Shown here one piece after another: positions 1 to 64,000 of a stretch of 64,000 nucleotides of DNA (within the stretch, counting starts at the first letter, position 1; every line of letters starts with the position of its first letter). Location of the stretch: positions 1-64,000 of the forward strand of contig SVMB01000009.1 in NCBI GenBank assembly GCA_015067675.1. Direction: 5' to 3'. The position numbers and the translations under genes are program-made. Under the pieces are notes generated by a model. That model worked only from the letters and a program-made list of their open reading frames with translations, was not told where the DNA came from and ran no database searches. This DNA is from Oscillospiraceae bacterium. Lineage in GTDB: Bacteria > Bacillota > Clostridia > Oscillospirales > QAMX01.

Positions 1-802
1 GTCGATGGCAGCAGGCGAGGTTCACGCCGACCTTGCGGATGGCCTCGCTGCCGGTCTCATGTCCGCGGGGCACCGTGTCGCCGCAGGCGCCGGAGATGTA
101 CATGCTTTCAATGCCCATCTCGGACTTGATGTAATCGCGGAATGCGCCGGGGAAATCCGCGGAGATGCGCAGACCGCCAAGACCCGGTGCATGACCCGCC
201 AGGGGATGCGCCGCGAAGTTGCCGATGACATATTCAGGCTGCCTGGTGGCACGGTTGACGAAGAACAGGCCGCCGATTTCCTTGTCGCAAATGCCGTCGG
301 CGATCTTCTCCACCTCACGGCGATGCGGCAGGAAGGAGCAGCGGTTTTCGGGACCAACATACCGGCGGTTGATGTTTTCATCGCAGTTGGCGGAATAGAA
401 GAACACATCGGTATCCACAAAGGGCTTGGCAAACAGCTCCCGCACCAGCGCAACCGTGGACTTTTCCAGCTCTTCCAGATAGGCTTCCTCGAAGATTTCG
501 GGGGCATCCATCAGGATCCTGGTATTGGGGCCGGTATGTGTGTGGGTACAGGTGAGGATGCAGTCGGAGGGCTCGCCGCCAAACACTGCCGCCACGCTTT
601 CACGGAAGCGGACAATCCATGCATCCTGAATGCCCAGCAGGTCAAAACCCAGGATCACGATTTTTTTCTTTCCGTCGTCCAAAGCCAGTGCTGAGAGATA
701 GAGATCGTCAAGCTTGGCAACGGAGACGTCGTCGGTACCGTAACCGGCAACGCGGGTACCCACCGCAGGGCTGATGATAATCTCGCCGTGACTGATTTTC
801 AT
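1..802 (-). CDS. Neutral/alkaline ceramidase-like hydrolase, C-terminus cut by window edge
   Basis: Minus-strand frame from ATG at 802 reads MKISHGEIIISPAVGTRVAGYGTDDVSVAKLDDLYLSALALDDGKKKIVILGFDLLGIQ...CTHTHTGPNT; RBS AGGAGG upstream; open to the window edge, so absent from the ORF track. Confidence 0.8.
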   Translation of the reverse strand, partial: MKISHGEIIISPAVGTRVAGYGTDDVSVAKLDDLYLSALALDDGKKKIVILGFDLLGIQDAWIVRFRESVAAVFGGEPSDCILTCTHTHTGPNTRILMDAPEIFEEAYLEELEKSTVALVRELFAKPFVDTDVFFYSANCDENINRRYVGPENRCSFLPHRREVEKIADGICDKEIGGLFFVNRATRQPEYVIGNFAAHPLAGHAPGLGGLRISADFPGAFRDYIKSEMGIESMYISGACGDTVPRGHETGSEAIRKVGVNLACCHR

Positions 803-852
803 GTATGCTTCCTCCTTGCGTCATAGTGGAAAAATCAAACCAACGTCAAAAC

Positions 853-2049
853 TTATGCGTTCTGACGGCTCATTTCTTCGTTCTGAACCTTCACCAGACG
901 CAGCACCAGTGCAACACCCAGCACAGAAACTGCCGCCCAGGAGATAAACATCGGCAGATAGCCAAAGCTGTCAATCACCACGCCGTAGCAGGCAGAGGCC
1001 ACACCCGCGCCCAGATAGGTCACAAAATCCATCACGCCGCTGACTGAGGCCACATTGCCCGTATCCACGAAGCGAATGGGATAAATCGACAGGAAAGAGG
1101 TATTGATCACCGAGGTTGCGGCGTAGATGAAGCTAAGCGCCAGCATCGCCGCAACCGGCGTCACGCCGGGAATGCACATAACCAGTGCACAGACCACGCA
1201 GACCACAAAGCCGTAAACCGAGACCTTGTGTTCCTCATTGCCGCAGAGCTTGTAAAACAGCGAATACACGGAACGACCCAGGAAGCCAACCACGGGAATG
1301 AGCAGCACAAACCACGCAGACTGTTCCAGATCAATGGCAAACCGATCCACGAAAAACACCGTCATCCACAGCGTCACGTTGTCCTTCATGATGCCGTGCA
1401 GGAACGCAGGTACCACAGCCGTGCGGATCTCACGGTTGATGAGGAGGGTGAAGATATTGATGTGCTTCTTACCCGCTGCCTGATCGGGAGCCGGGATTGC
1501 CCGCAGCAGCATGAGATTTGCCGCCGCCAGAATCAGCGTAATCGCACCGGGAATAATGAAGGCCCAGCGCAGACCGAACTGATCAATCAGCCAGGTGTTG
1601 AGCAGAATACCGATGATGTTGCCGGTGGCAACCGAGGTAACCATGATCGACGTGCGCTTCTTGGCGGTTTCCTTGTCGTAAAGCGAGGATACCACGCAAA
1701 GAACCGAGCTCCAGAGCATCGACTGTGCAAAGGCATTGGTGCTCCAGAACAGGGCCACACCCGCGAAGGGCGGCATGAAGCCTACGGCGAGATTGGAGAT
1801 ACCGGCAATGGCAAGACCCGTGCAGATCATCTTCCACGGTGCCACGCGGTCGGAGAGAATGCCGTTGAGCAGACGGCCGCAGGCATAGATGACGGAGAAA
1901 AGGCTGCCCAGAAGACCCAGCTGGGCCGAGGTGAGCATGCCCGCCGCCTTCATCTCGGGCGAGGCCATGGAAAGGTTGAGCCGCGCCACATAAATGGCGG
2001 TATAGGTAACGTAAAGCGCGATAAAGATGATCAGACTTTTCTTTTTCAT
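853..2049 (-). CDS. MFS transporter
   Basis: 398 aa, about 12 hydrophobic segments, MFS-like loop motif GRLLNGILSDRVAPWK. Confidence 0.9.
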   Translation of the reverse strand: MKKKSLIIFIALYVTYTAIYVARLNLSMASPEMKAAGMLTSAQLGLLGSLFSVIYACGRLLNGILSDRVAPWKMICTGLAIAGISNLAVGFMPPFAGVALFWSTNAFAQSMLWSSVLCVVSSLYDKETAKKRTSIMVTSVATGNIIGILLNTWLIDQFGLRWAFIIPGAITLILAAANLMLLRAIPAPDQAAGKKHINIFTLLINREIRTAVVPAFLHGIMKDNVTLWMTVFFVDRFAIDLEQSAWFVLLIPVVGFLGRSVYSLFYKLCGNEEHKVSVYGFVVCVVCALVMCIPGVTPVAAMLALSFIYAATSVINTSFLSIYPIRFVDTGNVASVSGVMDFVTYLGAGVASACYGVVIDSFGYLPMFISWAAVSVLGVALVLRLVKVQNEEMSRQNA

Positions 2050-2088
2050 TGCAGACTGATGCTCCCTTTCTCGTCTCCGGGCACGGTA

Positions 2089-2116
2089 TTGACAAACCCG
2101 GAACAGACGCTATAAT
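2089..2116 (+). promoter_or_regulatory. Sigma70-type promoter for the rightward gene (TTGACA-16-TATAAT)
   Basis: TTGACA 2089-2094, TATAAT 2111-2116. Confidence 0.75.
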
Positions 2117-2128
2117 AAACTTGTACTT

Positions 2129-2157
2129 ATTATAGTGAAATCTGCGGCACCTGTCAA
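2129..2157 (-). promoter_or_regulatory. Sigma70-type promoter for the leftward MFS gene (TTGACA-17-TATAAT)
   Basis: Reverse complement: TTGACA 2157-2152, TATAAT 2134-2129. Confidence 0.75.
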
Positions 2158-2232
2158 TAGCTGACAACTGCCGCTCCCCCGGTGTCCGTTCACTTCCCGG
2201 ACGGCAAAATTCTGAAAGGATGGTTACCCGAT

Positions 2233-3069
2233 ATGCTGCTTGCCATGGAAACCAGCGTCCCCGTCTCTCGCTTCGGAGAGGAAAAAGGCCTTGAAATGAT
2301 CGCCAAAGCAGGCTTTGACGGCGTCGATTACTCCTTCTACGATGCCCACAGTATCCCCCAGCTGCTTTCCGACGACTATCTGAAGAAAGCGGAAGAATCC
2401 CGCCGGATGCTTGAGCACTTCGGCCTTGCCTGCAATCAGGCACACGCCGCCTTTCCCTTCAGAGTCGGCATGCCCTTCAGCCTGCACTTCACCGAATACC
2501 GCCTTGTCTGGCGTTCCATCGAGTACGCCGCCGCTCTGGGCGTGCGCCAGATCATCGTCCACAGCGTGCGTGACATGGTCAACCCCAAAAACGACACCAT
2601 GGACTTTAACATCCTCTACCATAAGACCTTCGAGCCCCTGTGCCGCGACCTGGGTATCCGCATCGGCGTTGAAAACCTGACCGTCACCAGAACCCCCGAG
2701 CTGCTCAATACGCTCTGCGACGCGCTGGATCCCGAACTGTTCGTGGCCTGCCTCGATACCGGCCACGCCAACACCTCCGGCTGCGCTCCTGCAGACTTTG
2801 CCCGTGCCATCCGTCCCGGACGCCTGCAGTCTCTGCACGTTCACGATAACGGCGGCCTCAGAGACGATCACACCATTCCCTACCTCGGCACCATCAACTG
2901 GCCTGCCTTCATGTCGGCCCTCGCCGAAATCGGTTACGAGGGAGATCTGACCATGGAAGCCATCACCTTCCTGCGTAAGTTCCCGAACGAAATGCTCCAG
3001 GATGCCCTGAACATGAATCACGCCGTCGGCCGACAGCTCATCAGCCTTTTCGAAGCCGCAAAGAAGTAA
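2233..3069 (+). CDS. Sugar phosphate isomerase/epimerase (xylose isomerase-like TIM barrel)
   Basis: ARRQIIVHSVRD-like strand, GVENLTVT, CLDTGHAN, LHVHDNGG motifs typical of the AP-endonuclease-2 superfamily; ATG at 2233 preferred over 2182. Confidence 0.85.
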   Translation: MLLAMETSVPVSRFGEEKGLEMIAKAGFDGVDYSFYDAHSIPQLLSDDYLKKAEESRRMLEHFGLACNQAHAAFPFRVGMPFSLHFTEYRLVWRSIEYAAALGVRQIIVHSVRDMVNPKNDTMDFNILYHKTFEPLCRDLGIRIGVENLTVTRTPELLNTLCDALDPELFVACLDTGHANTSGCAPADFARAIRPGRLQSLHVHDNGGLRDDHTIPYLGTINWPAFMSALAEIGYEGDLTMEAITFLRKFPNEMLQDALNMNHAVGRQLISLFEAAKK

Positions 3070-3082
3070 TGCAAACGCAAAA

Positions 3083-3117
3083 AAGCGCCCTGTTTTCGAA
3101 TGAAAACAGGGCGCTTT
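3083..3117. terminator. Bidirectional intrinsic terminator
   Basis: AAGCGCCCTGTTTTC-GAAT-GAAAACAGGGCGCTT hairpin between convergent genes. Confidence 0.85.
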
Positions 3118-3130
3118 GATATTGACTTGA

Positions 3131-3313
3131 TTACTTCGCGGCAGGCTCCCACTTGCAGCGCACGGGAGAGACGATGGCGCCTTCGGCTTTCAGCTCCTTG
3201 AAAGCCTTGTCGATTTCCTTGCGGTCCAGACCGGACAGCTTCTCAACTTCACCGGCGGAAACGGGCTTGCCGGCCTCACGCATAACTTCCAGAACCTTAT
3301 TCTTGACTTCCAT
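3131..3313 (-). CDS. Small stand-alone winged-helix DNA-binding protein (60 aa)
   Basis: MEVKNKVLEVMREAGKPVSAGEVEKLSGLDRKEIDKAFKELKAEGAIVSPVRCKWEPAAK; consensus promoter upstream. Confidence 0.7.
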   Translation of the reverse strand: MEVKNKVLEVMREAGKPVSAGEVEKLSGLDRKEIDKAFKELKAEGAIVSPVRCKWEPAAK

Positions 3314-3362
3314 ATTTGTATCTCCTTAATCAGATTGTATTCAAGTGATATCTTGTACTACC

Positions 3363-3391
3363 ATTATAGTATACAATATCAGGTTTGTCAA
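3363..3391 (-). promoter_or_regulatory. Promoter TTGACA-17-TATAAT for the winged-helix gene
   Basis: TGTCAA 3386-3391 and ATTATA 3363-3368 on the + strand. Confidence 0.75.
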
Positions 3392-3430
3392 TAGGCTGCG
3401 CAAAAATATTTTCTACTATTCAGGTGTTTT

Positions 3431-4726
3431 TTAGAGATTCCTCAGATCACAGCAGGCATACATGATCGCCTTATTTCCGTCGGGCCAGTAGAGATCGATC
3501 ACATCGCTGCGCCCGGCGCCCAACCGGGTCTTGGAGCCGAAGATACGTCCAAACGTATCCAGCAGCTTCACCGGCACTGCCGAAAGAGCATCCACAGGCG
3601 TCATATACGTACCGGTCGGCACGGGATTATCCGAAAGCCCGGTGCTCTTCGACCAGACGATATACACCCGACCGTCGGAGGCCGTATGGAAGAATCCTGC
3701 ATAGTCTGCCATGCTGCCCTCTTCCTCGCGGCTTTTGTCGATGCACTGCACATCCACAACCTTACCGCCCTTGAGCCGGTAGACTTCTAGCACCGTCTCC
3801 AGCTTTTCACCAGGGAAGAACTTATCCCGCATGAACGCGTGATGCACATTCTGTGCGCAGACCAGCAGCAGCAGATCGCCGTTTTTGTCCCAGCAGCAGT
3901 CAAGGTTCGTCACCCAGCCGCAGGTGGCATCGCGGTCACACACCACAACAGACTCGCCGAAATCCTGCGAGGCAATATCCGGCGTGTAGTTCAGATACAC
4001 CATTCTGAAATCATAGTCCCAATGCTGCTGCGTAACCTGATACTTATAATCCTTCCACTCCTGCACCGGCTCCACGATGTCACGGAGTGCAAACACATAG
4101 GTCTCGCCGCCCCGCATGGCGATGTTCTGGTAACAGGCGCGCACGGGATACTTGAGTTTGCCCGCACGCAGAGGTTTAAACTCGTGATCGGTCAGCGTCC
4201 AGCAGTGCGCACCGCCGCCGTCTTTGAGCAGATACTGATTGGTGAAAAAGAGATTGCCGTTTATATCGTCGATGGCAAAGCTGCGGTAGGAGTGATCGGC
4301 AAACCGGTAGTCCGGATCGTCCCAGGTAAGCTTCACCGTGTCAATGAGCCGTACCTCGCCCGAGATGTCAAAGATATACACCAACGGTGTACAGGGCGCC
4401 ATGTGTACTTTCATGTCCTCCGGGTACGTTTCCACCGTCGGATTGACCGTCACGGCAATTTTGTTGTCGCCCAGATACAGGATCGGACAGGGTTCACGCT
4501 GATAGACGCCTTCTTCATAAAACACCAGTTTCCATTCCCCGCCGTCACGCTTTTCATAGACTTCCAGACTCGTGCGGTTATTGGGTGCACGCCGGGGAAA
4601 AACCCGGTTGTTGGTCACAAAGACCCGATCTCCCACCCGGAGAATCACCGAATTGCCGCGGCTCCAGGTCGGGTCTGCCCCGTTTTCAAAAGGCATGGTA
4701 TCGCAGATTTTTTCAGGCTTGAGCAT
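3431..4726 (-). CDS. Hypothetical protein, possibly beta-propeller-like
   Basis: Long ORF with RBS AGGAGG before MLKPEKICDTMPFENG; no family recognised with confidence. Confidence 0.6.
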   Translation of the reverse strand: MLKPEKICDTMPFENGADPTWSRGNSVILRVGDRVFVTNNRVFPRRAPNNRTSLEVYEKRDGGEWKLVFYEEGVYQREPCPILYLGDNKIAVTVNPTVETYPEDMKVHMAPCTPLVYIFDISGEVRLIDTVKLTWDDPDYRFADHSYRSFAIDDINGNLFFTNQYLLKDGGGAHCWTLTDHEFKPLRAGKLKYPVRACYQNIAMRGGETYVFALRDIVEPVQEWKDYKYQVTQQHWDYDFRMVYLNYTPDIASQDFGESVVVCDRDATCGWVTNLDCCWDKNGDLLLLVCAQNVHHAFMRDKFFPGEKLETVLEVYRLKGGKVVDVQCIDKSREEEGSMADYAGFFHTASDGRVYIVWSKSTGLSDNPVPTGTYMTPVDALSAVPVKLLDTFGRIFGSKTRLGAGRSDVIDLYWPDGNKAIMYACCDLRNL

Positions 4727-4769
4727 GAAGATTTCCTCCTCGCTGCAAATCATGTTGTTCCAAAATCAC

Positions 4770-7715
4770 TTAACCGATTCTGTAAAGCATCGCCGTAACC
4801 TCCGCACGGGTCACCGGCGCACCGGGACGCACAGTGTTGTCCGGATAGCCGCCGATGACACCCAGCGTCACAAGCTTTCCCAGATGGGACGCAGCCCATG
4901 CGGGCACCGACGCGGAGTCTGCATAAACCGTACTGCTTTCGCCGTATCCCTGCGGCAGCGTGCGGCCGAGAATCGCCATGACCTCGGCACGGGTCAGGTA
5001 TTTTTCGGGGTTAAAGTTGAGCCGGTCGCCCGATGCGGAGCCCTGCATCAGCCCTTCGGCGTACATGGCCTTCACATAGGGCAGTGCCCAGGAAGCAATC
5101 CTGTCCGCATCGTCAAACGGCAGCTCCACATTTTCATACTGCGTCAGGTCATATCCCAGGAAACGCGCCACAAACGCCGCCATTTCCTGACGTGTGGTGG
5201 GACGTCCCGGGTTCATCAGCAGCTTCGTTCCCGCAGTCTCACCGTTCATGATGCCTCTGGCATGCAGCACATTGGCCTGTGCCTCCGCCCAGTGCCCTCG
5301 CATATCGTCAAACACCGTTTCCTGCACCGCCGCAGCGATGTCCAGATGCACTCTTGCCAGATTACCCACGGCATCCTGTGCCGTCAGCGTCACACGATGA
5401 GCTTTTCCGTCATCCATCAGCGGCTCATCGGCAATCAGCCTGCCGGATCCGGCGTCGTAGACGAAGCCGCGCTCCCGACCATCCACTTTCAGCTCGATAT
5501 CGGAGCCTTTGACCAGATAGCCCGCCGCATCACGCACCGTTGCGGCAATTGCGCCGGTGTCGGCCTGCGTAATCTCCAGTTCCAGCGTACTGTCCCTGCC
5601 AAGAGGCACACCGGGGCTGACGCTCATGCCGTCAAGCCGGACAGAACCCGTACCGGAGCCGCTCAGTTCAAATCCCACAAAGCGCTGCGCATCGTCGGGC
5701 ACGGCAAAACGGATAAGCTGCCATCCGTCCTCCAGAATCGCGCCCACAAGCGCCTTTTCTTCACCGGCTGCCCACACAATCGGGGTCAGACTGAGTCCTG
5801 AACCGCCGTGAACCCATATATTGAGGTAGTCGGCATTGTCCGAGAATGCAAACGTCCTCGCAAGCCGTGCCGAGGCCGTAGTTTCACCGTCAGCGGGTGT
5901 CAGGGTATAGTCAACCCGTGCCGAACCGTAGCCGTAACGCACAAACGCTGCGTCAGCTTCGCCGCTGAGCACAAGCTTTTCATCGCCCACCCAGCCTGAA
6001 ACGGTTTCAAAGCCGTCCAGCAGCTGCGGCGCGCGACCTACCGTCACATCCACTTTTATGCTCTTTCCGCCATAGCGCAGCGTGACAGTGCCTTCCAGTC
6101 CTTTGACGCTGCCGGCAGTGAAAACGCCGTTTGCATCAACCGTGCCGACCCCGCCGGTCACAGTCCATTCAAACAGATCATCCCGGCTGATGACCTGCTG
6201 CCCGGCCACTCTCGCCAGCGCATCCAAATCAATGCTTTCGCCGGGTTCCAGCGTCAGCGCATTCACCCGCGCATCCCCCGACCGGATTTCCAGCGCATCC
6301 ACGGACGTGCAGACTGTCACAGCCGTGAAGCCGGAAAGCCCCGCGGCGGACGCCGTAACCATGCCGCTGCCTGCCGTCATTCCGGCAGTAAAGCGTGTCC
6401 CGGACACGGTACCCAGATTGCCCGCTTGCAGACTCACGCCGCTCATCATTCCTGCCGGCTGATATCCCGCATCGGTAGCCAGCACCTGATAGTCAACCTC
6501 GGCTCCCGCCAGCACATAGGCAGCGCTGGGATAAACCCAGAGCTTTTCAGCCTTGCCGGTCTGAGCTGCGGTGTTGATAAAGACCAGATAGTTTGCGCAC
6601 TTGCGAACCGCGCCGTCGGAAGGAACGTTTGAAAGAGCAGCCGCCCTGTACCCCGGCTCCCTCGTGTAAACCGTCGTTGAACCGCCGCCGTCCAGATTCA
6701 CGGCATTGACGCAGCCCTGCGCCAGCAGATGCCGTGCCGCTTCCGCCAGTGAAAAGCCCGCCGAATACCCGGCAGACCGGCCGTCGGCCGCCAGAATCAC
6801 AACGCTGCCGTCGGCACGGATGCCCAGCGCCGTCACCGGACGCTTGGATGCGGAGAGTCCCGACGCAGCCACACCATCCGACACCAGAAAGGCACCGGCG
6901 CCGCAGGCGTAGACCGCATCATTCCAGCGGGTGTCGGCGCTGCTCACCGAGAGTGTAAGCCGGTCGCCCACTTCCAGAGTTTTGACCTGCTCTCCCGGGC
7001 CGTCATCAGCCACGGTCAGCAGCATATACCCCTCAGGAATCGCGGATTCGTCTGCACTCTGCTCGATCCGCTCCACCTCAACCGCCACACGGCCGCCGAT
7101 GGTGATCTCCCGTCCGTCGGTCACTTTCAGCCATACTTTGGTACCGGCGCGCCGGAGATGATCCGTATCGTCAAAGTCGGAGGTCAGTAAGTAAACGCCC
7201 TTGTTGGTGCGCAGCTTATTGATGTAGGTGATGGAAACAGTCTTTCCGCCGCCGGTCAGCTGTATCTTCAGCTGCGGAGCCCCCAGAAAGAAACTGCCGT
7301 CGGCACGGATGCCCACCGCATTCTGCCAGGAATCCGAACAGCGCAGCACACCGTCGGTAATAAGCAGTCCCTCCGGCACACCGGAACTCATGGAGAAGAA
7401 GTCAGCATTGACCACTGCCGCCGCGGCATAGCCCTTTGCACCCACCTCCGCCAACACCTCTTCCGGCGTCGTGGTGCCGTAGACGCTGTCACCGTAAACC
7501 ACCATCGGCAGCGTGTGTTCGCCGGGGGTATACGTCAGCCGGAACGTCTGCACAGCATCGGCTGAGGACGTACCGTCGGTCAGTCGGGTATATTCCAGTC
7601 CCTTTGACAGCGGCAGATCCACCTCCCGCAGTGATGCTGCATGAACCGGCAGCAGACCAATAATTAAAGCTGTACACAACATAAGTGCCAGCATGCTTTT
7701 TCTGAACGAACGCAT
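4770..7715 (-). CDS. Phosphodiester glycosidase (NAGPA-like) domain protein with C-terminal SLH repeats; secreted
   Basis: Signal peptide MRSFRKSMLALMLCTALIIGLLPVHA; GGGSTTVYTREPG motif; three SLH repeats (DDMRGHWAEAQ.., DADRIASWALPYVKAM.., SVPAWAASHLGKL..). Confidence 0.85.
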   Translation of the reverse strand: MRSFRKSMLALMLCTALIIGLLPVHAASLREVDLPLSKGLEYTRLTDGTSSADAVQTFRLTYTPGEHTLPMVVYGDSVYGTTTPEEVLAEVGAKGYAAAAVVNADFFSMSSGVPEGLLITDGVLRCSDSWQNAVGIRADGSFFLGAPQLKIQLTGGGKTVSITYINKLRTNKGVYLLTSDFDDTDHLRRAGTKVWLKVTDGREITIGGRVAVEVERIEQSADESAIPEGYMLLTVADDGPGEQVKTLEVGDRLTLSVSSADTRWNDAVYACGAGAFLVSDGVAASGLSASKRPVTALGIRADGSVVILAADGRSAGYSAGFSLAEAARHLLAQGCVNAVNLDGGGSTTVYTREPGYRAAALSNVPSDGAVRKCANYLVFINTAAQTGKAEKLWVYPSAAYVLAGAEVDYQVLATDAGYQPAGMMSGVSLQAGNLGTVSGTRFTAGMTAGSGMVTASAAGLSGFTAVTVCTSVDALEIRSGDARVNALTLEPGESIDLDALARVAGQQVISRDDLFEWTVTGGVGTVDANGVFTAGSVKGLEGTVTLRYGGKSIKVDVTVGRAPQLLDGFETVSGWVGDEKLVLSGEADAAFVRYGYGSARVDYTLTPADGETTASARLARTFAFSDNADYLNIWVHGGSGLSLTPIVWAAGEEKALVGAILEDGWQLIRFAVPDDAQRFVGFELSGSGTGSVRLDGMSVSPGVPLGRDSTLELEITQADTGAIAATVRDAAGYLVKGSDIELKVDGRERGFVYDAGSGRLIADEPLMDDGKAHRVTLTAQDAVGNLARVHLDIAAAVQETVFDDMRGHWAEAQANVLHARGIMNGETAGTKLLMNPGRPTTRQEMAAFVARFLGYDLTQYENVELPFDDADRIASWALPYVKAMYAEGLMQGSASGDRLNFNPEKYLTRAEVMAILGRTLPQGYGESSTVYADSASVPAWAASHLGKLVTLGVIGGYPDNTVRPGAPVTRAEVTAMLYRIG

Positions 7716-7861
7716 AGATACTCCTTTCGGACACGGATGTAAATGGAATACGTTCATTGTAGCACAGGCTGTATTTTCTGTAAAGCACCAAATCAAGACA
7801 GCGCCGACGAAAACACACTTTCGTCGGCGCCGATTCGTCCTGTTTCAGGAAAACAGTACCA

Positions 7862-9289
7862 TTAAAGGTATTTTTCAAGCTCCATAAAGCTGGGCGCGAT
7901 GTAGTCCCCGGCACTTCTGAGCAGCCGTCTCCACAGATCCTTCGCAGCCTTCGTGTCCGAACCGATGGGATAGGCCAGCAGCGCTTCGTAGAGATCCTTT
8001 GCATCGCCCGTACCGCAGGCGTGGGCAAGCATCGTCTGATGCACCGCCAGACTCGTCACCGTACCGTAGACACCCATCGGGACTTCCAGACCCGTAATCG
8101 GATGCAGACCGTCCTTGTCCACCGTGTGGGTAAACTCCATCGCAAGGCCCTTGGGAGCATTGACCACATTGCCGTCGTTGAGAGAGCTGACCGCCACACG
8201 GGTCTTTGCGATTCCCGCCAGACCGCAGAGAATCTTCACCTGCACGTCGCCCTTGTCCGTCACATGGAACACATGACGTGCAGGGTCACTCCAGGGGATC
8301 TCTTCTGTGGAAAGGGATGCAAAGTGGGCAAACTCTTCATTTGCCTTTGCACGGGAGGCAAGCCCCGCCGCACTTTCCGCCTCCAGCGTACGGGAACTGT
8401 TGAAGTTGAGGCCGTCGCCATTCACGTCCAGATGGAGCCGTGAGTAGCTCTGCACGGATTCCTCGTGGAAGAAATGGGCATAGCCGTCACCCTCGGTGGA
8501 GAAGAGCAGCGCATGACGGTTTTCATAGATCTCCACCAGCTTCTTCAGACCGTCAATCATGCGCGCGCTGACTCTGGGATCCTGATAAGACGGGAACTTG
8601 ATCTTCTCCGGCCAGTCAGGCGTGGAAGCCAGACGCCGGTCCAGCAGATCAAATACGTTTTCACCGTTCAGCGTACCGCGAACGATGAAGCTGAGGTGGT
8701 TGATACCCGCCACGTCCACATCGTAGCCGGGATCGTAGCGGTTGTCGCCGGTGATGATGCGGGTCAGGTCCCAGCCATGGTTGTTGTGACCTTCGCAGAT
8801 GCCGTAGCAGCGAATGGAGGTGAACTTGCGCACCATGGCGGAAAGAACACCCACGGGATTGGCAAAATCCAGCAGGATGGCATTGGGGCACATGACTTCC
8901 ATGCGGCGGGCCACGTTCATCAGGATCGGTGCGCCGCGCAGGGCAAGGAATGCACCGGGATAGGACACATTGTCCGAGCCGATGAAGCCGGATGCCCAGC
9001 CCAGCTCATTCTGCAGGTTCATCAGGCTCGCCGGACCCGCCAGCAGCGTCACGCTGACCAGATCCGCATCTTTAAGCGCCTCATCCAGCGTCAGTTTCCA
9101 GGAGATTTTGATGGGACAGGCCTTGTATTCCGGGCTCTTCATCAGCAGCGCCGCCATGTCAGCCGCACGCTGCTCGTTGAGATCGTAAAACCGCATCTCA
9201 CCGCCGTTTGCAAATACACCCTCACGCAGCGCGCTGCGGGAAGTTGCCAGAAGACGGTGTGCACCGCCGCCGATCATCGTAAAAATCAT
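7862..9289 (-). CDS. Glycoside hydrolase family 4-like protein
   Basis: N-terminal MIFTMIGGGAHR nucleotide-binding motif, GICEGHNN, GINHLSF motifs. Confidence 0.8.
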   Translation of the reverse strand: MIFTMIGGGAHRLLATSRSALREGVFANGGEMRFYDLNEQRAADMAALLMKSPEYKACPIKISWKLTLDEALKDADLVSVTLLAGPASLMNLQNELGWASGFIGSDNVSYPGAFLALRGAPILMNVARRMEVMCPNAILLDFANPVGVLSAMVRKFTSIRCYGICEGHNNHGWDLTRIITGDNRYDPGYDVDVAGINHLSFIVRGTLNGENVFDLLDRRLASTPDWPEKIKFPSYQDPRVSARMIDGLKKLVEIYENRHALLFSTEGDGYAHFFHEESVQSYSRLHLDVNGDGLNFNSSRTLEAESAAGLASRAKANEEFAHFASLSTEEIPWSDPARHVFHVTDKGDVQVKILCGLAGIAKTRVAVSSLNDGNVVNAPKGLAMEFTHTVDKDGLHPITGLEVPMGVYGTVTSLAVHQTMLAHACGTGDAKDLYEALLAYPIGSDTKAAKDLWRRLLRSAGDYIAPSFMELEKYL

Positions 9290-9331
9290 AACCGTATCCT
9301 CCCTCTGTCAATGAGTATAATCAAAAAGCAA

Positions 9332-10657
9332 TTACTGCATCACTGCAATCGTGCGCTCCACCAGCTCATCCAGCGTCACAACCGTCGCGCCGTCGATGTT
9401 GGTGCGCAGCCCCTTCATAAACGGAGCCTCCCATTCTGCGGGAATACCGCGGTTGCGCAGACCTATAATCGAGCCCACCGTCGCGCCGTTGCAGTCGGTG
9501 TCAAAGGCCGCCTGAACCGCGAGGCAGATGCTCTTGCCGAAGTCGCCGTCGCCTTTCAGCAGCGCCATCGTCACGATCATGGCATTGGAATTGGTGTGGC
9601 ACCAGCCGTGACGGGACATTTCATCGTAGCAGCCGTGGATCTTTTCAATGATCGCCGCACCGTCAAGTCCTTCTGCCGCCCAGCCGCGCACCATGTCCAC
9701 ATCCCGGCGCAGACGTGACTTTTCCGGGATCTGTGCAAGACCCGCGTCGATGATCTCGTTGATATCGTCGGTCACGGCAGCAGCCGCCAGCATCGCTGCA
9801 ACGAACATTTCACCGTAGATGCCGTTCTTAACATGGGAGATGGAAGCGTCCCGCCAGGCCATTTCGGCCGCCAGTGCGGGATTACCGGGATTGATGTAGC
9901 CAAAGAAGTCGCCGCGGATCTGCGCGCCGATCCATTCACGACATGGATTTCGGAAAGAGGCCGTTTCGGGAGGCATCATTCCCATCATCGCATTGCGGTA
10001 AGCAATGCGCTCGGCGGTACAGGTAGTCGATGCCGGCAGATAGCGTCCCCAGGCATCCATCACATCGTCGGGAGTAAAATCACGTCCCCAGTTTTCCAGA
10101 AGCACCATGCCGAGCGTTGTGTAGTTGGTATCGTCGTCGGAAGGCGAGATGCCGTCTACCTTGTCCGCCCAGCAGCGGTCAGGGTTGTATCCGTCGAATC
10201 CCGGCTCCATCTCGCAGGCGCGGATGTACTTGTGCATGGGATAATTGCCGCAGGCTTTGAGCAGCGGATATAACGCCGGACGCCGGAGACCTTCAACAGG
10301 CTTGCCCAGCAGGCAGCCTGCAATGCGGCCGGCCCATGCGCCGCGAATCGCCGCCGGATCTGCCGACGCAGGCGTATACACCTTTGCATTTTCCGGGCAG
10401 CAGGCGCGAATCCCTTCCAGTGTCGAGGGCTCCACATACGGATAGTCCGGACTCACGGGAATGGCCAGCATTTCCTCACCGATGCGCACCGCTTCCTTTT
10501 CAAGGGACGGCGTCCAGTGCGCTGCCGCCTTTTCGGAAATCTCGCGGCAGCGCGCCTCATAGACATGCACATCGCGGCCCTCGTCGCGGCACTGCTCCCA
10601 TTCGTTGATCAGATCTTTTGCATATCGAAGATACGTATGAATCGCACCCATTGTCAT
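9332..10657 (-). CDS. ADP-ribosylglycohydrolase (DraG)-family protein with N-terminal extension
   Basis: RGAWAGRIAGCLLGKPVEG, SPSDDDTNYT, AFDTDCNGATVGSIIG. Confidence 0.8.
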   Translation of the reverse strand: MTMGAIHTYLRYAKDLINEWEQCRDEGRDVHVYEARCREISEKAAAHWTPSLEKEAVRIGEEMLAIPVSPDYPYVEPSTLEGIRACCPENAKVYTPASADPAAIRGAWAGRIAGCLLGKPVEGLRRPALYPLLKACGNYPMHKYIRACEMEPGFDGYNPDRCWADKVDGISPSDDDTNYTTLGMVLLENWGRDFTPDDVMDAWGRYLPASTTCTAERIAYRNAMMGMMPPETASFRNPCREWIGAQIRGDFFGYINPGNPALAAEMAWRDASISHVKNGIYGEMFVAAMLAAAAVTDDINEIIDAGLAQIPEKSRLRRDVDMVRGWAAEGLDGAAIIEKIHGCYDEMSRHGWCHTNSNAMIVTMALLKGDGDFGKSICLAVQAAFDTDCNGATVGSIIGLRNRGIPAEWEAPFMKGLRTNIDGATVVTLDELVERTIAVMQ

Positions 10658-10771
10658 TTTCCTCCGTAATTGTCAGGATGTTGCTTTCATATTAGCATGA
10701 TGCCGGTGGATTGTCAACAAAAACAGTGCGTTCCGCAGGAGTTTTTTCGTACACCTCATCCATTTTCCGTG

Positions 10772-11581
10772 TCATCGCACGTACTCTCTGGGAGGCTTTC
10801 CCGTGAGCTGTTTGAACTGCCTGCTGAAATAGTAGATATCCCGGTAGCCCAGATGGGCAGCCGCTTCCGAAACGTTCATTTCCCCTGACAACAGCAGATC
10901 CTTCGCCTTCTCAATGCGTACCATCGCCTGATACTGCACCGCCGTCATACCCACAATCTGCCGGAACAGCATCCGGAAATGGCTCGGACTGCACCGCGTC
11001 ATCGCCGCCAGTTCTTCCACCATAAAGCTTTCGGCATAATGCTCCTGAATGTGCTGCCGCACCCGCTCGATTGCCAGATAATGCGCAGAATCCACCTTCG
11101 ATGCATCGGCAAGCTGTATAAGCTCCCATATGATCTGTTCCAGCAGCGCCCGGCACTTGAGCAGATACGCCGACTGCTTGCCCACCCATGTGCTTTCCAG
11201 CTCCTGAAACAGCGTTCGAACCGCCCCCGGGGTCTGCCGGGCAACCATGGGAAGCTCCGCGAGCTGTATTCGGGTCTGCTCATCCGGAAACGTGATTGAA
11301 AAGTTCACAGTAATGAAGCTCCAGGGATTTTCCGGAACGCTGTGGGCAAACCGCGGCGTTTCAGGGCTGAACAGCAGTACATCCCCGCCGCTGACCCGCA
11401 GCTCCTGTGGCTGTTCTCCCGACAGATGGTAGATTGCCTCTCCCTGCAGCGCCATACAGAGCACGTAATTGCAGGGACTTCCTTTCAGCTCGAGCTTCCA
11501 TCCTGCATTCGGCGTGCGCTTGACCACATTGAAGATTCTGTTTACCGACACATCAAATCCCGCATCCGGTCCTTTGCTCAT
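10772..11581 (-). CDS. AraC-family transcriptional regulator
   Basis: N-terminal cupin-like region plus two C-terminal HTHs (MTRCSPSHFRMLFRQIVGMTAVQY...AAAHLGYRDIYYFSRQFKQLTGKPPREYVR). Confidence 0.92.
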   Translation of the reverse strand: MSKGPDAGFDVSVNRIFNVVKRTPNAGWKLELKGSPCNYVLCMALQGEAIYHLSGEQPQELRVSGGDVLLFSPETPRFAHSVPENPWSFITVNFSITFPDEQTRIQLAELPMVARQTPGAVRTLFQELESTWVGKQSAYLLKCRALLEQIIWELIQLADASKVDSAHYLAIERVRQHIQEHYAESFMVEELAAMTRCSPSHFRMLFRQIVGMTAVQYQAMVRIEKAKDLLLSGEMNVSEAAAHLGYRDIYYFSRQFKQLTGKPPREYVR

Positions 11582-11836
11582 TGTTATTCTCCTTCCGTAT
11601 CAATCAGATTCTCCAAATACCGTCCCGCTCTTTATTTGCATTTTCACACTTTCTTTTTCTCATATTATCAACAAATTCACTCTTTGTCAACATGTGCTCT
11701 TCTTTTCTTCGTCTCCGGGTGCTTTTCAAAACCGTCAGATCGTGCAAATATCCATCAAATCCTCTATGGTATCTGTCCGTCGATGCTTTTACAATAGAAG
11801 TAAACCAACCAAATACCATCAAGGAGGTTCTTTACC

Positions 11837-12541
11837 ATGAAAACTGTTGTCATCACCGGCGCTGCCGGCGGTATGGGTGTTGCCCTCTGCCATCGTCTGG
11901 CCAAGGCAGGCATCAATCTCGCCCTCTGCTCCCATTCTGCCGAGCGTCTCGAGGCGCTGGCAAAAGACCTGACCGCGACCTATGGCATCAAGGTCACCTA
12001 CGCCGCCTTTGAAATCTACGAAGAAGCCGCCGTCAAGGCTTTCTTTGATTCCGCTGCTGCCGAGCTCGGCAATTTCGACGCCCTCGTCAACCTCGCCGGC
12101 CTCTCCATCCCCACCAAGATGGAAACCGTCACCGAAGAGGACTTCGACCGCATGATCGACGTCAACGTTAAGGGTACCCTCTTTGCCTCCAAGCACTATG
12201 CCCTGCACGCCTATGAAGAGGGCGGCCTCATCATCAACGTCGGCAGCATGGCAGCCCGCCGCGCCAACGGCAATGCGCCTCTCTACTGCACCGCCAAGAG
12301 CGCCCTCAACATGATGGCCTCTGCCATGCAGATCCAGCTTGCCCAGCGCAACATCCGCGTTACCACCCTCAATCCCGGCGGCGCCGATACGCCCTTCTGG
12401 GGAACCCGTCAGGTCGACCGCTCCAAGTTCCTCAGCGCCGACGATGTGGTGGACGTCATCGAGTTCACTCTCAACCATCCCCGTATGGTCATCCACTCTG
12501 TGGACTTCGAGTCTGCCGCCACCGTTCCTGCCACCAAGTAA
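11837..12541 (+). CDS. SDR-family NAD(P)-dependent oxidoreductase
   Basis: VVITGAAGGMGVA nucleotide-binding motif, YCTAKSALNM catalytic YxxxK. Confidence 0.92.
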   Translation: MKTVVITGAAGGMGVALCHRLAKAGINLALCSHSAERLEALAKDLTATYGIKVTYAAFEIYEEAAVKAFFDSAAAELGNFDALVNLAGLSIPTKMETVTEEDFDRMIDVNVKGTLFASKHYALHAYEEGGLIINVGSMAARRANGNAPLYCTAKSALNMMASAMQIQLAQRNIRVTTLNPGGADTPFWGTRQVDRSKFLSADDVVDVIEFTLNHPRMVIHSVDFESAATVPATK

Positions 12542-12585
12542 GCTGAAATCCGATCCCGTTCGGATATCCAAAGAAAGGACAAATC

Positions 12586-14634
12586 ATGAGCCTTTTTTAT
12601 ACCGAAGCAGAGCTCTCCCGCCTGAAAAACGCCGCTCCCGGTTCCCGTCAGGCCAGACTTTACGCCGCACTGCGTGCGCGTACCCTGCGTAATACCGCCG
12701 AGGACACCTGGGTTCAGTCCGGTGACACCCAGGAGTGGTATCATCTGTGCTGGGAACGCATGGCGGATGCAGCCTTTGTCTGGGCAATGGAAGGCGGTGA
12801 AGCCCTGGGCCAGTGGATTCATAACCGTACCATGGACACCGTCCGTCTGGACATCGATGCCTGGATCGGTCCCTGGTACCGTAACCGCCAGTATGCCGAG
12901 CCCACCGGTGCACTGGAAAGTGCCCACATCACCATCGCTGTCTGCGAGGCCTACGAAAACGCCCGTGCGCTCTTCACTGCCGATGAGCAGGCCGAAATCC
13001 TCACCGCACTGCGTGAAAAGGGTCTGCCGCTGTGCATGCGCTACGCCCATTACATCGACAATAAAAAAGCCGTTATGAACTGGCATGCCGTACTTTTGAA
13101 CGGCTACGCCACCGCCGCCGTCGTCCTCGGAGACCGCGAAGCCATCGCAGATGCCCATCGGCTTTCCAAAGTCACCGCGCAGATGTACAACATCGACTCC
13201 TACGCTGAAAGCGTCCAGTATTCAAACTACGCTTCCATCGCCCAGAGCCACCTCAACGAACTCCTGCTGCGTTCCGGCCACATCCCGCAGGATGAGCTCA
13301 CCCTCGACTGCTACACCCGTCTCATGCAGTGGTATGCCTACAGCTACCTCTATCAGAAAGAGCTGCCGAGCATTGGCGGTACGGCGCCCCGCACCATCAA
13401 CTTCGGTGACTCCGCCGCCGCGTTCCGTCCCTCCGGCGACGTGCTGGCGCAGGTTGCCGTGCGTATGAAGGATTCTTTCCCCACGGAAGCAGCGCTTGCC
13501 TCCTGGCTCTTTGCCGAAACCTACTCAGAGCCGGAAATCGGCCCCGATGAGCTTGCCACCTTCGGCTTCTTTAACCAGTACGGTTATCTCACCGTGCTCA
13601 TGGAACCGGATATGACCGCTCCAAAGTCTCCGGCCGAGCTTTCCCTGCCGCTTGACCGCCGTTTTGCCTGCGGCCATATCATCGCCCGCGACCGCTGGGA
13701 ACAGCCCCGGACCACCATCGCGCTCTCTGCCGGATACGATCCTTATAACACCACCGCACATCGTCATCATGACCAGAACAGCTTCCAGCTCATCGTTGAC
13801 GGCGAGCGCATGCTCATCGACCCCGGCCATTGCTGCTACCGCCTGCATACGCAGGCCGCATCCAAGGCAGAACTTGCTCATAACACGATCTCCATCGAGG
13901 CTTTCAGTGAAGCTCCTGTCAAAGGCCACGGGAATATGCCGCCCCAGGGCAGTATGATCGCCCAGCAGCTGGTTCGCGGTTCCCTGTATCAGCCCGCAGA
14001 ACCCATGAACCGCCTGCTCATCAACGAGACCTTCGGCGATACCCGCGTCATCGTCTCCGACGCCGCCGCGCTCTATGGCGAACCTATCCGTCGTGCCCTG
14101 CGCATCTGGATCTGGACGCTGCCGGATATGATCTTCGTCGCCGACGTGGTCACCTCCGACGAACCCGTGTCTCTGTGGTCCCATTTTGCCCTCAATAACC
14201 GCGACGGCAAACTCGACGCCCACGTTTATAACGATCACCGACTGGTGTTCCGCCGCCACGGTCGTGCCATCAAGCTTTTTGAGGCCGCATCCTGGGCAGA
14301 CGGTGAGCTTATCCCCTCCGAGCTCAATTTCGACTGGGGTTATGTCCATGATTTCTACCACCCGCTGGCCAATCAGGCAGGTCAGGGCCGTGAAGGTTCC
14401 GCACTCATCTATAACTGGCGCTGCCCCAAGTATGCCCGCGAGCATCTGCGCATCCATACCATCGCCGTTTCCGATTCCAAAGCCATCCGCGGCTACCATG
14501 TCCGTGAAAAAGAGGACGGCTTTATCCGCATCGAGGCGCCCGATCACGAAAACTACATCGATCTGCGCCTGGCTTCCGACTCCTTCACCGTCCGCCGCTC
14601 CGGTGTCGGTGAGCGTACCTATTCTTTAGACTAA
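12586..14634 (+). CDS. Heparinase II/III-family polysaccharide lyase
   Basis: AHRHHDQNSFQLIVDGERMLIDPGHCCY and N-terminal alpha-toroid-like region. Confidence 0.82.
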   Translation: MSLFYTEAELSRLKNAAPGSRQARLYAALRARTLRNTAEDTWVQSGDTQEWYHLCWERMADAAFVWAMEGGEALGQWIHNRTMDTVRLDIDAWIGPWYRNRQYAEPTGALESAHITIAVCEAYENARALFTADEQAEILTALREKGLPLCMRYAHYIDNKKAVMNWHAVLLNGYATAAVVLGDREAIADAHRLSKVTAQMYNIDSYAESVQYSNYASIAQSHLNELLLRSGHIPQDELTLDCYTRLMQWYAYSYLYQKELPSIGGTAPRTINFGDSAAAFRPSGDVLAQVAVRMKDSFPTEAALASWLFAETYSEPEIGPDELATFGFFNQYGYLTVLMEPDMTAPKSPAELSLPLDRRFACGHIIARDRWEQPRTTIALSAGYDPYNTTAHRHHDQNSFQLIVDGERMLIDPGHCCYRLHTQAASKAELAHNTISIEAFSEAPVKGHGNMPPQGSMIAQQLVRGSLYQPAEPMNRLLINETFGDTRVIVSDAAALYGEPIRRALRIWIWTLPDMIFVADVVTSDEPVSLWSHFALNNRDGKLDAHVYNDHRLVFRRHGRAIKLFEAASWADGELIPSELNFDWGYVHDFYHPLANQAGQGREGSALIYNWRCPKYAREHLRIHTIAVSDSKAIRGYHVREKEDGFIRIEAPDHENYIDLRLASDSFTVRRSGVGERTYSLD

Positions 14635-14660
14635 ATCCACACTGTTCAGGAGGAATCAAC

Positions 14661-15704
14661 ATGACTTCTCAGGAAAAAGTTCAGCTTTCCAAGGACGTAT
14701 TTGCCCATTATGAGGCTAAAGTTCCGGTAATCAAGCATTACTACGGCATTCTCTCCATGCTCGGTGCCCTCAAGACCGCCGAGGTCACGGGCGACACCGC
14801 CTATATTGAAAAAATCGTCGCCATGCTCGAAAAGTTCCCCGAAGGAATCGAGCATCCCCGCTATAATTTCCCCAGCTACCTCATCGGCGGCAACGCCCGC
14901 GCCTACGCACTCTTCAAGGGTTACATGACCGACGACCGTACGAAGGCTCTCGTGCGTGAGTACGCCGAGGAGTTCATGACCGCGCCCCGCGACCGTGACG
15001 GCGTGCTCAAGAGCCCCTTTGTCAATCCCCGCGAGCTTATCTGGATTGACGTTGCCACCGCCGTCACCCCCTATCTGCTCTACGCCGGTCTTGCACTCAA
15101 CGAGCCTGCCTGGATTGACGAAGCGATTTTCCAGACCCTGAAGATGTACGATATCTTCCTTGATCCCGCCAACGGCCTGCTGCATCAGACCAAGGGAGAG
15201 ATCGCCCAGGGCGTCATCACCGAGGATCACTGGGGCCGCGGCAACGGCTGGGGTTACTTCCCGCTGGCAGAGCTTGTACAGTATCTGCCCCAGGATCATC
15301 CCGAGTATCTGCGCGTCTGCGATTACTTCGGTCGTCACTCCTTTGCACTGCTCAAGTATCAGACCCGCCGCGGTCTCTGGTGCCAGGAAATCACCGACCT
15401 CAACTCCTACGAAGAAGCCTCCGGAACCGGCCTGATTCTGTACGGTTACGGCGTCGGACTGCGCATGAAGATGCTCAACCTCGGCTTCAAGGAACCCTTT
15501 GAAGAGGGCATCGAAGGAATGTGCCGCTGGTTCATCACGGAAGATAAGTGCATCAAAAACGTCTGTCCCGGCTGCCGTACTCCCGGCCGTGACCGACTCA
15601 AGGGCACCCTGCGCGCCTATACACAGCATATGCCGGTCACCGACGACCAGCACGGCTTTGGCCCGATTCAGCTCGCACTGGCAGAAGCTGCCCTTCACGA
15701 ATAA
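14661..15704 (+). CDS. Glycoside hydrolase family 88/105 (unsaturated glycuronyl hydrolase)
   Basis: WGRGNGWGYFPLAELVQYLP, WIDEAIFQTLKMYD, GLLHQ. Confidence 0.85.
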   Translation: MTSQEKVQLSKDVFAHYEAKVPVIKHYYGILSMLGALKTAEVTGDTAYIEKIVAMLEKFPEGIEHPRYNFPSYLIGGNARAYALFKGYMTDDRTKALVREYAEEFMTAPRDRDGVLKSPFVNPRELIWIDVATAVTPYLLYAGLALNEPAWIDEAIFQTLKMYDIFLDPANGLLHQTKGEIAQGVITEDHWGRGNGWGYFPLAELVQYLPQDHPEYLRVCDYFGRHSFALLKYQTRRGLWCQEITDLNSYEEASGTGLILYGYGVGLRMKMLNLGFKEPFEEGIEGMCRWFITEDKCIKNVCPGCRTPGRDRLKGTLRAYTQHMPVTDDQHGFGPIQLALAEAALHE

Positions 15705-15730
15705 TCACGAACCTATATTCAAAGCACAAA

Positions 15731-15766
15731 GCGGCCGCCGCAAAACCTGGTGTTTGCGGCGGCCGC
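15731..15766. terminator. Bidirectional intrinsic terminator with a 14-bp GC-rich stem
   Basis: GCGGCCGCCGCAAA-ACCTGGTG-TTTGCGGCGGCCGC between convergent genes. Confidence 0.8.
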
Positions 15767-15786
15767 CTTTCATTTATATGCTGTTG

Positions 15787-17970
15787 TTACATGGTCTTCG
15801 GCGCGTCCATCATCCGGAACTCGCCGGGCTGCAGCGTAATGCGCTCATGCAGACCAAAGCCATGCAGCCAGAAGCTGCGCTCGTTTTCGAAGTCGATGTT
15901 GAACAGGCAGATCTTGCCCGCCTCGGGGAAGTAGGAATAGCAGATGTAGCGGCATTCCTTGCCGGGCACCTTCTTGTCGTCGGTGATCCAGACGTGTCCG
16001 CGGTTTGCATTGGCAACCGCGCGGCAGACCACGCCGTAAAGACCGGCAGAACCCATCACGCTGCCCGGACCCTCGTCCTGATCCAGCGCACCCGGATAAG
16101 TCCAGGTGTTGATGAGGATGCACTTACCCTTGCCGAACTTGTGGCTGAGCACCACAGGATTCGCCACCTCGTCATCCACCGCCAGAATCTCAATCTCCGG
16201 ATCCACGATCTCAATGTCACCCAGCGGCACACCCAGTACGCCGAAACGTCTGGGGAATTCCACGCCCAGCGCATCGGAGCCCTGCGGCACCGTCGCCCAG
16301 TAGATATGCCCGCCGCGGCCCTTGACCTTCACGCCGCACAGCTCGGTCCAGTCGCCGCCGTTGACCAGCTCGTCCACACTCACGTCCAGACTGCGGGTCT
16401 CATTCTTGGCAAGCTGCGGCACGGAGATCACCAGTGTACCGCCGGCAGCCACGTAGTCCTTCAGGATCTGATACTGCTTTTCAGAGCTCGTGTTCCAGCC
16501 GGTGAAGATCAGCGCCTTGTACTGCTTGGCCAGGAACTGCGCATCAACACGATCTTCTGCAAAGGAGATCACGTCGGTCTGACCGTAGGGCGTACCGGAC
16601 ATATGGATGTTGACGTAATCACCCAGCACCGGTACTTCGGGGAAGAACACCTCGCGGGCCAGCTTCCAGCCGCGCTCAGGCGTGCCCTGGAACCAGGCAG
16701 GATTCTTGCAGGCGATGTCGTAGAGGCCGCACAGGGCATAGTTGTGGTTGTAGCGGGAGCTGGTCAGGTCGCAGTTGCCCTTTACCAGCGCCACAGTCGC
16801 CTCGGGCTGACCCTCGGGAGTACCGTTTGCCTTGACGTAATCCCAGAAATCGGAGATAATCTGGCGATACTTGCGGCAGATGGGGGAATTGTAGTCAAGA
16901 TCGGCAAAATAGGGTCGAGCTTCTTCCAGATAGGGCTTAAAGCGCGCCGGATCCTCGGCCAGAACCTTCTTGATCTCACCCCAGCCCATAATGCCGAACT
17001 CATCCCGGGCCGACTGGGGAACGTTCAGCTTCGGGGAGTCCGGTGCAAGGGTATGCTCCACAAACCAGTTGCCCGATTCGTTGATGATCATCTTGCTGCC
17101 GGCCATGTACTTCATGTAAAGCGACGCGCGCAGCATGTCCCAGCGATGGGAATCGCTGTTGGCCTGCCAGGCATAGTGCTCGTGGGCAAGATGAGAGCCC
17201 CACATGGGCAGGTTGTGCTGACGGTACAGTCCGCGGGAGTAGCCGCTGGCCAGATTCAGGCTCGGGAAGGCGAAATCTTCCACCACAGGGATTTCGGCAC
17301 CGCCAAGAACCTCATAGTCCAGAGAAAAGTTGGCACTGGTGGCCATTACATAGCCCCAACCGGCCTCGTGACGCTCGTCCACGTGTTCACGTACCTTGCG
17401 CATCAGACGGCGGGCAAGCGCACCCAGCGTCAGCTCACCGGCTTCCGCGAGGATTTCCTTTGCATCGTTGAGACCGATGTTGTAGCGCTCACCGAAGTCG
17501 TAGCCCAGATAGTGATCGCCGCCGGTCTCCGCCATCTTGCGCACCCAGGGCGTTTCGCCGGAGGTATACAGGAAAGTGGTGTAGAGGCCGCGCTTTTTTG
17601 CCTCACGCACAAAGCGCTCAAGGCCCGCACCGAAGCGATCCTTGTACTGTTCAAACACGTCGGCATATTCCGACTGGATCAGGTTCTTGCAATTTTCCCA
17701 GTCGGGCGCGGGGATCTTCACGCCGATCTCGTCGAGAGCGTAAAACCACTCGGCGATGAGCCGGGGCGAAAAGCCGCGGGCGTAGCCCCAGACCTGCGCC
17801 ACATTGCCCTGATTGTCCTCAATGATCTTATCGATCATATCCATGGGGCCAAAATACTGGCACTGCCAGGCGTAATGGCCCAGCATCGTACACATCAGCG
17901 TATCCGTATCGGTGGGATATACACCGGAACCGACAAATATACCCTCAGGGGGCAGCTTGATACCGCTCAT
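15787..17970 (-). CDS. Large uncharacterised glycosidase-like protein with a GATase-like C-terminal region
   Basis: Start MSGIKLPPEGIFVGSGVYPTD; YKALIFTGWNTSSEKQYQILKDYVAAGGTLVIS resembles the beta-galactosidase trimerisation-like domain. Confidence 0.55.
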   Translation of the reverse strand: MSGIKLPPEGIFVGSGVYPTDTDTLMCTMLGHYAWQCQYFGPMDMIDKIIEDNQGNVAQVWGYARGFSPRLIAEWFYALDEIGVKIPAPDWENCKNLIQSEYADVFEQYKDRFGAGLERFVREAKKRGLYTTFLYTSGETPWVRKMAETGGDHYLGYDFGERYNIGLNDAKEILAEAGELTLGALARRLMRKVREHVDERHEAGWGYVMATSANFSLDYEVLGGAEIPVVEDFAFPSLNLASGYSRGLYRQHNLPMWGSHLAHEHYAWQANSDSHRWDMLRASLYMKYMAGSKMIINESGNWFVEHTLAPDSPKLNVPQSARDEFGIMGWGEIKKVLAEDPARFKPYLEEARPYFADLDYNSPICRKYRQIISDFWDYVKANGTPEGQPEATVALVKGNCDLTSSRYNHNYALCGLYDIACKNPAWFQGTPERGWKLAREVFFPEVPVLGDYVNIHMSGTPYGQTDVISFAEDRVDAQFLAKQYKALIFTGWNTSSEKQYQILKDYVAAGGTLVISVPQLAKNETRSLDVSVDELVNGGDWTELCGVKVKGRGGHIYWATVPQGSDALGVEFPRRFGVLGVPLGDIEIVDPEIEILAVDDEVANPVVLSHKFGKGKCILINTWTYPGALDQDEGPGSVMGSAGLYGVVCRAVANANRGHVWITDDKKVPGKECRYICYSYFPEAGKICLFNIDFENERSFWLHGFGLHERITLQPGEFRMMDAPKTM

Positions 17971-18055
17971 AACTTCAATTCCTTTCTTCTGAATCGGAAC
18001 AATTTCCGTCCGCTTCCGAGTATACAGGATTTTCCCCCTTCTGACAAGACTGAAT

Positions 18056-18394
18056 TTACATCCTGCGGCTGCTGTATTTTGCAAGCTCCGGCAAAACCGC
18101 ACCACAGGCCGCGTAATTCTCCCGCGCCTGACGAAGTGTCAGCCCGTGATTCTGGTCACTTTGCTCATCCTCGGAGGAGATAAACAGATCAATCTCCCAC
18201 AGGCATACCGGACAGATATACGCCAGCGCATCCCCGCCGTTGGGGATTGTGATCTCTCCGCAGCAGGGACAGGGGCTGTCCGCAATTACGGCAGGTTCTT
18301 CCCGGCGTTCTTTGGTTCCGTTACCACTGCTTCCCAGAACCGCTTCCGGAAGGTACCGAAAATTTTCTTCTCTCACAGATATTTCTCCATTCAA
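18056..18394 (-). CDS. CPCC-type cysteine-rich protein
   Basis: SPCPCCGEITIP...YICPVCLWEID...LTLRQARENYAACGA. Confidence 0.75.
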   Translation of the reverse strand: MNGEISVREENFRYLPEAVLGSSGNGTKERREEPAVIADSPCPCCGEITIPNGGDALAYICPVCLWEIDLFISSEDEQSDQNHGLTLRQARENYAACGAVLPELAKYSSRRM

Positions 18395-18439
18395 GGCATA
18401 TCAGGCCGCGCTCATCTGTATGAGCGCGGCCTGAACCGG

Positions 18440-19939
18440 TTATTTTACTGTCACTTCATCAAACTCGCCCAGTTCCAGGTCGATCGCTTCAGCACCCAGC
18501 CGCCGACCGTTGAGGCTGACGTTTTCAATTACGATATCCGTACAACTGTGCTCAGCATCCACACCCACGAACCGGCATTTCGGTGCCGGCATATCGTAAT
18601 CGGTAAATATCTGAATGTTTTCGATGCGAACGCCGCTCGTCTTACCCAGAATATGGTCATTCGAGTACGGGCCGTCATTGATCGGCGAATGGAACAGCGT
18701 CGGCTGCCAGGGCGTGTCCCAGGCAGGATAGGGAGCCTTCATGTCGTACTGATAGACCGGCATCAAATCGTACCTGCTGTACTCACAGCGGATATCCCGC
18801 ACGACCATGTCGTGAACCCACGCGCGGTCGGTGTTTTGTATGCGCATGAACACATGTACCGCATGAATGATGTCGCAGTTCTCCCAGAGGATGTCGTGGT
18901 ACTCATCGGCACAAGTCTCGGCGCCGATCTCAAGGCAGCTGCCCCAGTCACCCCAGATCGTGCAGCCGGTGACGGTGATGTGATGCTGGTTAACCCAATC
19001 CCATCCCTTGATGCCCTTGATAACCATACAGTCGTCAAAATTGCGCAGGAAGCAGTCGGCAACGCGGATGTAACGGCAGTTCACCAGGTCAATACCGTCT
19101 GAATTGTAGCGCCACATACCGATGGTTTTGACCTGCCGGCACTCCAGACGTTCGCAGTTGGCAAACAGAAGAGCCCATGAAGCACTGTCGCGGGTAACAA
19201 TGCCCGCAATCTCACAATCCGCGCAGGAGTACAGACGCACACAGCCGTCGAGCGTATGGTTTTCCTTTATATGCGCACGCAGGGTATCCTCCTGCCGCAG
19301 ATCAATCCCGGGATAATCAACACCCCACGTGATGAGCTGCGTATCGTCGGTGCGCTCCTCGCGGCTGCCGTCGATGACGCCGTAGCCGACGATACGCACG
19401 TTCTTTTTGTGAAATACCTGCACCGAGCCGTAGAGCACGGCGCCGCCGTCCACAAACAGCGTCTGATTGTCCTGCAGCTCCAGGGTTCCCACATCATGCA
19501 CACCCGGGGCATAGTAGAGGACATTGGGATCCGCCTTGTCCACGCCGAAGTCGGAGACGGGATTGGCAAAGATGTGCAGCGCATTGTGCGGGCCGTTGAT
19601 CTCAAGGGTATAGTGTCCGCATTCCGTAATGGTCACATGTACGGTGCGCAGGTCTGTGCTCACCTGCGACTTGACATTGCGGGACAGCGGACGTACCACC
19701 GCTTCCTCCACATTCTTCCAGAGGGACAGCTCAAGCGTCACCGGCTCGTCCATCTCAAAGCTTAAGAAAGACGCGGTTTCCGTCTGATGCACCGGTCTCT
19801 GACAACCAGGCCAGACGGTATTATAAGGAAGCGAGGATACGCGGCAGAACCAGGGTTCGGTCTGCACGCCGTTGAGGCTCATATTGTAGAAATCGCGTCC
19901 GGTGGCCTCTTTTACAGGCGGATGATGGATGCGCAGCAT
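18440..19939 (-). CDS. GH28/pectate-lyase-like right-handed beta-helix protein
   Basis: YGVIDGS, NSDGIDLVNCRYIRVADCFLRNFDDCMVIKG. Confidence 0.8.
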   Translation of the reverse strand: MLRIHHPPVKEATGRDFYNMSLNGVQTEPWFCRVSSLPYNTVWPGCQRPVHQTETASFLSFEMDEPVTLELSLWKNVEEAVVRPLSRNVKSQVSTDLRTVHVTITECGHYTLEINGPHNALHIFANPVSDFGVDKADPNVLYYAPGVHDVGTLELQDNQTLFVDGGAVLYGSVQVFHKKNVRIVGYGVIDGSREERTDDTQLITWGVDYPGIDLRQEDTLRAHIKENHTLDGCVRLYSCADCEIAGIVTRDSASWALLFANCERLECRQVKTIGMWRYNSDGIDLVNCRYIRVADCFLRNFDDCMVIKGIKGWDWVNQHHITVTGCTIWGDWGSCLEIGAETCADEYHDILWENCDIIHAVHVFMRIQNTDRAWVHDMVVRDIRCEYSRYDLMPVYQYDMKAPYPAWDTPWQPTLFHSPINDGPYSNDHILGKTSGVRIENIQIFTDYDMPAPKCRFVGVDAEHSCTDIVIENVSLNGRRLGAEAIDLELGEFDEVTVK

Positions 19940-20097
19940 GGACGGTTCCTCCTGTCAGCGGTTAGTTTTCCGGCAGATAGCAGCTGCCGCTGTCACTATT
20001 AAACCATATCTGCCGTGAAATTGATAGGCTTTTTTCATCAGCAATCGGAGTTCTTTTGCAAAAAACATTGCATTTTCACCACAGATATGCCGCCGGG

Positions 20098-20322
20098 TTA
20101 TTTTTCTGCCTGATCCTCTTCGTCCGGGATCCATTCCAGCAGATCTCCCGGCTGACACTGCAGCGCCTGACAGATGCGCTCCAGTGTCTCAAGCCGTACC
20201 GCACGTGCCTTGCCGTTTTTGAGAATCGAAAGGTTTGCCATCGTAATGCCCACCCGTTCAGACAGTTCCGTAACGCTCATCTTCCGGCGGGCAAGCATCA
20301 CATCCAGTGTTACATTGATCAT
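20098..20322 (-). CDS. XRE/Cro-like HTH regulator
   Basis: MLARRKMSVTELSERVGITMANLSILKNGKARAVRLETLERICQALQCQPGDLLEW. Confidence 0.9.
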   Translation of the reverse strand: MINVTLDVMLARRKMSVTELSERVGITMANLSILKNGKARAVRLETLERICQALQCQPGDLLEWIPDEEDQAEK

Positions 20323-20334
20323 ATCCCGCTCACC

Positions 20335-20814
20335 TCAGATCGTCAGATCGTTTTCCGCCTTCATCCGGCTTGCATTGTCCACAAGCCGCGCCAGCGCCTC
20401 GCACATGACGGCAATCACCGCGCCGATAAAGACGATGAGCAGGAAGAGCAGAAACACAAATGCCGTGCTGTAGCCCAGCACAGTAAACAGCACGTTGCCC
20501 GCCAGACAGATTCCGCAGTCCACCAGTGCCAGCGCCGCAATTCGCCGCAGCGCACGCACATTTTCCACACAAAAGGAGTTGTCCCGGCCGATTTCACAGC
20601 AGATGCGCCAGAACTGATACAGCGCCAGATAGCACGGAACAGCCATCACCCAGAAAAAGATCAGCCACGGCAGCGCCGCCGGTGCAAACTCCGGTACTCT
20701 GCGGCAGATGATCTGCGAATAGACCGGCAGAACCACGAAAAAGCCCAGTGCACCGATGATACCGGTAGCAATAGCGACACCTTTGAGCCAGCGGCCCATG
20801 TTCATATGTTCCAA
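20335..20814 (-). CDS. DUF2975-like membrane protein
   Basis: Four TM segments; adjacent to the HTH gene, a common Firmicute pair. Confidence 0.75.
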   Translation of the reverse strand: MEHMNMGRWLKGVAIATGIIGALGFFVVLPVYSQIICRRVPEFAPAALPWLIFFWVMAVPCYLALYQFWRICCEIGRDNSFCVENVRALRRIAALALVDCGICLAGNVLFTVLGYSTAFVFLLFLLIVFIGAVIAVMCEALARLVDNASRMKAENDLTI

Positions 20815-20944
20815 ATTCGGTTCCTCCTTATTTCAGGATGCAAAACCATCCCTACAGCGGTATGTATACAGTATAACAGGCGCAAACAGCGCTGTCAAAT
20901 GAAAGCTGCAGGACCGCTTCCGTCAAAAAATCGACCTGAAATGC

Positions 20945-20973
20945 TTGTCAAAGACTTTTATTCCTGTTATAAT
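20945..20973 (+). promoter_or_regulatory. Promoter TTGTCA-17-TATAAT for the TerB/ATPase operon
   Basis: TTGTCA 20945-20950, TATAAT 20968-20973. Confidence 0.7.
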
Positions 20974-21021
20974 GAGATGATACCGGAAAATGCAGAGTAA
21001 TGCCGAAAGGAGGCCGTGCGT

Positions 21022-23316
21022 ATGTCCCCGATTTATCGTGATATTCCCATTCCGCCCCGCTCCGGCGCCGCCTCCCGCAGTGCAGCACCGCCCGACGGCT
21101 TCGCTGTTCACTTCGGTTTTGAACAGGACGAGCTGGTCATGGAAGCTTCTCTTGCCGGTTCCGATGAAATACCGCTGTATGAAGGCCGCGGACGATTTCG
21201 CTTTGAAGGAAGCGATGAACACTTCACCGTTTCCTCCTTTTCGCTGATCGATCCCTTCCTCTGGCAGCATCGCTGCATCTCCCCCCGCAGCTTCAAAATC
21301 GTTCTACGGGTGATCCTGCCAAAGCTTGTCCGTGAAGGCATTCGCCTTACCTGCGCCCTGACGCTCTCCGATCATCCGCCGGTACGCATCGAGGTAGGCT
21401 CCCTGCAATCAGACGGCAGCGCACAGGTACGCGCCCGGTGGGCTTTTCCCCGCAGCCAACTGCGCGGACTTTCCGGGTTGGATGAATACGTTCTCGGCGG
21501 CGAAACTCTCTACCGCGCCTCCATGGCGCAGATCCGGGAGATTCCCCAGCTTTCAGAGGACTGGCAGACACTTTCCGGCAATCCGCTGCGCATCCTCGGC
21601 CGTATCTGCGACCGCATGGGCGTCTTTTTCGAAGGAGACGGCGTCACCGCGCTGCGCGCACTGGGCCGCGGTATGCCGCTGCGTACCGATCCGACGCCGA
21701 CGATGCCGCTGCGCCCCGAACGTCCGGTATCCGCAGATACCGCCGCTTCTCCTGAGGTTTCGGAGACATTCCGGGATTTCCAGCTTTCCGGAGAACCGGC
21801 GTTTGTGCCTACCATCGAACGTAGAATTGAGCTGCCCGCGCCCACGCTTGTCAGTGCCGAGCTCTTTGCCGCATCCCGTCAGCAGTCCAGCAAATACGCA
21901 TTCTTCTTCAACGAAGCCCGGACACTTAAAGACCTGCGCGGTTCCGCGGCATCTCCTCAGTCCTTTACCTGCTACTGGCCCACCTATTCCTCGATGAATC
22001 GTGCCCAGAAATCCTGGTATTTTTACTGGCGAGGCCAGTTTCTCGACGGTAATATCCTGAAAACGGATCTTGCCTATATCTTCGTCGCTATCTATGAGCT
22101 GATTAACAACACCGTTGCCGAGCCTCCCGAGGCACTGGAACGGCTTGTGCGCCTGTGGGAATCCTATCGAGAAGCGTTCCCCTATCTTGACCGCGTTATG
22201 CCCACCTGGTGCGTGGATTATATGCTGGTCAACTCCCTCGGCACGGATTTCGACGCGCTCCATGAGCGCATTCCCTTCCCCATCGATGGCCAGACCCATC
22301 TGGTGGAGCTGTTCTGCAACCGCCGTATGCAGGAAGGCCTGCATACACTGTCGCTGCCGGTGCTGTCCACCCTGTCCGGCTATGCCATGGATAAAAGCCG
22401 CTTCATCGCAGGCCGCGAAGAGTTGGCCGCACAAGCCGTGCGTACCGCTTTACTCACCGCCGAAGCGCATCTGCAGCAAACGGAAGAGCGCGGCGTGTTC
22501 GATTTCTTCAAACCTCCGCTTCGTTCCATACAGTGGGAAACGTTTCGCGGCGCCGTCTGCAGCCAGTTTGCCGGACGCCGCGTGAAGCTGACCTATCTGC
22601 CTTACGCTCAGAATGAACAGTTCCGGGAATGGCTTGCCAATATCCTGCGGCATACGGAAAACCTGCTGCGAAAGAGCCAGCGTTTCCCCGGCAGGCTTCG
22701 CTGTACCAAAATGCCCGCGGGACTGGAAGATGCCATCGCCCGGGCGCTCAATCTTCAATCCACGCCGCTTCCCAAATCTCAGGAGCACGCTTCGGCTCCT
22801 GCCGCTCCCACGGCTCCCCGTGAACCCATCCGCATCGATCTGGACCGCGCCCGCGCACTGGAAGATGCCTCCTGGGAAAACACCCGACGGCTTCTGGAAG
22901 CCCTGGGAAACCTGCCCGACGAAGATGCAGCCGATGCAGTCCCGGCAGCCCCTGATCCCACCGCCCCCGAACCGACACCTGTCATCCCCGACGCCGTTCC
23001 CGCAGAACCCATACCCGCCCCAGTTATAGAGGATACAACGCCTGAACAGCTCCCTGACGCTGCCGATGACGATGATCCTTACGCTGCACTGCTGCAGGCG
23101 CTCACGCCTCTGCAAATGCAGGTTCTGCAGGCGCTGCTGGACGAGGATGCCACCCTGGCCGGTACTCTCTGTACCGCCGAAATGACATTTCCCGACGCCG
23201 TCGCCGAGGAAATCAACGTCCTCGCTGACGAATATCTGGGAGATCTGCTCATCGACAGCGCCACCCTGCGCGTTTATGAAGATTACGCTCCGTGCCTTCT
23301 GGAAAGGATGAACTGA
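21022..23316 (+). CDS. TerB-N / TerB-C domain protein
   Basis: FTCYWPTYSSMNRAQKSWYFYWRGQFLDGNILKTDLAYIFVAIYELINN (TerB-N signature); LTPLQMQVLQALL...YEDYAPCLLERM C-terminus. Confidence 0.85.
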   Translation: MSPIYRDIPIPPRSGAASRSAAPPDGFAVHFGFEQDELVMEASLAGSDEIPLYEGRGRFRFEGSDEHFTVSSFSLIDPFLWQHRCISPRSFKIVLRVILPKLVREGIRLTCALTLSDHPPVRIEVGSLQSDGSAQVRARWAFPRSQLRGLSGLDEYVLGGETLYRASMAQIREIPQLSEDWQTLSGNPLRILGRICDRMGVFFEGDGVTALRALGRGMPLRTDPTPTMPLRPERPVSADTAASPEVSETFRDFQLSGEPAFVPTIERRIELPAPTLVSAELFAASRQQSSKYAFFFNEARTLKDLRGSAASPQSFTCYWPTYSSMNRAQKSWYFYWRGQFLDGNILKTDLAYIFVAIYELINNTVAEPPEALERLVRLWESYREAFPYLDRVMPTWCVDYMLVNSLGTDFDALHERIPFPIDGQTHLVELFCNRRMQEGLHTLSLPVLSTLSGYAMDKSRFIAGREELAAQAVRTALLTAEAHLQQTEERGVFDFFKPPLRSIQWETFRGAVCSQFAGRRVKLTYLPYAQNEQFREWLANILRHTENLLRKSQRFPGRLRCTKMPAGLEDAIARALNLQSTPLPKSQEHASAPAAPTAPREPIRIDLDRARALEDASWENTRRLLEALGNLPDEDAADAVPAAPDPTAPEPTPVIPDAVPAEPIPAPVIEDTTPEQLPDAADDDDPYAALLQALTPLQMQVLQALLDEDATLAGTLCTAEMTFPDAVAEEINVLADEYLGDLLIDSATLRVYEDYAPCLLERMN

Positions 23317-23317
23317 A

Positions 23318-24637
23318 ATGGCTGCCAATATCACCGTTCCCCGCCGCATCTGTACGGCGGTACTGAGTTCGCTGTCCGCCGGTGTTGTGCCGCGTACGGG
23401 ACTGGAATATATCGCCATCGGCCGCACCCGCGAAATCGCGGCAATGCTGGAGGATCTGCAGACCGTCGAGGACGGCGGCAGCGCCTTCCGGCTGATCACC
23501 GGTCGATACGGCAGCGGTAAGAGTTTTCTGCTGCAGCTTCTGCGGGGACACGCGCTGGAACGCGGCTTCGCCGTGGCTGACTGTGACCTTTCCCCCGAAC
23601 GCCGACTCACCGGTGCCAAGGGTCAGGGGCTCGCCACTTATCGTGAACTCACCCGTAATCTCTCCTGTAAAGCCGCTCCCGACGGCGGCGGTCTGCCGGT
23701 CATCCTGACCCGCTGGGTAGCCGCTCTGCAGGTTGCTCAGGCAAAGGAACACGGCTATGCTCCCGGCTCTCCCGAGCTTGCGCAGGCCGTTGAAGTGGCA
23801 ATTCTTGAGGCCGTCAACCGTTTTTCCGGCATGGTTCACGGCTTCGACTTCGCAGCTGCCGTCACCGCGTTCTACCGCGGCATGGCAGGCGGTGACGATG
23901 TGCTCAAGCAGGCAGCACTTCGCTGGCTGCGCGGCGAATATCCCACCAAGACCGAAGCCAGAAAAGAACTGCCCGTCTCCGACATCATCACCGACGAAAG
24001 CTGGTATGATTATCTGAAGCTGCTTTCCGCGCTGATGGTGGAAACCGGTCAGAAGGGTCTTATCGTCCTCATCGACGAAGCGGTCAACCTCTATAAGATC
24101 GTGCAGAGCGTGGCACGCGAGTCCAATTACGAAAAACTGCTCAATATGTTCAACGACGCGACGCAGGGCCGCCTTTCCCACCTTGCCTTCTTCTTCGGCG
24201 GCACCCCCCAGTTCGTCGAGGATACCCGCCGCGGTCTCTACAGCTATGAGGCGCTGCGCTCCCGCCTGCGCGCCAACCGCTTCGCCGAAGGCGGCATTCA
24301 GGATTATGCAGGTCCCGTGCTGACCCTGCAGCCGCTGACCCCCGAGGAGCTGCTGGCGCTTCTCCAGCGCGTGCGTACCCTCCATGCCCAGCGCTACGAC
24401 TGGACTCCTCCCGTCAGCGACCCCCAGCTGGTTGCCTTTGTCACCGATGCTGCCTCACGCATGGGCGCGGATGTGATGCTCACGCCCCGTGAAGTGGTGC
24501 GCGACTTCACCGGCCTGCTAAACCTACTCCAGCAAAACCCCGATGCCAGCTTCGAAACACTGGTTAAAACCGTCGAATTTACCCCCGCCGACGCCCGTGC
24601 CGAGGTTGAAGAGGACTTTGCTGCATTTACACTCTGA
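23318..24637 (+). CDS. P-loop ATPase, DUF2791/BrxD-like
   Basis: Walker A GRYGSGKSFLLQLL, Walker B LIVLIDEAVNLYK; ATG one base after the preceding stop codon. Confidence 0.82.
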   Translation: MAANITVPRRICTAVLSSLSAGVVPRTGLEYIAIGRTREIAAMLEDLQTVEDGGSAFRLITGRYGSGKSFLLQLLRGHALERGFAVADCDLSPERRLTGAKGQGLATYRELTRNLSCKAAPDGGGLPVILTRWVAALQVAQAKEHGYAPGSPELAQAVEVAILEAVNRFSGMVHGFDFAAAVTAFYRGMAGGDDVLKQAALRWLRGEYPTKTEARKELPVSDIITDESWYDYLKLLSALMVETGQKGLIVLIDEAVNLYKIVQSVARESNYEKLLNMFNDATQGRLSHLAFFFGGTPQFVEDTRRGLYSYEALRSRLRANRFAEGGIQDYAGPVLTLQPLTPEELLALLQRVRTLHAQRYDWTPPVSDPQLVAFVTDAASRMGADVMLTPREVVRDFTGLLNLLQQNPDASFETLVKTVEFTPADARAEVEEDFAAFTL

Positions 24638-24749
24638 AATTTCCATCGAAATCCCGCGAATATTTTTGCAATACCCCTTTACAAAATCCGACGTCTGTTA
24701 TAAAATAGAAGATGTATAACAAGTACTTTCGGAAAGGTGGGAGCACACG

Positions 24750-24992
24750 ATGGACAGTACCATTAAGTTTAAGCTGAATCAGGACCGTGAGCAGGAAATG
24801 AAGGATATTCTGCTGACCGTTTATGCAGCACTCCGTGAAAAGGGATATGATCCCGTCAATCAGATCGTCGGGTATCTGCTCAGCGAGGATCCCACTTATA
24901 TCACCAATCACCGCAATGCCCGTGCGCTGATCCGCCGCATTGACCGTGATGAGCTTCTGCAGGAGCTTGTGCGTAACTATCTGCGTACCTGA
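24750..24992 (+). CDS. ireB: IreB family regulatory phosphoprotein
   Basis: [72 protein letters not shown]. Confidence 0.95.
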
Positions 24993-25009
24993 TACAGAAT
25001 TAGATGTGA

Positions 25010-25040
25010 TCCGCCTGCCCTGCGGCAGGCGGATTTTTCC
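25010..25040 (+). terminator. Intrinsic terminator after ireB
   Basis: ATCCGCCTGCC-CTGC-GGCAGGCGGAT followed by TTTT. Confidence 0.85.
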
Positions 25041-25121
25041 CTGGTTACAGCTTTCGCCTCATTTCGGCAAAATTTCCCAGGCTTCGGGCACGGATTGTCA
25101 TTTTACAGTGCCAACTTTAGC

Positions 25122-25161
25122 TTAAATGCACAAGGAATGCGCTTGATTTTTGTGCATTTAA
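25122..25161. repeat. 12-bp perfect inverted repeat
   Basis: TTAAATGCACAA 25122-25133, TTGTGCATTTAA 25150-25161. Confidence 0.75.
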
Positions 25162-25164
25162 ACG

Positions 25165-25211
25165 TTTACAAAACGGTTACACTATGGTATCATAATTACA
25201 AACCGGTTACA
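25165..25211 (+). promoter_or_regulatory. Promoter (TTTACA-17-TATCAT) bracketed by two 16-bp operator-like repeats
   Basis: -35 25165-25170, -10 25188-25193; TTACAAAACGGTTACA at 25166-25181 and TTACAAACCGGTTACA at 25196-25211. Confidence 0.6.
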
Positions 25212-25256
25212 AAGTCTCACTATCTTTGTGCCCGGTTGGATTTCGGAGGAAACACT

Positions 25257-25562
25257 ATGGCAGTTCCCAACAAGAAGAATGCGGATTACATGGTATATCG
25301 CGGCCGCCCGCTGATGCGGCAGGATAAGGAACTCTACTACGGCGATATGCGTGATCCCTACATCGTGATGATGCGGATTCTAGAAACCCGCAAGGCCGGC
25401 GAATGCGATATCGCATCCAAGGTTCTGGTCTCTCTGATGAGAACCTCTCCCGACACCCCGCCGCAGGACATCATTGTCAAGTCCGGCGAAAAGCGCGGTA
25501 TTTATGACGCTCTGGATATCGGCTCTGTCTGGCTTGAGCGTGCGCTGTCTTCCGGCGAGTAA
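25257..25562 (+). CDS. Small conserved-looking hypothetical protein (about 101 aa)
   Basis: MAVPNKKNADYMVYRGRPLMRQDKELYYGDMRDPYIVMM...; RBS CGGAGG. Confidence 0.7.
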   Translation: MAVPNKKNADYMVYRGRPLMRQDKELYYGDMRDPYIVMMRILETRKAGECDIASKVLVSLMRTSPDTPPQDIIVKSGEKRGIYDALDIGSVWLERALSSGE

Positions 25563-25601
25563 TATTTCCAGGTTCCCCGATCTGTTTTAAGGAGATTACA
25601 G

Positions 25602-26594
25602 ATGAAACTGCAAACCAGCCGGATCCGTAAGGGTCTTCGCACATTCACTCTCGGCATTCTGGGCTGCGCCTGTTTTGCTTTCGGCGCACTGGCCGTGGAC
25701 GGCACTGTTGATACGCAGGTACTCAACGTCCGCAGCGAAACCTCCACCGACTCCAAAATCGTCGGTAAAGTCAGAAGCGATGACGTCCTGGACATCACCG
25801 GTCGTTTCGGCGGCTGGTATGCCATCAACTATAAGGGCGACACTGCTTTCGTGTTTGCCGACTATGTGGATCTAGGCGAAAAGAACCTGACCATGCAGAT
25901 CAGCTTCGGCATCGTCGATGCTTCCTGCCTCAAGGTTCGTGAACAGCCCACTACCTCATCCAAATGCCTGACCCGTCTCCTTAACGGCACCATGGTCAGC
26001 ATTCTTGGATATTCCGACGGCTGGTATTATATCAAGTATACCGACACGGTGGGCTACGTTTCTGCTGATTATCTCAAGGTCAACGCACCCATTACATACT
26101 ACGCCGAAAACGATCCCACGGCTCTCGACCCCGAGATCACCGATGACCTTCCCGAAGAGACCAAGGAAGTCTCCGGCAAGGCTTCCGAGATCGTGGCTTC
26201 CGCCACCGTGAGCAGCTCTTCTCAGGAGCGTCAGGACATCATCAATTACGCCATGAAGTTCCTGGGCACGCCCTATAAGTACGGCGGCAATACCCCCAAG
26301 GGTTTTGACTGCTCCGGCTTTACCCAGTATGTGTTCAAGCATTTCGGTTATTCTCTCAACCGTTCCTCTTCTGCGCAGATCAACAACGGTGAAAAGATCA
26401 TGACCGAAGATCTGCTGCCCGGCGATCTGGTCTTCTTCTCCCGTTCCGGCTACGCTGTCGGTCATGTCGGCATCTACGTCGGCGACAATCAGTTCATCCA
26501 TTCCACCTCTCCCGGCGATGTCGTCAAAGTCAGCAGCATGGATGAATCCTATTACGTCAGCCGTTACGTCGGCGCCCGCCGCATTCTGGACTAA
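25602..26594 (+). CDS. Secreted NlpC/P60 (C40) peptidase with two SH3-like domains
   Basis: LGTPYKYGGNTPKGFDCSGFTQYVFKHFG; HVGIYVGDNQFIHS; SH3 repeats LNVRSETSTDSKIVGKV and LKVREQPTTSSKCL. Confidence 0.93.
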   Translation: MKLQTSRIRKGLRTFTLGILGCACFAFGALAVDGTVDTQVLNVRSETSTDSKIVGKVRSDDVLDITGRFGGWYAINYKGDTAFVFADYVDLGEKNLTMQISFGIVDASCLKVREQPTTSSKCLTRLLNGTMVSILGYSDGWYYIKYTDTVGYVSADYLKVNAPITYYAENDPTALDPEITDDLPEETKEVSGKASEIVASATVSSSSQERQDIINYAMKFLGTPYKYGGNTPKGFDCSGFTQYVFKHFGYSLNRSSSAQINNGEKIMTEDLLPGDLVFFSRSGYAVGHVGIYVGDNQFIHSTSPGDVVKVSSMDESYYVSRYVGARRILD

Positions 26595-26607
26595 TCTTTT
26601 TGCATTC

Positions 26608-26637
26608 AAACCGCCGCAAATACTGCGGCGGTTTTTT
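26608..26637 (+). terminator. Intrinsic terminator
   Basis: AAACCGCCGCA-AATAC-TGCGGCGG-TTTTTT. Confidence 0.85.
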
Positions 26638-26833
26638 CTATGCACCAAAACTTTCAGCCGCTGTTTCACATGACTTTTTTCCCGCACTGTACAAACCCAC
26701 ATACAATCCATCACTTTTTCCCCGTAAATTCAGCAACTTATCCACGGTACAAATCCGGTCGAACCCTTGCCATTTCGGATAAAATGGTGTATACTTGTAC
26801 CGTTAATTATTATTTTTATACGGAGGAATCCAC

Positions 26834-27598
26834 ATGAAAACCCTGAAGAGAGCACTCATCGTCGTTCTCGCCCTCGCTATGCTCCTGACCCTGGCTGCCT
26901 GCGGCGGCGCAAGCAAGAAAACCCTGACCATGGCCACCAACGCCGAGTTCCCGCCCTATGAGTTCCATGAAGACGGCAAGATCGTCGGTATCGACGCCGA
27001 GATCGCTGCTGCCATCGCCGAGAAGCTGGGCCTTGAGCTCGTCATCGAAGATATGGACTTCACCGCTATCCTGTCTGCTGTCCAGTCCGGTAAGGCTGAC
27101 ATGGGTATGGCCGGTATGACCGTCAGCGAGGAGCGTCTGCAGAGCGTTGACTTCTCCACCTCCTACGCCACCGGTATCCAGGTTGTTATCGTTCCCGAAG
27201 GCTCCCCCATCACCACCGTCGATGACCTCTTTGTTGAGGGCAGCGCCTGGAAGGTCGGCGTTCAGGAGAGCACCACCGGTGACATCTACGCCTCCGGCGA
27301 TATCGAAGAGGCCGGTTACGGCACCATCGAGCGCTACAACAAGGGCGCCGATGCCGTTCAGTCCCTGATCACCGGTAAGATCGACTGCGTCATCATCGAC
27401 AACGAGCCTGCCAAGGCTTTCGTCGCCGCCAATGAAGGCCTGGTCATCCTCGACACCGAGTATGCCATTGAGGACTACGCCATCTGCTTTGCCAAGAACA
27501 ATTCCGCCCTGCGCGATAAGGTCGACGGCGCTCTGAAGGAGCTCATCGCCGACGGTACCGTTCAGAATATCATCGACAAGTACATCTCCGCTAACTAA
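26834..27598 (+). CDS. Amino-acid ABC transporter substrate-binding lipoprotein
   Basis: Lipobox LTLAAC; MATNAEFPPYEFHEDGKIVGIDAEIAAAIAEKLG. Confidence 0.93.
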   Translation: MKTLKRALIVVLALAMLLTLAACGGASKKTLTMATNAEFPPYEFHEDGKIVGIDAEIAAAIAEKLGLELVIEDMDFTAILSAVQSGKADMGMAGMTVSEERLQSVDFSTSYATGIQVVIVPEGSPITTVDDLFVEGSAWKVGVQESTTGDIYASGDIEEAGYGTIERYNKGADAVQSLITGKIDCVIIDNEPAKAFVAANEGLVILDTEYAIEDYAICFAKNNSALRDKVDGALKELIADGTVQNIIDKYISAN

Positions 27599-27610
27599 GC
27601 AATTTTCTCC

Positions 27611-27645
27611 GTACGGGGCGGGTTGTGCCCGCCCCGTACTTTTTA
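27611..27645 (+). terminator. Intercistronic hairpin with T-tract between substrate-binding protein and permease genes
   Basis: GTACGGGGCGGG-TTGTG-CCCGCCCCGTAC-TTTTTAT. Confidence 0.75.
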
Positions 27646-27668
27646 TCATTTGACAAGGAGGAATCGGA

Positions 27669-28409
27669 TTGTTCGATCAAATTTCTGCCTGGTTTGCCGG
27701 TCTGAAAGCCGACTTTATTCTCAACTTTGTCGCTGAGAATCGCTGGCAGTATCTCACCAGCGGTCTGGGCACCACCCTTTCCCTGACGCTGCTGTCCACG
27801 ATCCTGGGCATTATCCTGGGTGTTGTGGTCGCCATCGTCCGCTCTTCCCATGATAAGCTCCGTGACGATAACCGCGGCGGCATCGGCCGTAAGATCCTCG
27901 GCTTCTTCAACGCTGTCTGTAAGGTCTACCTGACCGTCATCCGCGGTACCCCCGTCATCGTTCAGCTCCTCATCATCTACTACGTTATCCTCGCTTCTTC
28001 CAATAATAAGCTCCTCGTCGGCGTCATCGCCTTCGGCGTCAACTCCGGCGCATACGTTGCCGAAATCGTACGTTCCGGCATCATGTCCATCGACAACGGC
28101 CAGTTCGAAGCCGGCCGCTCCCTGGGCTTCAACTACGTCCAGACCATGTGGTATGTCATCATTCCCCAGGCGTTCAAGAACGTTCTGCCCGCTCTGGCCA
28201 ATGAGTTCATCGTCCTGCTCAAGGAGACTTCTGTCTGCGGTTACATCGCCATGCAGGATATCACCAAGGGCGCTTACATCATCATCGGCCGTACATATTC
28301 CCCCTTCATGCCGCTTATCGCGGTCGCGCTGATCTACCTGGTGCTGGTCATGTTCTTCACCTGGCTCGTCGGCAAGCTTGAGAGGAGGCTGAGAAACAGT
28401 GACCACTAA
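27669..28409 (+). CDS. Amino-acid ABC transporter permease (TTG start)
   Basis: [43 protein letters not shown]-loop; AAGGAGG RBS. Confidence 0.92.
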
Positions 28410-29145
28410 TACTCAGGAAATCATCCGCGTTGAAAATCTCGTCAAGTCCTTTGGTTCTCTCAATGCCCTCGACGGCGTTTCCACCACCATCAATCGCGGC
28501 GAAGTCGTCGTGGTTGTCGGCCCCTCCGGTTCCGGTAAGTCCACCTTCCTGCGCTGCCTGAATCTGCTGGAAGTTCCCACCTCCGGTCAGGTTTTCGTGG
28601 AAGGCGTGGATATCACCGATCCCAAGACCGATCTGAACCTGCATCGTCAGAAAATGGGCATGGTTTTCCAGCTCTTTAACCTCTTCCCCCATATGACGAT
28701 CCTCAAAAACCTCACCCTCGGCCCCACAAAGCTGCAGAAGAAGTCCCGTGAGGAAGCCGAAGAAGAGGCCATGCGCCTGCTCCGGCGCGTCGGTCTGGAT
28801 GACCGCGCAAACGCTTATCCCTCCCAGCTTTCCGGCGGTCAGAAACAGCGTATCGCCATCGTGCGTGCACTGTGCATGAAGCCTGAGGTCATGCTCTTTG
28901 ACGAGCCCACCTCCGCGCTTGACCCCGAAATGGTCGGCGAAGTGCTGGAAGTCATGAAGGACCTGGCGCACGATAACATGACCATGGTCGTCGTTACCCA
29001 TGAGATGGGCTTTGCCCGTGAAGTGGGTACCCGCTGCCTGTTTATGGATCACGGTAAGCTCGTGGAACAAAATACGCCTGCGGAATTCTTTGATAATCCC
29101 CAGAGCCCCCGTCTGCAGAGCTTCCTGAGCCGCGTACTGAAATAA
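28399..29145 (+). CDS. Amino-acid ABC transporter ATP-binding protein (GTG start)
   Basis: [42 protein letters not shown]. Confidence 0.95.
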
Positions 29146-29229
29146 TCGAAGAAAAAAGCACATAAATTTCCGATTACATCTTGTATTTTGTGAAAAAATG
29201 TGCTATACTGATTCAGTTCTCGAATAATT

Positions 29230-29545
29230 TAAAGACTGTGACCGGGCAAACGTGAGACAAGAGTCTCCAGGTAGTGCTTCCGGCATTCGAATGCACAGAG
29301 AGGGATGGGCGTCGGCTGTAAACCATCCTGCATTCGTCGGCAGCATGAATCTTCACCCGTGAGTTTCTCCGCTGAACGGTGTGTACAGCACACCCGCGTA
29401 GGCGCAGACGGCAGCTCCGCCGTTATCGGGCAGCTATGAGGTGTCCTGCAGACCTGCAGGGAACCGGGGTGGTACCGCGATCTGAAATCGTCCCCGCAAT
29501 CATTGACTGTCCCGCAGTCGGTGACTGCGGGGCTTCTTTTTCCGG
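29230..29545 (+). ncRNA. T-box riboswitch leader (probable tRNA-Phe specificity) upstream of pheST
   Basis: T-box core CCGGGGTGGTACCGCGA 29464-29480; candidate UUC specifier at 29352-29354 (GAATCTTCACC); terminator CCCGCAGTC-GGT-GACTGCGGG + T-tract at 29511-29542; pheS downstream. Confidence 0.92.
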
Positions 29546-29621
29546 GTACAGGCCGTACCCGGATCCGCATCGGACCATCCGAGTCCGGGAAAAACCCAAA
29601 TTTCAAGGAGGAACATCCACC

Positions 29622-30641
29622 ATGCGCCAGCAACTGGAAAACATCCGCGCCGAAGCGTTGGCCGCGATCCAGAATGCCGCCGATAAGGCAGATCTCGAAG
29701 CTCTGCGCGTCCGCTATTCCGGCAAGAAGGGCGAACTCACCGCCATCCTCAAGAGCATGGGTAAGCTCTCTGCCGAAGAGCGTCCCGTCATGGGCCAGCT
29801 CGCCAATGAAGTCCGCGCTGCCATCGAGGCCGCTTACGAAGCCCGCTCCACAGAGCTTGAGACCCTGGCTCTGGCCAGGAAGCTCGAGGCCGAAACCCTC
29901 GACGTCACCATTCCCGCCGAGCCCGCTCCCCTGGGCCATCTGCATCCCCTGACCCTGACCATCAACGAAGTCCGTTCCATCTTCGAAGGCATGGGCTTTG
30001 AGACCATCGAAGGCCCGGAGATTGAGTACGATTACTACAACTTCGAAGCCCTCAATACCCCCGCCAATCATCCTGCCCGCGATACGCAGGATACCTTCTA
30101 CTTCTCCAGCGACCTGCTCCTGCGCACCCAGACCTCTTCCGTGCAGATCCGCTGCATGGAGCATCGTAAGCCCCCCATCCGCGTCATCTCTCCCGGCCGT
30201 GTTTACCGCTCCGACGCCGTCGACGCCACCCACTCTCCCCTGTTCCATCAGATCGAGGGCCTGCTGGTTGACGAAAACGTCACCATGGCTGACCTGAAGG
30301 GCGCTCTGGCCGTGTTTGCCAAGGGTCTCTTCGGTGAAGATACCCGCGTGCGCTTCCGTCCCCATCACTTCCCCTTCACCGAGCCGTCCGCCGAGATGGA
30401 CGTCTCCTGCTTTGCCTGCGGCGGTAAGGGCTGCCGTCTGTGCAAGGGCGAAGGCTGGATCGAGATTCTGGGCTGCGGCATGGTTCATCCCAATGTTCTG
30501 CGCGGCTGCAACATCGATCCTGAGAAGTATTCCGGCTTCGCCTTCGGTATGGGCGTTGAGCGTGTCGCTATGCTGCGCCACAAGATCGATGACCTGCGCC
30601 TGGTCTACGAAAACGACGTGCGTTTCCTGAAGCAGTTTTAA
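29622..30641 (+). CDS. pheS: Phenylalanyl-tRNA synthetase alpha subunit
   Basis: [72 protein letters not shown]. Confidence 0.97.
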
Positions 30642-30656
30642 TAGGAGGTACCCCCG

Positions 30657-33065
30657 ATGAAACTTTCACTCAACTGGCTTAATGAGCTGGTCAAGATAGA
30701 TGCTGCTCCCCATGATTACATTGCCGCGATGACCATGTCCGGCTCCAAGGTCGAGACTTTGGATTATCTGGGCGCCGAGATCGAAAACGTCGTCGTCGGC
30801 CGCCTGCTGTCCGTCGATCCCCATCCCGATGCGTCTAAGCTCGTCATCTGCCAGGTCGATATCGGCAAGGAAGAGAAGCTGCAGATCGTCACCGGCGCCA
30901 ATAACGTCTCCGCCGGCGATCTCGTTCCCGTTGCGCTGGACGGCTCCAAGCTCCCCGGCGGCGTGGAGATCCACACCGGTAAGCTGCGCGGCGTCGAGAG
31001 CCAGGGTATGCTCTGCTCCCATCAGGAGCTGGGTCTGACCGAGCACGACATCCCCGATGCCCCCGAGCACGGCATTCTGCTGCTCAATGGCGATGAGTAC
31101 GCCGGTATCGAGCTGGGTCAGGATATCCGCACTGTTCTGGGCTTCGATGATCATATCGTCGACTTCGAAATCACCCCCAACCGTCCCGACTGCCTGTCCG
31201 TGATCGGTCTGGCCCGCGAAAGCGCCGCCACCTACGATCAGCACTATGAGCCCGAAATGGCCACCGTCAAGGGCGGCGCCGGCTCTATCGCCGATCAGCT
31301 CTCCGTCACCGTCGAGGACTTCGAGGACTGCCCCCGCTACACTGCCCGCCTGGTCAAGAACGTGCGCATTGCGCCCTCCCCCAAGTGGATGCGTGAGCGC
31401 CTGCGCGCCATGGGCGTCCGCCCCATCAACAATATCGTTGACATCACCAACTACGTCATGCTCGAGTACGGCCAGCCCATGCACGCCTTCGACTATGCCT
31501 GCCTCGAGGATAAGTCCATCATCGTCCGCCGCGCCAAGGCCGGCGAACTGCTGGAGACTCTGGATGACCAGCCCCGTAAGCTCGATGAGAGCATGCTCGT
31601 CATCGCCGACGGCAACCGTGCCGTGGCCGTGGCCGGTGTTATGGGCGGCGCCAACTCCGAAATCACCGAGACCACCCGTGACGTGGTCTTTGAATCCGCC
31701 AACTTCAAGGGCGTGGGCGTTCGTCTGACCGCCCGTGCACTGGGTATGCGTACCGAGGCTTCCGGCCGCTTCGAAAAGGGTCTGGATCCCCGCAACACCC
31801 TGCCCGCTCTGGAACGTGCCTGCCAGCTCGTCGAGCTGCTGGGCGCCGGTGATGTCTGCGACGGCATCATCGACGTGGACTCCACCGATAAGCCCGCCCG
31901 TGTGCTGAAGCTCGAGCCCGAGCGCATCAACCGCTTCATCGGCATCGACGTCTCCCGCGAGACCATGGTGCATTATCTGGAAAACCTGGGCTTCATCGTC
32001 AACGGCGACGACATCACCGTCCCCTCCTGGCGTATGGACGTGGAACAGTTTGCCGACGTGGCCGAGGAAATCGCCCGCTTCTACGGCTATGACAAGATCC
32101 CCACCACCCTCTATGCCGGTCCTGTCGAGTATCTGCGCGACAAGAAGCTGGCCTTCGAGGATGAGCTGCACACCCTGTGCACGGGTCTTGGCTTCGACGA
32201 GATCCAGACCTATTCCTTCGTCAACGAGAAGTGCTTCGACCGTATCCGCCTGCCCGCTGATTCTCCGCTGCGCAATGTCATGGTCATCACCAATCCTCTG
32301 AGTGAGGAAATGCGCGTCATGCGTACCAACGCCATGCCTTCCATGCTGGAAGTTCTGGCCCGCAACGCCAACGTCAAGAACGAGGCTGCCAAGCTCTTTG
32401 AGCTGTGCTCCCTGTACTTCCCCGTGCTTGATGATAACGGCAACGTGGATACCCATAAGGCTCCCACCGAGACCGTCTGCCTGACTCTGGGTGCTTACGG
32501 CGCCGGTTACGACTTCTTCGCCCTCAAGGGTGCTGTTGAAGGCATCGCCGCTGCCCTGAAGATCCGCGGCCTGCGCTATGCCGCCAACCGCGAGAATCCC
32601 AGCTTCCATCCCGGCCGCTGCGCTGACGTCTTTGTCGGCGATAAGCTTCTGGGTACCATCGGTCAGGTGCATCCTCTGGTCGCCGCCGAGTTCGATATGC
32701 CCACCGACGCCTACATCGCCATGCTCGACGAGGCTGTCCTGATGGAATCCGCCACTGATCTGGTGCTCTACCAGCCCCTGCCCCGCTTCCCCGCTTCCAC
32801 CCGTGACCTGGCCATCGTCTGCGACGAAGCCACTCCCGCGGCGGCTCTGGAAGACTGCATCCGCGCCGGTGCCGGTGAGCTTCTGGAAGCCGTGAAGCTC
32901 TTCGACATCTATCGCGGCGAACAGGTTCCCGCCGGTAAGAAGAGCGTTGCCTATAAGCTCACGCTCCGCAATCCCGAGCGTACCCTGACCGACGCCGACT
33001 CCGAAGGCGCCGTCTCCGCCATCATTGCCGGTCTTGAGAAGATCGGTGCTTCCCTGCGCGCATAA
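30657..33065 (+). CDS. pheT: Phenylalanyl-tRNA synthetase beta subunit
   Basis: MKLSLNWLNELV; VVGRLLSVDPHPDASKLVICQVDIG; VDFEITPNRPDCLSVIGLARE; about 800 aa. Confidence 0.97.
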   Translation: MKLSLNWLNELVKIDAAPHDYIAAMTMSGSKVETLDYLGAEIENVVVGRLLSVDPHPDASKLVICQVDIGKEEKLQIVTGANNVSAGDLVPVALDGSKLPGGVEIHTGKLRGVESQGMLCSHQELGLTEHDIPDAPEHGILLLNGDEYAGIELGQDIRTVLGFDDHIVDFEITPNRPDCLSVIGLARESAATYDQHYEPEMATVKGGAGSIADQLSVTVEDFEDCPRYTARLVKNVRIAPSPKWMRERLRAMGVRPINNIVDITNYVMLEYGQPMHAFDYACLEDKSIIVRRAKAGELLETLDDQPRKLDESMLVIADGNRAVAVAGVMGGANSEITETTRDVVFESANFKGVGVRLTARALGMRTEASGRFEKGLDPRNTLPALERACQLVELLGAGDVCDGIIDVDSTDKPARVLKLEPERINRFIGIDVSRETMVHYLENLGFIVNGDDITVPSWRMDVEQFADVAEEIARFYGYDKIPTTLYAGPVEYLRDKKLAFEDELHTLCTGLGFDEIQTYSFVNEKCFDRIRLPADSPLRNVMVITNPLSEEMRVMRTNAMPSMLEVLARNANVKNEAAKLFELCSLYFPVLDDNGNVDTHKAPTETVCLTLGAYGAGYDFFALKGAVEGIAAALKIRGLRYAANRENPSFHPGRCADVFVGDKLLGTIGQVHPLVAAEFDMPTDAYIAMLDEAVLMESATDLVLYQPLPRFPASTRDLAIVCDEATPAAALEDCIRAGAGELLEAVKLFDIYRGEQVPAGKKSVAYKLTLRNPERTLTDADSEGAVSAIIAGLEKIGASLRA

Positions 33066-33077
33066 GTAACGTAACCG

Positions 33078-33113
33078 ACGAGCCGCGGCATCTGCCGCGG
33101 CTCGTTTTCTTTT
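33078..33113 (+). terminator. Intrinsic terminator after pheT
   Basis: ACGAGCCGCGGCA-TC-TGCCGCGGCTCGT-TTTCTTTT. Confidence 0.85.
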
Positions 33114-33297
33114 GGGAAGCATCTGTGTCCTTGACGCGATTTGCCCGTTTGTGCTATACTGCACCTGTATAGCTCGTATGCTGTATTAAACCTGACAGAA
33201 AGGATGCGATCACATGAAAAAGCTCATCAATACCGCTGCCACTACTTTCGGGAGGACCGAAAACATCTGATCCTCCCACCATAAACGGAGATTTTGT

Positions 33298-34098
33298 ATG
33301 TCTTTAGACTGGATTGATCCCCATGACTTTTCCTTTGACTGCCTGCTGCTGACCGAACGGTTTCAGATTCGCCTGCTCTGTGCCGATCTGAACCCCGCAT
33401 ACCGCCGTCATCTCGCCACTGCGCTGCGGCATCACCCTGAAGTCGCCCGGTACTTCCAAAAACGCTGCCCTGAACGGGCTGAATGGGTCGCGGAACTGAT
33501 TCGTGAAGCTCCGGAGACCACGGATTCCGACACGCTGCGCGAAAGCGAGCTCTACGTGCTCGACAGCATTCAGGATTTCGTCATCTACACAGCCCCTGAG
33601 CTCATGCAGACTCATTGTCCCTTCATTTACGGCTGGGACGAGGCAAGACTCCATGAGCTGGCCGACCTGCACGGCTGCCGCGTACTGGACGTGGGCAGCG
33701 GCTCCGGCCGCCTGGCTTTCGCCGCCGCAAAAGTCGCCGCCGAGGTCTACGCCAGCGAGCCCGTCGGCACACTGCGCGAATATCTGCGCGATCAGATCAA
33801 ACTCCGCGGCATCACCAATATGCGCGTCTGCGACGGCATGGCCGACGCGCTTCCCTTCCCGGATAACACCTTCGACGTGACTATGTCCGGTCACGTGGTG
33901 GGCGATGATCTGGACGCAGAGCTTGCCGAGCTCATCCGCGTCACCAGAAAAGGCGGCTGGATTCTCGACTGCCCCGGTGACCAGTCCAAAGAGCCTCCGG
34001 CAGACCACGCGCTCCTTGATCGCGGTTGGGAACATCTCCCCTATACCGGTTCCTTCGGCGCCGTCGTGCACCGCTATCGCTTCCGGGTCAATAAATAA
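33298..34098 (+). CDS. Class I SAM-dependent methyltransferase
   Basis: RVLDVGSGSGRLAFAAAKVAAEVYASEP; ADALPFPDNTFDVTMSGHVV. Confidence 0.9.
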   Translation: MSLDWIDPHDFSFDCLLLTERFQIRLLCADLNPAYRRHLATALRHHPEVARYFQKRCPERAEWVAELIREAPETTDSDTLRESELYVLDSIQDFVIYTAPELMQTHCPFIYGWDEARLHELADLHGCRVLDVGSGSGRLAFAAAKVAAEVYASEPVGTLREYLRDQIKLRGITNMRVCDGMADALPFPDNTFDVTMSGHVVGDDLDAELAELIRVTRKGGWILDCPGDQSKEPPADHALLDRGWEHLPYTGSFGAVVHRYRFRVNK

Positions 34099-34186
34099 CC
34101 GTAAACGCAGCAGAGGCACGCGGGAAATCCCGCATGCCTCTGCATTTTTGCATTCACTTGTTCTGTCTGCCTCTGGGCGCGCATAC

Positions 34187-35119
34187 CTATTCGTTGGGCA
34201 GAACCAGCATAACCAGGCCCGTGGCAATTTGATCGTCCAGCCAGGGCTGACCATCGGTGTAGAGCGTGTACTCGCAGCCCGGCGCACTGTCAAGGATGGG
34301 CTTCAGATCCTCCGGATCCACCGCCACCTGACTGATCGTCACCAGATCGCTCGCATAGTCCACGTCTGCCGTGATGATCTGACCCAGACCCAGCTCCAGT
34401 ACCTTTGACGGCAGACCGTCGGTTTTCACCACCAGCAGCCAGCCGTAGACGCCGTCAACCTCCACCTCGGGAATCGACAGATCCGCCTGTGCGTCCAGAT
34501 CGGCCAGCACCTCTGCAGCCCGTTCCATGTCCGCTGCCGGACTCTTGCGCGTCGTGGACGGCATCATACCCGCAGCCGTCGTCACAGCACCCGCCGCAGG
34601 CGCCGTTACCGTATCGTCGGACACCTTTTGGTTTTCCTTGCCTGCTCCGGTCACCGTCTCATCGAAACCCAGCATTGTCTCGTTTTCGGCAGCATAGACA
34701 TTGCTCAGCACAAACGCCGCAGCAGCCGTGGTACCGCGCTTGACCGTTTCAGCCGATGCCATGTCGGCACCGTAACCTGCGCTGCCCAGCTGACCCGCTG
34801 CAAAAACCGTACCGATCACCAACGCAAACACCGCCGCTGTGGCCACAAACGGATTGCGCCGCAGGAAACGAATCACTGCCGGACGCTGCTGTTTGCGCTT
34901 TTCAGCCCGGTACGCATCCATAATGCGTTCATGAAGTCCCTCGGGGACCTCTTCAGCCAATTCCATCGCCGCTTTTCGGTATGCGGCCATTTCCCTGAGA
35001 TAGGCAGTACAGCCCGCGCAGGTCTTGACGTGCGCTCTCAGTTCCCGTTCTTCTTCGGGTCCGAGAAATCCGTCTGTGAACGCCTGTATCCATTCCCGGT
35101 ATTCATGACAATCCCGCAC
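34187..35119 (-). CDS. Anti-sigma factor with zf-HC2-like N-terminus and one TM segment
   Basis: RELRAHVKTCAGCTAYLREM; TM FVATAAVFALVIGTVFAAG; GTG start just after the sigma-factor stop. Confidence 0.8.
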   Translation of the reverse strand: MRDCHEYREWIQAFTDGFLGPEEERELRAHVKTCAGCTAYLREMAAYRKAAMELAEEVPEGLHERIMDAYRAEKRKQQRPAVIRFLRRNPFVATAAVFALVIGTVFAAGQLGSAGYGADMASAETVKRGTTAAAAFVLSNVYAAENETMLGFDETVTGAGKENQKVSDDTVTAPAAGAVTTAAGMMPSTTRKSPAADMERAAEVLADLDAQADLSIPEVEVDGVYGWLLVVKTDGLPSKVLELGLGQIITADVDYASDLVTISQVAVDPEDLKPILDSAPGCEYTLYTDGQPWLDDQIATGLVMLVLPNE

Positions 35120-35124
35120 GATGC

Positions 35125-35724
35125 TTACCCCCTTTCTGCTTCCTTTGACGCAGACGCAGAGGGAATGTTCCCGTGCGCGCGTAAAAAAGTACACATTCTG
35201 TCTCTGGCACGGAATAATCTTGACTTGACCGTTCCCTCCGACAGATTCAGAACCTCGGCGATCTCCGTATAGGATAACCCGTTGATGTCCCGCAAAACAA
35301 GAATCCTTCGATGTTCCTCGCTGAGATGCGAAAGCCCTTCCTTGATCTGCTCCCGCAGCGAGGTCTGTTCAAACACCTTCTCCGGAGCATAGCTCTCGTC
35401 CGGCATTTCAATCTGCGTCTGTTCCTCGCCGTCCTCATCGGTATACATCGGCGTCACTTCGACCCGGCGTGCACGTCGGCGTGACGCATCAATGCAGGCG
35501 TTCATCGTGATCTGGTATACCCAGGTGGAAAGCCTGCTTTCGGCACGGAAATTGCCGATATTGCGGTAAACCCGCAAAAACACCTCCTGCGTAATGTCCT
35601 GGGCATCCTGCGCATTGCCGATCTGCCGCAAAGCAAGGGTGTATATTTTCTTCTCATATGTGCTTACGAATTCCTCGAAAGCCGCATCGTCGCCTTTTTG
35701 CAGGCGGCGCACCAGTTCGTCCAT
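35125..35724 (-). CDS. RNA polymerase sigma factor, sigma-70/ECF family
   Basis: DAQDITQEVFLRVYRNIGNF, RLSTWVYQITMNACIDASRR, LRDINGLSYTEIAEVLNLSEGTVKSRLFRARDRM. Confidence 0.95.
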   Translation of the reverse strand: MDELVRRLQKGDDAAFEEFVSTYEKKIYTLALRQIGNAQDAQDITQEVFLRVYRNIGNFRAESRLSTWVYQITMNACIDASRRRARRVEVTPMYTDEDGEEQTQIEMPDESYAPEKVFEQTSLREQIKEGLSHLSEEHRRILVLRDINGLSYTEIAEVLNLSEGTVKSRLFRARDRMCTFLRAHGNIPSASASKEAERG

Positions 35725-35752
35725 GTGTCCCTCCGTTTCATGGGGCAGGCTG

Positions 35753-36763
35753 TTATGCCCCATACGCCCGGGTGAGTTCATCGAGCAGACGTTCAAATTC
35801 CGCCCAGGAACTCATCGATGAAATGCGTGCACGGAATGCCGCCGCGCCCCGCAGACCCTTGGTATACCAGGCCAGATGATGCCGCGCTTCCAGAAGCGCG
35901 ATCTTTTCTCCCTTGCGTTCCACCGCAAGCCCGATGTGCCGTCGTGCCACAGCCATACGGCCGTGAATATCCGGCAGAGCCGGAATTTCCTCTCCCCGCA
36001 GGGCAGCCTCCGCCCGCGCGAAGATCCAGGGATTGCCAAAGCTTGCCCGACCGATCATACACGCATCGGCGCCGGTAGCCTCAAGAATACGCACCGCATC
36101 CTCCGGCTCTGATACATCGCCGTTGGCAATCAGCGGTAGCTTTACCGCCTGCCGAACCCGGGCGATGGCATCCCAGTCGGCCTTGCCTGCATACATCTGT
36201 GACCGGGTACGGCCATGCACGCACAGCGCCGCCGCACCGGCCTCCTCGATTGCCTGGGCAAACTCCACGACGGTTTCCGACTCCCATCCGATGCGGCACT
36301 TGACCGTCACCGGTACGTCAAAGTCTCCTGCTGCCTCCACACAGGCGCGCACAAGCTCCGCCGCCAGTTCCGGACGCTTCATCAGCGCGGAACCCTCGCC
36401 GTTATTGACAATTTTGGGCATCGGGCAACCCATATTCAAATCCAGAATGGCCGCGCCGGAGATTTTCAGCGCCTCAGGCACCGCCTGACGCAGAATATCC
36501 GGCTCTGAACCAAATAATTGTATCGCAAATACCTGCTCGTTGGGAGCAGGCTGTAATAACTCCGCACTTTTGCGGTCGTGATAGATGAGACCTTTTGCGC
36601 TGACCATTTCCGAATAGGTAAGCGCCGCGCCCTGTTCCAGACAGATCTGCCGGAATGCGCTGTCGGTCACACCCGCCATGGGGGCAAGCAGTACGCGCCC
36701 CGGAAGAGTGATCTTGCCGATGTTCACCAGAAGTGTTTCCGCCTTTATCAGTTCTGTAATCAT
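35753..36763 (-). CDS. dusB: tRNA-dihydrouridine synthase
   Basis: VLLAPMAGVTDSAFRQICLEQGA; LDLNMGCPMPKIVNNGEGSALMKRPELA; MIGRASFGNPWIF. Confidence 0.95.
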   Translation of the reverse strand: MITELIKAETLLVNIGKITLPGRVLLAPMAGVTDSAFRQICLEQGAALTYSEMVSAKGLIYHDRKSAELLQPAPNEQVFAIQLFGSEPDILRQAVPEALKISGAAILDLNMGCPMPKIVNNGEGSALMKRPELAAELVRACVEAAGDFDVPVTVKCRIGWESETVVEFAQAIEEAGAAALCVHGRTRSQMYAGKADWDAIARVRQAVKLPLIANGDVSEPEDAVRILEATGADACMIGRASFGNPWIFARAEAALRGEEIPALPDIHGRMAVARRHIGLAVERKGEKIALLEARHHLAWYTKGLRGAAAFRARISSMSSWAEFERLLDELTRAYGA

Positions 36764-36954
36764 ATTGTAACACGAGCACGCCGTTCCCGCAAGCCGCAAA
36801 TCATACAACCCGACAATTTTCTTGCATATTTTCTTTTGTCACCGCTTGTACTTTTTTGTTTTTGTGCTACAATATGCATATACCCACCCCAAATTGTCGT
36901 AAGCACCTGTGCGTACACATTTTTTCTCAATATTTTTCGGAAAGGCATGAGCAT

Positions 36955-39072
36955 ATGGAGACCTCCCTGACAAAAATATACGTCAATCGTGAGCTGAGCT
37001 GGCTGAAATTCAACAGCCGCGTGCTGGAAGAGTCCATGTGCCCCGGCACCCCGCTCTACGAGCGTCTCAAATTCATCTCCATCTTCGTCAGTAACCTGGA
37101 CGAATTCTGCATGATCCGCGTCGGTACGCTCTACGACCAGTCTCTGCTGTCCGTGCCGATTCTGGATACCAAAACCCATATGACGCCCAACGAGCAGCTC
37201 GAGGCAATCTACAGCCGCATCCGGGAGCTTCTGGCCGAAAAGGATCGCTGCTATGATGCCGTCATGACCGCACTTGCCGCCGAAGGCATCGAACAGGTCC
37301 GGGCAGACGACTTGTCGCCGGAGGATAAGAGCTATCTGGTCGGATATTTCGACCGGGAACTGCAGCCGCTGCTGTCCCCCCAGATTGTCGATACCCGCCA
37401 TCCCTTTCCTCATCTTACCAATCTCCAGCTGCACGTTGCCGTGCTCCTGCAGCGCGACGGGGAGAGCACCCTCTGCGGCCTGATCCCCGTCAATCCCGCG
37501 CTGGAACGCATCGTCTTTCTGCCGGATCGCCGCCGGTTTATCCTGGTGGAAGAACTCATCGAACTATTCGCCTCCCGGATCTTTCATATGGATCGGGTTC
37601 TGGAAACGGTCATCTTCGCCGTTACCCGCAATGCCGATATCAATATGGATGAGCGTCTGGATGAGCGCCTCTTCACCGAGGATCAGGATTACCGCACCTA
37701 CATGAAGGAAATCCTCAAGAAGCGCAAACGTCTGGCCGCCGTCCGGCTTGAGATGAATCATGACTGCAGTGAGACCTTCCGCGCCTACTTCATGGATAAA
37801 TTCCGCCTCAAGCCGCAGCAGATCTTCACCACCGCCACGCCCATCGATATGCGTTGGGTTTACACGCTGCCCGAGCATATGCCCTCCACGCTGACCAAGA
37901 AGCTGAGCTTCGAGCCGCACCGCAGCCGCTACCCCAATGTGCTCTCCCCCAACGAGAGCATCATCCGGCAGGTGCAGCGCCGGGATATCCTGCTCAACTA
38001 TCCCTATGACAGCTTCAAACCCTTTGTCGATCTCATCCGCGAGGCAAGTGAGGATAAGGCCGTCTCCTCCATCAAGCTCACGCTCTATCGCGTAGGCCGT
38101 GAGTCAACCCTCATCAACTCTCTCATCCACGCCGCCGAAAACGGCAAGGATGTCACGATTCTCCTGGAGCTGCGTGCCCGTTTTGACGAGGAAAACAACC
38201 TCAACTGGGCAGCCAAGCTTGAGGAAGCCGGCTGCCGCATCCTCTACGGTCCCGACGGCTTCAAGGTCCATTCCAAGATCTGCCTCATCACCCGCCGTGA
38301 CGGTAAGCTCCAATATGTTACCCAGATCGGTACCGGTAACTATAACGAAAAAACCGCCAATATCTATACCGACTACTCCCTCCTCACCGCAGATCCTCAG
38401 ATCGCCGCCGATGCCCTGCAGGTTTTCAATAACCTCGGTACCGGTACCATCGGCGGTACCTACCGCCACCTGCTTGTGGCGCCCAAGGGTCTGCGTCCGA
38501 CGATTCTCAGTCTCATCGAAGGTGAAATCGAAAAGGCCCGTGCCGGCAAGCCTGCCGAAATATTTGTCAAGATCAATTCCCTGACCGATAATCCCCTGCT
38601 GGAAGCGCTGGTTCGCGCCTCTCAGGCCGGCGTCAAGATCCGCATGATCGTGCGCGGCATCTGCTGCCTGCGCCCTGGCATCCCCGGCTATACCGATAAC
38701 ATCCAGATCATCAGCATCGTCGGCCGCTATCTGGAGCATTCCCGCGTCTATGCCTTCGGCTCCGGTGGAGACCGCCGGGTCTACATCGCCTCCGCCGACT
38801 TCATGACCCGCAATATGCAGCGCCGCATTGAGATCGCCGTTCCCCTGCGTGATCCCAAGATCGCCGCCCGGGTCTATGATGATCTGTGCACCACCTTCTC
38901 CGATACCTATAAGGCCCGTGAGCTTCATGCTGACGGCAGTTACACCCATCGCCAGCCCGCACCCGGCGCCAAGCCTTTCGACAGCCAGAACTACTTCCGT
39001 GAGCGTGCTGCCGCCACTGCAGAGCCTTTGAGCGGCTTCCGCGCCCGCCTGCGCGCACTCTTTGGCCGTTAA
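36955..39072 (+). CDS. ppk1: Polyphosphate kinase 1
   Basis: YVNRELSWLKFNSRVLEE; VSSIKLTLYRVGRESTLINSLIHAAENGKDVTILLELRARFDEENN; YVTQIGTGNYNEKTANIYTD. Confidence 0.96.
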   Translation: METSLTKIYVNRELSWLKFNSRVLEESMCPGTPLYERLKFISIFVSNLDEFCMIRVGTLYDQSLLSVPILDTKTHMTPNEQLEAIYSRIRELLAEKDRCYDAVMTALAAEGIEQVRADDLSPEDKSYLVGYFDRELQPLLSPQIVDTRHPFPHLTNLQLHVAVLLQRDGESTLCGLIPVNPALERIVFLPDRRRFILVEELIELFASRIFHMDRVLETVIFAVTRNADINMDERLDERLFTEDQDYRTYMKEILKKRKRLAAVRLEMNHDCSETFRAYFMDKFRLKPQQIFTTATPIDMRWVYTLPEHMPSTLTKKLSFEPHRSRYPNVLSPNESIIRQVQRRDILLNYPYDSFKPFVDLIREASEDKAVSSIKLTLYRVGRESTLINSLIHAAENGKDVTILLELRARFDEENNLNWAAKLEEAGCRILYGPDGFKVHSKICLITRRDGKLQYVTQIGTGNYNEKTANIYTDYSLLTADPQIAADALQVFNNLGTGTIGGTYRHLLVAPKGLRPTILSLIEGEIEKARAGKPAEIFVKINSLTDNPLLEALVRASQAGVKIRMIVRGICCLRPGIPGYTDNIQIISIVGRYLEHSRVYAFGSGGDRRVYIASADFMTRNMQRRIEIAVPLRDPKIAARVYDDLCTTFSDTYKARELHADGSYTHRQPAPGAKPFDSQNYFRERAAATAEPLSGFRARLRALFGR

Positions 39073-39111
39073 AAAAGCTTTGCCCAATCCGCTTGTTCAA
39101 AATTTACAAAG

Positions 39112-39147
39112 AAAAAAACTGAGCCGTATTAAATTGGCTCAGTTTTT
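39112..39147 (+). terminator. Intrinsic terminator after ppk1
   Basis: AAAAAAACTGAGCC-GTATTAAATT-GGCTCAGTTTTTTTC. Confidence 0.85.
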
Positions 39148-39212
39148 TTCTTGCATAAATACCCATCCTATAGTATACTGTATTCATCCTCAAATTGAAA
39201 GGAACATGAACC

Positions 39213-40193
39213 ATGAAAGCCCGCATTGCCATCAACGGTTATGGAAACCTCGGTCGCGGCGTCGAAGCCGCCCTGTCCCTCTGCCCCGATATGGAGCTGA
39301 CCGCCATCTTCACCCGGCGTGATCCCGCCTCCATCAAGCCCAACACACCCGGTGTGCGCGTGCTCGATGCCGCCAAGGCTGCCGATTACGCGTCTGAGAT
39401 CGATCTGATGATCCTCTGCGGCGGCTCTGCCACCGACCTGCCGGTTCAGGGACCCGCCTTTGCAGCCAACTTCCATACCATCGACAGCTTTGACACCCAC
39501 GCGGACATCCCCGCCTACTACGCCAAGATGGATGCCGCCCTCAAAGCCTCCGGCAAGCTGGGCATCATCTCCGTCGGCTGGGATCCCGGCCTCTTCTCCG
39601 TCAACCGTATGATGGCCGGCGCCATCCTGCCCGACGGTCAGGACTACACCTTCTGGGGCCGCGGCGTCAGCCAGGGCCATTCCGATGCCATCCGCCGCAT
39701 CAAAGGCGTGAAGAAGGCCGTCCAGTACACCGTTCCCGTCGAAGAAGCCGTCGCTTCCGTACGCTCCGGTTCCTGCCCGACACTCACCACCCGTGATAAG
39801 CACCGCCGTGAATGCTACGTCGTTCTCGAAGAGGGCGCCGATGCCGCCGCCGTAACCGAGGCCATCGTGACCATGCCCAAGTACTTCGCCGACTACAATA
39901 CCACCGTCAACTTCATCTCCGAGGAAGAGTTTGACCGCAATCACCGTGCCATGCCTCATGGCGGCTTCGTGCAGCGCAGCGCCCATACCGCCGAGGGCAG
40001 CACGCAGATGATCGAATTCTCTCTGAAGCTTGGCTCCAATCCCGCCTTCACCGGCAGCGTGCTGGTGGCTTACGCCCGTGCAGCCCTGAAGATGGCCGCC
40101 CGCGGCGAGTCCGGCTGCCGCACCGTCTTTGACGTAGCCCCCGCCCTGCTCTCTCCCCTCTCCGGCGAAGAGCTGCGTGCAAAGCTTCTGTAA
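39213..40193 (+). CDS. ddh: meso-diaminopimelate dehydrogenase
   Basis: ARIAINGYGNLGRGVE; SVGWDPGLFSVNR; FWGRGVSQGHSDAIRRIKGV. Confidence 0.92.
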   Translation: MKARIAINGYGNLGRGVEAALSLCPDMELTAIFTRRDPASIKPNTPGVRVLDAAKAADYASEIDLMILCGGSATDLPVQGPAFAANFHTIDSFDTHADIPAYYAKMDAALKASGKLGIISVGWDPGLFSVNRMMAGAILPDGQDYTFWGRGVSQGHSDAIRRIKGVKKAVQYTVPVEEAVASVRSGSCPTLTTRDKHRRECYVVLEEGADAAAVTEAIVTMPKYFADYNTTVNFISEEEFDRNHRAMPHGGFVQRSAHTAEGSTQMIEFSLKLGSNPAFTGSVLVAYARAALKMAARGESGCRTVFDVAPALLSPLSGEELRAKLL

Positions 40194-40204
40194 TCTCATT
40201 TTTC

Positions 40205-40242
40205 CGGAGCGCCGTGCATTTTCGGCGCTCCGTTTTTTTTTT
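40205..40242 (+). terminator. Intrinsic terminator after ddh
   Basis: GGAGCGCCG-TGCATTTT-CGGCGCTCC-GTTTTTTTTT. Confidence 0.88.
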
Positions 40243-40314
40243 GTGCAGCCCCTTGCATTTACGTGCCAGCTGTGCTATCCTGTACCTAACCCAATGAAAG
40301 GCAGGCTTTTTTTC

Positions 40315-41421
40315 ATGGAATTGCGCCGCGTTCTGCTCAAACAGGATGATTATGAATGCACCGAACGTTTCCGCTGGTTTGAAGATGGACGGGAGGATGA
40401 CTGTTCCCATTCCACGGTTCGCACTACCAACACACGCTATAATTCCGGATTCTTAAACTCCGTCATGCTCGGCGGCGTCGGTACCCCGCCGGAATATCGC
40501 CGCTCCGGCCTTGTCCGCCGTACGTTCGATGAGGTTTTCCGTCTTGCCCATGAAACCGACTGGGCAGTCAGCGTTCTGCATCCTTTTTCCTTCTCCTACT
40601 ACCGCAAATTCGGCTATGAGCGCGTCAGTGATCACCGGATTCTGGAGTTTCCGATGGCTGCACTGGAAAACTTCCCCCGCTGCCCGGATTTTGTAAGACT
40701 GGGAAGCGATCCTGCCGATGCCATCGAGGTTTTCAATCGCTTCACCGTCGGCCGAAACCTCAGCTTCCTGCGCTATGATGCACGCTATTACACCCAGGAA
40801 AACGGCCGCGTCATCTATGTGCGCTATCGTGACGGCAAGCCGTCAGCCTATCTGACCCTCTCCCCCGAGAAGCACTTTGAGATCAACCGCTCCGTCAGCG
40901 ATTGCCTGCGGGTCATCGAATTTGCCTTCATCGACCGCGAAGCGCTCATCGACTGCCTGGGCTTCCTGCGTATGTACGAGGGCGAGCTTACCACCATCCG
41001 CATCGAAAACTGCGCCATGGCACCGGAGATCGAGACGCTGCTCCGCCATTACTCGCCGGTATTCTGCCGGGTCGTTCCCGATATTGCCCTTCGCGTCATT
41101 CGTCCCGACGCAGTGCTTGCCATGCGCGACTATCCAAAGGCCCGCGGTCACTTCACGCTGCAGGTTGAGGATTCCCTCGACCTCACTGCCGGTACCTTCG
41201 ATGTGGAATACGCAGACGGAAAAGCCCAGGTGCGCCGCATCACCGGCTGCAATGCCGATATCGTCACCACCGCGCCGTCTCTTGCTCCGCTGCTCTACGG
41301 CTTCGAGCACTATACGCCCGAGCTCGCCGCCTATCTGGAAGGCGTCAAGGTCAACAATCCCGAAAGCGACTTCTTCCGGGCATTCGGCAAACAGCGCAAC
41401 GGCGTGTTTGAGCACTTTTAA
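40315..41421 (+). CDS. GNAT acetyltransferase, Eis-like (GNAT + SCP2-like C-terminus)
   Basis: NSVMLGGVGTPPEYRRSGLVRRTFDEVFRLAHETDWAVSVLHPFSFSYYRKFGYERV. Confidence 0.87.
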   Translation: MELRRVLLKQDDYECTERFRWFEDGREDDCSHSTVRTTNTRYNSGFLNSVMLGGVGTPPEYRRSGLVRRTFDEVFRLAHETDWAVSVLHPFSFSYYRKFGYERVSDHRILEFPMAALENFPRCPDFVRLGSDPADAIEVFNRFTVGRNLSFLRYDARYYTQENGRVIYVRYRDGKPSAYLTLSPEKHFEINRSVSDCLRVIEFAFIDREALIDCLGFLRMYEGELTTIRIENCAMAPEIETLLRHYSPVFCRVVPDIALRVIRPDAVLAMRDYPKARGHFTLQVEDSLDLTAGTFDVEYADGKAQVRRITGCNADIVTTAPSLAPLLYGFEHYTPELAAYLEGVKVNNPESDFFRAFGKQRNGVFEHF

Positions 41422-41433
41422 ACGCCTCTGCTG

Positions 41434-41470
41434 CGGCCCGATGCGAATTTTCTCGTATCGGGCCGTTTTT
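41434..41470 (+). terminator. Intrinsic terminator
   Basis: CGGCCCGAT-loop-ATCGGGCCG-TTTTT. Confidence 0.82.
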
Positions 41471-41525
41471 GTCATTTCATGAGCTACCAAAACGCGGTAT
41501 TCCGTGCAAAACAACCGGAACAGGA

Positions 41526-41554
41526 TTGACAAATCAGGAATGTTATGGTATACT
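41526..41554 (+). promoter_or_regulatory. Promoter TTGACA-17-TATACT of the mntP unit
   Basis: TTGACA 41526-41531, TATACT 41549-41554. Confidence 0.8.
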
Positions 41555-41561
41555 AACATTC

Positions 41562-41682
41562 GTGTGAGGGAGTAGCAAGCGTGCTGCACGTAGCAAGTCA
41601 ACATACTGACCGTTTTCGGTCTGGCTTGTTTCAAATTGCGAGACTCATGTATAACTGTGAAGCTATACATGGAGTCTTTTTT
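41562..41682 (+). ncRNA. yybP-ykoY (manganese) riboswitch with expression-platform terminator
   Basis: GAGGGAGTAGCAAGC...AGTCAACATACTGACC core; terminator AGACTCATGTATA...TATACATGGAGTCTTTTTT at 41641-41682; mntP downstream. Confidence 0.8.
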
Positions 41683-41756
41683 ATTTGCCAAAGACTGCCA
41701 GGTATGGTTTTGTGCCGTACCCGGCATTATTTTTATGTATTCGGAGGATACACACT

Positions 41757-42347
41757 ATGCAGCTCGGATTCACGTTCTTTTTCACCAGTATCATGCTGGG
41801 CGTCGGACTGGCGATGGACGCCTTCTCCGTCTCTCTGGCCAACGGCCTCAACGAACCGAAGATGAAGAAGCGCAAGATGTGCGGCGTGGCAGGCGTCTTT
41901 GCTTTCTTCCAAGCATTGATGCCGATGCTGGGCTGGGTGTGTATCCATACCATCGTGCAGTATTTCTGCGCTTTTGAAAAGCTCATCCCCTGGATTGCGC
42001 TGGCACTGCTGGGCTACATCGGCGGCAAGATGCTCTATGAGGGTATCAAGAACCGTTCAGACTGCGACGAGGAACGCAAAGGCGTTGGCTTTGCAGCCCT
42101 CCTGGTTCAGGGTATTGCCACCTCGATTGACGCCCTGTCGGTAGGCTTCACCATTGCCGAATACGGCGCCGCGCAGGCACTGCTGGCAGCCGTCATCATC
42201 GCCGCCGTCACCTTTGTCATCTGCATGGGCGGCCTCTACATCGGCAAAAAGGCCGGTACCAGGCTTGCCTGTAAGGCAGGCATCCTGGGCGGTGTAATTC
42301 TCATCGCCATCGGCCTCGAGATTTTCATCACCAGCTTCATCGGTTAA
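41757..42347 (+). CDS. mntP: Manganese efflux pump MntP
   Basis: MLGVGLAMDAFSVSLANGL; ATSIDALSVGFTIAEYG. Confidence 0.95.
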   Translation: MQLGFTFFFTSIMLGVGLAMDAFSVSLANGLNEPKMKKRKMCGVAGVFAFFQALMPMLGWVCIHTIVQYFCAFEKLIPWIALALLGYIGGKMLYEGIKNRSDCDEERKGVGFAALLVQGIATSIDALSVGFTIAEYGAAQALLAAVIIAAVTFVICMGGLYIGKKAGTRLACKAGILGGVILIAIGLEIFITSFIG

Positions 42348-42374
42348 TCACGATTGCAGCTCATACATACAAAA

Positions 42375-42416
42375 AACAGACCTGTTGGGAAAGATTTCTC
42401 GTCCCACAGGTCTGTT
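42375..42416. terminator. Bidirectional intrinsic terminator
   Basis: AACAGACCTGTTGGGA-loop-TCCCACAGGTCTGTT. Confidence 0.8.
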
Positions 42417-42421
42417 CTGTT

Positions 42422-43411
42422 TTACAGTTTCACTCGTTCGTCCGCGGTATACAGATTATCCCACTCCGAGGCTTTCATCTTCCGGGTCAGCGCCCATTCA
42501 AGTCCTTTCTGGCAGCGTTCCCGTTCCAGCGAGTAACTCATGCCGTGGGTAGCTTCGTCCACGATGATCAGCTTTTTCGCTGTCCTGCACGCAGGATACG
42601 TGTGATCCGTCGTCTCCGTCATCGGCACGACGCCGTCCTTTGCACCGTGGATAAACAGCACCGGGATTTTGCAGCGCTCGAGCTCCTTTTCCGGAGACAC
42701 ACTGCGAAAATCCACGCCCGTCACCATCCGCGAGATCATCTCCGCACAGGGCAGGATCAGCTTCGCCGGCAGATGATACCGCTTGTCCAGCGTATAGGCA
42801 AACTGATTCCACAGGGAACTGTAGCCGCAGTCGGCAACCGCCGCGCAGACATTGTCGGGCAGCGACAGCCCCAGCGTCATCATCACCGTCGCCGACCCCA
42901 TCGAGATGCCGCTCAGGATAATCGGGAACTCGTCGCCGAACTCACCGTTGACCCAGTGAATCCACTCCACCAGATCCCAGCGTTCCAGCACGCCGAAGCC
43001 GATGTATTTGCCCTCGCTGCCGCCGTGAGAACGCTGATCGATCACCAGCAGATTGGATTTCGTGGAATAGTAGTACGGCACTGCCGCACCGTAATCCCGC
43101 AGTCCTTCCGAATGGTAGCCGTGCACGCAGATCACCGTACGCTCCGCTTCCGGATGCGGCAGAAACCAGCCTTCCAGCCGCAGCCCGTCCCGGCTGAATA
43201 CATAAACCCTGCGCGGATTCTGCTCCATGAACCACTCCCTGCCCGCTTTGATCTGCTGCAGGGTTTCCTCCCATACGGGACTGCCGTCGCCGTCGAAGGG
43301 TTTGTGGTTCTTCGGCCTCACCATGGCTATGCGAAACATCGCAATGGCCGCGCCGAATACCGCAGCAATTGCCAGTACAACTAAAATGCCCAGAATACTC
43401 CAGAACATCAC
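42422..43411 (-). CDS. Alpha/beta hydrolase with N-terminal TM
   Basis: TVICVHGYHSEGLRDYG; ILSGISMGSATVMM (GxSxG); IPVLFIHGAKDGVVP; EATHGMSY. Confidence 0.9.
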   Translation of the reverse strand: MMFWSILGILVVLAIAAVFGAAIAMFRIAMVRPKNHKPFDGDGSPVWEETLQQIKAGREWFMEQNPRRVYVFSRDGLRLEGWFLPHPEAERTVICVHGYHSEGLRDYGAAVPYYYSTKSNLLVIDQRSHGGSEGKYIGFGVLERWDLVEWIHWVNGEFGDEFPIILSGISMGSATVMMTLGLSLPDNVCAAVADCGYSSLWNQFAYTLDKRYHLPAKLILPCAEMISRMVTGVDFRSVSPEKELERCKIPVLFIHGAKDGVVPMTETTDHTYPACRTAKKLIIVDEATHGMSYSLERERCQKGLEWALTRKMKASEWDNLYTADERVKL

Positions 43412-43445
43412 ATCACTCTCCGTTCTGCCAATGCGCCTGACCGGT

Positions 43446-45557
43446 TCAGGTTTCCTCCCACCAGACGCGGCCGTCCTGCTTGTGGACGCTGACGGTCTTG
43501 CCGCAGATGCGGCGGCTCATGTGCAGTTCTTCAATCACGTCGGGGATGTGCGGCTCCACCCGATAACCGGCAGGCACAGTTGCGTCTGCACAGATGCCGC
43601 AGAGCACTTCCGTAATCACCGCCGTCGGCGAGCAGGCGAAGGGATGCAGGAACGACGTATTCCACTTCTGATCCTTGCCCCAGGCCTCAAAGCAGGTCGT
43701 GGCGCCCTCCCGCAGCATGTTAACCCAACCGTGCTCAGTCTCGTTGACCAGCAGCTCATAAACCAGATCGTACGCACCGATGCGGCCCAGACCCTGCAGC
43801 AGGAAATGGGTGGTGTAGACGCCGCAGGAAAGACCCTTCTCCCTGATGAACTCCACGGTGCGGGGCAGCGCCTCGTCCTTTTGCAGGCCGAAGTACAGCG
43901 CAAAGAGCTGCGCATGCAGCGACGAATGTTCGCTGACCACGCTGTCCACATAAAGGCCGGTCTCCTCACGGTAGAAGGCACGGTTGAAGGCTTCTCTGTA
44001 CTGCTCATAGCGCTTGGGCGCGTCGATGCCGAGGATCTCCTCCATGCGCTCCAGCGTCTGCACAGCGCCGATGAACTGGGCGTTGATGGCGTTGTGACAG
44101 CCCAGCGTTCTGGGGGGCTGGGTCAGCACGAAGTCGTAGTTGTCGCGGAGATTGTCCGGCCAGTCCACCAGATTCCACTTGTCGTTGGCAGACCACAAAA
44201 GGCCGTTGTCGCCCAGATACTGCTCGTAATGCTCGACAATCCGCTTTGCGACCGGATAGTAGCTTGCCAGTTTTTCCTGATCTCCGTCATGATAGTAGGT
44301 ATACAGCGCCATATTGCCCCAGAACAGGGAAGAGTCGGCAATTTCCTGCATGAACGCACCGGGAGAAACACCCAGAAGCGCGGGACAGAAGGGATCTGTC
44401 TCCGCAAACTGCTCCAGTGCCTTGTGTACCAGCTCCGTGCCGTCGGTCAGGATCATCTGCGCACGGGAGGTCACAATCGCGTCTCCCAGATACTGACCCT
44501 TTTCACGGGTCGGGCAGTCCAGATAACCGTCCTGTATACCGTAGCGCACCGTCTCCCGGCACAGCTCAAAGATTTTGCCCAGCCACGGATCACTGGTCGA
44601 GAACGTGCACACGCTGTCGTCCGCCGGATAGTGGCGCACCACCGCGCAGATGTCGGTCAGCTCTACATCCTCGTCCGTCACGATCTCGGCGTAGCGGAAG
44701 CCCTTGTATTCATAGGGTTCCCAGCACTCCTCGCCGGAGCCTGCAAGCTTCCATGTCTCCTTGTAATTGCACTTGCAGCGCATCTCCCAGCGCACGCTGC
44801 CGTCGTCATTAAGCTCTTCGGCGCTGTAAACCGTCAGGAGCTTACCCTTCGCGCCTTTGGCCTTCAGCCGCAGGGAGCCGGTGATCTCCTGCCCCATGTC
44901 CACAAAGATTTTGCCGGGCGCACGCTTCTCCACCAATACCGGACGCTTCTCATAGACCGCAAGCATCTTCGACGGCTGCTCACGCATGACATGATCGGAG
45001 TACAGCGCAGGGACGAGTCTGTCCCAACCGGAATCGTCAAAGGTCAGTATGTTCCAGTTTTCATTCCAGAAGCTGCTGTCGAAGTTTTCCATGTACTGGG
45101 TCATATAGCCGACCCAGTTGCCGTGGCGGGCATGGTTGATGCAGTATTTCCAGTCAAGCGGAAGCTCAGCGTCCCCGGCTGTCAGCTCCGCTGCCAGACC
45201 AAAGCGGTCGTCACCGCTGTTCCAGACGCGGTTGATCTCGCCCTGATAGTAGATATGCGCCGCCAGAACATGACGGCCTTTGGTGAGGGTCAGCTCGTAG
45301 GTATTGTAGAAGTAGTCAAAGGCAAAGCCGGGAGCCGGGCCGATGCCCTGAAACACGCCGTCCACGTAGAGCTTGTAGCAGTCATCCGCGGTTATACGCA
45401 GAGTTGCCTGTGTATCTTCTGCGATCTCAATGACCGCGCGGCACAGAACATGCAGATTGCAGTAGGCACTGGCGCGACGATTGTAATTTGTAAACGCACG
45501 TCCCAGATGCTCGTGGGGACGCCGCTCGGCAAATGCGGGAATGGTCAGCATTTTCAT
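43446..45557 (-). CDS. Alpha-L-rhamnosidase-like (GH78-type) protein
   Basis: GYLDCPTREKGQYLGDAIVTSRAQM; ATTCFEAWGKDQKWNTSFLHPFACSPTAVI; GGAGGAT RBS before MKMLTIPAF. Confidence 0.82.
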   Translation of the reverse strand: MKMLTIPAFAERRPHEHLGRAFTNYNRRASAYCNLHVLCRAVIEIAEDTQATLRITADDCYKLYVDGVFQGIGPAPGFAFDYFYNTYELTLTKGRHVLAAHIYYQGEINRVWNSGDDRFGLAAELTAGDAELPLDWKYCINHARHGNWVGYMTQYMENFDSSFWNENWNILTFDDSGWDRLVPALYSDHVMREQPSKMLAVYEKRPVLVEKRAPGKIFVDMGQEITGSLRLKAKGAKGKLLTVYSAEELNDDGSVRWEMRCKCNYKETWKLAGSGEECWEPYEYKGFRYAEIVTDEDVELTDICAVVRHYPADDSVCTFSTSDPWLGKIFELCRETVRYGIQDGYLDCPTREKGQYLGDAIVTSRAQMILTDGTELVHKALEQFAETDPFCPALLGVSPGAFMQEIADSSLFWGNMALYTYYHDGDQEKLASYYPVAKRIVEHYEQYLGDNGLLWSANDKWNLVDWPDNLRDNYDFVLTQPPRTLGCHNAINAQFIGAVQTLERMEEILGIDAPKRYEQYREAFNRAFYREETGLYVDSVVSEHSSLHAQLFALYFGLQKDEALPRTVEFIREKGLSCGVYTTHFLLQGLGRIGAYDLVYELLVNETEHGWVNMLREGATTCFEAWGKDQKWNTSFLHPFACSPTAVITEVLCGICADATVPAGYRVEPHIPDVIEELHMSRRICGKTVSVHKQDGRVWWEET

Positions 45558-45746
45558 GGAAATATCCTCCATCGTCTCGATTTCCTTTCTCTTATCATAT
45601 GACAAACCGTCCAAAATGTCAATGCGCTGAGCGCAATTCGTTTTTCATGCGGAGCATCTTCTTGCATTCGTGCAGATAATCCTGTATAATAGGCAGTATG
45701 GGAAAATTTCCCGTTTTGATCTGTTTTTTTCCGAAAGGATGTCCAA

Positions 45747-46970
45747 ATGAACAACTGGAAAACACGTTTTTTCACCATCTGGACCGGTCAGGCCTTTTCG
45801 CTGCTGGGATCCAGCCTTGTGGACTTCGCTCTCATCTGGTGGCTGACGGAAACCACCGGATCTGAGCGGATTCTGGCCTTTTCAAGCCTGCTGACGCTCC
45901 TGCCCCGCATGATTCTGGGCCCCTTTGCCGGTTCTGTCATCGACCGTCTCAACCGAAAAACCGTCATGATTCTCGCCGACGGCGCCATCGCTCTGGTAAC
46001 AGTCGCGCTGATTCTGCTGTTTCATTTCCGGGCAGAGTCCGTGGCGCTGGTACTGCTTGTATTGCTGCTGCGCTCTCTTGGCAGTATGTTTCATCAGCCC
46101 GCTATGAAATCCGCCACCGCCCTGCTGGTACCCGAGCAGCATCTGGCCCGCATCGGCGGCATCAACCGCATCCTCACCGGCGCCATGAACATCGTCGCAC
46201 CCGTCGCCGGCGCCATGCTCATCTCAGCCTTTGACGTCAAAGCCGTTCTCCTGATCGACGTCGTCACGGCGCTCATCGCCGTGGGAACGCTTTTCTTCTC
46301 CAGCGTCCCCGATCCCCGCGTCTCCACCGCTCAGAAAAGCGCCTCCATCCGCCGCGAAACCCTGGAAGGCCTGCGGTATGTGCTCAATACCCGCAGCCTG
46401 ATCTTCGTAGTTGGTACCTGCACGCTGGCCAATTTCTGCGTCGGCCCCACGGAAGCATTCAAATCGCTGATGGTCACCTCCGTCTTCGGCGGCGGCGTCA
46501 TGGAGCTTTCCTGGATCACTGCAGCCTGCGGACTGGGTCTTGTCAGCGGCGGTGTCATCATGGGACTCTGGGGAGGCTGTAAACGCAATCTCGTCACCAG
46601 CGGCATCGGCTGGGGCGGCGTGGGCGTCTGCTATGCCGCCATCTTTTTCCTTCCGATCACCAATATCTGGTGGCTCGTCGCAGCCTTATACATCGCCAAC
46701 ATCTTCATGGCCATCGGCTGCGCAGGCCTTGACGCCTTCTATGAAACCAAGGTTCCGCAGGAGTACCACGGCCGTGTGTTCTCCGTCATCTCCACCATCG
46801 ACAATACCACCATTCCCATCGGATTGCTGGTCGCGGCCATCTTCGGTGAGCTTGTCCCCATCCGCCTCTGGTATCTGATCACCGGCATTCTTCACGTCGG
46901 ACTGTTCCTGTTCTGGATGGGTTCCCGTGAACTCAAACGCGCGGAGGAAACACCCTCCGAAGCGGCTTAA
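45747..46970 (+). CDS. MFS transporter (drug-efflux type)
   Basis: FSLLGSSLVDFALIWWLTETTGS; RMILGPFAGSVIDRLNRKTVMILAD. Confidence 0.92.
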   Translation: MNNWKTRFFTIWTGQAFSLLGSSLVDFALIWWLTETTGSERILAFSSLLTLLPRMILGPFAGSVIDRLNRKTVMILADGAIALVTVALILLFHFRAESVALVLLVLLLRSLGSMFHQPAMKSATALLVPEQHLARIGGINRILTGAMNIVAPVAGAMLISAFDVKAVLLIDVVTALIAVGTLFFSSVPDPRVSTAQKSASIRRETLEGLRYVLNTRSLIFVVGTCTLANFCVGPTEAFKSLMVTSVFGGGVMELSWITAACGLGLVSGGVIMGLWGGCKRNLVTSGIGWGGVGVCYAAIFFLPITNIWWLVAALYIANIFMAIGCAGLDAFYETKVPQEYHGRVFSVISTIDNTTIPIGLLVAAIFGELVPIRLWYLITGILHVGLFLFWMGSRELKRAEETPSEAA

Positions 46971-46997
46971 TATACCATTATTTCAGGAGGTTTTCTC

Positions 46998-47981
46998 ATG
47001 GCTGCCAACGTACGTTTCGGTATCTTCACCGATCTGCATGTGGATATCATGCATGACTGCGAGGCGCGCCTGCGCGTGTTCCTCGATGCCTGCCGTGAGG
47101 CAGATGTGGACTTCATCATTCAGCTGGGCGATTTCTGCTATCCCGACGAGGATCGCCGCTGCCTGTGCCTGCCCGAAAAGCGCCCGGTCAACATCGAAAA
47201 CGCGCTCAACTATCCCACCTATGCTGACAAGGCCGCTATTCTCTCCCTCTACCGTGACTTCGAAAAGCCGTCTTATCATGTCATCGGCAACCACGATCTG
47301 GATATGTGCTCCACCCAGCAGATGCTGGATTTCTTCGGCAGTAAGCAGAGCTACTACAGCTTTGACTGCGGCGGCATCCACTTCGTGGCGCTGGACGCCT
47401 GCTACTACTACGCCGACGGCGCCTATCATCACTATGATAACGGCCGCTACTTCGACGTCTCCTACGATAAGCCCCAGCCGCTGCCCTTCCTGCCGCCGGA
47501 AGAGCTTGCATGGCTCGAGGCAGACCTGGCTTCAGCCAAATATCCCAGCGTGCTCTTCTCCCATCAGCCGCTGCTGGGTAAGCGCGGCGTGAAGAACCGC
47601 GAACTGTTGGCTCCCATCATTGACAATGCCCCCAACCGCGTCATCCTCTCCGCCAACGGGCATCTGCACAAGGATAACATCCAGCGCATCGGCGAGACCT
47701 GGTACTGGAACGTCAACTCCATGTCCAACTACTGGCTTGACCGCAAGTACGAAACCATGCGCTACACGCCCGCCATTGATGAGAAGTACCCCAACATCAA
47801 GTATGTCGCGCCCTATGAGGACGCGCTCTTTGCCATCGTCACCATCACCGACGGCGTCATCGATATCAAGGGACGCCAGAGCCGCTTCGTCGGCCCCACT
47901 CCCGCCCAGCAGGGCTATCCCATGCACGACTGGGACGATATCATCTCTCCGTCCATCACGAACTTCAACGTAAGCTGGTAA
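46998..47981 (+). CDS. Calcineurin-like metallophosphoesterase
   Basis: FGIFTDLHVD; DFIIQLGDF; HVIGNHDLD; SANGHLHKD. Confidence 0.93.
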   Translation: MAANVRFGIFTDLHVDIMHDCEARLRVFLDACREADVDFIIQLGDFCYPDEDRRCLCLPEKRPVNIENALNYPTYADKAAILSLYRDFEKPSYHVIGNHDLDMCSTQQMLDFFGSKQSYYSFDCGGIHFVALDACYYYADGAYHHYDNGRYFDVSYDKPQPLPFLPPEELAWLEADLASAKYPSVLFSHQPLLGKRGVKNRELLAPIIDNAPNRVILSANGHLHKDNIQRIGETWYWNVNSMSNYWLDRKYETMRYTPAIDEKYPNIKYVAPYEDALFAIVTITDGVIDIKGRQSRFVGPTPAQQGYPMHDWDDIISPSITNFNVSW

Positions 47982-47987
47982 AACCAA

Positions 47988-48023
47988 AAGAGTCTGCGGC
48001 CGGACATCCGGCCGCAGACTCTT
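47988..48023. terminator. Bidirectional intrinsic terminator (17-bp perfect stem)
   Basis: AAGAGTCTGCGGCCGGA-CA-TCCGGCCGCAGACTCTT. Confidence 0.85.
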
Positions 48024-48024
48024 T

Positions 48025-48819
48025 TTATCTCGACAATAAATAAACAGTATACCCATGGCTTTCCCGGTATCCCAGCTTTTCCGCCAGATCCACGCTGATG
48101 CGCGACGCCGCATCCCAGGCAGGGTATATCCCGTCGTCCAGACAGGCCAGAATCATCGCCGCCGCGCAGGCTTTCGCCAGCCCGCGCCGACGATGCTGCT
48201 CACGCACGTCCACTTCCAGTTCCAGCGCATACCGATACCCCGGCACACCATCAAAACGGGTGTAAGTCGAGCACCCGCCGAGGATCTCGTTGTTTTCGAT
48301 GACCAGAACGCCCTTTGCGTAACTGTCGTAATGCTCCCAGTCTCGGAAGTTGGATACAAAATCCCAAAGCTCCCGGTCATGGCGGCAATATTCAAACAGC
48401 GCCCGGTTCATCGGCACCAGCGTTACCCCTTCCGGCACGGCCTGCGCATACCGCGTGAGCACCTTCCGGTCAAAGACCGTGTCGTGACGGATCGCATACC
48501 GCTCGGCACGCACGGCTTTTTCACCCCATACCTCGCGCAGCAGCGCATCCCAGGCTTCATCCTGCGGGTACACCAGCCAGAACCCGGCAAGCTCAGTGAG
48601 CTTTTCCAGCAGCTCCTGCGCACCGGGCGATGCCGCGTCGCCTGCCGGGAAGCCAAATTCGCCCACCCGCAGCAGGCAGACTTTCGGATTCTCCTCAGCA
48701 TCCGCCCATGCTTTTCCCGAATAACCGTCAAAGTAGGTCTTAACGAGACTCATCCCGTAGGGTTTTTCCGCAAACAGCGGTTCCAGCACCCGGCGATTGT
48801 CGTGTTTTATCTCAATCAT
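48025..48819 (-). CDS. GNAT N-acetyltransferase
   Basis: ALELEVDVREQHRRRGLAKACAAAMILACLDDGIYPAWDA. Confidence 0.85.
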   Translation of the reverse strand: MIEIKHDNRRVLEPLFAEKPYGMSLVKTYFDGYSGKAWADAEENPKVCLLRVGEFGFPAGDAASPGAQELLEKLTELAGFWLVYPQDEAWDALLREVWGEKAVRAERYAIRHDTVFDRKVLTRYAQAVPEGVTLVPMNRALFEYCRHDRELWDFVSNFRDWEHYDSYAKGVLVIENNEILGGCSTYTRFDGVPGYRYALELEVDVREQHRRRGLAKACAAAMILACLDDGIYPAWDAASRISVDLAEKLGYRESHGYTVYLLSR

Positions 48820-49730
48820 AATGTTATCTCTCCGCAGCGGCAGCACCGCTCCATAATCTCTCTGTACTTCTCCGGCGCCTGTTCATAGGCAGGACGATAA
48901 TAGGCCGCCCATTCGCGCCACTGCTCTGCCGTCTGGTCGCCGTCGTTTTCATAGGGAGGACGACAGGTGTAGGTGGGATACTCCTGTACCAACGTAAAGC
49001 CCAGCTTCTTTGCAATCGCCTGTGAGCCCTTGTTTGCCGCGACGCAGAGCCAGTCAAGTTCCCGGATACCATGCCGGAACCAGTAATCCGCCGTTGCCGC
49101 AGCGGCAATAGCGCCCAGACCCCGGCGGCGGTGCCGGGCATCGGTCACGATACCGATGGCAGCCCGGTCGCCGATGACGCAGTCGGTCACCGACCAGGAC
49201 GCCAGCACATTCCCCTGACGGACAACGAACCCTGCACCCCGTGCAAAGTAGTTGTCCCGTCCCCAGTTGTCCACCCAGTGCCGCAGCGCATCGTGATTCT
49301 CAATGGACGCGTCCTCCAACAGCTCCCGCGTCACCGGTTCCAGCACATAGCCATCCGGCAGATGGGCCGCGTAATCGGTGTAGAGGAGCTTCTGCGCCGT
49401 GAGCCTGCGGCGCATATACCGGCGCAGCCAGGGATTGGGATGCCATTTCTCCGTGCAGCTCTCCCATTCGGCGCTGTCGGGATAGACAACCTCCCACTCG
49501 TCCAGCACATTGCACCTGATGTCCTCAAGCACTGCGGCATTTGCCACGGAACCCGCCACCACCGTCGTCTCGGTGGTGCGCATCACCAGCGCCGTGGGTT
49601 TTTCCCGGCTGTCCACCCAGACTTCGCCGGGATTGGTGCGGCCAAGGGTTGCAAACACGCTGAGCTCCGCCGAACAGTCGGTGATCAGAGGACGCGCGAT
49701 ATCATATTCCAAAGGATTGAGAAGTATCAT
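48816..49730 (-). CDS. GNAT N-acetyltransferase
   Basis: IGIVTDARHRRRGLGAIAAAATADYWFRHGIRELDWLCVAANKGSQAIAKKLGF; ATGA overlap with the next GNAT. Confidence 0.87.
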   Translation of the reverse strand: MILLNPLEYDIARPLITDCSAELSVFATLGRTNPGEVWVDSREKPTALVMRTTETTVVAGSVANAAVLEDIRCNVLDEWEVVYPDSAEWESCTEKWHPNPWLRRYMRRRLTAQKLLYTDYAAHLPDGYVLEPVTRELLEDASIENHDALRHWVDNWGRDNYFARGAGFVVRQGNVLASWSVTDCVIGDRAAIGIVTDARHRRRGLGAIAAAATADYWFRHGIRELDWLCVAANKGSQAIAKKLGFTLVQEYPTYTCRPPYENDGDQTAEQWREWAAYYRPAYEQAPEKYREIMERCCRCGEITL

Positions 49731-49787
49731 CGTTATTCTCCTGTTTTTTCACATTTTGCACGCTTCATCGAGCCCAATCACAGCCCA

Positions 49788-50963
49788 TCAGTCCCACTGA
49801 CCGGGGAAACGCTGCTTTTCCAGCGGCTCAAAGTCTGCATCAAAGGCCGACAGTTCCGCTGCGGCGATCTCGCCGAACCGCTCGAACAGCTCTGCCTCAA
49901 AAAACTGTCCGTGAACGTCTGCCAGCGCACCTTCGCGCAGCTCATAGGCCATAACCGCCGGGAAATTCCGACCATCCGGCGTGGTGATGCCAAACTTTTC
50001 GCAGGTTTTGAACCCGTGGAGCGGATAATAATCCGGCTCCCCGAAGATCACAACGCCGGGATAGCCGGCCTCCCGCGCAAGCGGCAGCGTCGCATCCAGC
50101 AGCGCCTTTCCCACGCTCCTGCCCTGCCACTCAGGCTCCATGCACAGCGGTCCGAAAGTCACCGTGTCCACGCTTTCCACCCGTGACCGGCTGTACAGGA
50201 TGCAGCCGACGATCCTGCCGTCAGCTACCGCCACCCGGCTCAAATGAGGCAGATAATCCGGATCCGCCAGCAGACATTTGACCAGCAGATGCTCATCGCA
50301 GCCCGGACGATGCTTATTCCAGAAGGCACGGCGGGTCATTGCCTCAACCTCATACGCCTCACCGGGCCGCATCTCACGGATTTCCAGCTCACCCGGCGTA
50401 ACTTTTGCGGGTTTTTCAAGCATCACGCCCAGTTCCATGCGCACTTCATGGCGGGGAATATCGTTGTTGGCGTAACAGCAGGCGTCAAAGCCGATGAGTG
50501 AAAAGCCCATGTGCCGGTAAAAACCGATGGCATTGACGTTGCAGGACTGCGTCTCGAGGATCACGGCACGGCGCCGCTCGCGTCGCGCCTGCTCAAAAGC
50601 CAGCTCCATCAGCCGCCGCCCAATGCCCTGCTTCTGCAGTTCATCCGCCACCCACAGTTCGGTCACGCGCAGACGATTGGAAAAGCTCTCCGGGCAGGTC
50701 TCGATGGCAGCCATCAGCCGTCCGTCCTCTACCACGCCCCAGGCATACGCCCCTTCCCACCAGTCCTGATAAAGCTTGTCGGGAAAGTCGTACTTTTCAG
50801 GCGACATGACAATCGGCTCATCAGTGTGCGTCAGCCGGAAATCTACGGAAAAACCGTCCGGGGTGGATTGCAGATTCACCTCATAATATTCGTTGGTCGT
50901 ATAGCGCATGGGAAGGATAGCGTCCTTCCACTGCTCCCTGGGCAGATGGATGATCTGATGCAT
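49788..50963 (-). CDS. Tandem two-domain GNAT N-acetyltransferase
   Basis: LWVADELQKQGIGRRLMELAFEQARRE and LCMEPEWQGRSVGKALLDATLPLAREAGYPGVVIFGEPDYYPLHGF. Confidence 0.9.
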   Translation of the reverse strand: MHQIIHLPREQWKDAILPMRYTTNEYYEVNLQSTPDGFSVDFRLTHTDEPIVMSPEKYDFPDKLYQDWWEGAYAWGVVEDGRLMAAIETCPESFSNRLRVTELWVADELQKQGIGRRLMELAFEQARRERRRAVILETQSCNVNAIGFYRHMGFSLIGFDACCYANNDIPRHEVRMELGVMLEKPAKVTPGELEIREMRPGEAYEVEAMTRRAFWNKHRPGCDEHLLVKCLLADPDYLPHLSRVAVADGRIVGCILYSRSRVESVDTVTFGPLCMEPEWQGRSVGKALLDATLPLAREAGYPGVVIFGEPDYYPLHGFKTCEKFGITTPDGRNFPAVMAYELREGALADVHGQFFEAELFERFGEIAAAELSAFDADFEPLEKQRFPGQWD

Positions 50964-51068
50964 ATGAAAACCTCGCGCTGTGATAGGATGTGTCCATTGT
51001 AGTACGCCCGGGGCTCACTTGTCAATCCCAAATTCAAACGTTCTCTCTGTGCTGCCGTATTCAGAACA

Positions 51069-51104
51069 TAAAAGGCCGGAAAACCTGATGTTTTCCGGCC
51101 TTAC
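51069..51104. terminator. Intrinsic terminator
   Basis: AAGGCCGGAAAAC-CTGAT-GTTTTCCGGCCTT. Confidence 0.8.
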
Positions 51105-51106
51105 GT

Positions 51107-51346
51107 TTATTCCAGATAATCCCCCACGGGGTAACTGTTGTACTGCTTGCGGATTTTGATGCGGATGGAACCGTCAGGCAGGGTTTCTTCGCCGACGATG
51201 GTATGGCGGGTGCGGGAGCGCTGAAGCTGGGCTTTGTACTGCTCATACTCGGTCTGTACCAGACGCTGGGCAAGATCGCGCTCGGTATCTTCCTTGAGCT
51301 GGAAATGTACAGTCTGCAGAAGGCAGGCAGCTTCAATTCGTTTCAT
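51107..51346 (-). CDS. Hypothetical protein (79 aa)
   Basis: MKRIEAACLLQTVHFQLKEDTERDLAQRLVQTEYEQYKAQLQRSRTRHTIVGEETLPDGSIRIKIRKQYNSYPVGDYLE; terminator follows. Confidence 0.65.
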   Translation of the reverse strand: MKRIEAACLLQTVHFQLKEDTERDLAQRLVQTEYEQYKAQLQRSRTRHTIVGEETLPDGSIRIKIRKQYNSYPVGDYLE

Positions 51347-51361
51347 CTCAAATACCTCTTT

Positions 51362-51895
51362 CTAATTCTTCTCGCTGATGGTTTTTCGTTCCTCTTCCGG
51401 GAGCTGTTCCATGATAAAGGGCAGCACCTGCTCAGGGTTAATGCGCAGAACCAGCGCAAACTCATCGTAAAGCAGACGCTCGGCATCCTTGAGAAAGCGT
51501 TCATCGCATACGTGCAGACGTCGGTCGCGTTTGAGCTGCTCCTGACGATGACGGTAAAGCGCCTTGATCTGCCGGATTAAAGCGCGGCGATCCCCACAGG
51601 TCAGCAGCTCATGGTAGTGCGCTTTCCGCAGGTTTTCATCACTTTCCCAGACAGAATCCTCATCGCATACCTCACGAATCAGTTCACCGATTTCTTCCGG
51701 CGAAAGGATGCGGCGCATGCGCGCTGTCAGCTTTTCGTTGTCGGTGGGGACATACACGGTTGCACCGCCGGTGCTTAAAGGCTTGAGAATGTAGTAGACT
51801 CTGGCGGGGCCACCAAAGCTGCGTGAAGCCACCTCTTCAATCCGGCAGACGCCCTGCGCACCGTAGCATACCACATCATTTACCGCAAACATCAT
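51362..51895 (-). CDS. CarD-family transcriptional regulator
   Basis: MMFAVNDVVCYGAQGVCRIEEV...YYILKPLSTGGATVYVPTDN. Confidence 0.92.
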   Translation of the reverse strand: MMFAVNDVVCYGAQGVCRIEEVASRSFGGPARVYYILKPLSTGGATVYVPTDNEKLTARMRRILSPEEIGELIREVCDEDSVWESDENLRKAHYHELLTCGDRRALIRQIKALYRHRQEQLKRDRRLHVCDERFLKDAERLLYDEFALVLRINPEQVLPFIMEQLPEEERKTISEKN

Positions 51896-51920
51896 CCGAC
51901 CTCCTTCCGGCGTATCAAAA

Positions 51921-51949
51921 AGCAACGCGCAGTCACACGTTGACTGCGC
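51921..51949 (-). promoter_or_regulatory. Terminator-like hairpin in the carD 5' leader
   Basis: Minus strand GCGCAGTCA-ACGTG-TGACTGCGC then GTTGCTTTTTG. Confidence 0.55.
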
Positions 51950-52098
51950 GCCGACTGTATCAATTATAGCACTTTTTTGCCTCTTTCGCATGGGGTAAAA
52001 CGCCCAAACCGTATTGCGTAAAAATTGACCGTTTTTCGTTAATATAGCCTCTGACAATTCGTTTCCACAGGTAATCATGCGTTTATTGTAAAAAAACA

Positions 52099-52125
52099 GG
52101 ACAGAGACAATCACTGTCTCTGTCC
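52099..52125 (-). terminator. Terminator-like hairpin after gdhA
   Basis: GGACAGAGACA-ATCAC-TGTCTCTGTCC; minus strand followed by TGTTTTTTT. Confidence 0.8.
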
Positions 52126-52141
52126 CATAAAGTTGTCTTTT

Positions 52142-53602
<1,461 letters not shown>

Positions 53603-53627
53603 TCATCGCAACTGGTTGACGACACTT

Positions 53628-53656
53628 AAAATACACCCTTTTTTTCGTTTTGTCAA
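53628..53656 (-). promoter_or_regulatory. gdhA promoter TTGACA-17-TATTTT
   Basis: TGTCAA 53651-53656, AAAATA 53628-53633 on the + strand. Confidence 0.7.
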
Positions 53657-53895
53657 GAATTTCTTTGCACAAATTTTGATTCAATAGGAATAAAAGCATT
53701 TTCCACAGTCTTACACCGCATACGACTTTTCAATTGTATAATCTGCCATTTTTCATTTTGCATCATGGTATTCCATTTCCTGCATTTTCATCCTGTGCCG
53801 CTTTGTCTTTTCCGGATACAGTCTGTGCATTCTTTACATTTCTATTCAGATGGGATATAATCAATGACAGATCATTTGTGAAAGGAGGCTTCGTC

Positions 53896-54228
53896 ATGCG
53901 CCTGTGGAATCTGCTGCGTGCCTTCGGCATTGCAGCCGTGCTTCTTGCCCTGCGGCTCATTCCCCTCTCCGCCACGGAAAGCGTTTCGCTGTGCATCATC
54001 TACCATCTCACCGGACGCCGCTGCCCCGGCTGCGGCATGACCAGAGCCTTTGCCAATCTCCTGCGCGGCAACTGGGAGCGTGCTCTGGACTACAATATAT
54101 TCTCCCCCGCAGTTTTTCTGCTGGTTCTTATCCTGCTGGCCGACGAGCTTCTCAGCCTGCTGTATTCACTGCGCGGTAAGTCACGGCTTACGTTGATTGA
54201 GAGACTTTTGGGATATCATAAGTCCTGA
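53896..54228 (+). CDS. DUF2752-like small membrane protein
   Basis: LTGRRCPGCGMTRAFANLLRGNWERALDYN. Confidence 0.87.
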   Translation: MRLWNLLRAFGIAAVLLALRLIPLSATESVSLCIIYHLTGRRCPGCGMTRAFANLLRGNWERALDYNIFSPAVFLLVLILLADELLSLLYSLRGKSRLTLIERLLGYHKS

Positions 54229-54246
54229 TTTTTGTACATTTTCCCA

Positions 54247-54275
54247 TTGACCGTGCAATAATTTTGGCGTATACT
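54247..54275 (+). promoter_or_regulatory. corA promoter TTGACC-17-TATACT
   Basis: TTGACC 54247-54252, TATACT 54270-54275. Confidence 0.75.
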
Positions 54276-54328
54276 GATTCTGTTGGATACATTTATGCAT
54301 CCCCATTTCATGTTAAGGAAGTGAGTTC

Positions 54329-54373
54329 ATGGACCCCGCCCCCGGACGAAGTAGGACCCGTACATACCGTTAG
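54329..54373 (+). CDS. Candidate leader peptide ORF, MDPAPGRSRTRTYR
   Basis: Shine-Dalgarno-like AAGGAAGTGA at 54315-54324, 4 nt before the ATG; in the leader of the CorA gene; resembles enterobacterial MgtL in layout and composition. Confidence 0.5.
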   Translation: MDPAPGRSRTRTYR

Positions 54374-54382
54374 TCTGCAGGT

Positions 54383-54440
54383 ACAGTATCCTCCATTACA
54401 GGGCACTGTGCTTTGCGGCTCATGCCCAAAAAGGAGGATA
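54383..54440 (+). promoter_or_regulatory. Mutually exclusive leader structures, including an SD-sequestering stem for corA
   Basis: ACAGTATCCT(54383-54392)/AGGGCACTGT(54400-54409) versus TATCCTCC(54387-54394)/GGAGGATA(54433-54440) plus GGGCA(54401-54405)/TGCCC(54423-54427). Confidence 0.5.
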
Positions 54441-54445
54441 TCCCT

Positions 54446-55390
54446 ATGATGAAGATTTACAAGACCTTCGACGGTCTTCTGCGCACACTCGATGTGCCCG
54501 AAAAGGACTGCTGGATCTCGCTGGTGAAGCCCACGCCTGAGGAACAGCAAAGCATCAGTGAGCGTTACAACATCGATTCCGCGGACCTGAGCGCCGCGCT
54601 GGACGATGACGAACGTTCCCGTATCGCCATCGAGGACGGCTATACGCTGATTCTCGTGGACGTCCCCACCGTCGAAGAACGCAGCGGCAAGGACTGGTAC
54701 GTCACCCTGCCGCTGGCCATCATCCTGCTGCCCGACGCGGTCATTACCGTCTGTCTGGAGGATACGCCGATCCTGAGCTTTTTTGATAACCGGCGCATCC
54801 GGAGTTTTCATACCTACATGAAAACCCGTTTCGTTCTGCAGATTCTCTACCGCAACGCCACTCTGTTCCTGCAGTATCTGCGCGCAATCCATAAAAAAAG
54901 CGAACAGCTTGAGCAGAAGCTGCAGGCATCCACCCAGAACCGGGAGCTTCTGGAGCTTCTGGAGCTGGAAAAGAGCCTTCTCTACTTCACCACCTCCCTC
55001 AAGGGAAACGATGCGGTGCTGGATAAGCTTCTCAAATCCAATTCCATCCCCAAGTACCCCGAGGACACCGATCTGCTGGAGGATGTCATCGTCGAAAACC
55101 GCCAGGCCATGGAGATGGCCGGCATCTACAGCGGCATTCTGCGCGGCATGGCCGACGCCTTTGCCTCCATCATCTCCAACAACCTCAACATCGTCATGAA
55201 GGTTCTGGCCATTGTGACCATCGTCCTCTCCATCCCCACGATGATCTTCTCCGCCTACGGCATGAACGTCAGCATGGGCAGTATGCCTTTTGCGGGGCAT
55301 CCGTTCGCGTTCCCGATTATTCTGGGTATCTCCATGGTGCTCGCCGGTGTTGTAGCGCTCTGCTTTGTCAAGCTGCGCACCTTCCGCTGA
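54446..55390 (+). CDS. corA: CorA-family divalent cation transporter
   Basis: C-terminal VLSIPTMIFSAYGMNV (GMN motif) and two TM segments. Confidence 0.93.
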   Translation: MMKIYKTFDGLLRTLDVPEKDCWISLVKPTPEEQQSISERYNIDSADLSAALDDDERSRIAIEDGYTLILVDVPTVEERSGKDWYVTLPLAIILLPDAVITVCLEDTPILSFFDNRRIRSFHTYMKTRFVLQILYRNATLFLQYLRAIHKKSEQLEQKLQASTQNRELLELLELEKSLLYFTTSLKGNDAVLDKLLKSNSIPKYPEDTDLLEDVIVENRQAMEMAGIYSGILRGMADAFASIISNNLNIVMKVLAIVTIVLSIPTMIFSAYGMNVSMGSMPFAGHPFAFPIILGISMVLAGVVALCFVKLRTFR

Positions 55391-55412
55391 CCATGAAAAC
55401 AGATTTACACAC

Positions 55413-55455
55413 AAAAAAGAGACTGCACGCCTTTCGGGGCATGCAGTCTCTTTTT
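55413..55455. terminator. Bidirectional intrinsic terminator
   Basis: AAAAAAGAGACTGCA-loop-TGCAGTCTCTTTTTT. Confidence 0.85.
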
Positions 55456-55460
55456 TGTTC

Positions 55461-58388
<2,928 letters not shown>

Positions 58389-59900
58389 TCAGTTGCGCTG
58401 CAGCTCCACGCCTTCCTCGGCAAGCAGCTCTCTGGCATGCGACCCGCGGTAATCCTCCGCCATGCCGTCGCCGACACCCCGCATGACCCGGAATCCGCCC
58501 TCGCCATGTGGCAGCACGTGCAGAAAACCGATGGGCTGCCCCGGCAGCACCTTGTTCATCTCCTCAGCGTCACGAATCATCGCAAACAGATGGGTCACCC
58601 AGAGTCCGTGCACCCCTTTGACCTTGAGGATACTCAAAAACTCCCGGCACAAAGCCTCACTCACCCGCTGCGACGCGCCTGTCAGCGGCTCGTTGAACAG
58701 AATGAGCGTTTTCTCATCCGCCGCAACGATCGCCTCCCGCAGGGCGTTGAGTTCCTGTCCCAGCCTGCCGCTGCGAAATCCCGTGCGCTCCTCCGTGGCA
58801 AACACGCAGAGCACCTGCGACACCGGCGTGAGTCTTGCCGACTCTGCCGGTATCGGCAGCCCCATCTGAAACAGCAGCTGCGCTGCACCCACCGCGCGCA
58901 GATAGGTCGTCTTGCCGCCGCGGTTGGCGCCCATGAGCAGCTGCAGCCCCGCGTCGTCGAAGCTCACATCCCCCGGGACGCAGTATTCCTTTCTCAGCCG
59001 CATCCGCGGATGGGATAGGCCCCGGATGTTCCCGCCTGATGCCGCAATCTCCGGGAACACACAGGCACATACCGCCTGCAGATCGCGGATATACGCCGCA
59101 GCTCCCACGAAGTATTCCACCCGGCGGCGCAGCGGCTCTGCTTGAATGAGAAAGGTTCGCGCCAGTGACTGCAGCTGCGACGCCGCAGACTTTGCCGATT
59201 CTTTCAGCATCCGCGGCAGCACTGACTGCGCACCCGCGAGAAGCTGCTTTTCTTCCTCGTCATCAATCGCCCGGTTTGCCCTGACCTGCACATTCTTGCG
59301 TACACGGATCAGGTCGTTTGGATCCAGCAAAAGATTCCTGGTCTTGACGCGGTATTGTCCCTGTGCACCGATGGGCAGCTTGATCGGCTTGGGAAATTTC
59401 TTTTCCCGCACCGAAGTCAGCCGATAGGTGCGCACGCCAAGCAGCGGATCCAGCTCAAAGCGATACGTCAGGCTTTCAGGGAGCTGTACGCCTTCGGCGT
59501 ATCGCCCCCAGCTCTCGGCAAAGTCCGCCGGGTACGATTGCAGCAGCGCCTGCATTGCTTCCCGCTCTGTTCTGAACTGTTCCTCACCATCCAATGCCGC
59601 AACGGTTTCATCCAGGCATTTTCGAAAGGAATCCAGCCCGTCCAGCGTTCTGAGTGTGCGCAGCGGATCGCCGCTGTCGATTTCTCCAAGGCTGCGCATG
59701 GCGTCAAGCTCCCCAAAACGCTCCGAGAGCTTTGCAAACACCTCACCCAATTCCGGCTTGCGCAGAAAAACCGTCAGTTCCCGCTGTCTGTGCCGTATCT
59801 CCTCCGGATTATCGGTCAGATATAGCCCCGGATCGGCAAAATAGGGCGCCAGCACATCGTTCAGCGCCAGATGTTCCCATATACGCTTGTCTGTCCGCAT
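58389..59900 (-). CDS. MutS-related ATPase (core/domain V, no mismatch-recognition domain apparent)
   Basis: LLMGANRGGKTTYLRAVG Walker A; LILFNEPLTGAS Walker B region; GLWVTHL. Confidence 0.85.
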   Translation of the reverse strand: MRTDKRIWEHLALNDVLAPYFADPGLYLTDNPEEIRHRQRELTVFLRKPELGEVFAKLSERFGELDAMRSLGEIDSGDPLRTLRTLDGLDSFRKCLDETVAALDGEEQFRTEREAMQALLQSYPADFAESWGRYAEGVQLPESLTYRFELDPLLGVRTYRLTSVREKKFPKPIKLPIGAQGQYRVKTRNLLLDPNDLIRVRKNVQVRANRAIDDEEEKQLLAGAQSVLPRMLKESAKSAASQLQSLARTFLIQAEPLRRRVEYFVGAAAYIRDLQAVCACVFPEIAASGGNIRGLSHPRMRLRKEYCVPGDVSFDDAGLQLLMGANRGGKTTYLRAVGAAQLLFQMGLPIPAESARLTPVSQVLCVFATEERTGFRSGRLGQELNALREAIVAADEKTLILFNEPLTGASQRVSEALCREFLSILKVKGVHGLWVTHLFAMIRDAEEMNKVLPGQPIGFLHVLPHGEGGFRVMRGVGDGMAEDYRGSHARELLAEEGVELQRN

Positions 59901-61426
59901 CAGGCTTTCCTCCCTTCCAGAAACGCCAGCACCTGCGCCGCCGCTTCATGTCCTCCCAGCAGCTGCGGCACCGTTACGCCGAATTCCTCGGCGATCTTCT
60001 GCGTCATACCAGCACCGTCCGGTGCACGTTTTTCCAGATACCGCCGGTCGTTTTCCTCATCATACCGCGCCACATAGCTCACAACCGGAATCTCAAGCAT
60101 CTCATACACGTCGTAGAGATGGGTCACCACCATGGCAAAGGTGCCGGTGCGGTAAAGCCTGTGCATCAGGTCGCGCAGCAGCTCCACGCCCTCCACGGGA
60201 TTGGTACCGGTGAAAGGCTCGTTGAAAAACGTCGTGACATACTGTCCCACGGCTGCGGCACGGTCGGTCTCGGCCAGCAGTTCCCGCAGGAATCGCGCAT
60301 CCATCTGGAAACGGGAGCTGCGCTCGCCGTCGGCCGCTGCATCCTCACCACCGGAGAACAGCGAAAACGCAGCAGATGCCGGGACAAAGGTGAAGGACTT
60401 TGCCGGAACGAGGAAGCCAAGCTGCGCCAGCACACAGCTCTGGGCAAAGGTTTTGAGGAAGCTTGTCTTGCCCGCATGGTTTGCGCCGGTGATGAGCACC
60501 GGCTCACGGGAGTCAAACCGGAATGTGTACGGCGACACGGGCTTCATCGCGGCGATTGCCAGATGGGGATAGTAAAGCGCCTCCGCCGCGAATACATCCG
60601 TTCCGATCTCCGGGCGGCAGACAGGACAGCCCCGGTCTGCGAAAGTCTTTGCCAGCCGCAATCCGCCCCGGATCAGCTCCAGCGACGAGAGTTCCCGCGC
60701 CCATGAAAGGATGTTTTCCACCGGAAGTGCGGTGAGAATCCGCTCCAGCTTCTTCCACTGCCCCGCCAGCTCCAGCTGCAGGATGCGGCGGATGAACACC
60801 TCAAAAAACTGCGCGTTGTTATCCCGTGCAAAGCGGATCTCCTGCATGATCTGCGTGCCTTCGGCATCCGCGGCAGCCTGCGCCGCCTGTTCGCCGTCCA
60901 GCAGCGGCAGGATCACCAGCGCCTCACCCGCCTGCGTGATGTTCACGCCGAAGTCCACGTGAGGAAGCTCACAGCCCGCACCGTCCAGCTCCTGTGCAAT
61001 CCCGCGTACGCGCGTCAGCGTCTCCGTCTGTGCATCCAGCAGCGAGCGCAGTTCATCCAGCGCCGCTTCCGGGTGACGGGCAAGCAGCTTCCCCATCGCA
61101 TCGCAGGCGCGGATGTATTCCCTGGCAATCACGCGCCCTGCAAAGGCTGCGCGGATACGCTCCTTCTTATGATCGCCCAGATAATGCCCCGCGTCGAGCA
61201 TCATTGCCGACGCTTCGGCACAGGTGTCCAGATCTGCCGCTGCCTCAGCGTCCGGATGCAGCGCCTCCAGTACCGCACTGCGGCGAAGAATCGTATCCCG
61301 GTCGCTTGTCCAATGCTCCCGGATCCACGAAAGCCTGTCCGCATCCTGCGGCACAAACGCTCCCGAAAATGCCGGGAACTCCATATCCTCCAATAAACGG
61401 CTGAATGTTCCGTAAGCGTCGCCCAT
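59900..61426 (-). CDS. MutS-related ATPase, paralogue of the downstream gene
   Basis: LITGANHAGKTSFLKTFAQ Walker A; TFFNEPFTGTNPVEG; AMVVTHL; stop/start overlap TGATG with the next gene. Confidence 0.87.
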   Translation of the reverse strand: MGDAYGTFSRLLEDMEFPAFSGAFVPQDADRLSWIREHWTSDRDTILRRSAVLEALHPDAEAAADLDTCAEASAMMLDAGHYLGDHKKERIRAAFAGRVIAREYIRACDAMGKLLARHPEAALDELRSLLDAQTETLTRVRGIAQELDGAGCELPHVDFGVNITQAGEALVILPLLDGEQAAQAAADAEGTQIMQEIRFARDNNAQFFEVFIRRILQLELAGQWKKLERILTALPVENILSWARELSSLELIRGGLRLAKTFADRGCPVCRPEIGTDVFAAEALYYPHLAIAAMKPVSPYTFRFDSREPVLITGANHAGKTSFLKTFAQSCVLAQLGFLVPAKSFTFVPASAAFSLFSGGEDAAADGERSSRFQMDARFLRELLAETDRAAAVGQYVTTFFNEPFTGTNPVEGVELLRDLMHRLYRTGTFAMVVTHLYDVYEMLEIPVVSYVARYDEENDRRYLEKRAPDGAGMTQKIAEEFGVTVPQLLGGHEAAAQVLAFLEGRKA

Positions 61427-61588
61427 CTATTTCCCTCCTGCCTGCGAAAACTTTCACTATATATCAGACGTATGAACAGACCGTTTTGTTTTCTCATTTT
61501 AACATATTTTTTCTCTCTTACAAGGCTTAAGCGTCGAATCGTCGCTGGGGATGTCTGAACTGTCGTTTTTGATGTCTGAATTGACAAA

Positions 61589-61632
61589 AGCAAAAACCCG
61601 GAGAGGAGCTGTGTGCTCCCCTCCGGGTTCGG
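61589..61632 (-). terminator. Intrinsic terminator after the M14 peptidase gene
   Basis: Minus strand CCCGGAGGGGAGC-loop-GCTCCTCTCCGGGTTTTTG. Confidence 0.8.
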
Positions 61633-61642
61633 GTGATCGTAT

Positions 61643-62686
61643 TTACTTCGCGCTGTGATCGCGCCGCCAGTCGTGGTTGAAGATACCCGCAAACAGGCAG
61701 TAGTGCAGCTGCAGGATATCCTCCGGCATGAACTGGTTTTTCTCTGCCATGCCCTGGTTGGACTCATAGGTCGAGACCACCGCGCCGCAGGCATGGAAGA
61801 TCGCGCTGGTCAGGTTGAAGGTCGGCGGCGGATAGCCCTCCACTCGGTCCTTGATCGGCGACACAAACGTGCTCAGGCCAAAGCCCTTTGCCAGCTCATC
61901 CACCTCGTTTGCCAGCGCAAACACTTCCTCGCGGATGTAGAGCGGCGCGTAGGACGGCTGCCCCAGATTGTTGGTGCAGTTGTCGCCGCCGTGCATGTTG
62001 ATCACGCAGTCCGGCGCCTCGTCGCTGACCAGCTTCATGAGGGCGACGGTCTCCTGCGCCATGGGTGCAAAGAAGTTGTCATGCATGAGATTGATGCCGT
62101 CGTCGTTGAAATAGGCACCGAGGAAGCTCACCTCATCCTTGATCGGATGGACCATCTTGCAGCCCGGCCAGCCGCAGAGCTCGCCGTTCTTCCACCGACC
62201 CTGACCGTAGTGACGCAGCGCCTCCATCGGCTCGTCAATCAAGGAGTCCAGCTCAAACCGGCAGCGTCCGTCGATGTTGAAGGTCGGTACGATGATCAGT
62301 CGGCAGTTGCTCTTTTCATAGCCTTCCGTCACCCACGGCACTTCTTTTCCCCGCAGATCGCGGCCTGTCTCGATGAGGGAGATCAGGTTCATCAGCGCCA
62401 TGATGCTCTCGGTCTCCTGACCGTGGGTCGCGCCGAAGAGCAGAAACGTGGGACGCTTGCCGGCACGGTCTGCATAGCATTCGGGTTTGTACGCACCGCA
62501 GGCAGAGCTCCAGTTGGCGCGGTTGTTGTAGTTTTCCTTTTCACCGTAGGTCACATACGGGATTTCACGGCCGCCGGCAGAGGTGCAAAGGGTGTGAACC
62601 TTTCCTTTTTTGATTCCTGCCAGCATTTTCGTGACATCTTCGGGCTTTGACAGCCAAAACGGATACTTTTCGATGGTATTGCGCAT
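61643..62686 (-). CDS. M14-family zinc carboxypeptidase-like protein
   Basis: FGATHGQETESIMALMNLI (HxxE); VINMHGGDN; IVPTFNIDGRCRF. Confidence 0.85.
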   Translation of the reverse strand: MRNTIEKYPFWLSKPEDVTKMLAGIKKGKVHTLCTSAGGREIPYVTYGEKENYNNRANWSSACGAYKPECYADRAGKRPTFLLFGATHGQETESIMALMNLISLIETGRDLRGKEVPWVTEGYEKSNCRLIIVPTFNIDGRCRFELDSLIDEPMEALRHYGQGRWKNGELCGWPGCKMVHPIKDEVSFLGAYFNDDGINLMHDNFFAPMAQETVALMKLVSDEAPDCVINMHGGDNCTNNLGQPSYAPLYIREEVFALANEVDELAKGFGLSTFVSPIKDRVEGYPPPTFNLTSAIFHACGAVVSTYESNQGMAEKNQFMPEDILQLHYCLFAGIFNHDWRRDHSAK

Positions 62687-62717
62687 GACCTCATCTCCTT
62701 TTCAGTTCCACCACGAA

Positions 62718-63746
62718 TCAACCGGGAAACTGCGCCCAGTCAATCCGTTCTTCATCAATGGCTTTGGGAGTGCTGCCCAGAAACGCGAGATTATTGTCGT
62801 AATAGATCTTGCGCATCACATCCCGATCCAGCCCCAGCGGCACAAGTCTGCCGAAATAGGGCCAGTCAAAGGGCTCTGTGAACTCAAGACAGCTTCTCAC
62901 CAGCTCCCAGCGGCCCGTCGGGCCACCCTTCGCCTCGGGATTCTCCGGCATATTATAGCCATCGGTGCCAAAGACGATCCGATCCTGATACCGCACGAAG
63001 AAATCGTGCCACCATGCAGGGTTTTTCGAAAATCCCACGAACATCTCGCCGCCCGGCGTCAGATCAAGGCCGGTATTCTCCCACGCTGCGAGAAATTCCT
63101 CGGCCAGCTGCGGTACAAAGCCCATAAAGCCGAAATGGGCAAGGGTGAGGCGCAGTTTCGGGAACTTGCGCATGATGTTCCAGATTTCAATGTAGAGCCG
63201 CTCGCGGGCAGGAAAGCTCGGATGCCCGTAGAACCATCCCCGGGCCTTTGCGCTCTCCGATACCTTATCCGGATCCCAGAATGACGCAGGATCGGCCACA
63301 TGCAGCACGATCGGCACCTGATTTTCTTCCAGATATTCGTAGTACCTGTCATAAATCGGGTCGTCCATGCTTCTGCCCAGCGCACGATAGAGATCCGGCT
63401 TACCCTCCAGCATCTTCATGCCGTCAAAGCCCTGCGCCATGAAGGTTTTGGCCTGTGCAAGATATCCTTCAGCCGTATCATTGTGAGAAAGGCTTGCAAA
63501 AGCCCAGGTACCCGGCAGATGCTTCTTGTAATACAGTGCTTCCAGATTACACTGGGGATAAAACTTATCCGCCGCGTCCTGCGTATAGGCCATAAAGGCC
63601 ATGCCGGCGTAATTTCGCTTCTCCATGATCTCTCTGAAGAATCCCAGAGATTCTTTGAGCGAGTAGGGCTGACTGTGATGGATATGCGCATCGATCACCG
63701 GCAGATCGTAAAACTTCGAAAGCGCTTCCAGTCGATTCTGTTCCAT
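62718..63746 (-). CDS. Amidohydrolase (amidohydro-rel type)
   Basis: LPVIDAHIHHSQPYSL; LRLTLAHFGF; IVFGTDGYN. Confidence 0.87.
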   Translation of the reverse strand: MEQNRLEALSKFYDLPVIDAHIHHSQPYSLKESLGFFREIMEKRNYAGMAFMAYTQDAADKFYPQCNLEALYYKKHLPGTWAFASLSHNDTAEGYLAQAKTFMAQGFDGMKMLEGKPDLYRALGRSMDDPIYDRYYEYLEENQVPIVLHVADPASFWDPDKVSESAKARGWFYGHPSFPARERLYIEIWNIMRKFPKLRLTLAHFGFMGFVPQLAEEFLAAWENTGLDLTPGGEMFVGFSKNPAWWHDFFVRYQDRIVFGTDGYNMPENPEAKGGPTGRWELVRSCLEFTEPFDWPYFGRLVPLGLDRDVMRKIYYDNNLAFLGSTPKAIDEERIDWAQFPG

Positions 63747-63767
63747 AGTTTCTCCTATCCCGCCGTC

Positions 63768-64000
63768 TTACAGTCCCAACGGCGACCAGTCAATACGTTC
63801 CTCATCCAGTTCCTTCGGCGCACCACCGAAAAATGCCACCGCATTGTCGTGGTAGAGTTTTTTTAGCATCGCGTCGTCAAACCCAAAAGGCATCACCATT
63901 CCCGGTACATACGGCCACGTAAACGGCTCTGAAAACTCCAGGAAGCTGCGCACCAGCTGCCAGCGACCCAAAGGAGCCCCCTTGTGGACGGTATCCTCAT
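63768..64000 (-). CDS. Amidohydrolase paralogue, C-terminal part only (cut by window edge)
   Basis: GRWQLVRSFLEFSEPFTWPYVPG...LDEERIDWSPLGL aligns with the C-terminus of the 62718-63746 product. Confidence 0.85.
   Translation of the reverse strand, partial: EDTVHKGAPLGRWQLVRSFLEFSEPFTWPYVPGMVMPFGFDDAMLKKLYHDNAVAFFGGAPKELDEERIDWSPLGL

Follow-up and report, generated by a model that had tools for sequence, protein, structure and literature searches.

A candidate Mg2+-sensing leader peptide upstream of corA and mgtE in Clostridia

The corA locus and its leader

The window, i.e., the whole stretch of 64,000 nucleotides from an Oscillospiraceae bacterium (contig SVMB01000009.1) that we analysed, carries on its forward strand a gene for a 314-aa Mg2+ transporter of the CorA family (54446..55390; PF01544, E 3.8e-54) with an ATG start codon at 54446, a stop codon at 55388-55390 and a Shine-Dalgarno (SD) sequence, AGGAGGA, read at 54432..54438. 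Immediately 5' of the corA leader lies a gene for a small DUF2752 protein (PF10825; 53896-54228). A sigma-70-type promoter, TTGACC-17-TATACT, is found at 54247..54275 on the same strand with its -35 hexamer at 54247-54252 and its -10 hexamer at 54270-54275, separated by a 17-nt spacer; this assignment is a consensus match only (10 of 12 positions), and the region holds two promoter-like sites where 0.5 would be expected.

Between this promoter and corA, an SD sequence read as AAGGAAGTGA (54315..54324, forward strand) precedes a leader ORF (uORF) of 14 codons plus TAG, MDPAPGRSRTRTYR, that extends over 54329..54373 from its ATG at 54329 to its stop codon at 54371-54373, which lies 56 nt ahead of the corA SD. 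An earlier note on this DNA had described the promoter, the short ORF and its SD, and all of them are indeed present. The peptide begins with the N-terminal motif common to clostridial corA leaders: its codons 2-5 (54332..54343) specify Asp-Pro-Ala-Pro, a proposed ribosome-destabilising or pausing motif that can be compared to the class consensus [D/E/S]-x-[D/E/G]-P and to the EPDP of MgtL. Asp2, Pro3 and Pro5 are in place, but codon 4 of this MDPAP start encodes Ala and not Asp or Glu, so that the peptide of the window is a weaker instance of the class. Right after the motif, following Pro5-Gly6, come the uncommon codons CGA-AGT-AGG (54347..54355); in five genes of the window, CGA and AGG each make up 4 of 155 Arg codons and AGT 11 of 134 Ser codons.

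In a phylogenetic tree, the CorA of the window clusters with Fournierella, and its closest relatives come from two Fournierella massiliensis loci (L002 and L003) whose CorA proteins are 71% and 67% identical to it. Their uORFs encode MDTDPGRSRMI and MDADPGRSRMI, respectively, and 14 nt, CCCGGACGAAGTAG, are common to the window, L002 and L003. Other genomes of the family to which the genome bin of the window is assigned yielded no close homologue of corA, with a single partial match in one of them (G007). Given this absence, the Fournierella grouping of CorA and the size of the bin (3.67 Mb with a completeness of 73%), either the contig could have been binned wrongly or corA could have been transferred.

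The leader ORF across clostridial magnesium transporter genes

The absence of the uORF from homologous leaders had been named in the earlier note as a refutation of its reading. We compared 237 distinct clostridial corA leaders, of which 116 contain an ORF of 7-45 codons that is preceded by an SD and starts with M-x-x-[D/E/G]-P. Dinucleotide-preserving shuffles gave 4.2 +/- 1.9 (at most 10), and no such ORF occurs in 169 leaders that belong to neighbouring ORFs at these loci. The position of the proline is specific: 131 of the 237 leaders have Pro at codon 5 where 27.6 would be expected, whereas codons 4, 6 and 7 show little or no enrichment (16, 30 and 46 leaders vs. ca. 28 expected). For residue and codon tallies we used 107 uORFs with distinct 5' ends that were chosen for Pro5. 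Codon 4 of these is mostly Asp (67), Gly (22) or Glu (12) and codon 2 Asp (37), Ser (27) or Glu (22), which gives the class consensus M-[D/E/S]-x-[D/E/G]-P. It is the peptide that is conserved here and not the RNA: start codons vary between ATG, GTG and TTG, all four Pro codons are used at codon 5 (CCT 72, CCC 19, CCG 11, CCA 5), and a downstream AGT codon described below moves in steps of three nucleotides, which together rule out conservation at the RNA level.

Beyond approximately codon 9 little is conserved, and the uORFs range from 11 to 45 codons in length with free C-termini. Conservation that is restricted to the N-terminus is, at the level of sequence, what characterises a cis-acting leader peptide whose first residues matter. 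That the uORF would instead encode a small working protein is scarcely credible: a conserved and well-initiated small ORF would be expected in that case as well, but not conservation that is confined to the first 5-9 codons while length and C-terminus vary freely. In approximately half of the corA genes that we sampled, no uORF could be detected, and its presence or absence changes at least 37 times on the tree.

Some other leader architectures were encountered in the course of this survey. Leader ORFs of an M-D-D-P variant, i.e., with Pro at codon 4, precede corA in more distant Bacillota (L345, L352, L358 and L362), in one case behind an M-box (L345). In L203, L204, L221 and L236-L238, the uORF stops at the corA SD or a few nucleotides away from it in an architecture without a spacer hairpin. 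Finally, L017 and L047 share an identical 23-codon ORF without Pro5, MDSGSSYHAETEDGRERIPALDF, ca. 140 nt 5' of corA.

Directly after Pro5, the 107 uORFs display a marked preference for particular codons. Ser at codons 6-9 is encoded by AGT in 85% of cases (12% in corA genes) and Arg at the same positions by CGA in 52% (5% in corA genes), and 78 of the uORFs have AGT or CGA within codons 6-10 where the corA codon usage of each species would predict 13.3 +/- 3.1. Both triplets follow the reading frame (70/3/1 for AGT, i.e., 70 in frame and four out of frame, and 50/12/2 for CGA), the in-frame AGT shifts by whole codons between codons 6, 7, 8 and 9, and no AGT/CGA bias is seen from codon 12 onward. 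This comparison establishes, as far as sequences can tell, codon-level selection on AGT and CGA in the start region of the uORF. Both codons would be expected to be decoded slowly due to wobble pairing.

The same uORF is also found in front of mgtE, a Mg2+ transporter gene unrelated to corA, with 9 of 68 leaders matching compared to 1.0 (at most 4) in shuffles; the codons CGA-AGT-AGG of one of these (L291) are identical to those of the window. Pattern scans that were blind to the downstream gene pointed the same way. Across 197 genomes there were two matches, one before corA (L322, identical in location to L127) and one (L323) before a gene that we take to be mgtE from reading its sequence, without a profile search. 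The order to which the window belongs was covered by 150 genomes: eight of the 12 matches there were in frame, and all eight lay before corA, while the other four were out of frame. A very strict pattern gave a single match. Moreover, an M-box riboswitch lies directly 5' of the uORF at several corA (L125-L130 and L322) and mgtE genes (L262, L265, L284 and L306), though no M-box (RF00380) was detected in the leader of the window. Where the two adjoin, a single mRNA may carry two consecutive Mg2+ sensors, M-box and leader ORF. The presence of this uORF before mgtE and beside M-boxes lends independent support to the link to Mg2+ proposed in the earlier note.

Among six leaders of P-type Mg2+ ATPase genes, none had a strict match to the uORF. 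One mgtA-type leader (L279) contains a possibly related ORF, MDGSPDGLCN, and two others (L276 and L277) a weaker MEPDG stretch within a longer ORF, in L276 behind an M-box.

These associations bear on what the leader might sense. It could respond to general translation trouble, e.g., altered activity of EF-P or ABC-F factors, ribosomes pausing at Pro or at charged amino acids, or a shortage of the tRNAs for AGT and CGA, so that corA would rise upon any early pause in the uORF and Mg2+ would act only indirectly. The codon signal, which concerns precisely AGT and CGA, would fit such a scenario, as would the observation that Asp-Pro repeats stall Bacillus subtilis ribosomes without EF-P and that this stalling is relieved by EF-P or YfmR (PMC11381351). 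However, we consider it unlikely in view of the attachment of the uORF to unrelated families of Mg2+ transporters (corA and mgtE), its position next to M-boxes and the fact that no other kind of downstream gene emerged from the gene-blind scans. An amino acid attenuator for Pro or Arg was rejected because of the single conserved Pro, the variable Arg content and the Mg2+ transporter genes downstream. For the same reason of a single conserved Pro, and with no link to proline genes, the suggestion that the leader doubles as a proline sensor had to be dropped.

Competing folds and access to the corA ribosome-binding site

Downstream of the uORF, the leader of the window can adopt two predicted folds. 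Stem-loop A (54377..54416, forward strand; -15.6 kcal/mol, z -2.8) brings 54377-54392 and 54400-54416 together in approximately 15 pairs, interrupted by a single A.C mismatch and a single bulge, and would represent the ON state by sequestering the anti-SD sequence. Its 5' arm starts 3 nt past the uORF stop, so that the base of the stem would be covered by a ribosome positioned at the stop codon. Stem-loop B (54386..54441, forward strand) would represent the OFF state by hiding the corA SD: 54386-54394 pairs with 54433-54441 and an inner stem joins 54401-54405 to 54423-54427, with exact complementarity in both parts (TATCCTCC/GGAGGATA and GGGCA/TGCCC). Of all folds of the spacer, it has the lowest predicted energy (-26.9 kcal/mol, z -2.6 vs. 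shuffles). The two stems use common bases and are consequently mutually exclusive, as the earlier note had proposed; both are present and B is exact as described, but A is longer than the 10 pairs it had been credited with. Opening the corA SD is predicted to cost 7.3 kcal/mol when the leader is free and 11.7 kcal/mol when the region of the uORF stop is masked. The leaders of L002 and L003 carry an analogous pair of A/B stems, and the opening cost of L002 rises from 6.0 to 9.6 kcal/mol upon masking.

Sequestration of the corA SD is also seen in the wider set of leaders. Across 99 of them, the opening cost is 5.46 kcal/mol compared to 3.18 kcal/mol with a shuffled spacer (p 5e-13), and the spacer fold has a mean z of -2.3. 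An alternative fold that lacks the SD arm is also more stable than expected (mean z -0.78, p 1e-6), and in 82 of 114 cases it clashes with the SD hairpin. The stems of the window have too few alignable relatives for a covariation analysis, which was instead performed on the 11 leaders of one alignable clade other than the window's. In this clade, helix 2:3, which frees the corA SD, and helix 3:4, which hides it, both need arm 3 and exclude each other. With the helix register picked on the same alignment that was used for the test, helix 2:3 is 100% paired in counted cells and 4 of its 6 pairs show double compensatory changes; its score was matched in 2 of 500 shuffles, and slid versions fell far short of it. 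Helix 3:4 is 93% paired, and since 43-65 of 500 shuffles scored as high, its covariation support is weaker. Conservation of two competing stems, as anticipated in the earlier note, is thus borne out, in a clade other than that of the window, by two helices that exclude each other and show compensatory changes. Arm 2 lies inside the uORF in these leaders, and a ribosome that moves past approximately codon 14 would therefore break helix 2:3.

Competing helices with compensatory changes and strong sequestration of the SD are also what one would expect of a metal-binding RNA switch that is governed solely by its folds, with the short ORF doing no more than letting ribosomes in to keep the leader open. 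We nevertheless find this very improbable: primary sequence and helices vary by clade, while the N-terminus of the peptide, its reading frame and its codons are kept, and the leader has no match in Rfam. Neither the leader of the window nor those of 20 relatives matched any Rfam family at the gathering score, and permissive settings gave none either. This, together with the confinement of the published motif to Gammaproteobacteria, also led us to reject the gammaproteobacterial corA motif/corL as the identity of the leader.

The geometry of the switch varies between clades, and the tightening of the SD upon masking of the uORF stop does not extend to the set as a whole, in which only 17 of 99 leaders rise by more than 1 kcal/mol (12% of shuffles do so). 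A simple version of the mechanism with a ribosome sitting at the stop codon therefore misfits some leaders. The gap between uORF stop and SD has a median of 36.5 nt, and the stop lies within 30 nt of the SD in 32 of 99 leaders, in which masking the stop lowers the cost of opening the SD. A ribosome terminating at such a distance would open the hairpin, which could speak for translational coupling, i.e., full translation of the uORF turning corA on by opening hairpin B, and the uORFs that end at the SD in L203, L204 and L237 would suit this model as well. However, it sits poorly with the median gap and with the 56 nt found in the window, and a faltering uORF start would then cut expression of the importer at low Mg2+, which is the wrong direction. 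We therefore regard coupling as decidedly unlikely.

Proposed mechanism and relation to known magnesium leaders

Our favoured interpretation, to which we assign a probability of roughly 0.7, is that the leader encodes a Mg2+-sensing, cis-acting peptide that is read via the translating ribosome and would control access to the corA ribosome-binding site. With sufficient Mg2+, the ribosome would get past M-[D/E]-x-[D/E]-P and the uncommon AGT/CGA codons and reach the uORF stop, where it would cover the 5' arm of stem A or, where this arm lies within the uORF, unwind it. Stem B could then form and hide the SD, leaving corA off. At low Mg2+, the ribosome would pause or, as we suspect, drop off rather than stall stably within the first 5-10 codons, so that the anti-anti-SD stem A would form, the SD would be free and CorA would be made. 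Completion of the uORF would thus correspond to the OFF state and an early pause or drop-off to the ON state.

We take the clostridial leaders to be Mg2+-responsive because of their N-terminal chemistry, which resembles MgtL and mgtQ, their type of switch and the function of their targets. In enterobacteria, the ribosome dissociates at low Mg2+ while making the EPDP of MgtL, upon which the leader refolds and mgtA is turned on (PMC11282234, PMC11552253); both articles refer here to intrinsic ribosome destabilization (Chadani 2017), and EPDP has been named the destabilizing motif of MgtL (PMC11282234). The stalling of EF-P-deficient B. subtilis ribosomes at Asp-Pro repeats (PMC11381351) also counts in favour of our interpretation. 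The mgtL leader of mgtA in E. coli and Salmonella and the clostridial leader both have a short uORF ahead of a Mg2+ transporter gene, acidic residues and Pro in the first codons (MEPDP in MgtL), albeit as a likeness of a short N-terminal motif, and two mutually exclusive folds, which for the clostridial leader come from prediction and covariation. Efficient translation of the uORF represses in the mgtL system, and the same is predicted here. The resemblance to MgtL suggested in the earlier note therefore holds at the functional N-terminus (EPDP, PMC11282234), while the Arg-rich end that it had also invoked is not the conserved part. Unlike mgtL, the clostridial leader is found in Bacillota, its uORF has one conserved Pro together with AGT/CGA codons, the downstream genes are corA and mgtE, and its visible output is a hidden ribosome-binding site, whereas that of mgtL is Rho-dependent termination. 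Drop-off at low Mg2+ has been published for enterobacterial peptides, which are richer in acidic residues and Pro.

The closest mechanistic match is mgtQ of the Salmonella mgtCBR operon, a short ORF with Asp2 and Glu5 at which a switch between stems 1:2 + 3:4 and 2:3 frees the ribosome-binding site of the Mg2+ transporter gene mgtB (PMC8092293). However, mgtQ is enterobacterial, intergenic in an operon and without link to corA or mgtE, and its Pro codon is dispensable for the translation-mediated effect (PMC8092293). The gammaproteobacterial corL/corA motif likewise combines a uORF and alternative folds before a corA gene that responds to intracellular Mg2+ (PMC11552253, PMC6429828), but corL has fewer acidic and Pro residues and acts via Rho, and the corA motif RNA has been reported in Gammaproteobacteria only (PMC6429828). 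The M-box (ykoK, RF00380), finally, precedes the same genes in Bacillota and is found directly 5' of the uORF in several genomes, though it is an RNA aptamer and not a leader ORF.

More broadly, we lean towards the view that these leaders belong to a class of Mg2+-sensing leader peptides that is widespread in Bacillota and common to unrelated importers (CorA, MgtE and perhaps MgtA), often located behind an M-box, in which a minimal N-terminal acidic-x-x-Pro motif and conserved uncommon AGU/CGA codons would time pausing or drop-off. The ribosome itself would then be the Mg2+ sensor, in a system either convergent with MgtL or older. We found no description of this leader in open-access full texts; subscription papers were outside the scope of our literature search, and the claim of a previously undescribed Mg2+ sensor is therefore provisional.

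In the literature that we examined, destabilization of the ribosome by the nascent chain as a means of Mg2+ sensing is described for enterobacteria only. If our interpretation is true, it would become a general principle that operates via corA and mgtE across Clostridia, in some cases as a second Mg2+ sensor stacked on an M-box, and more than 100 natural variants would be at hand to delimit the minimal motif. The AGT/CGA signal further raises the question of whether slow decoding, beyond the peptide itself, sets the Mg2+ threshold. Control of CorA and MgtE by such leaders would then be predicted in major gut commensals.
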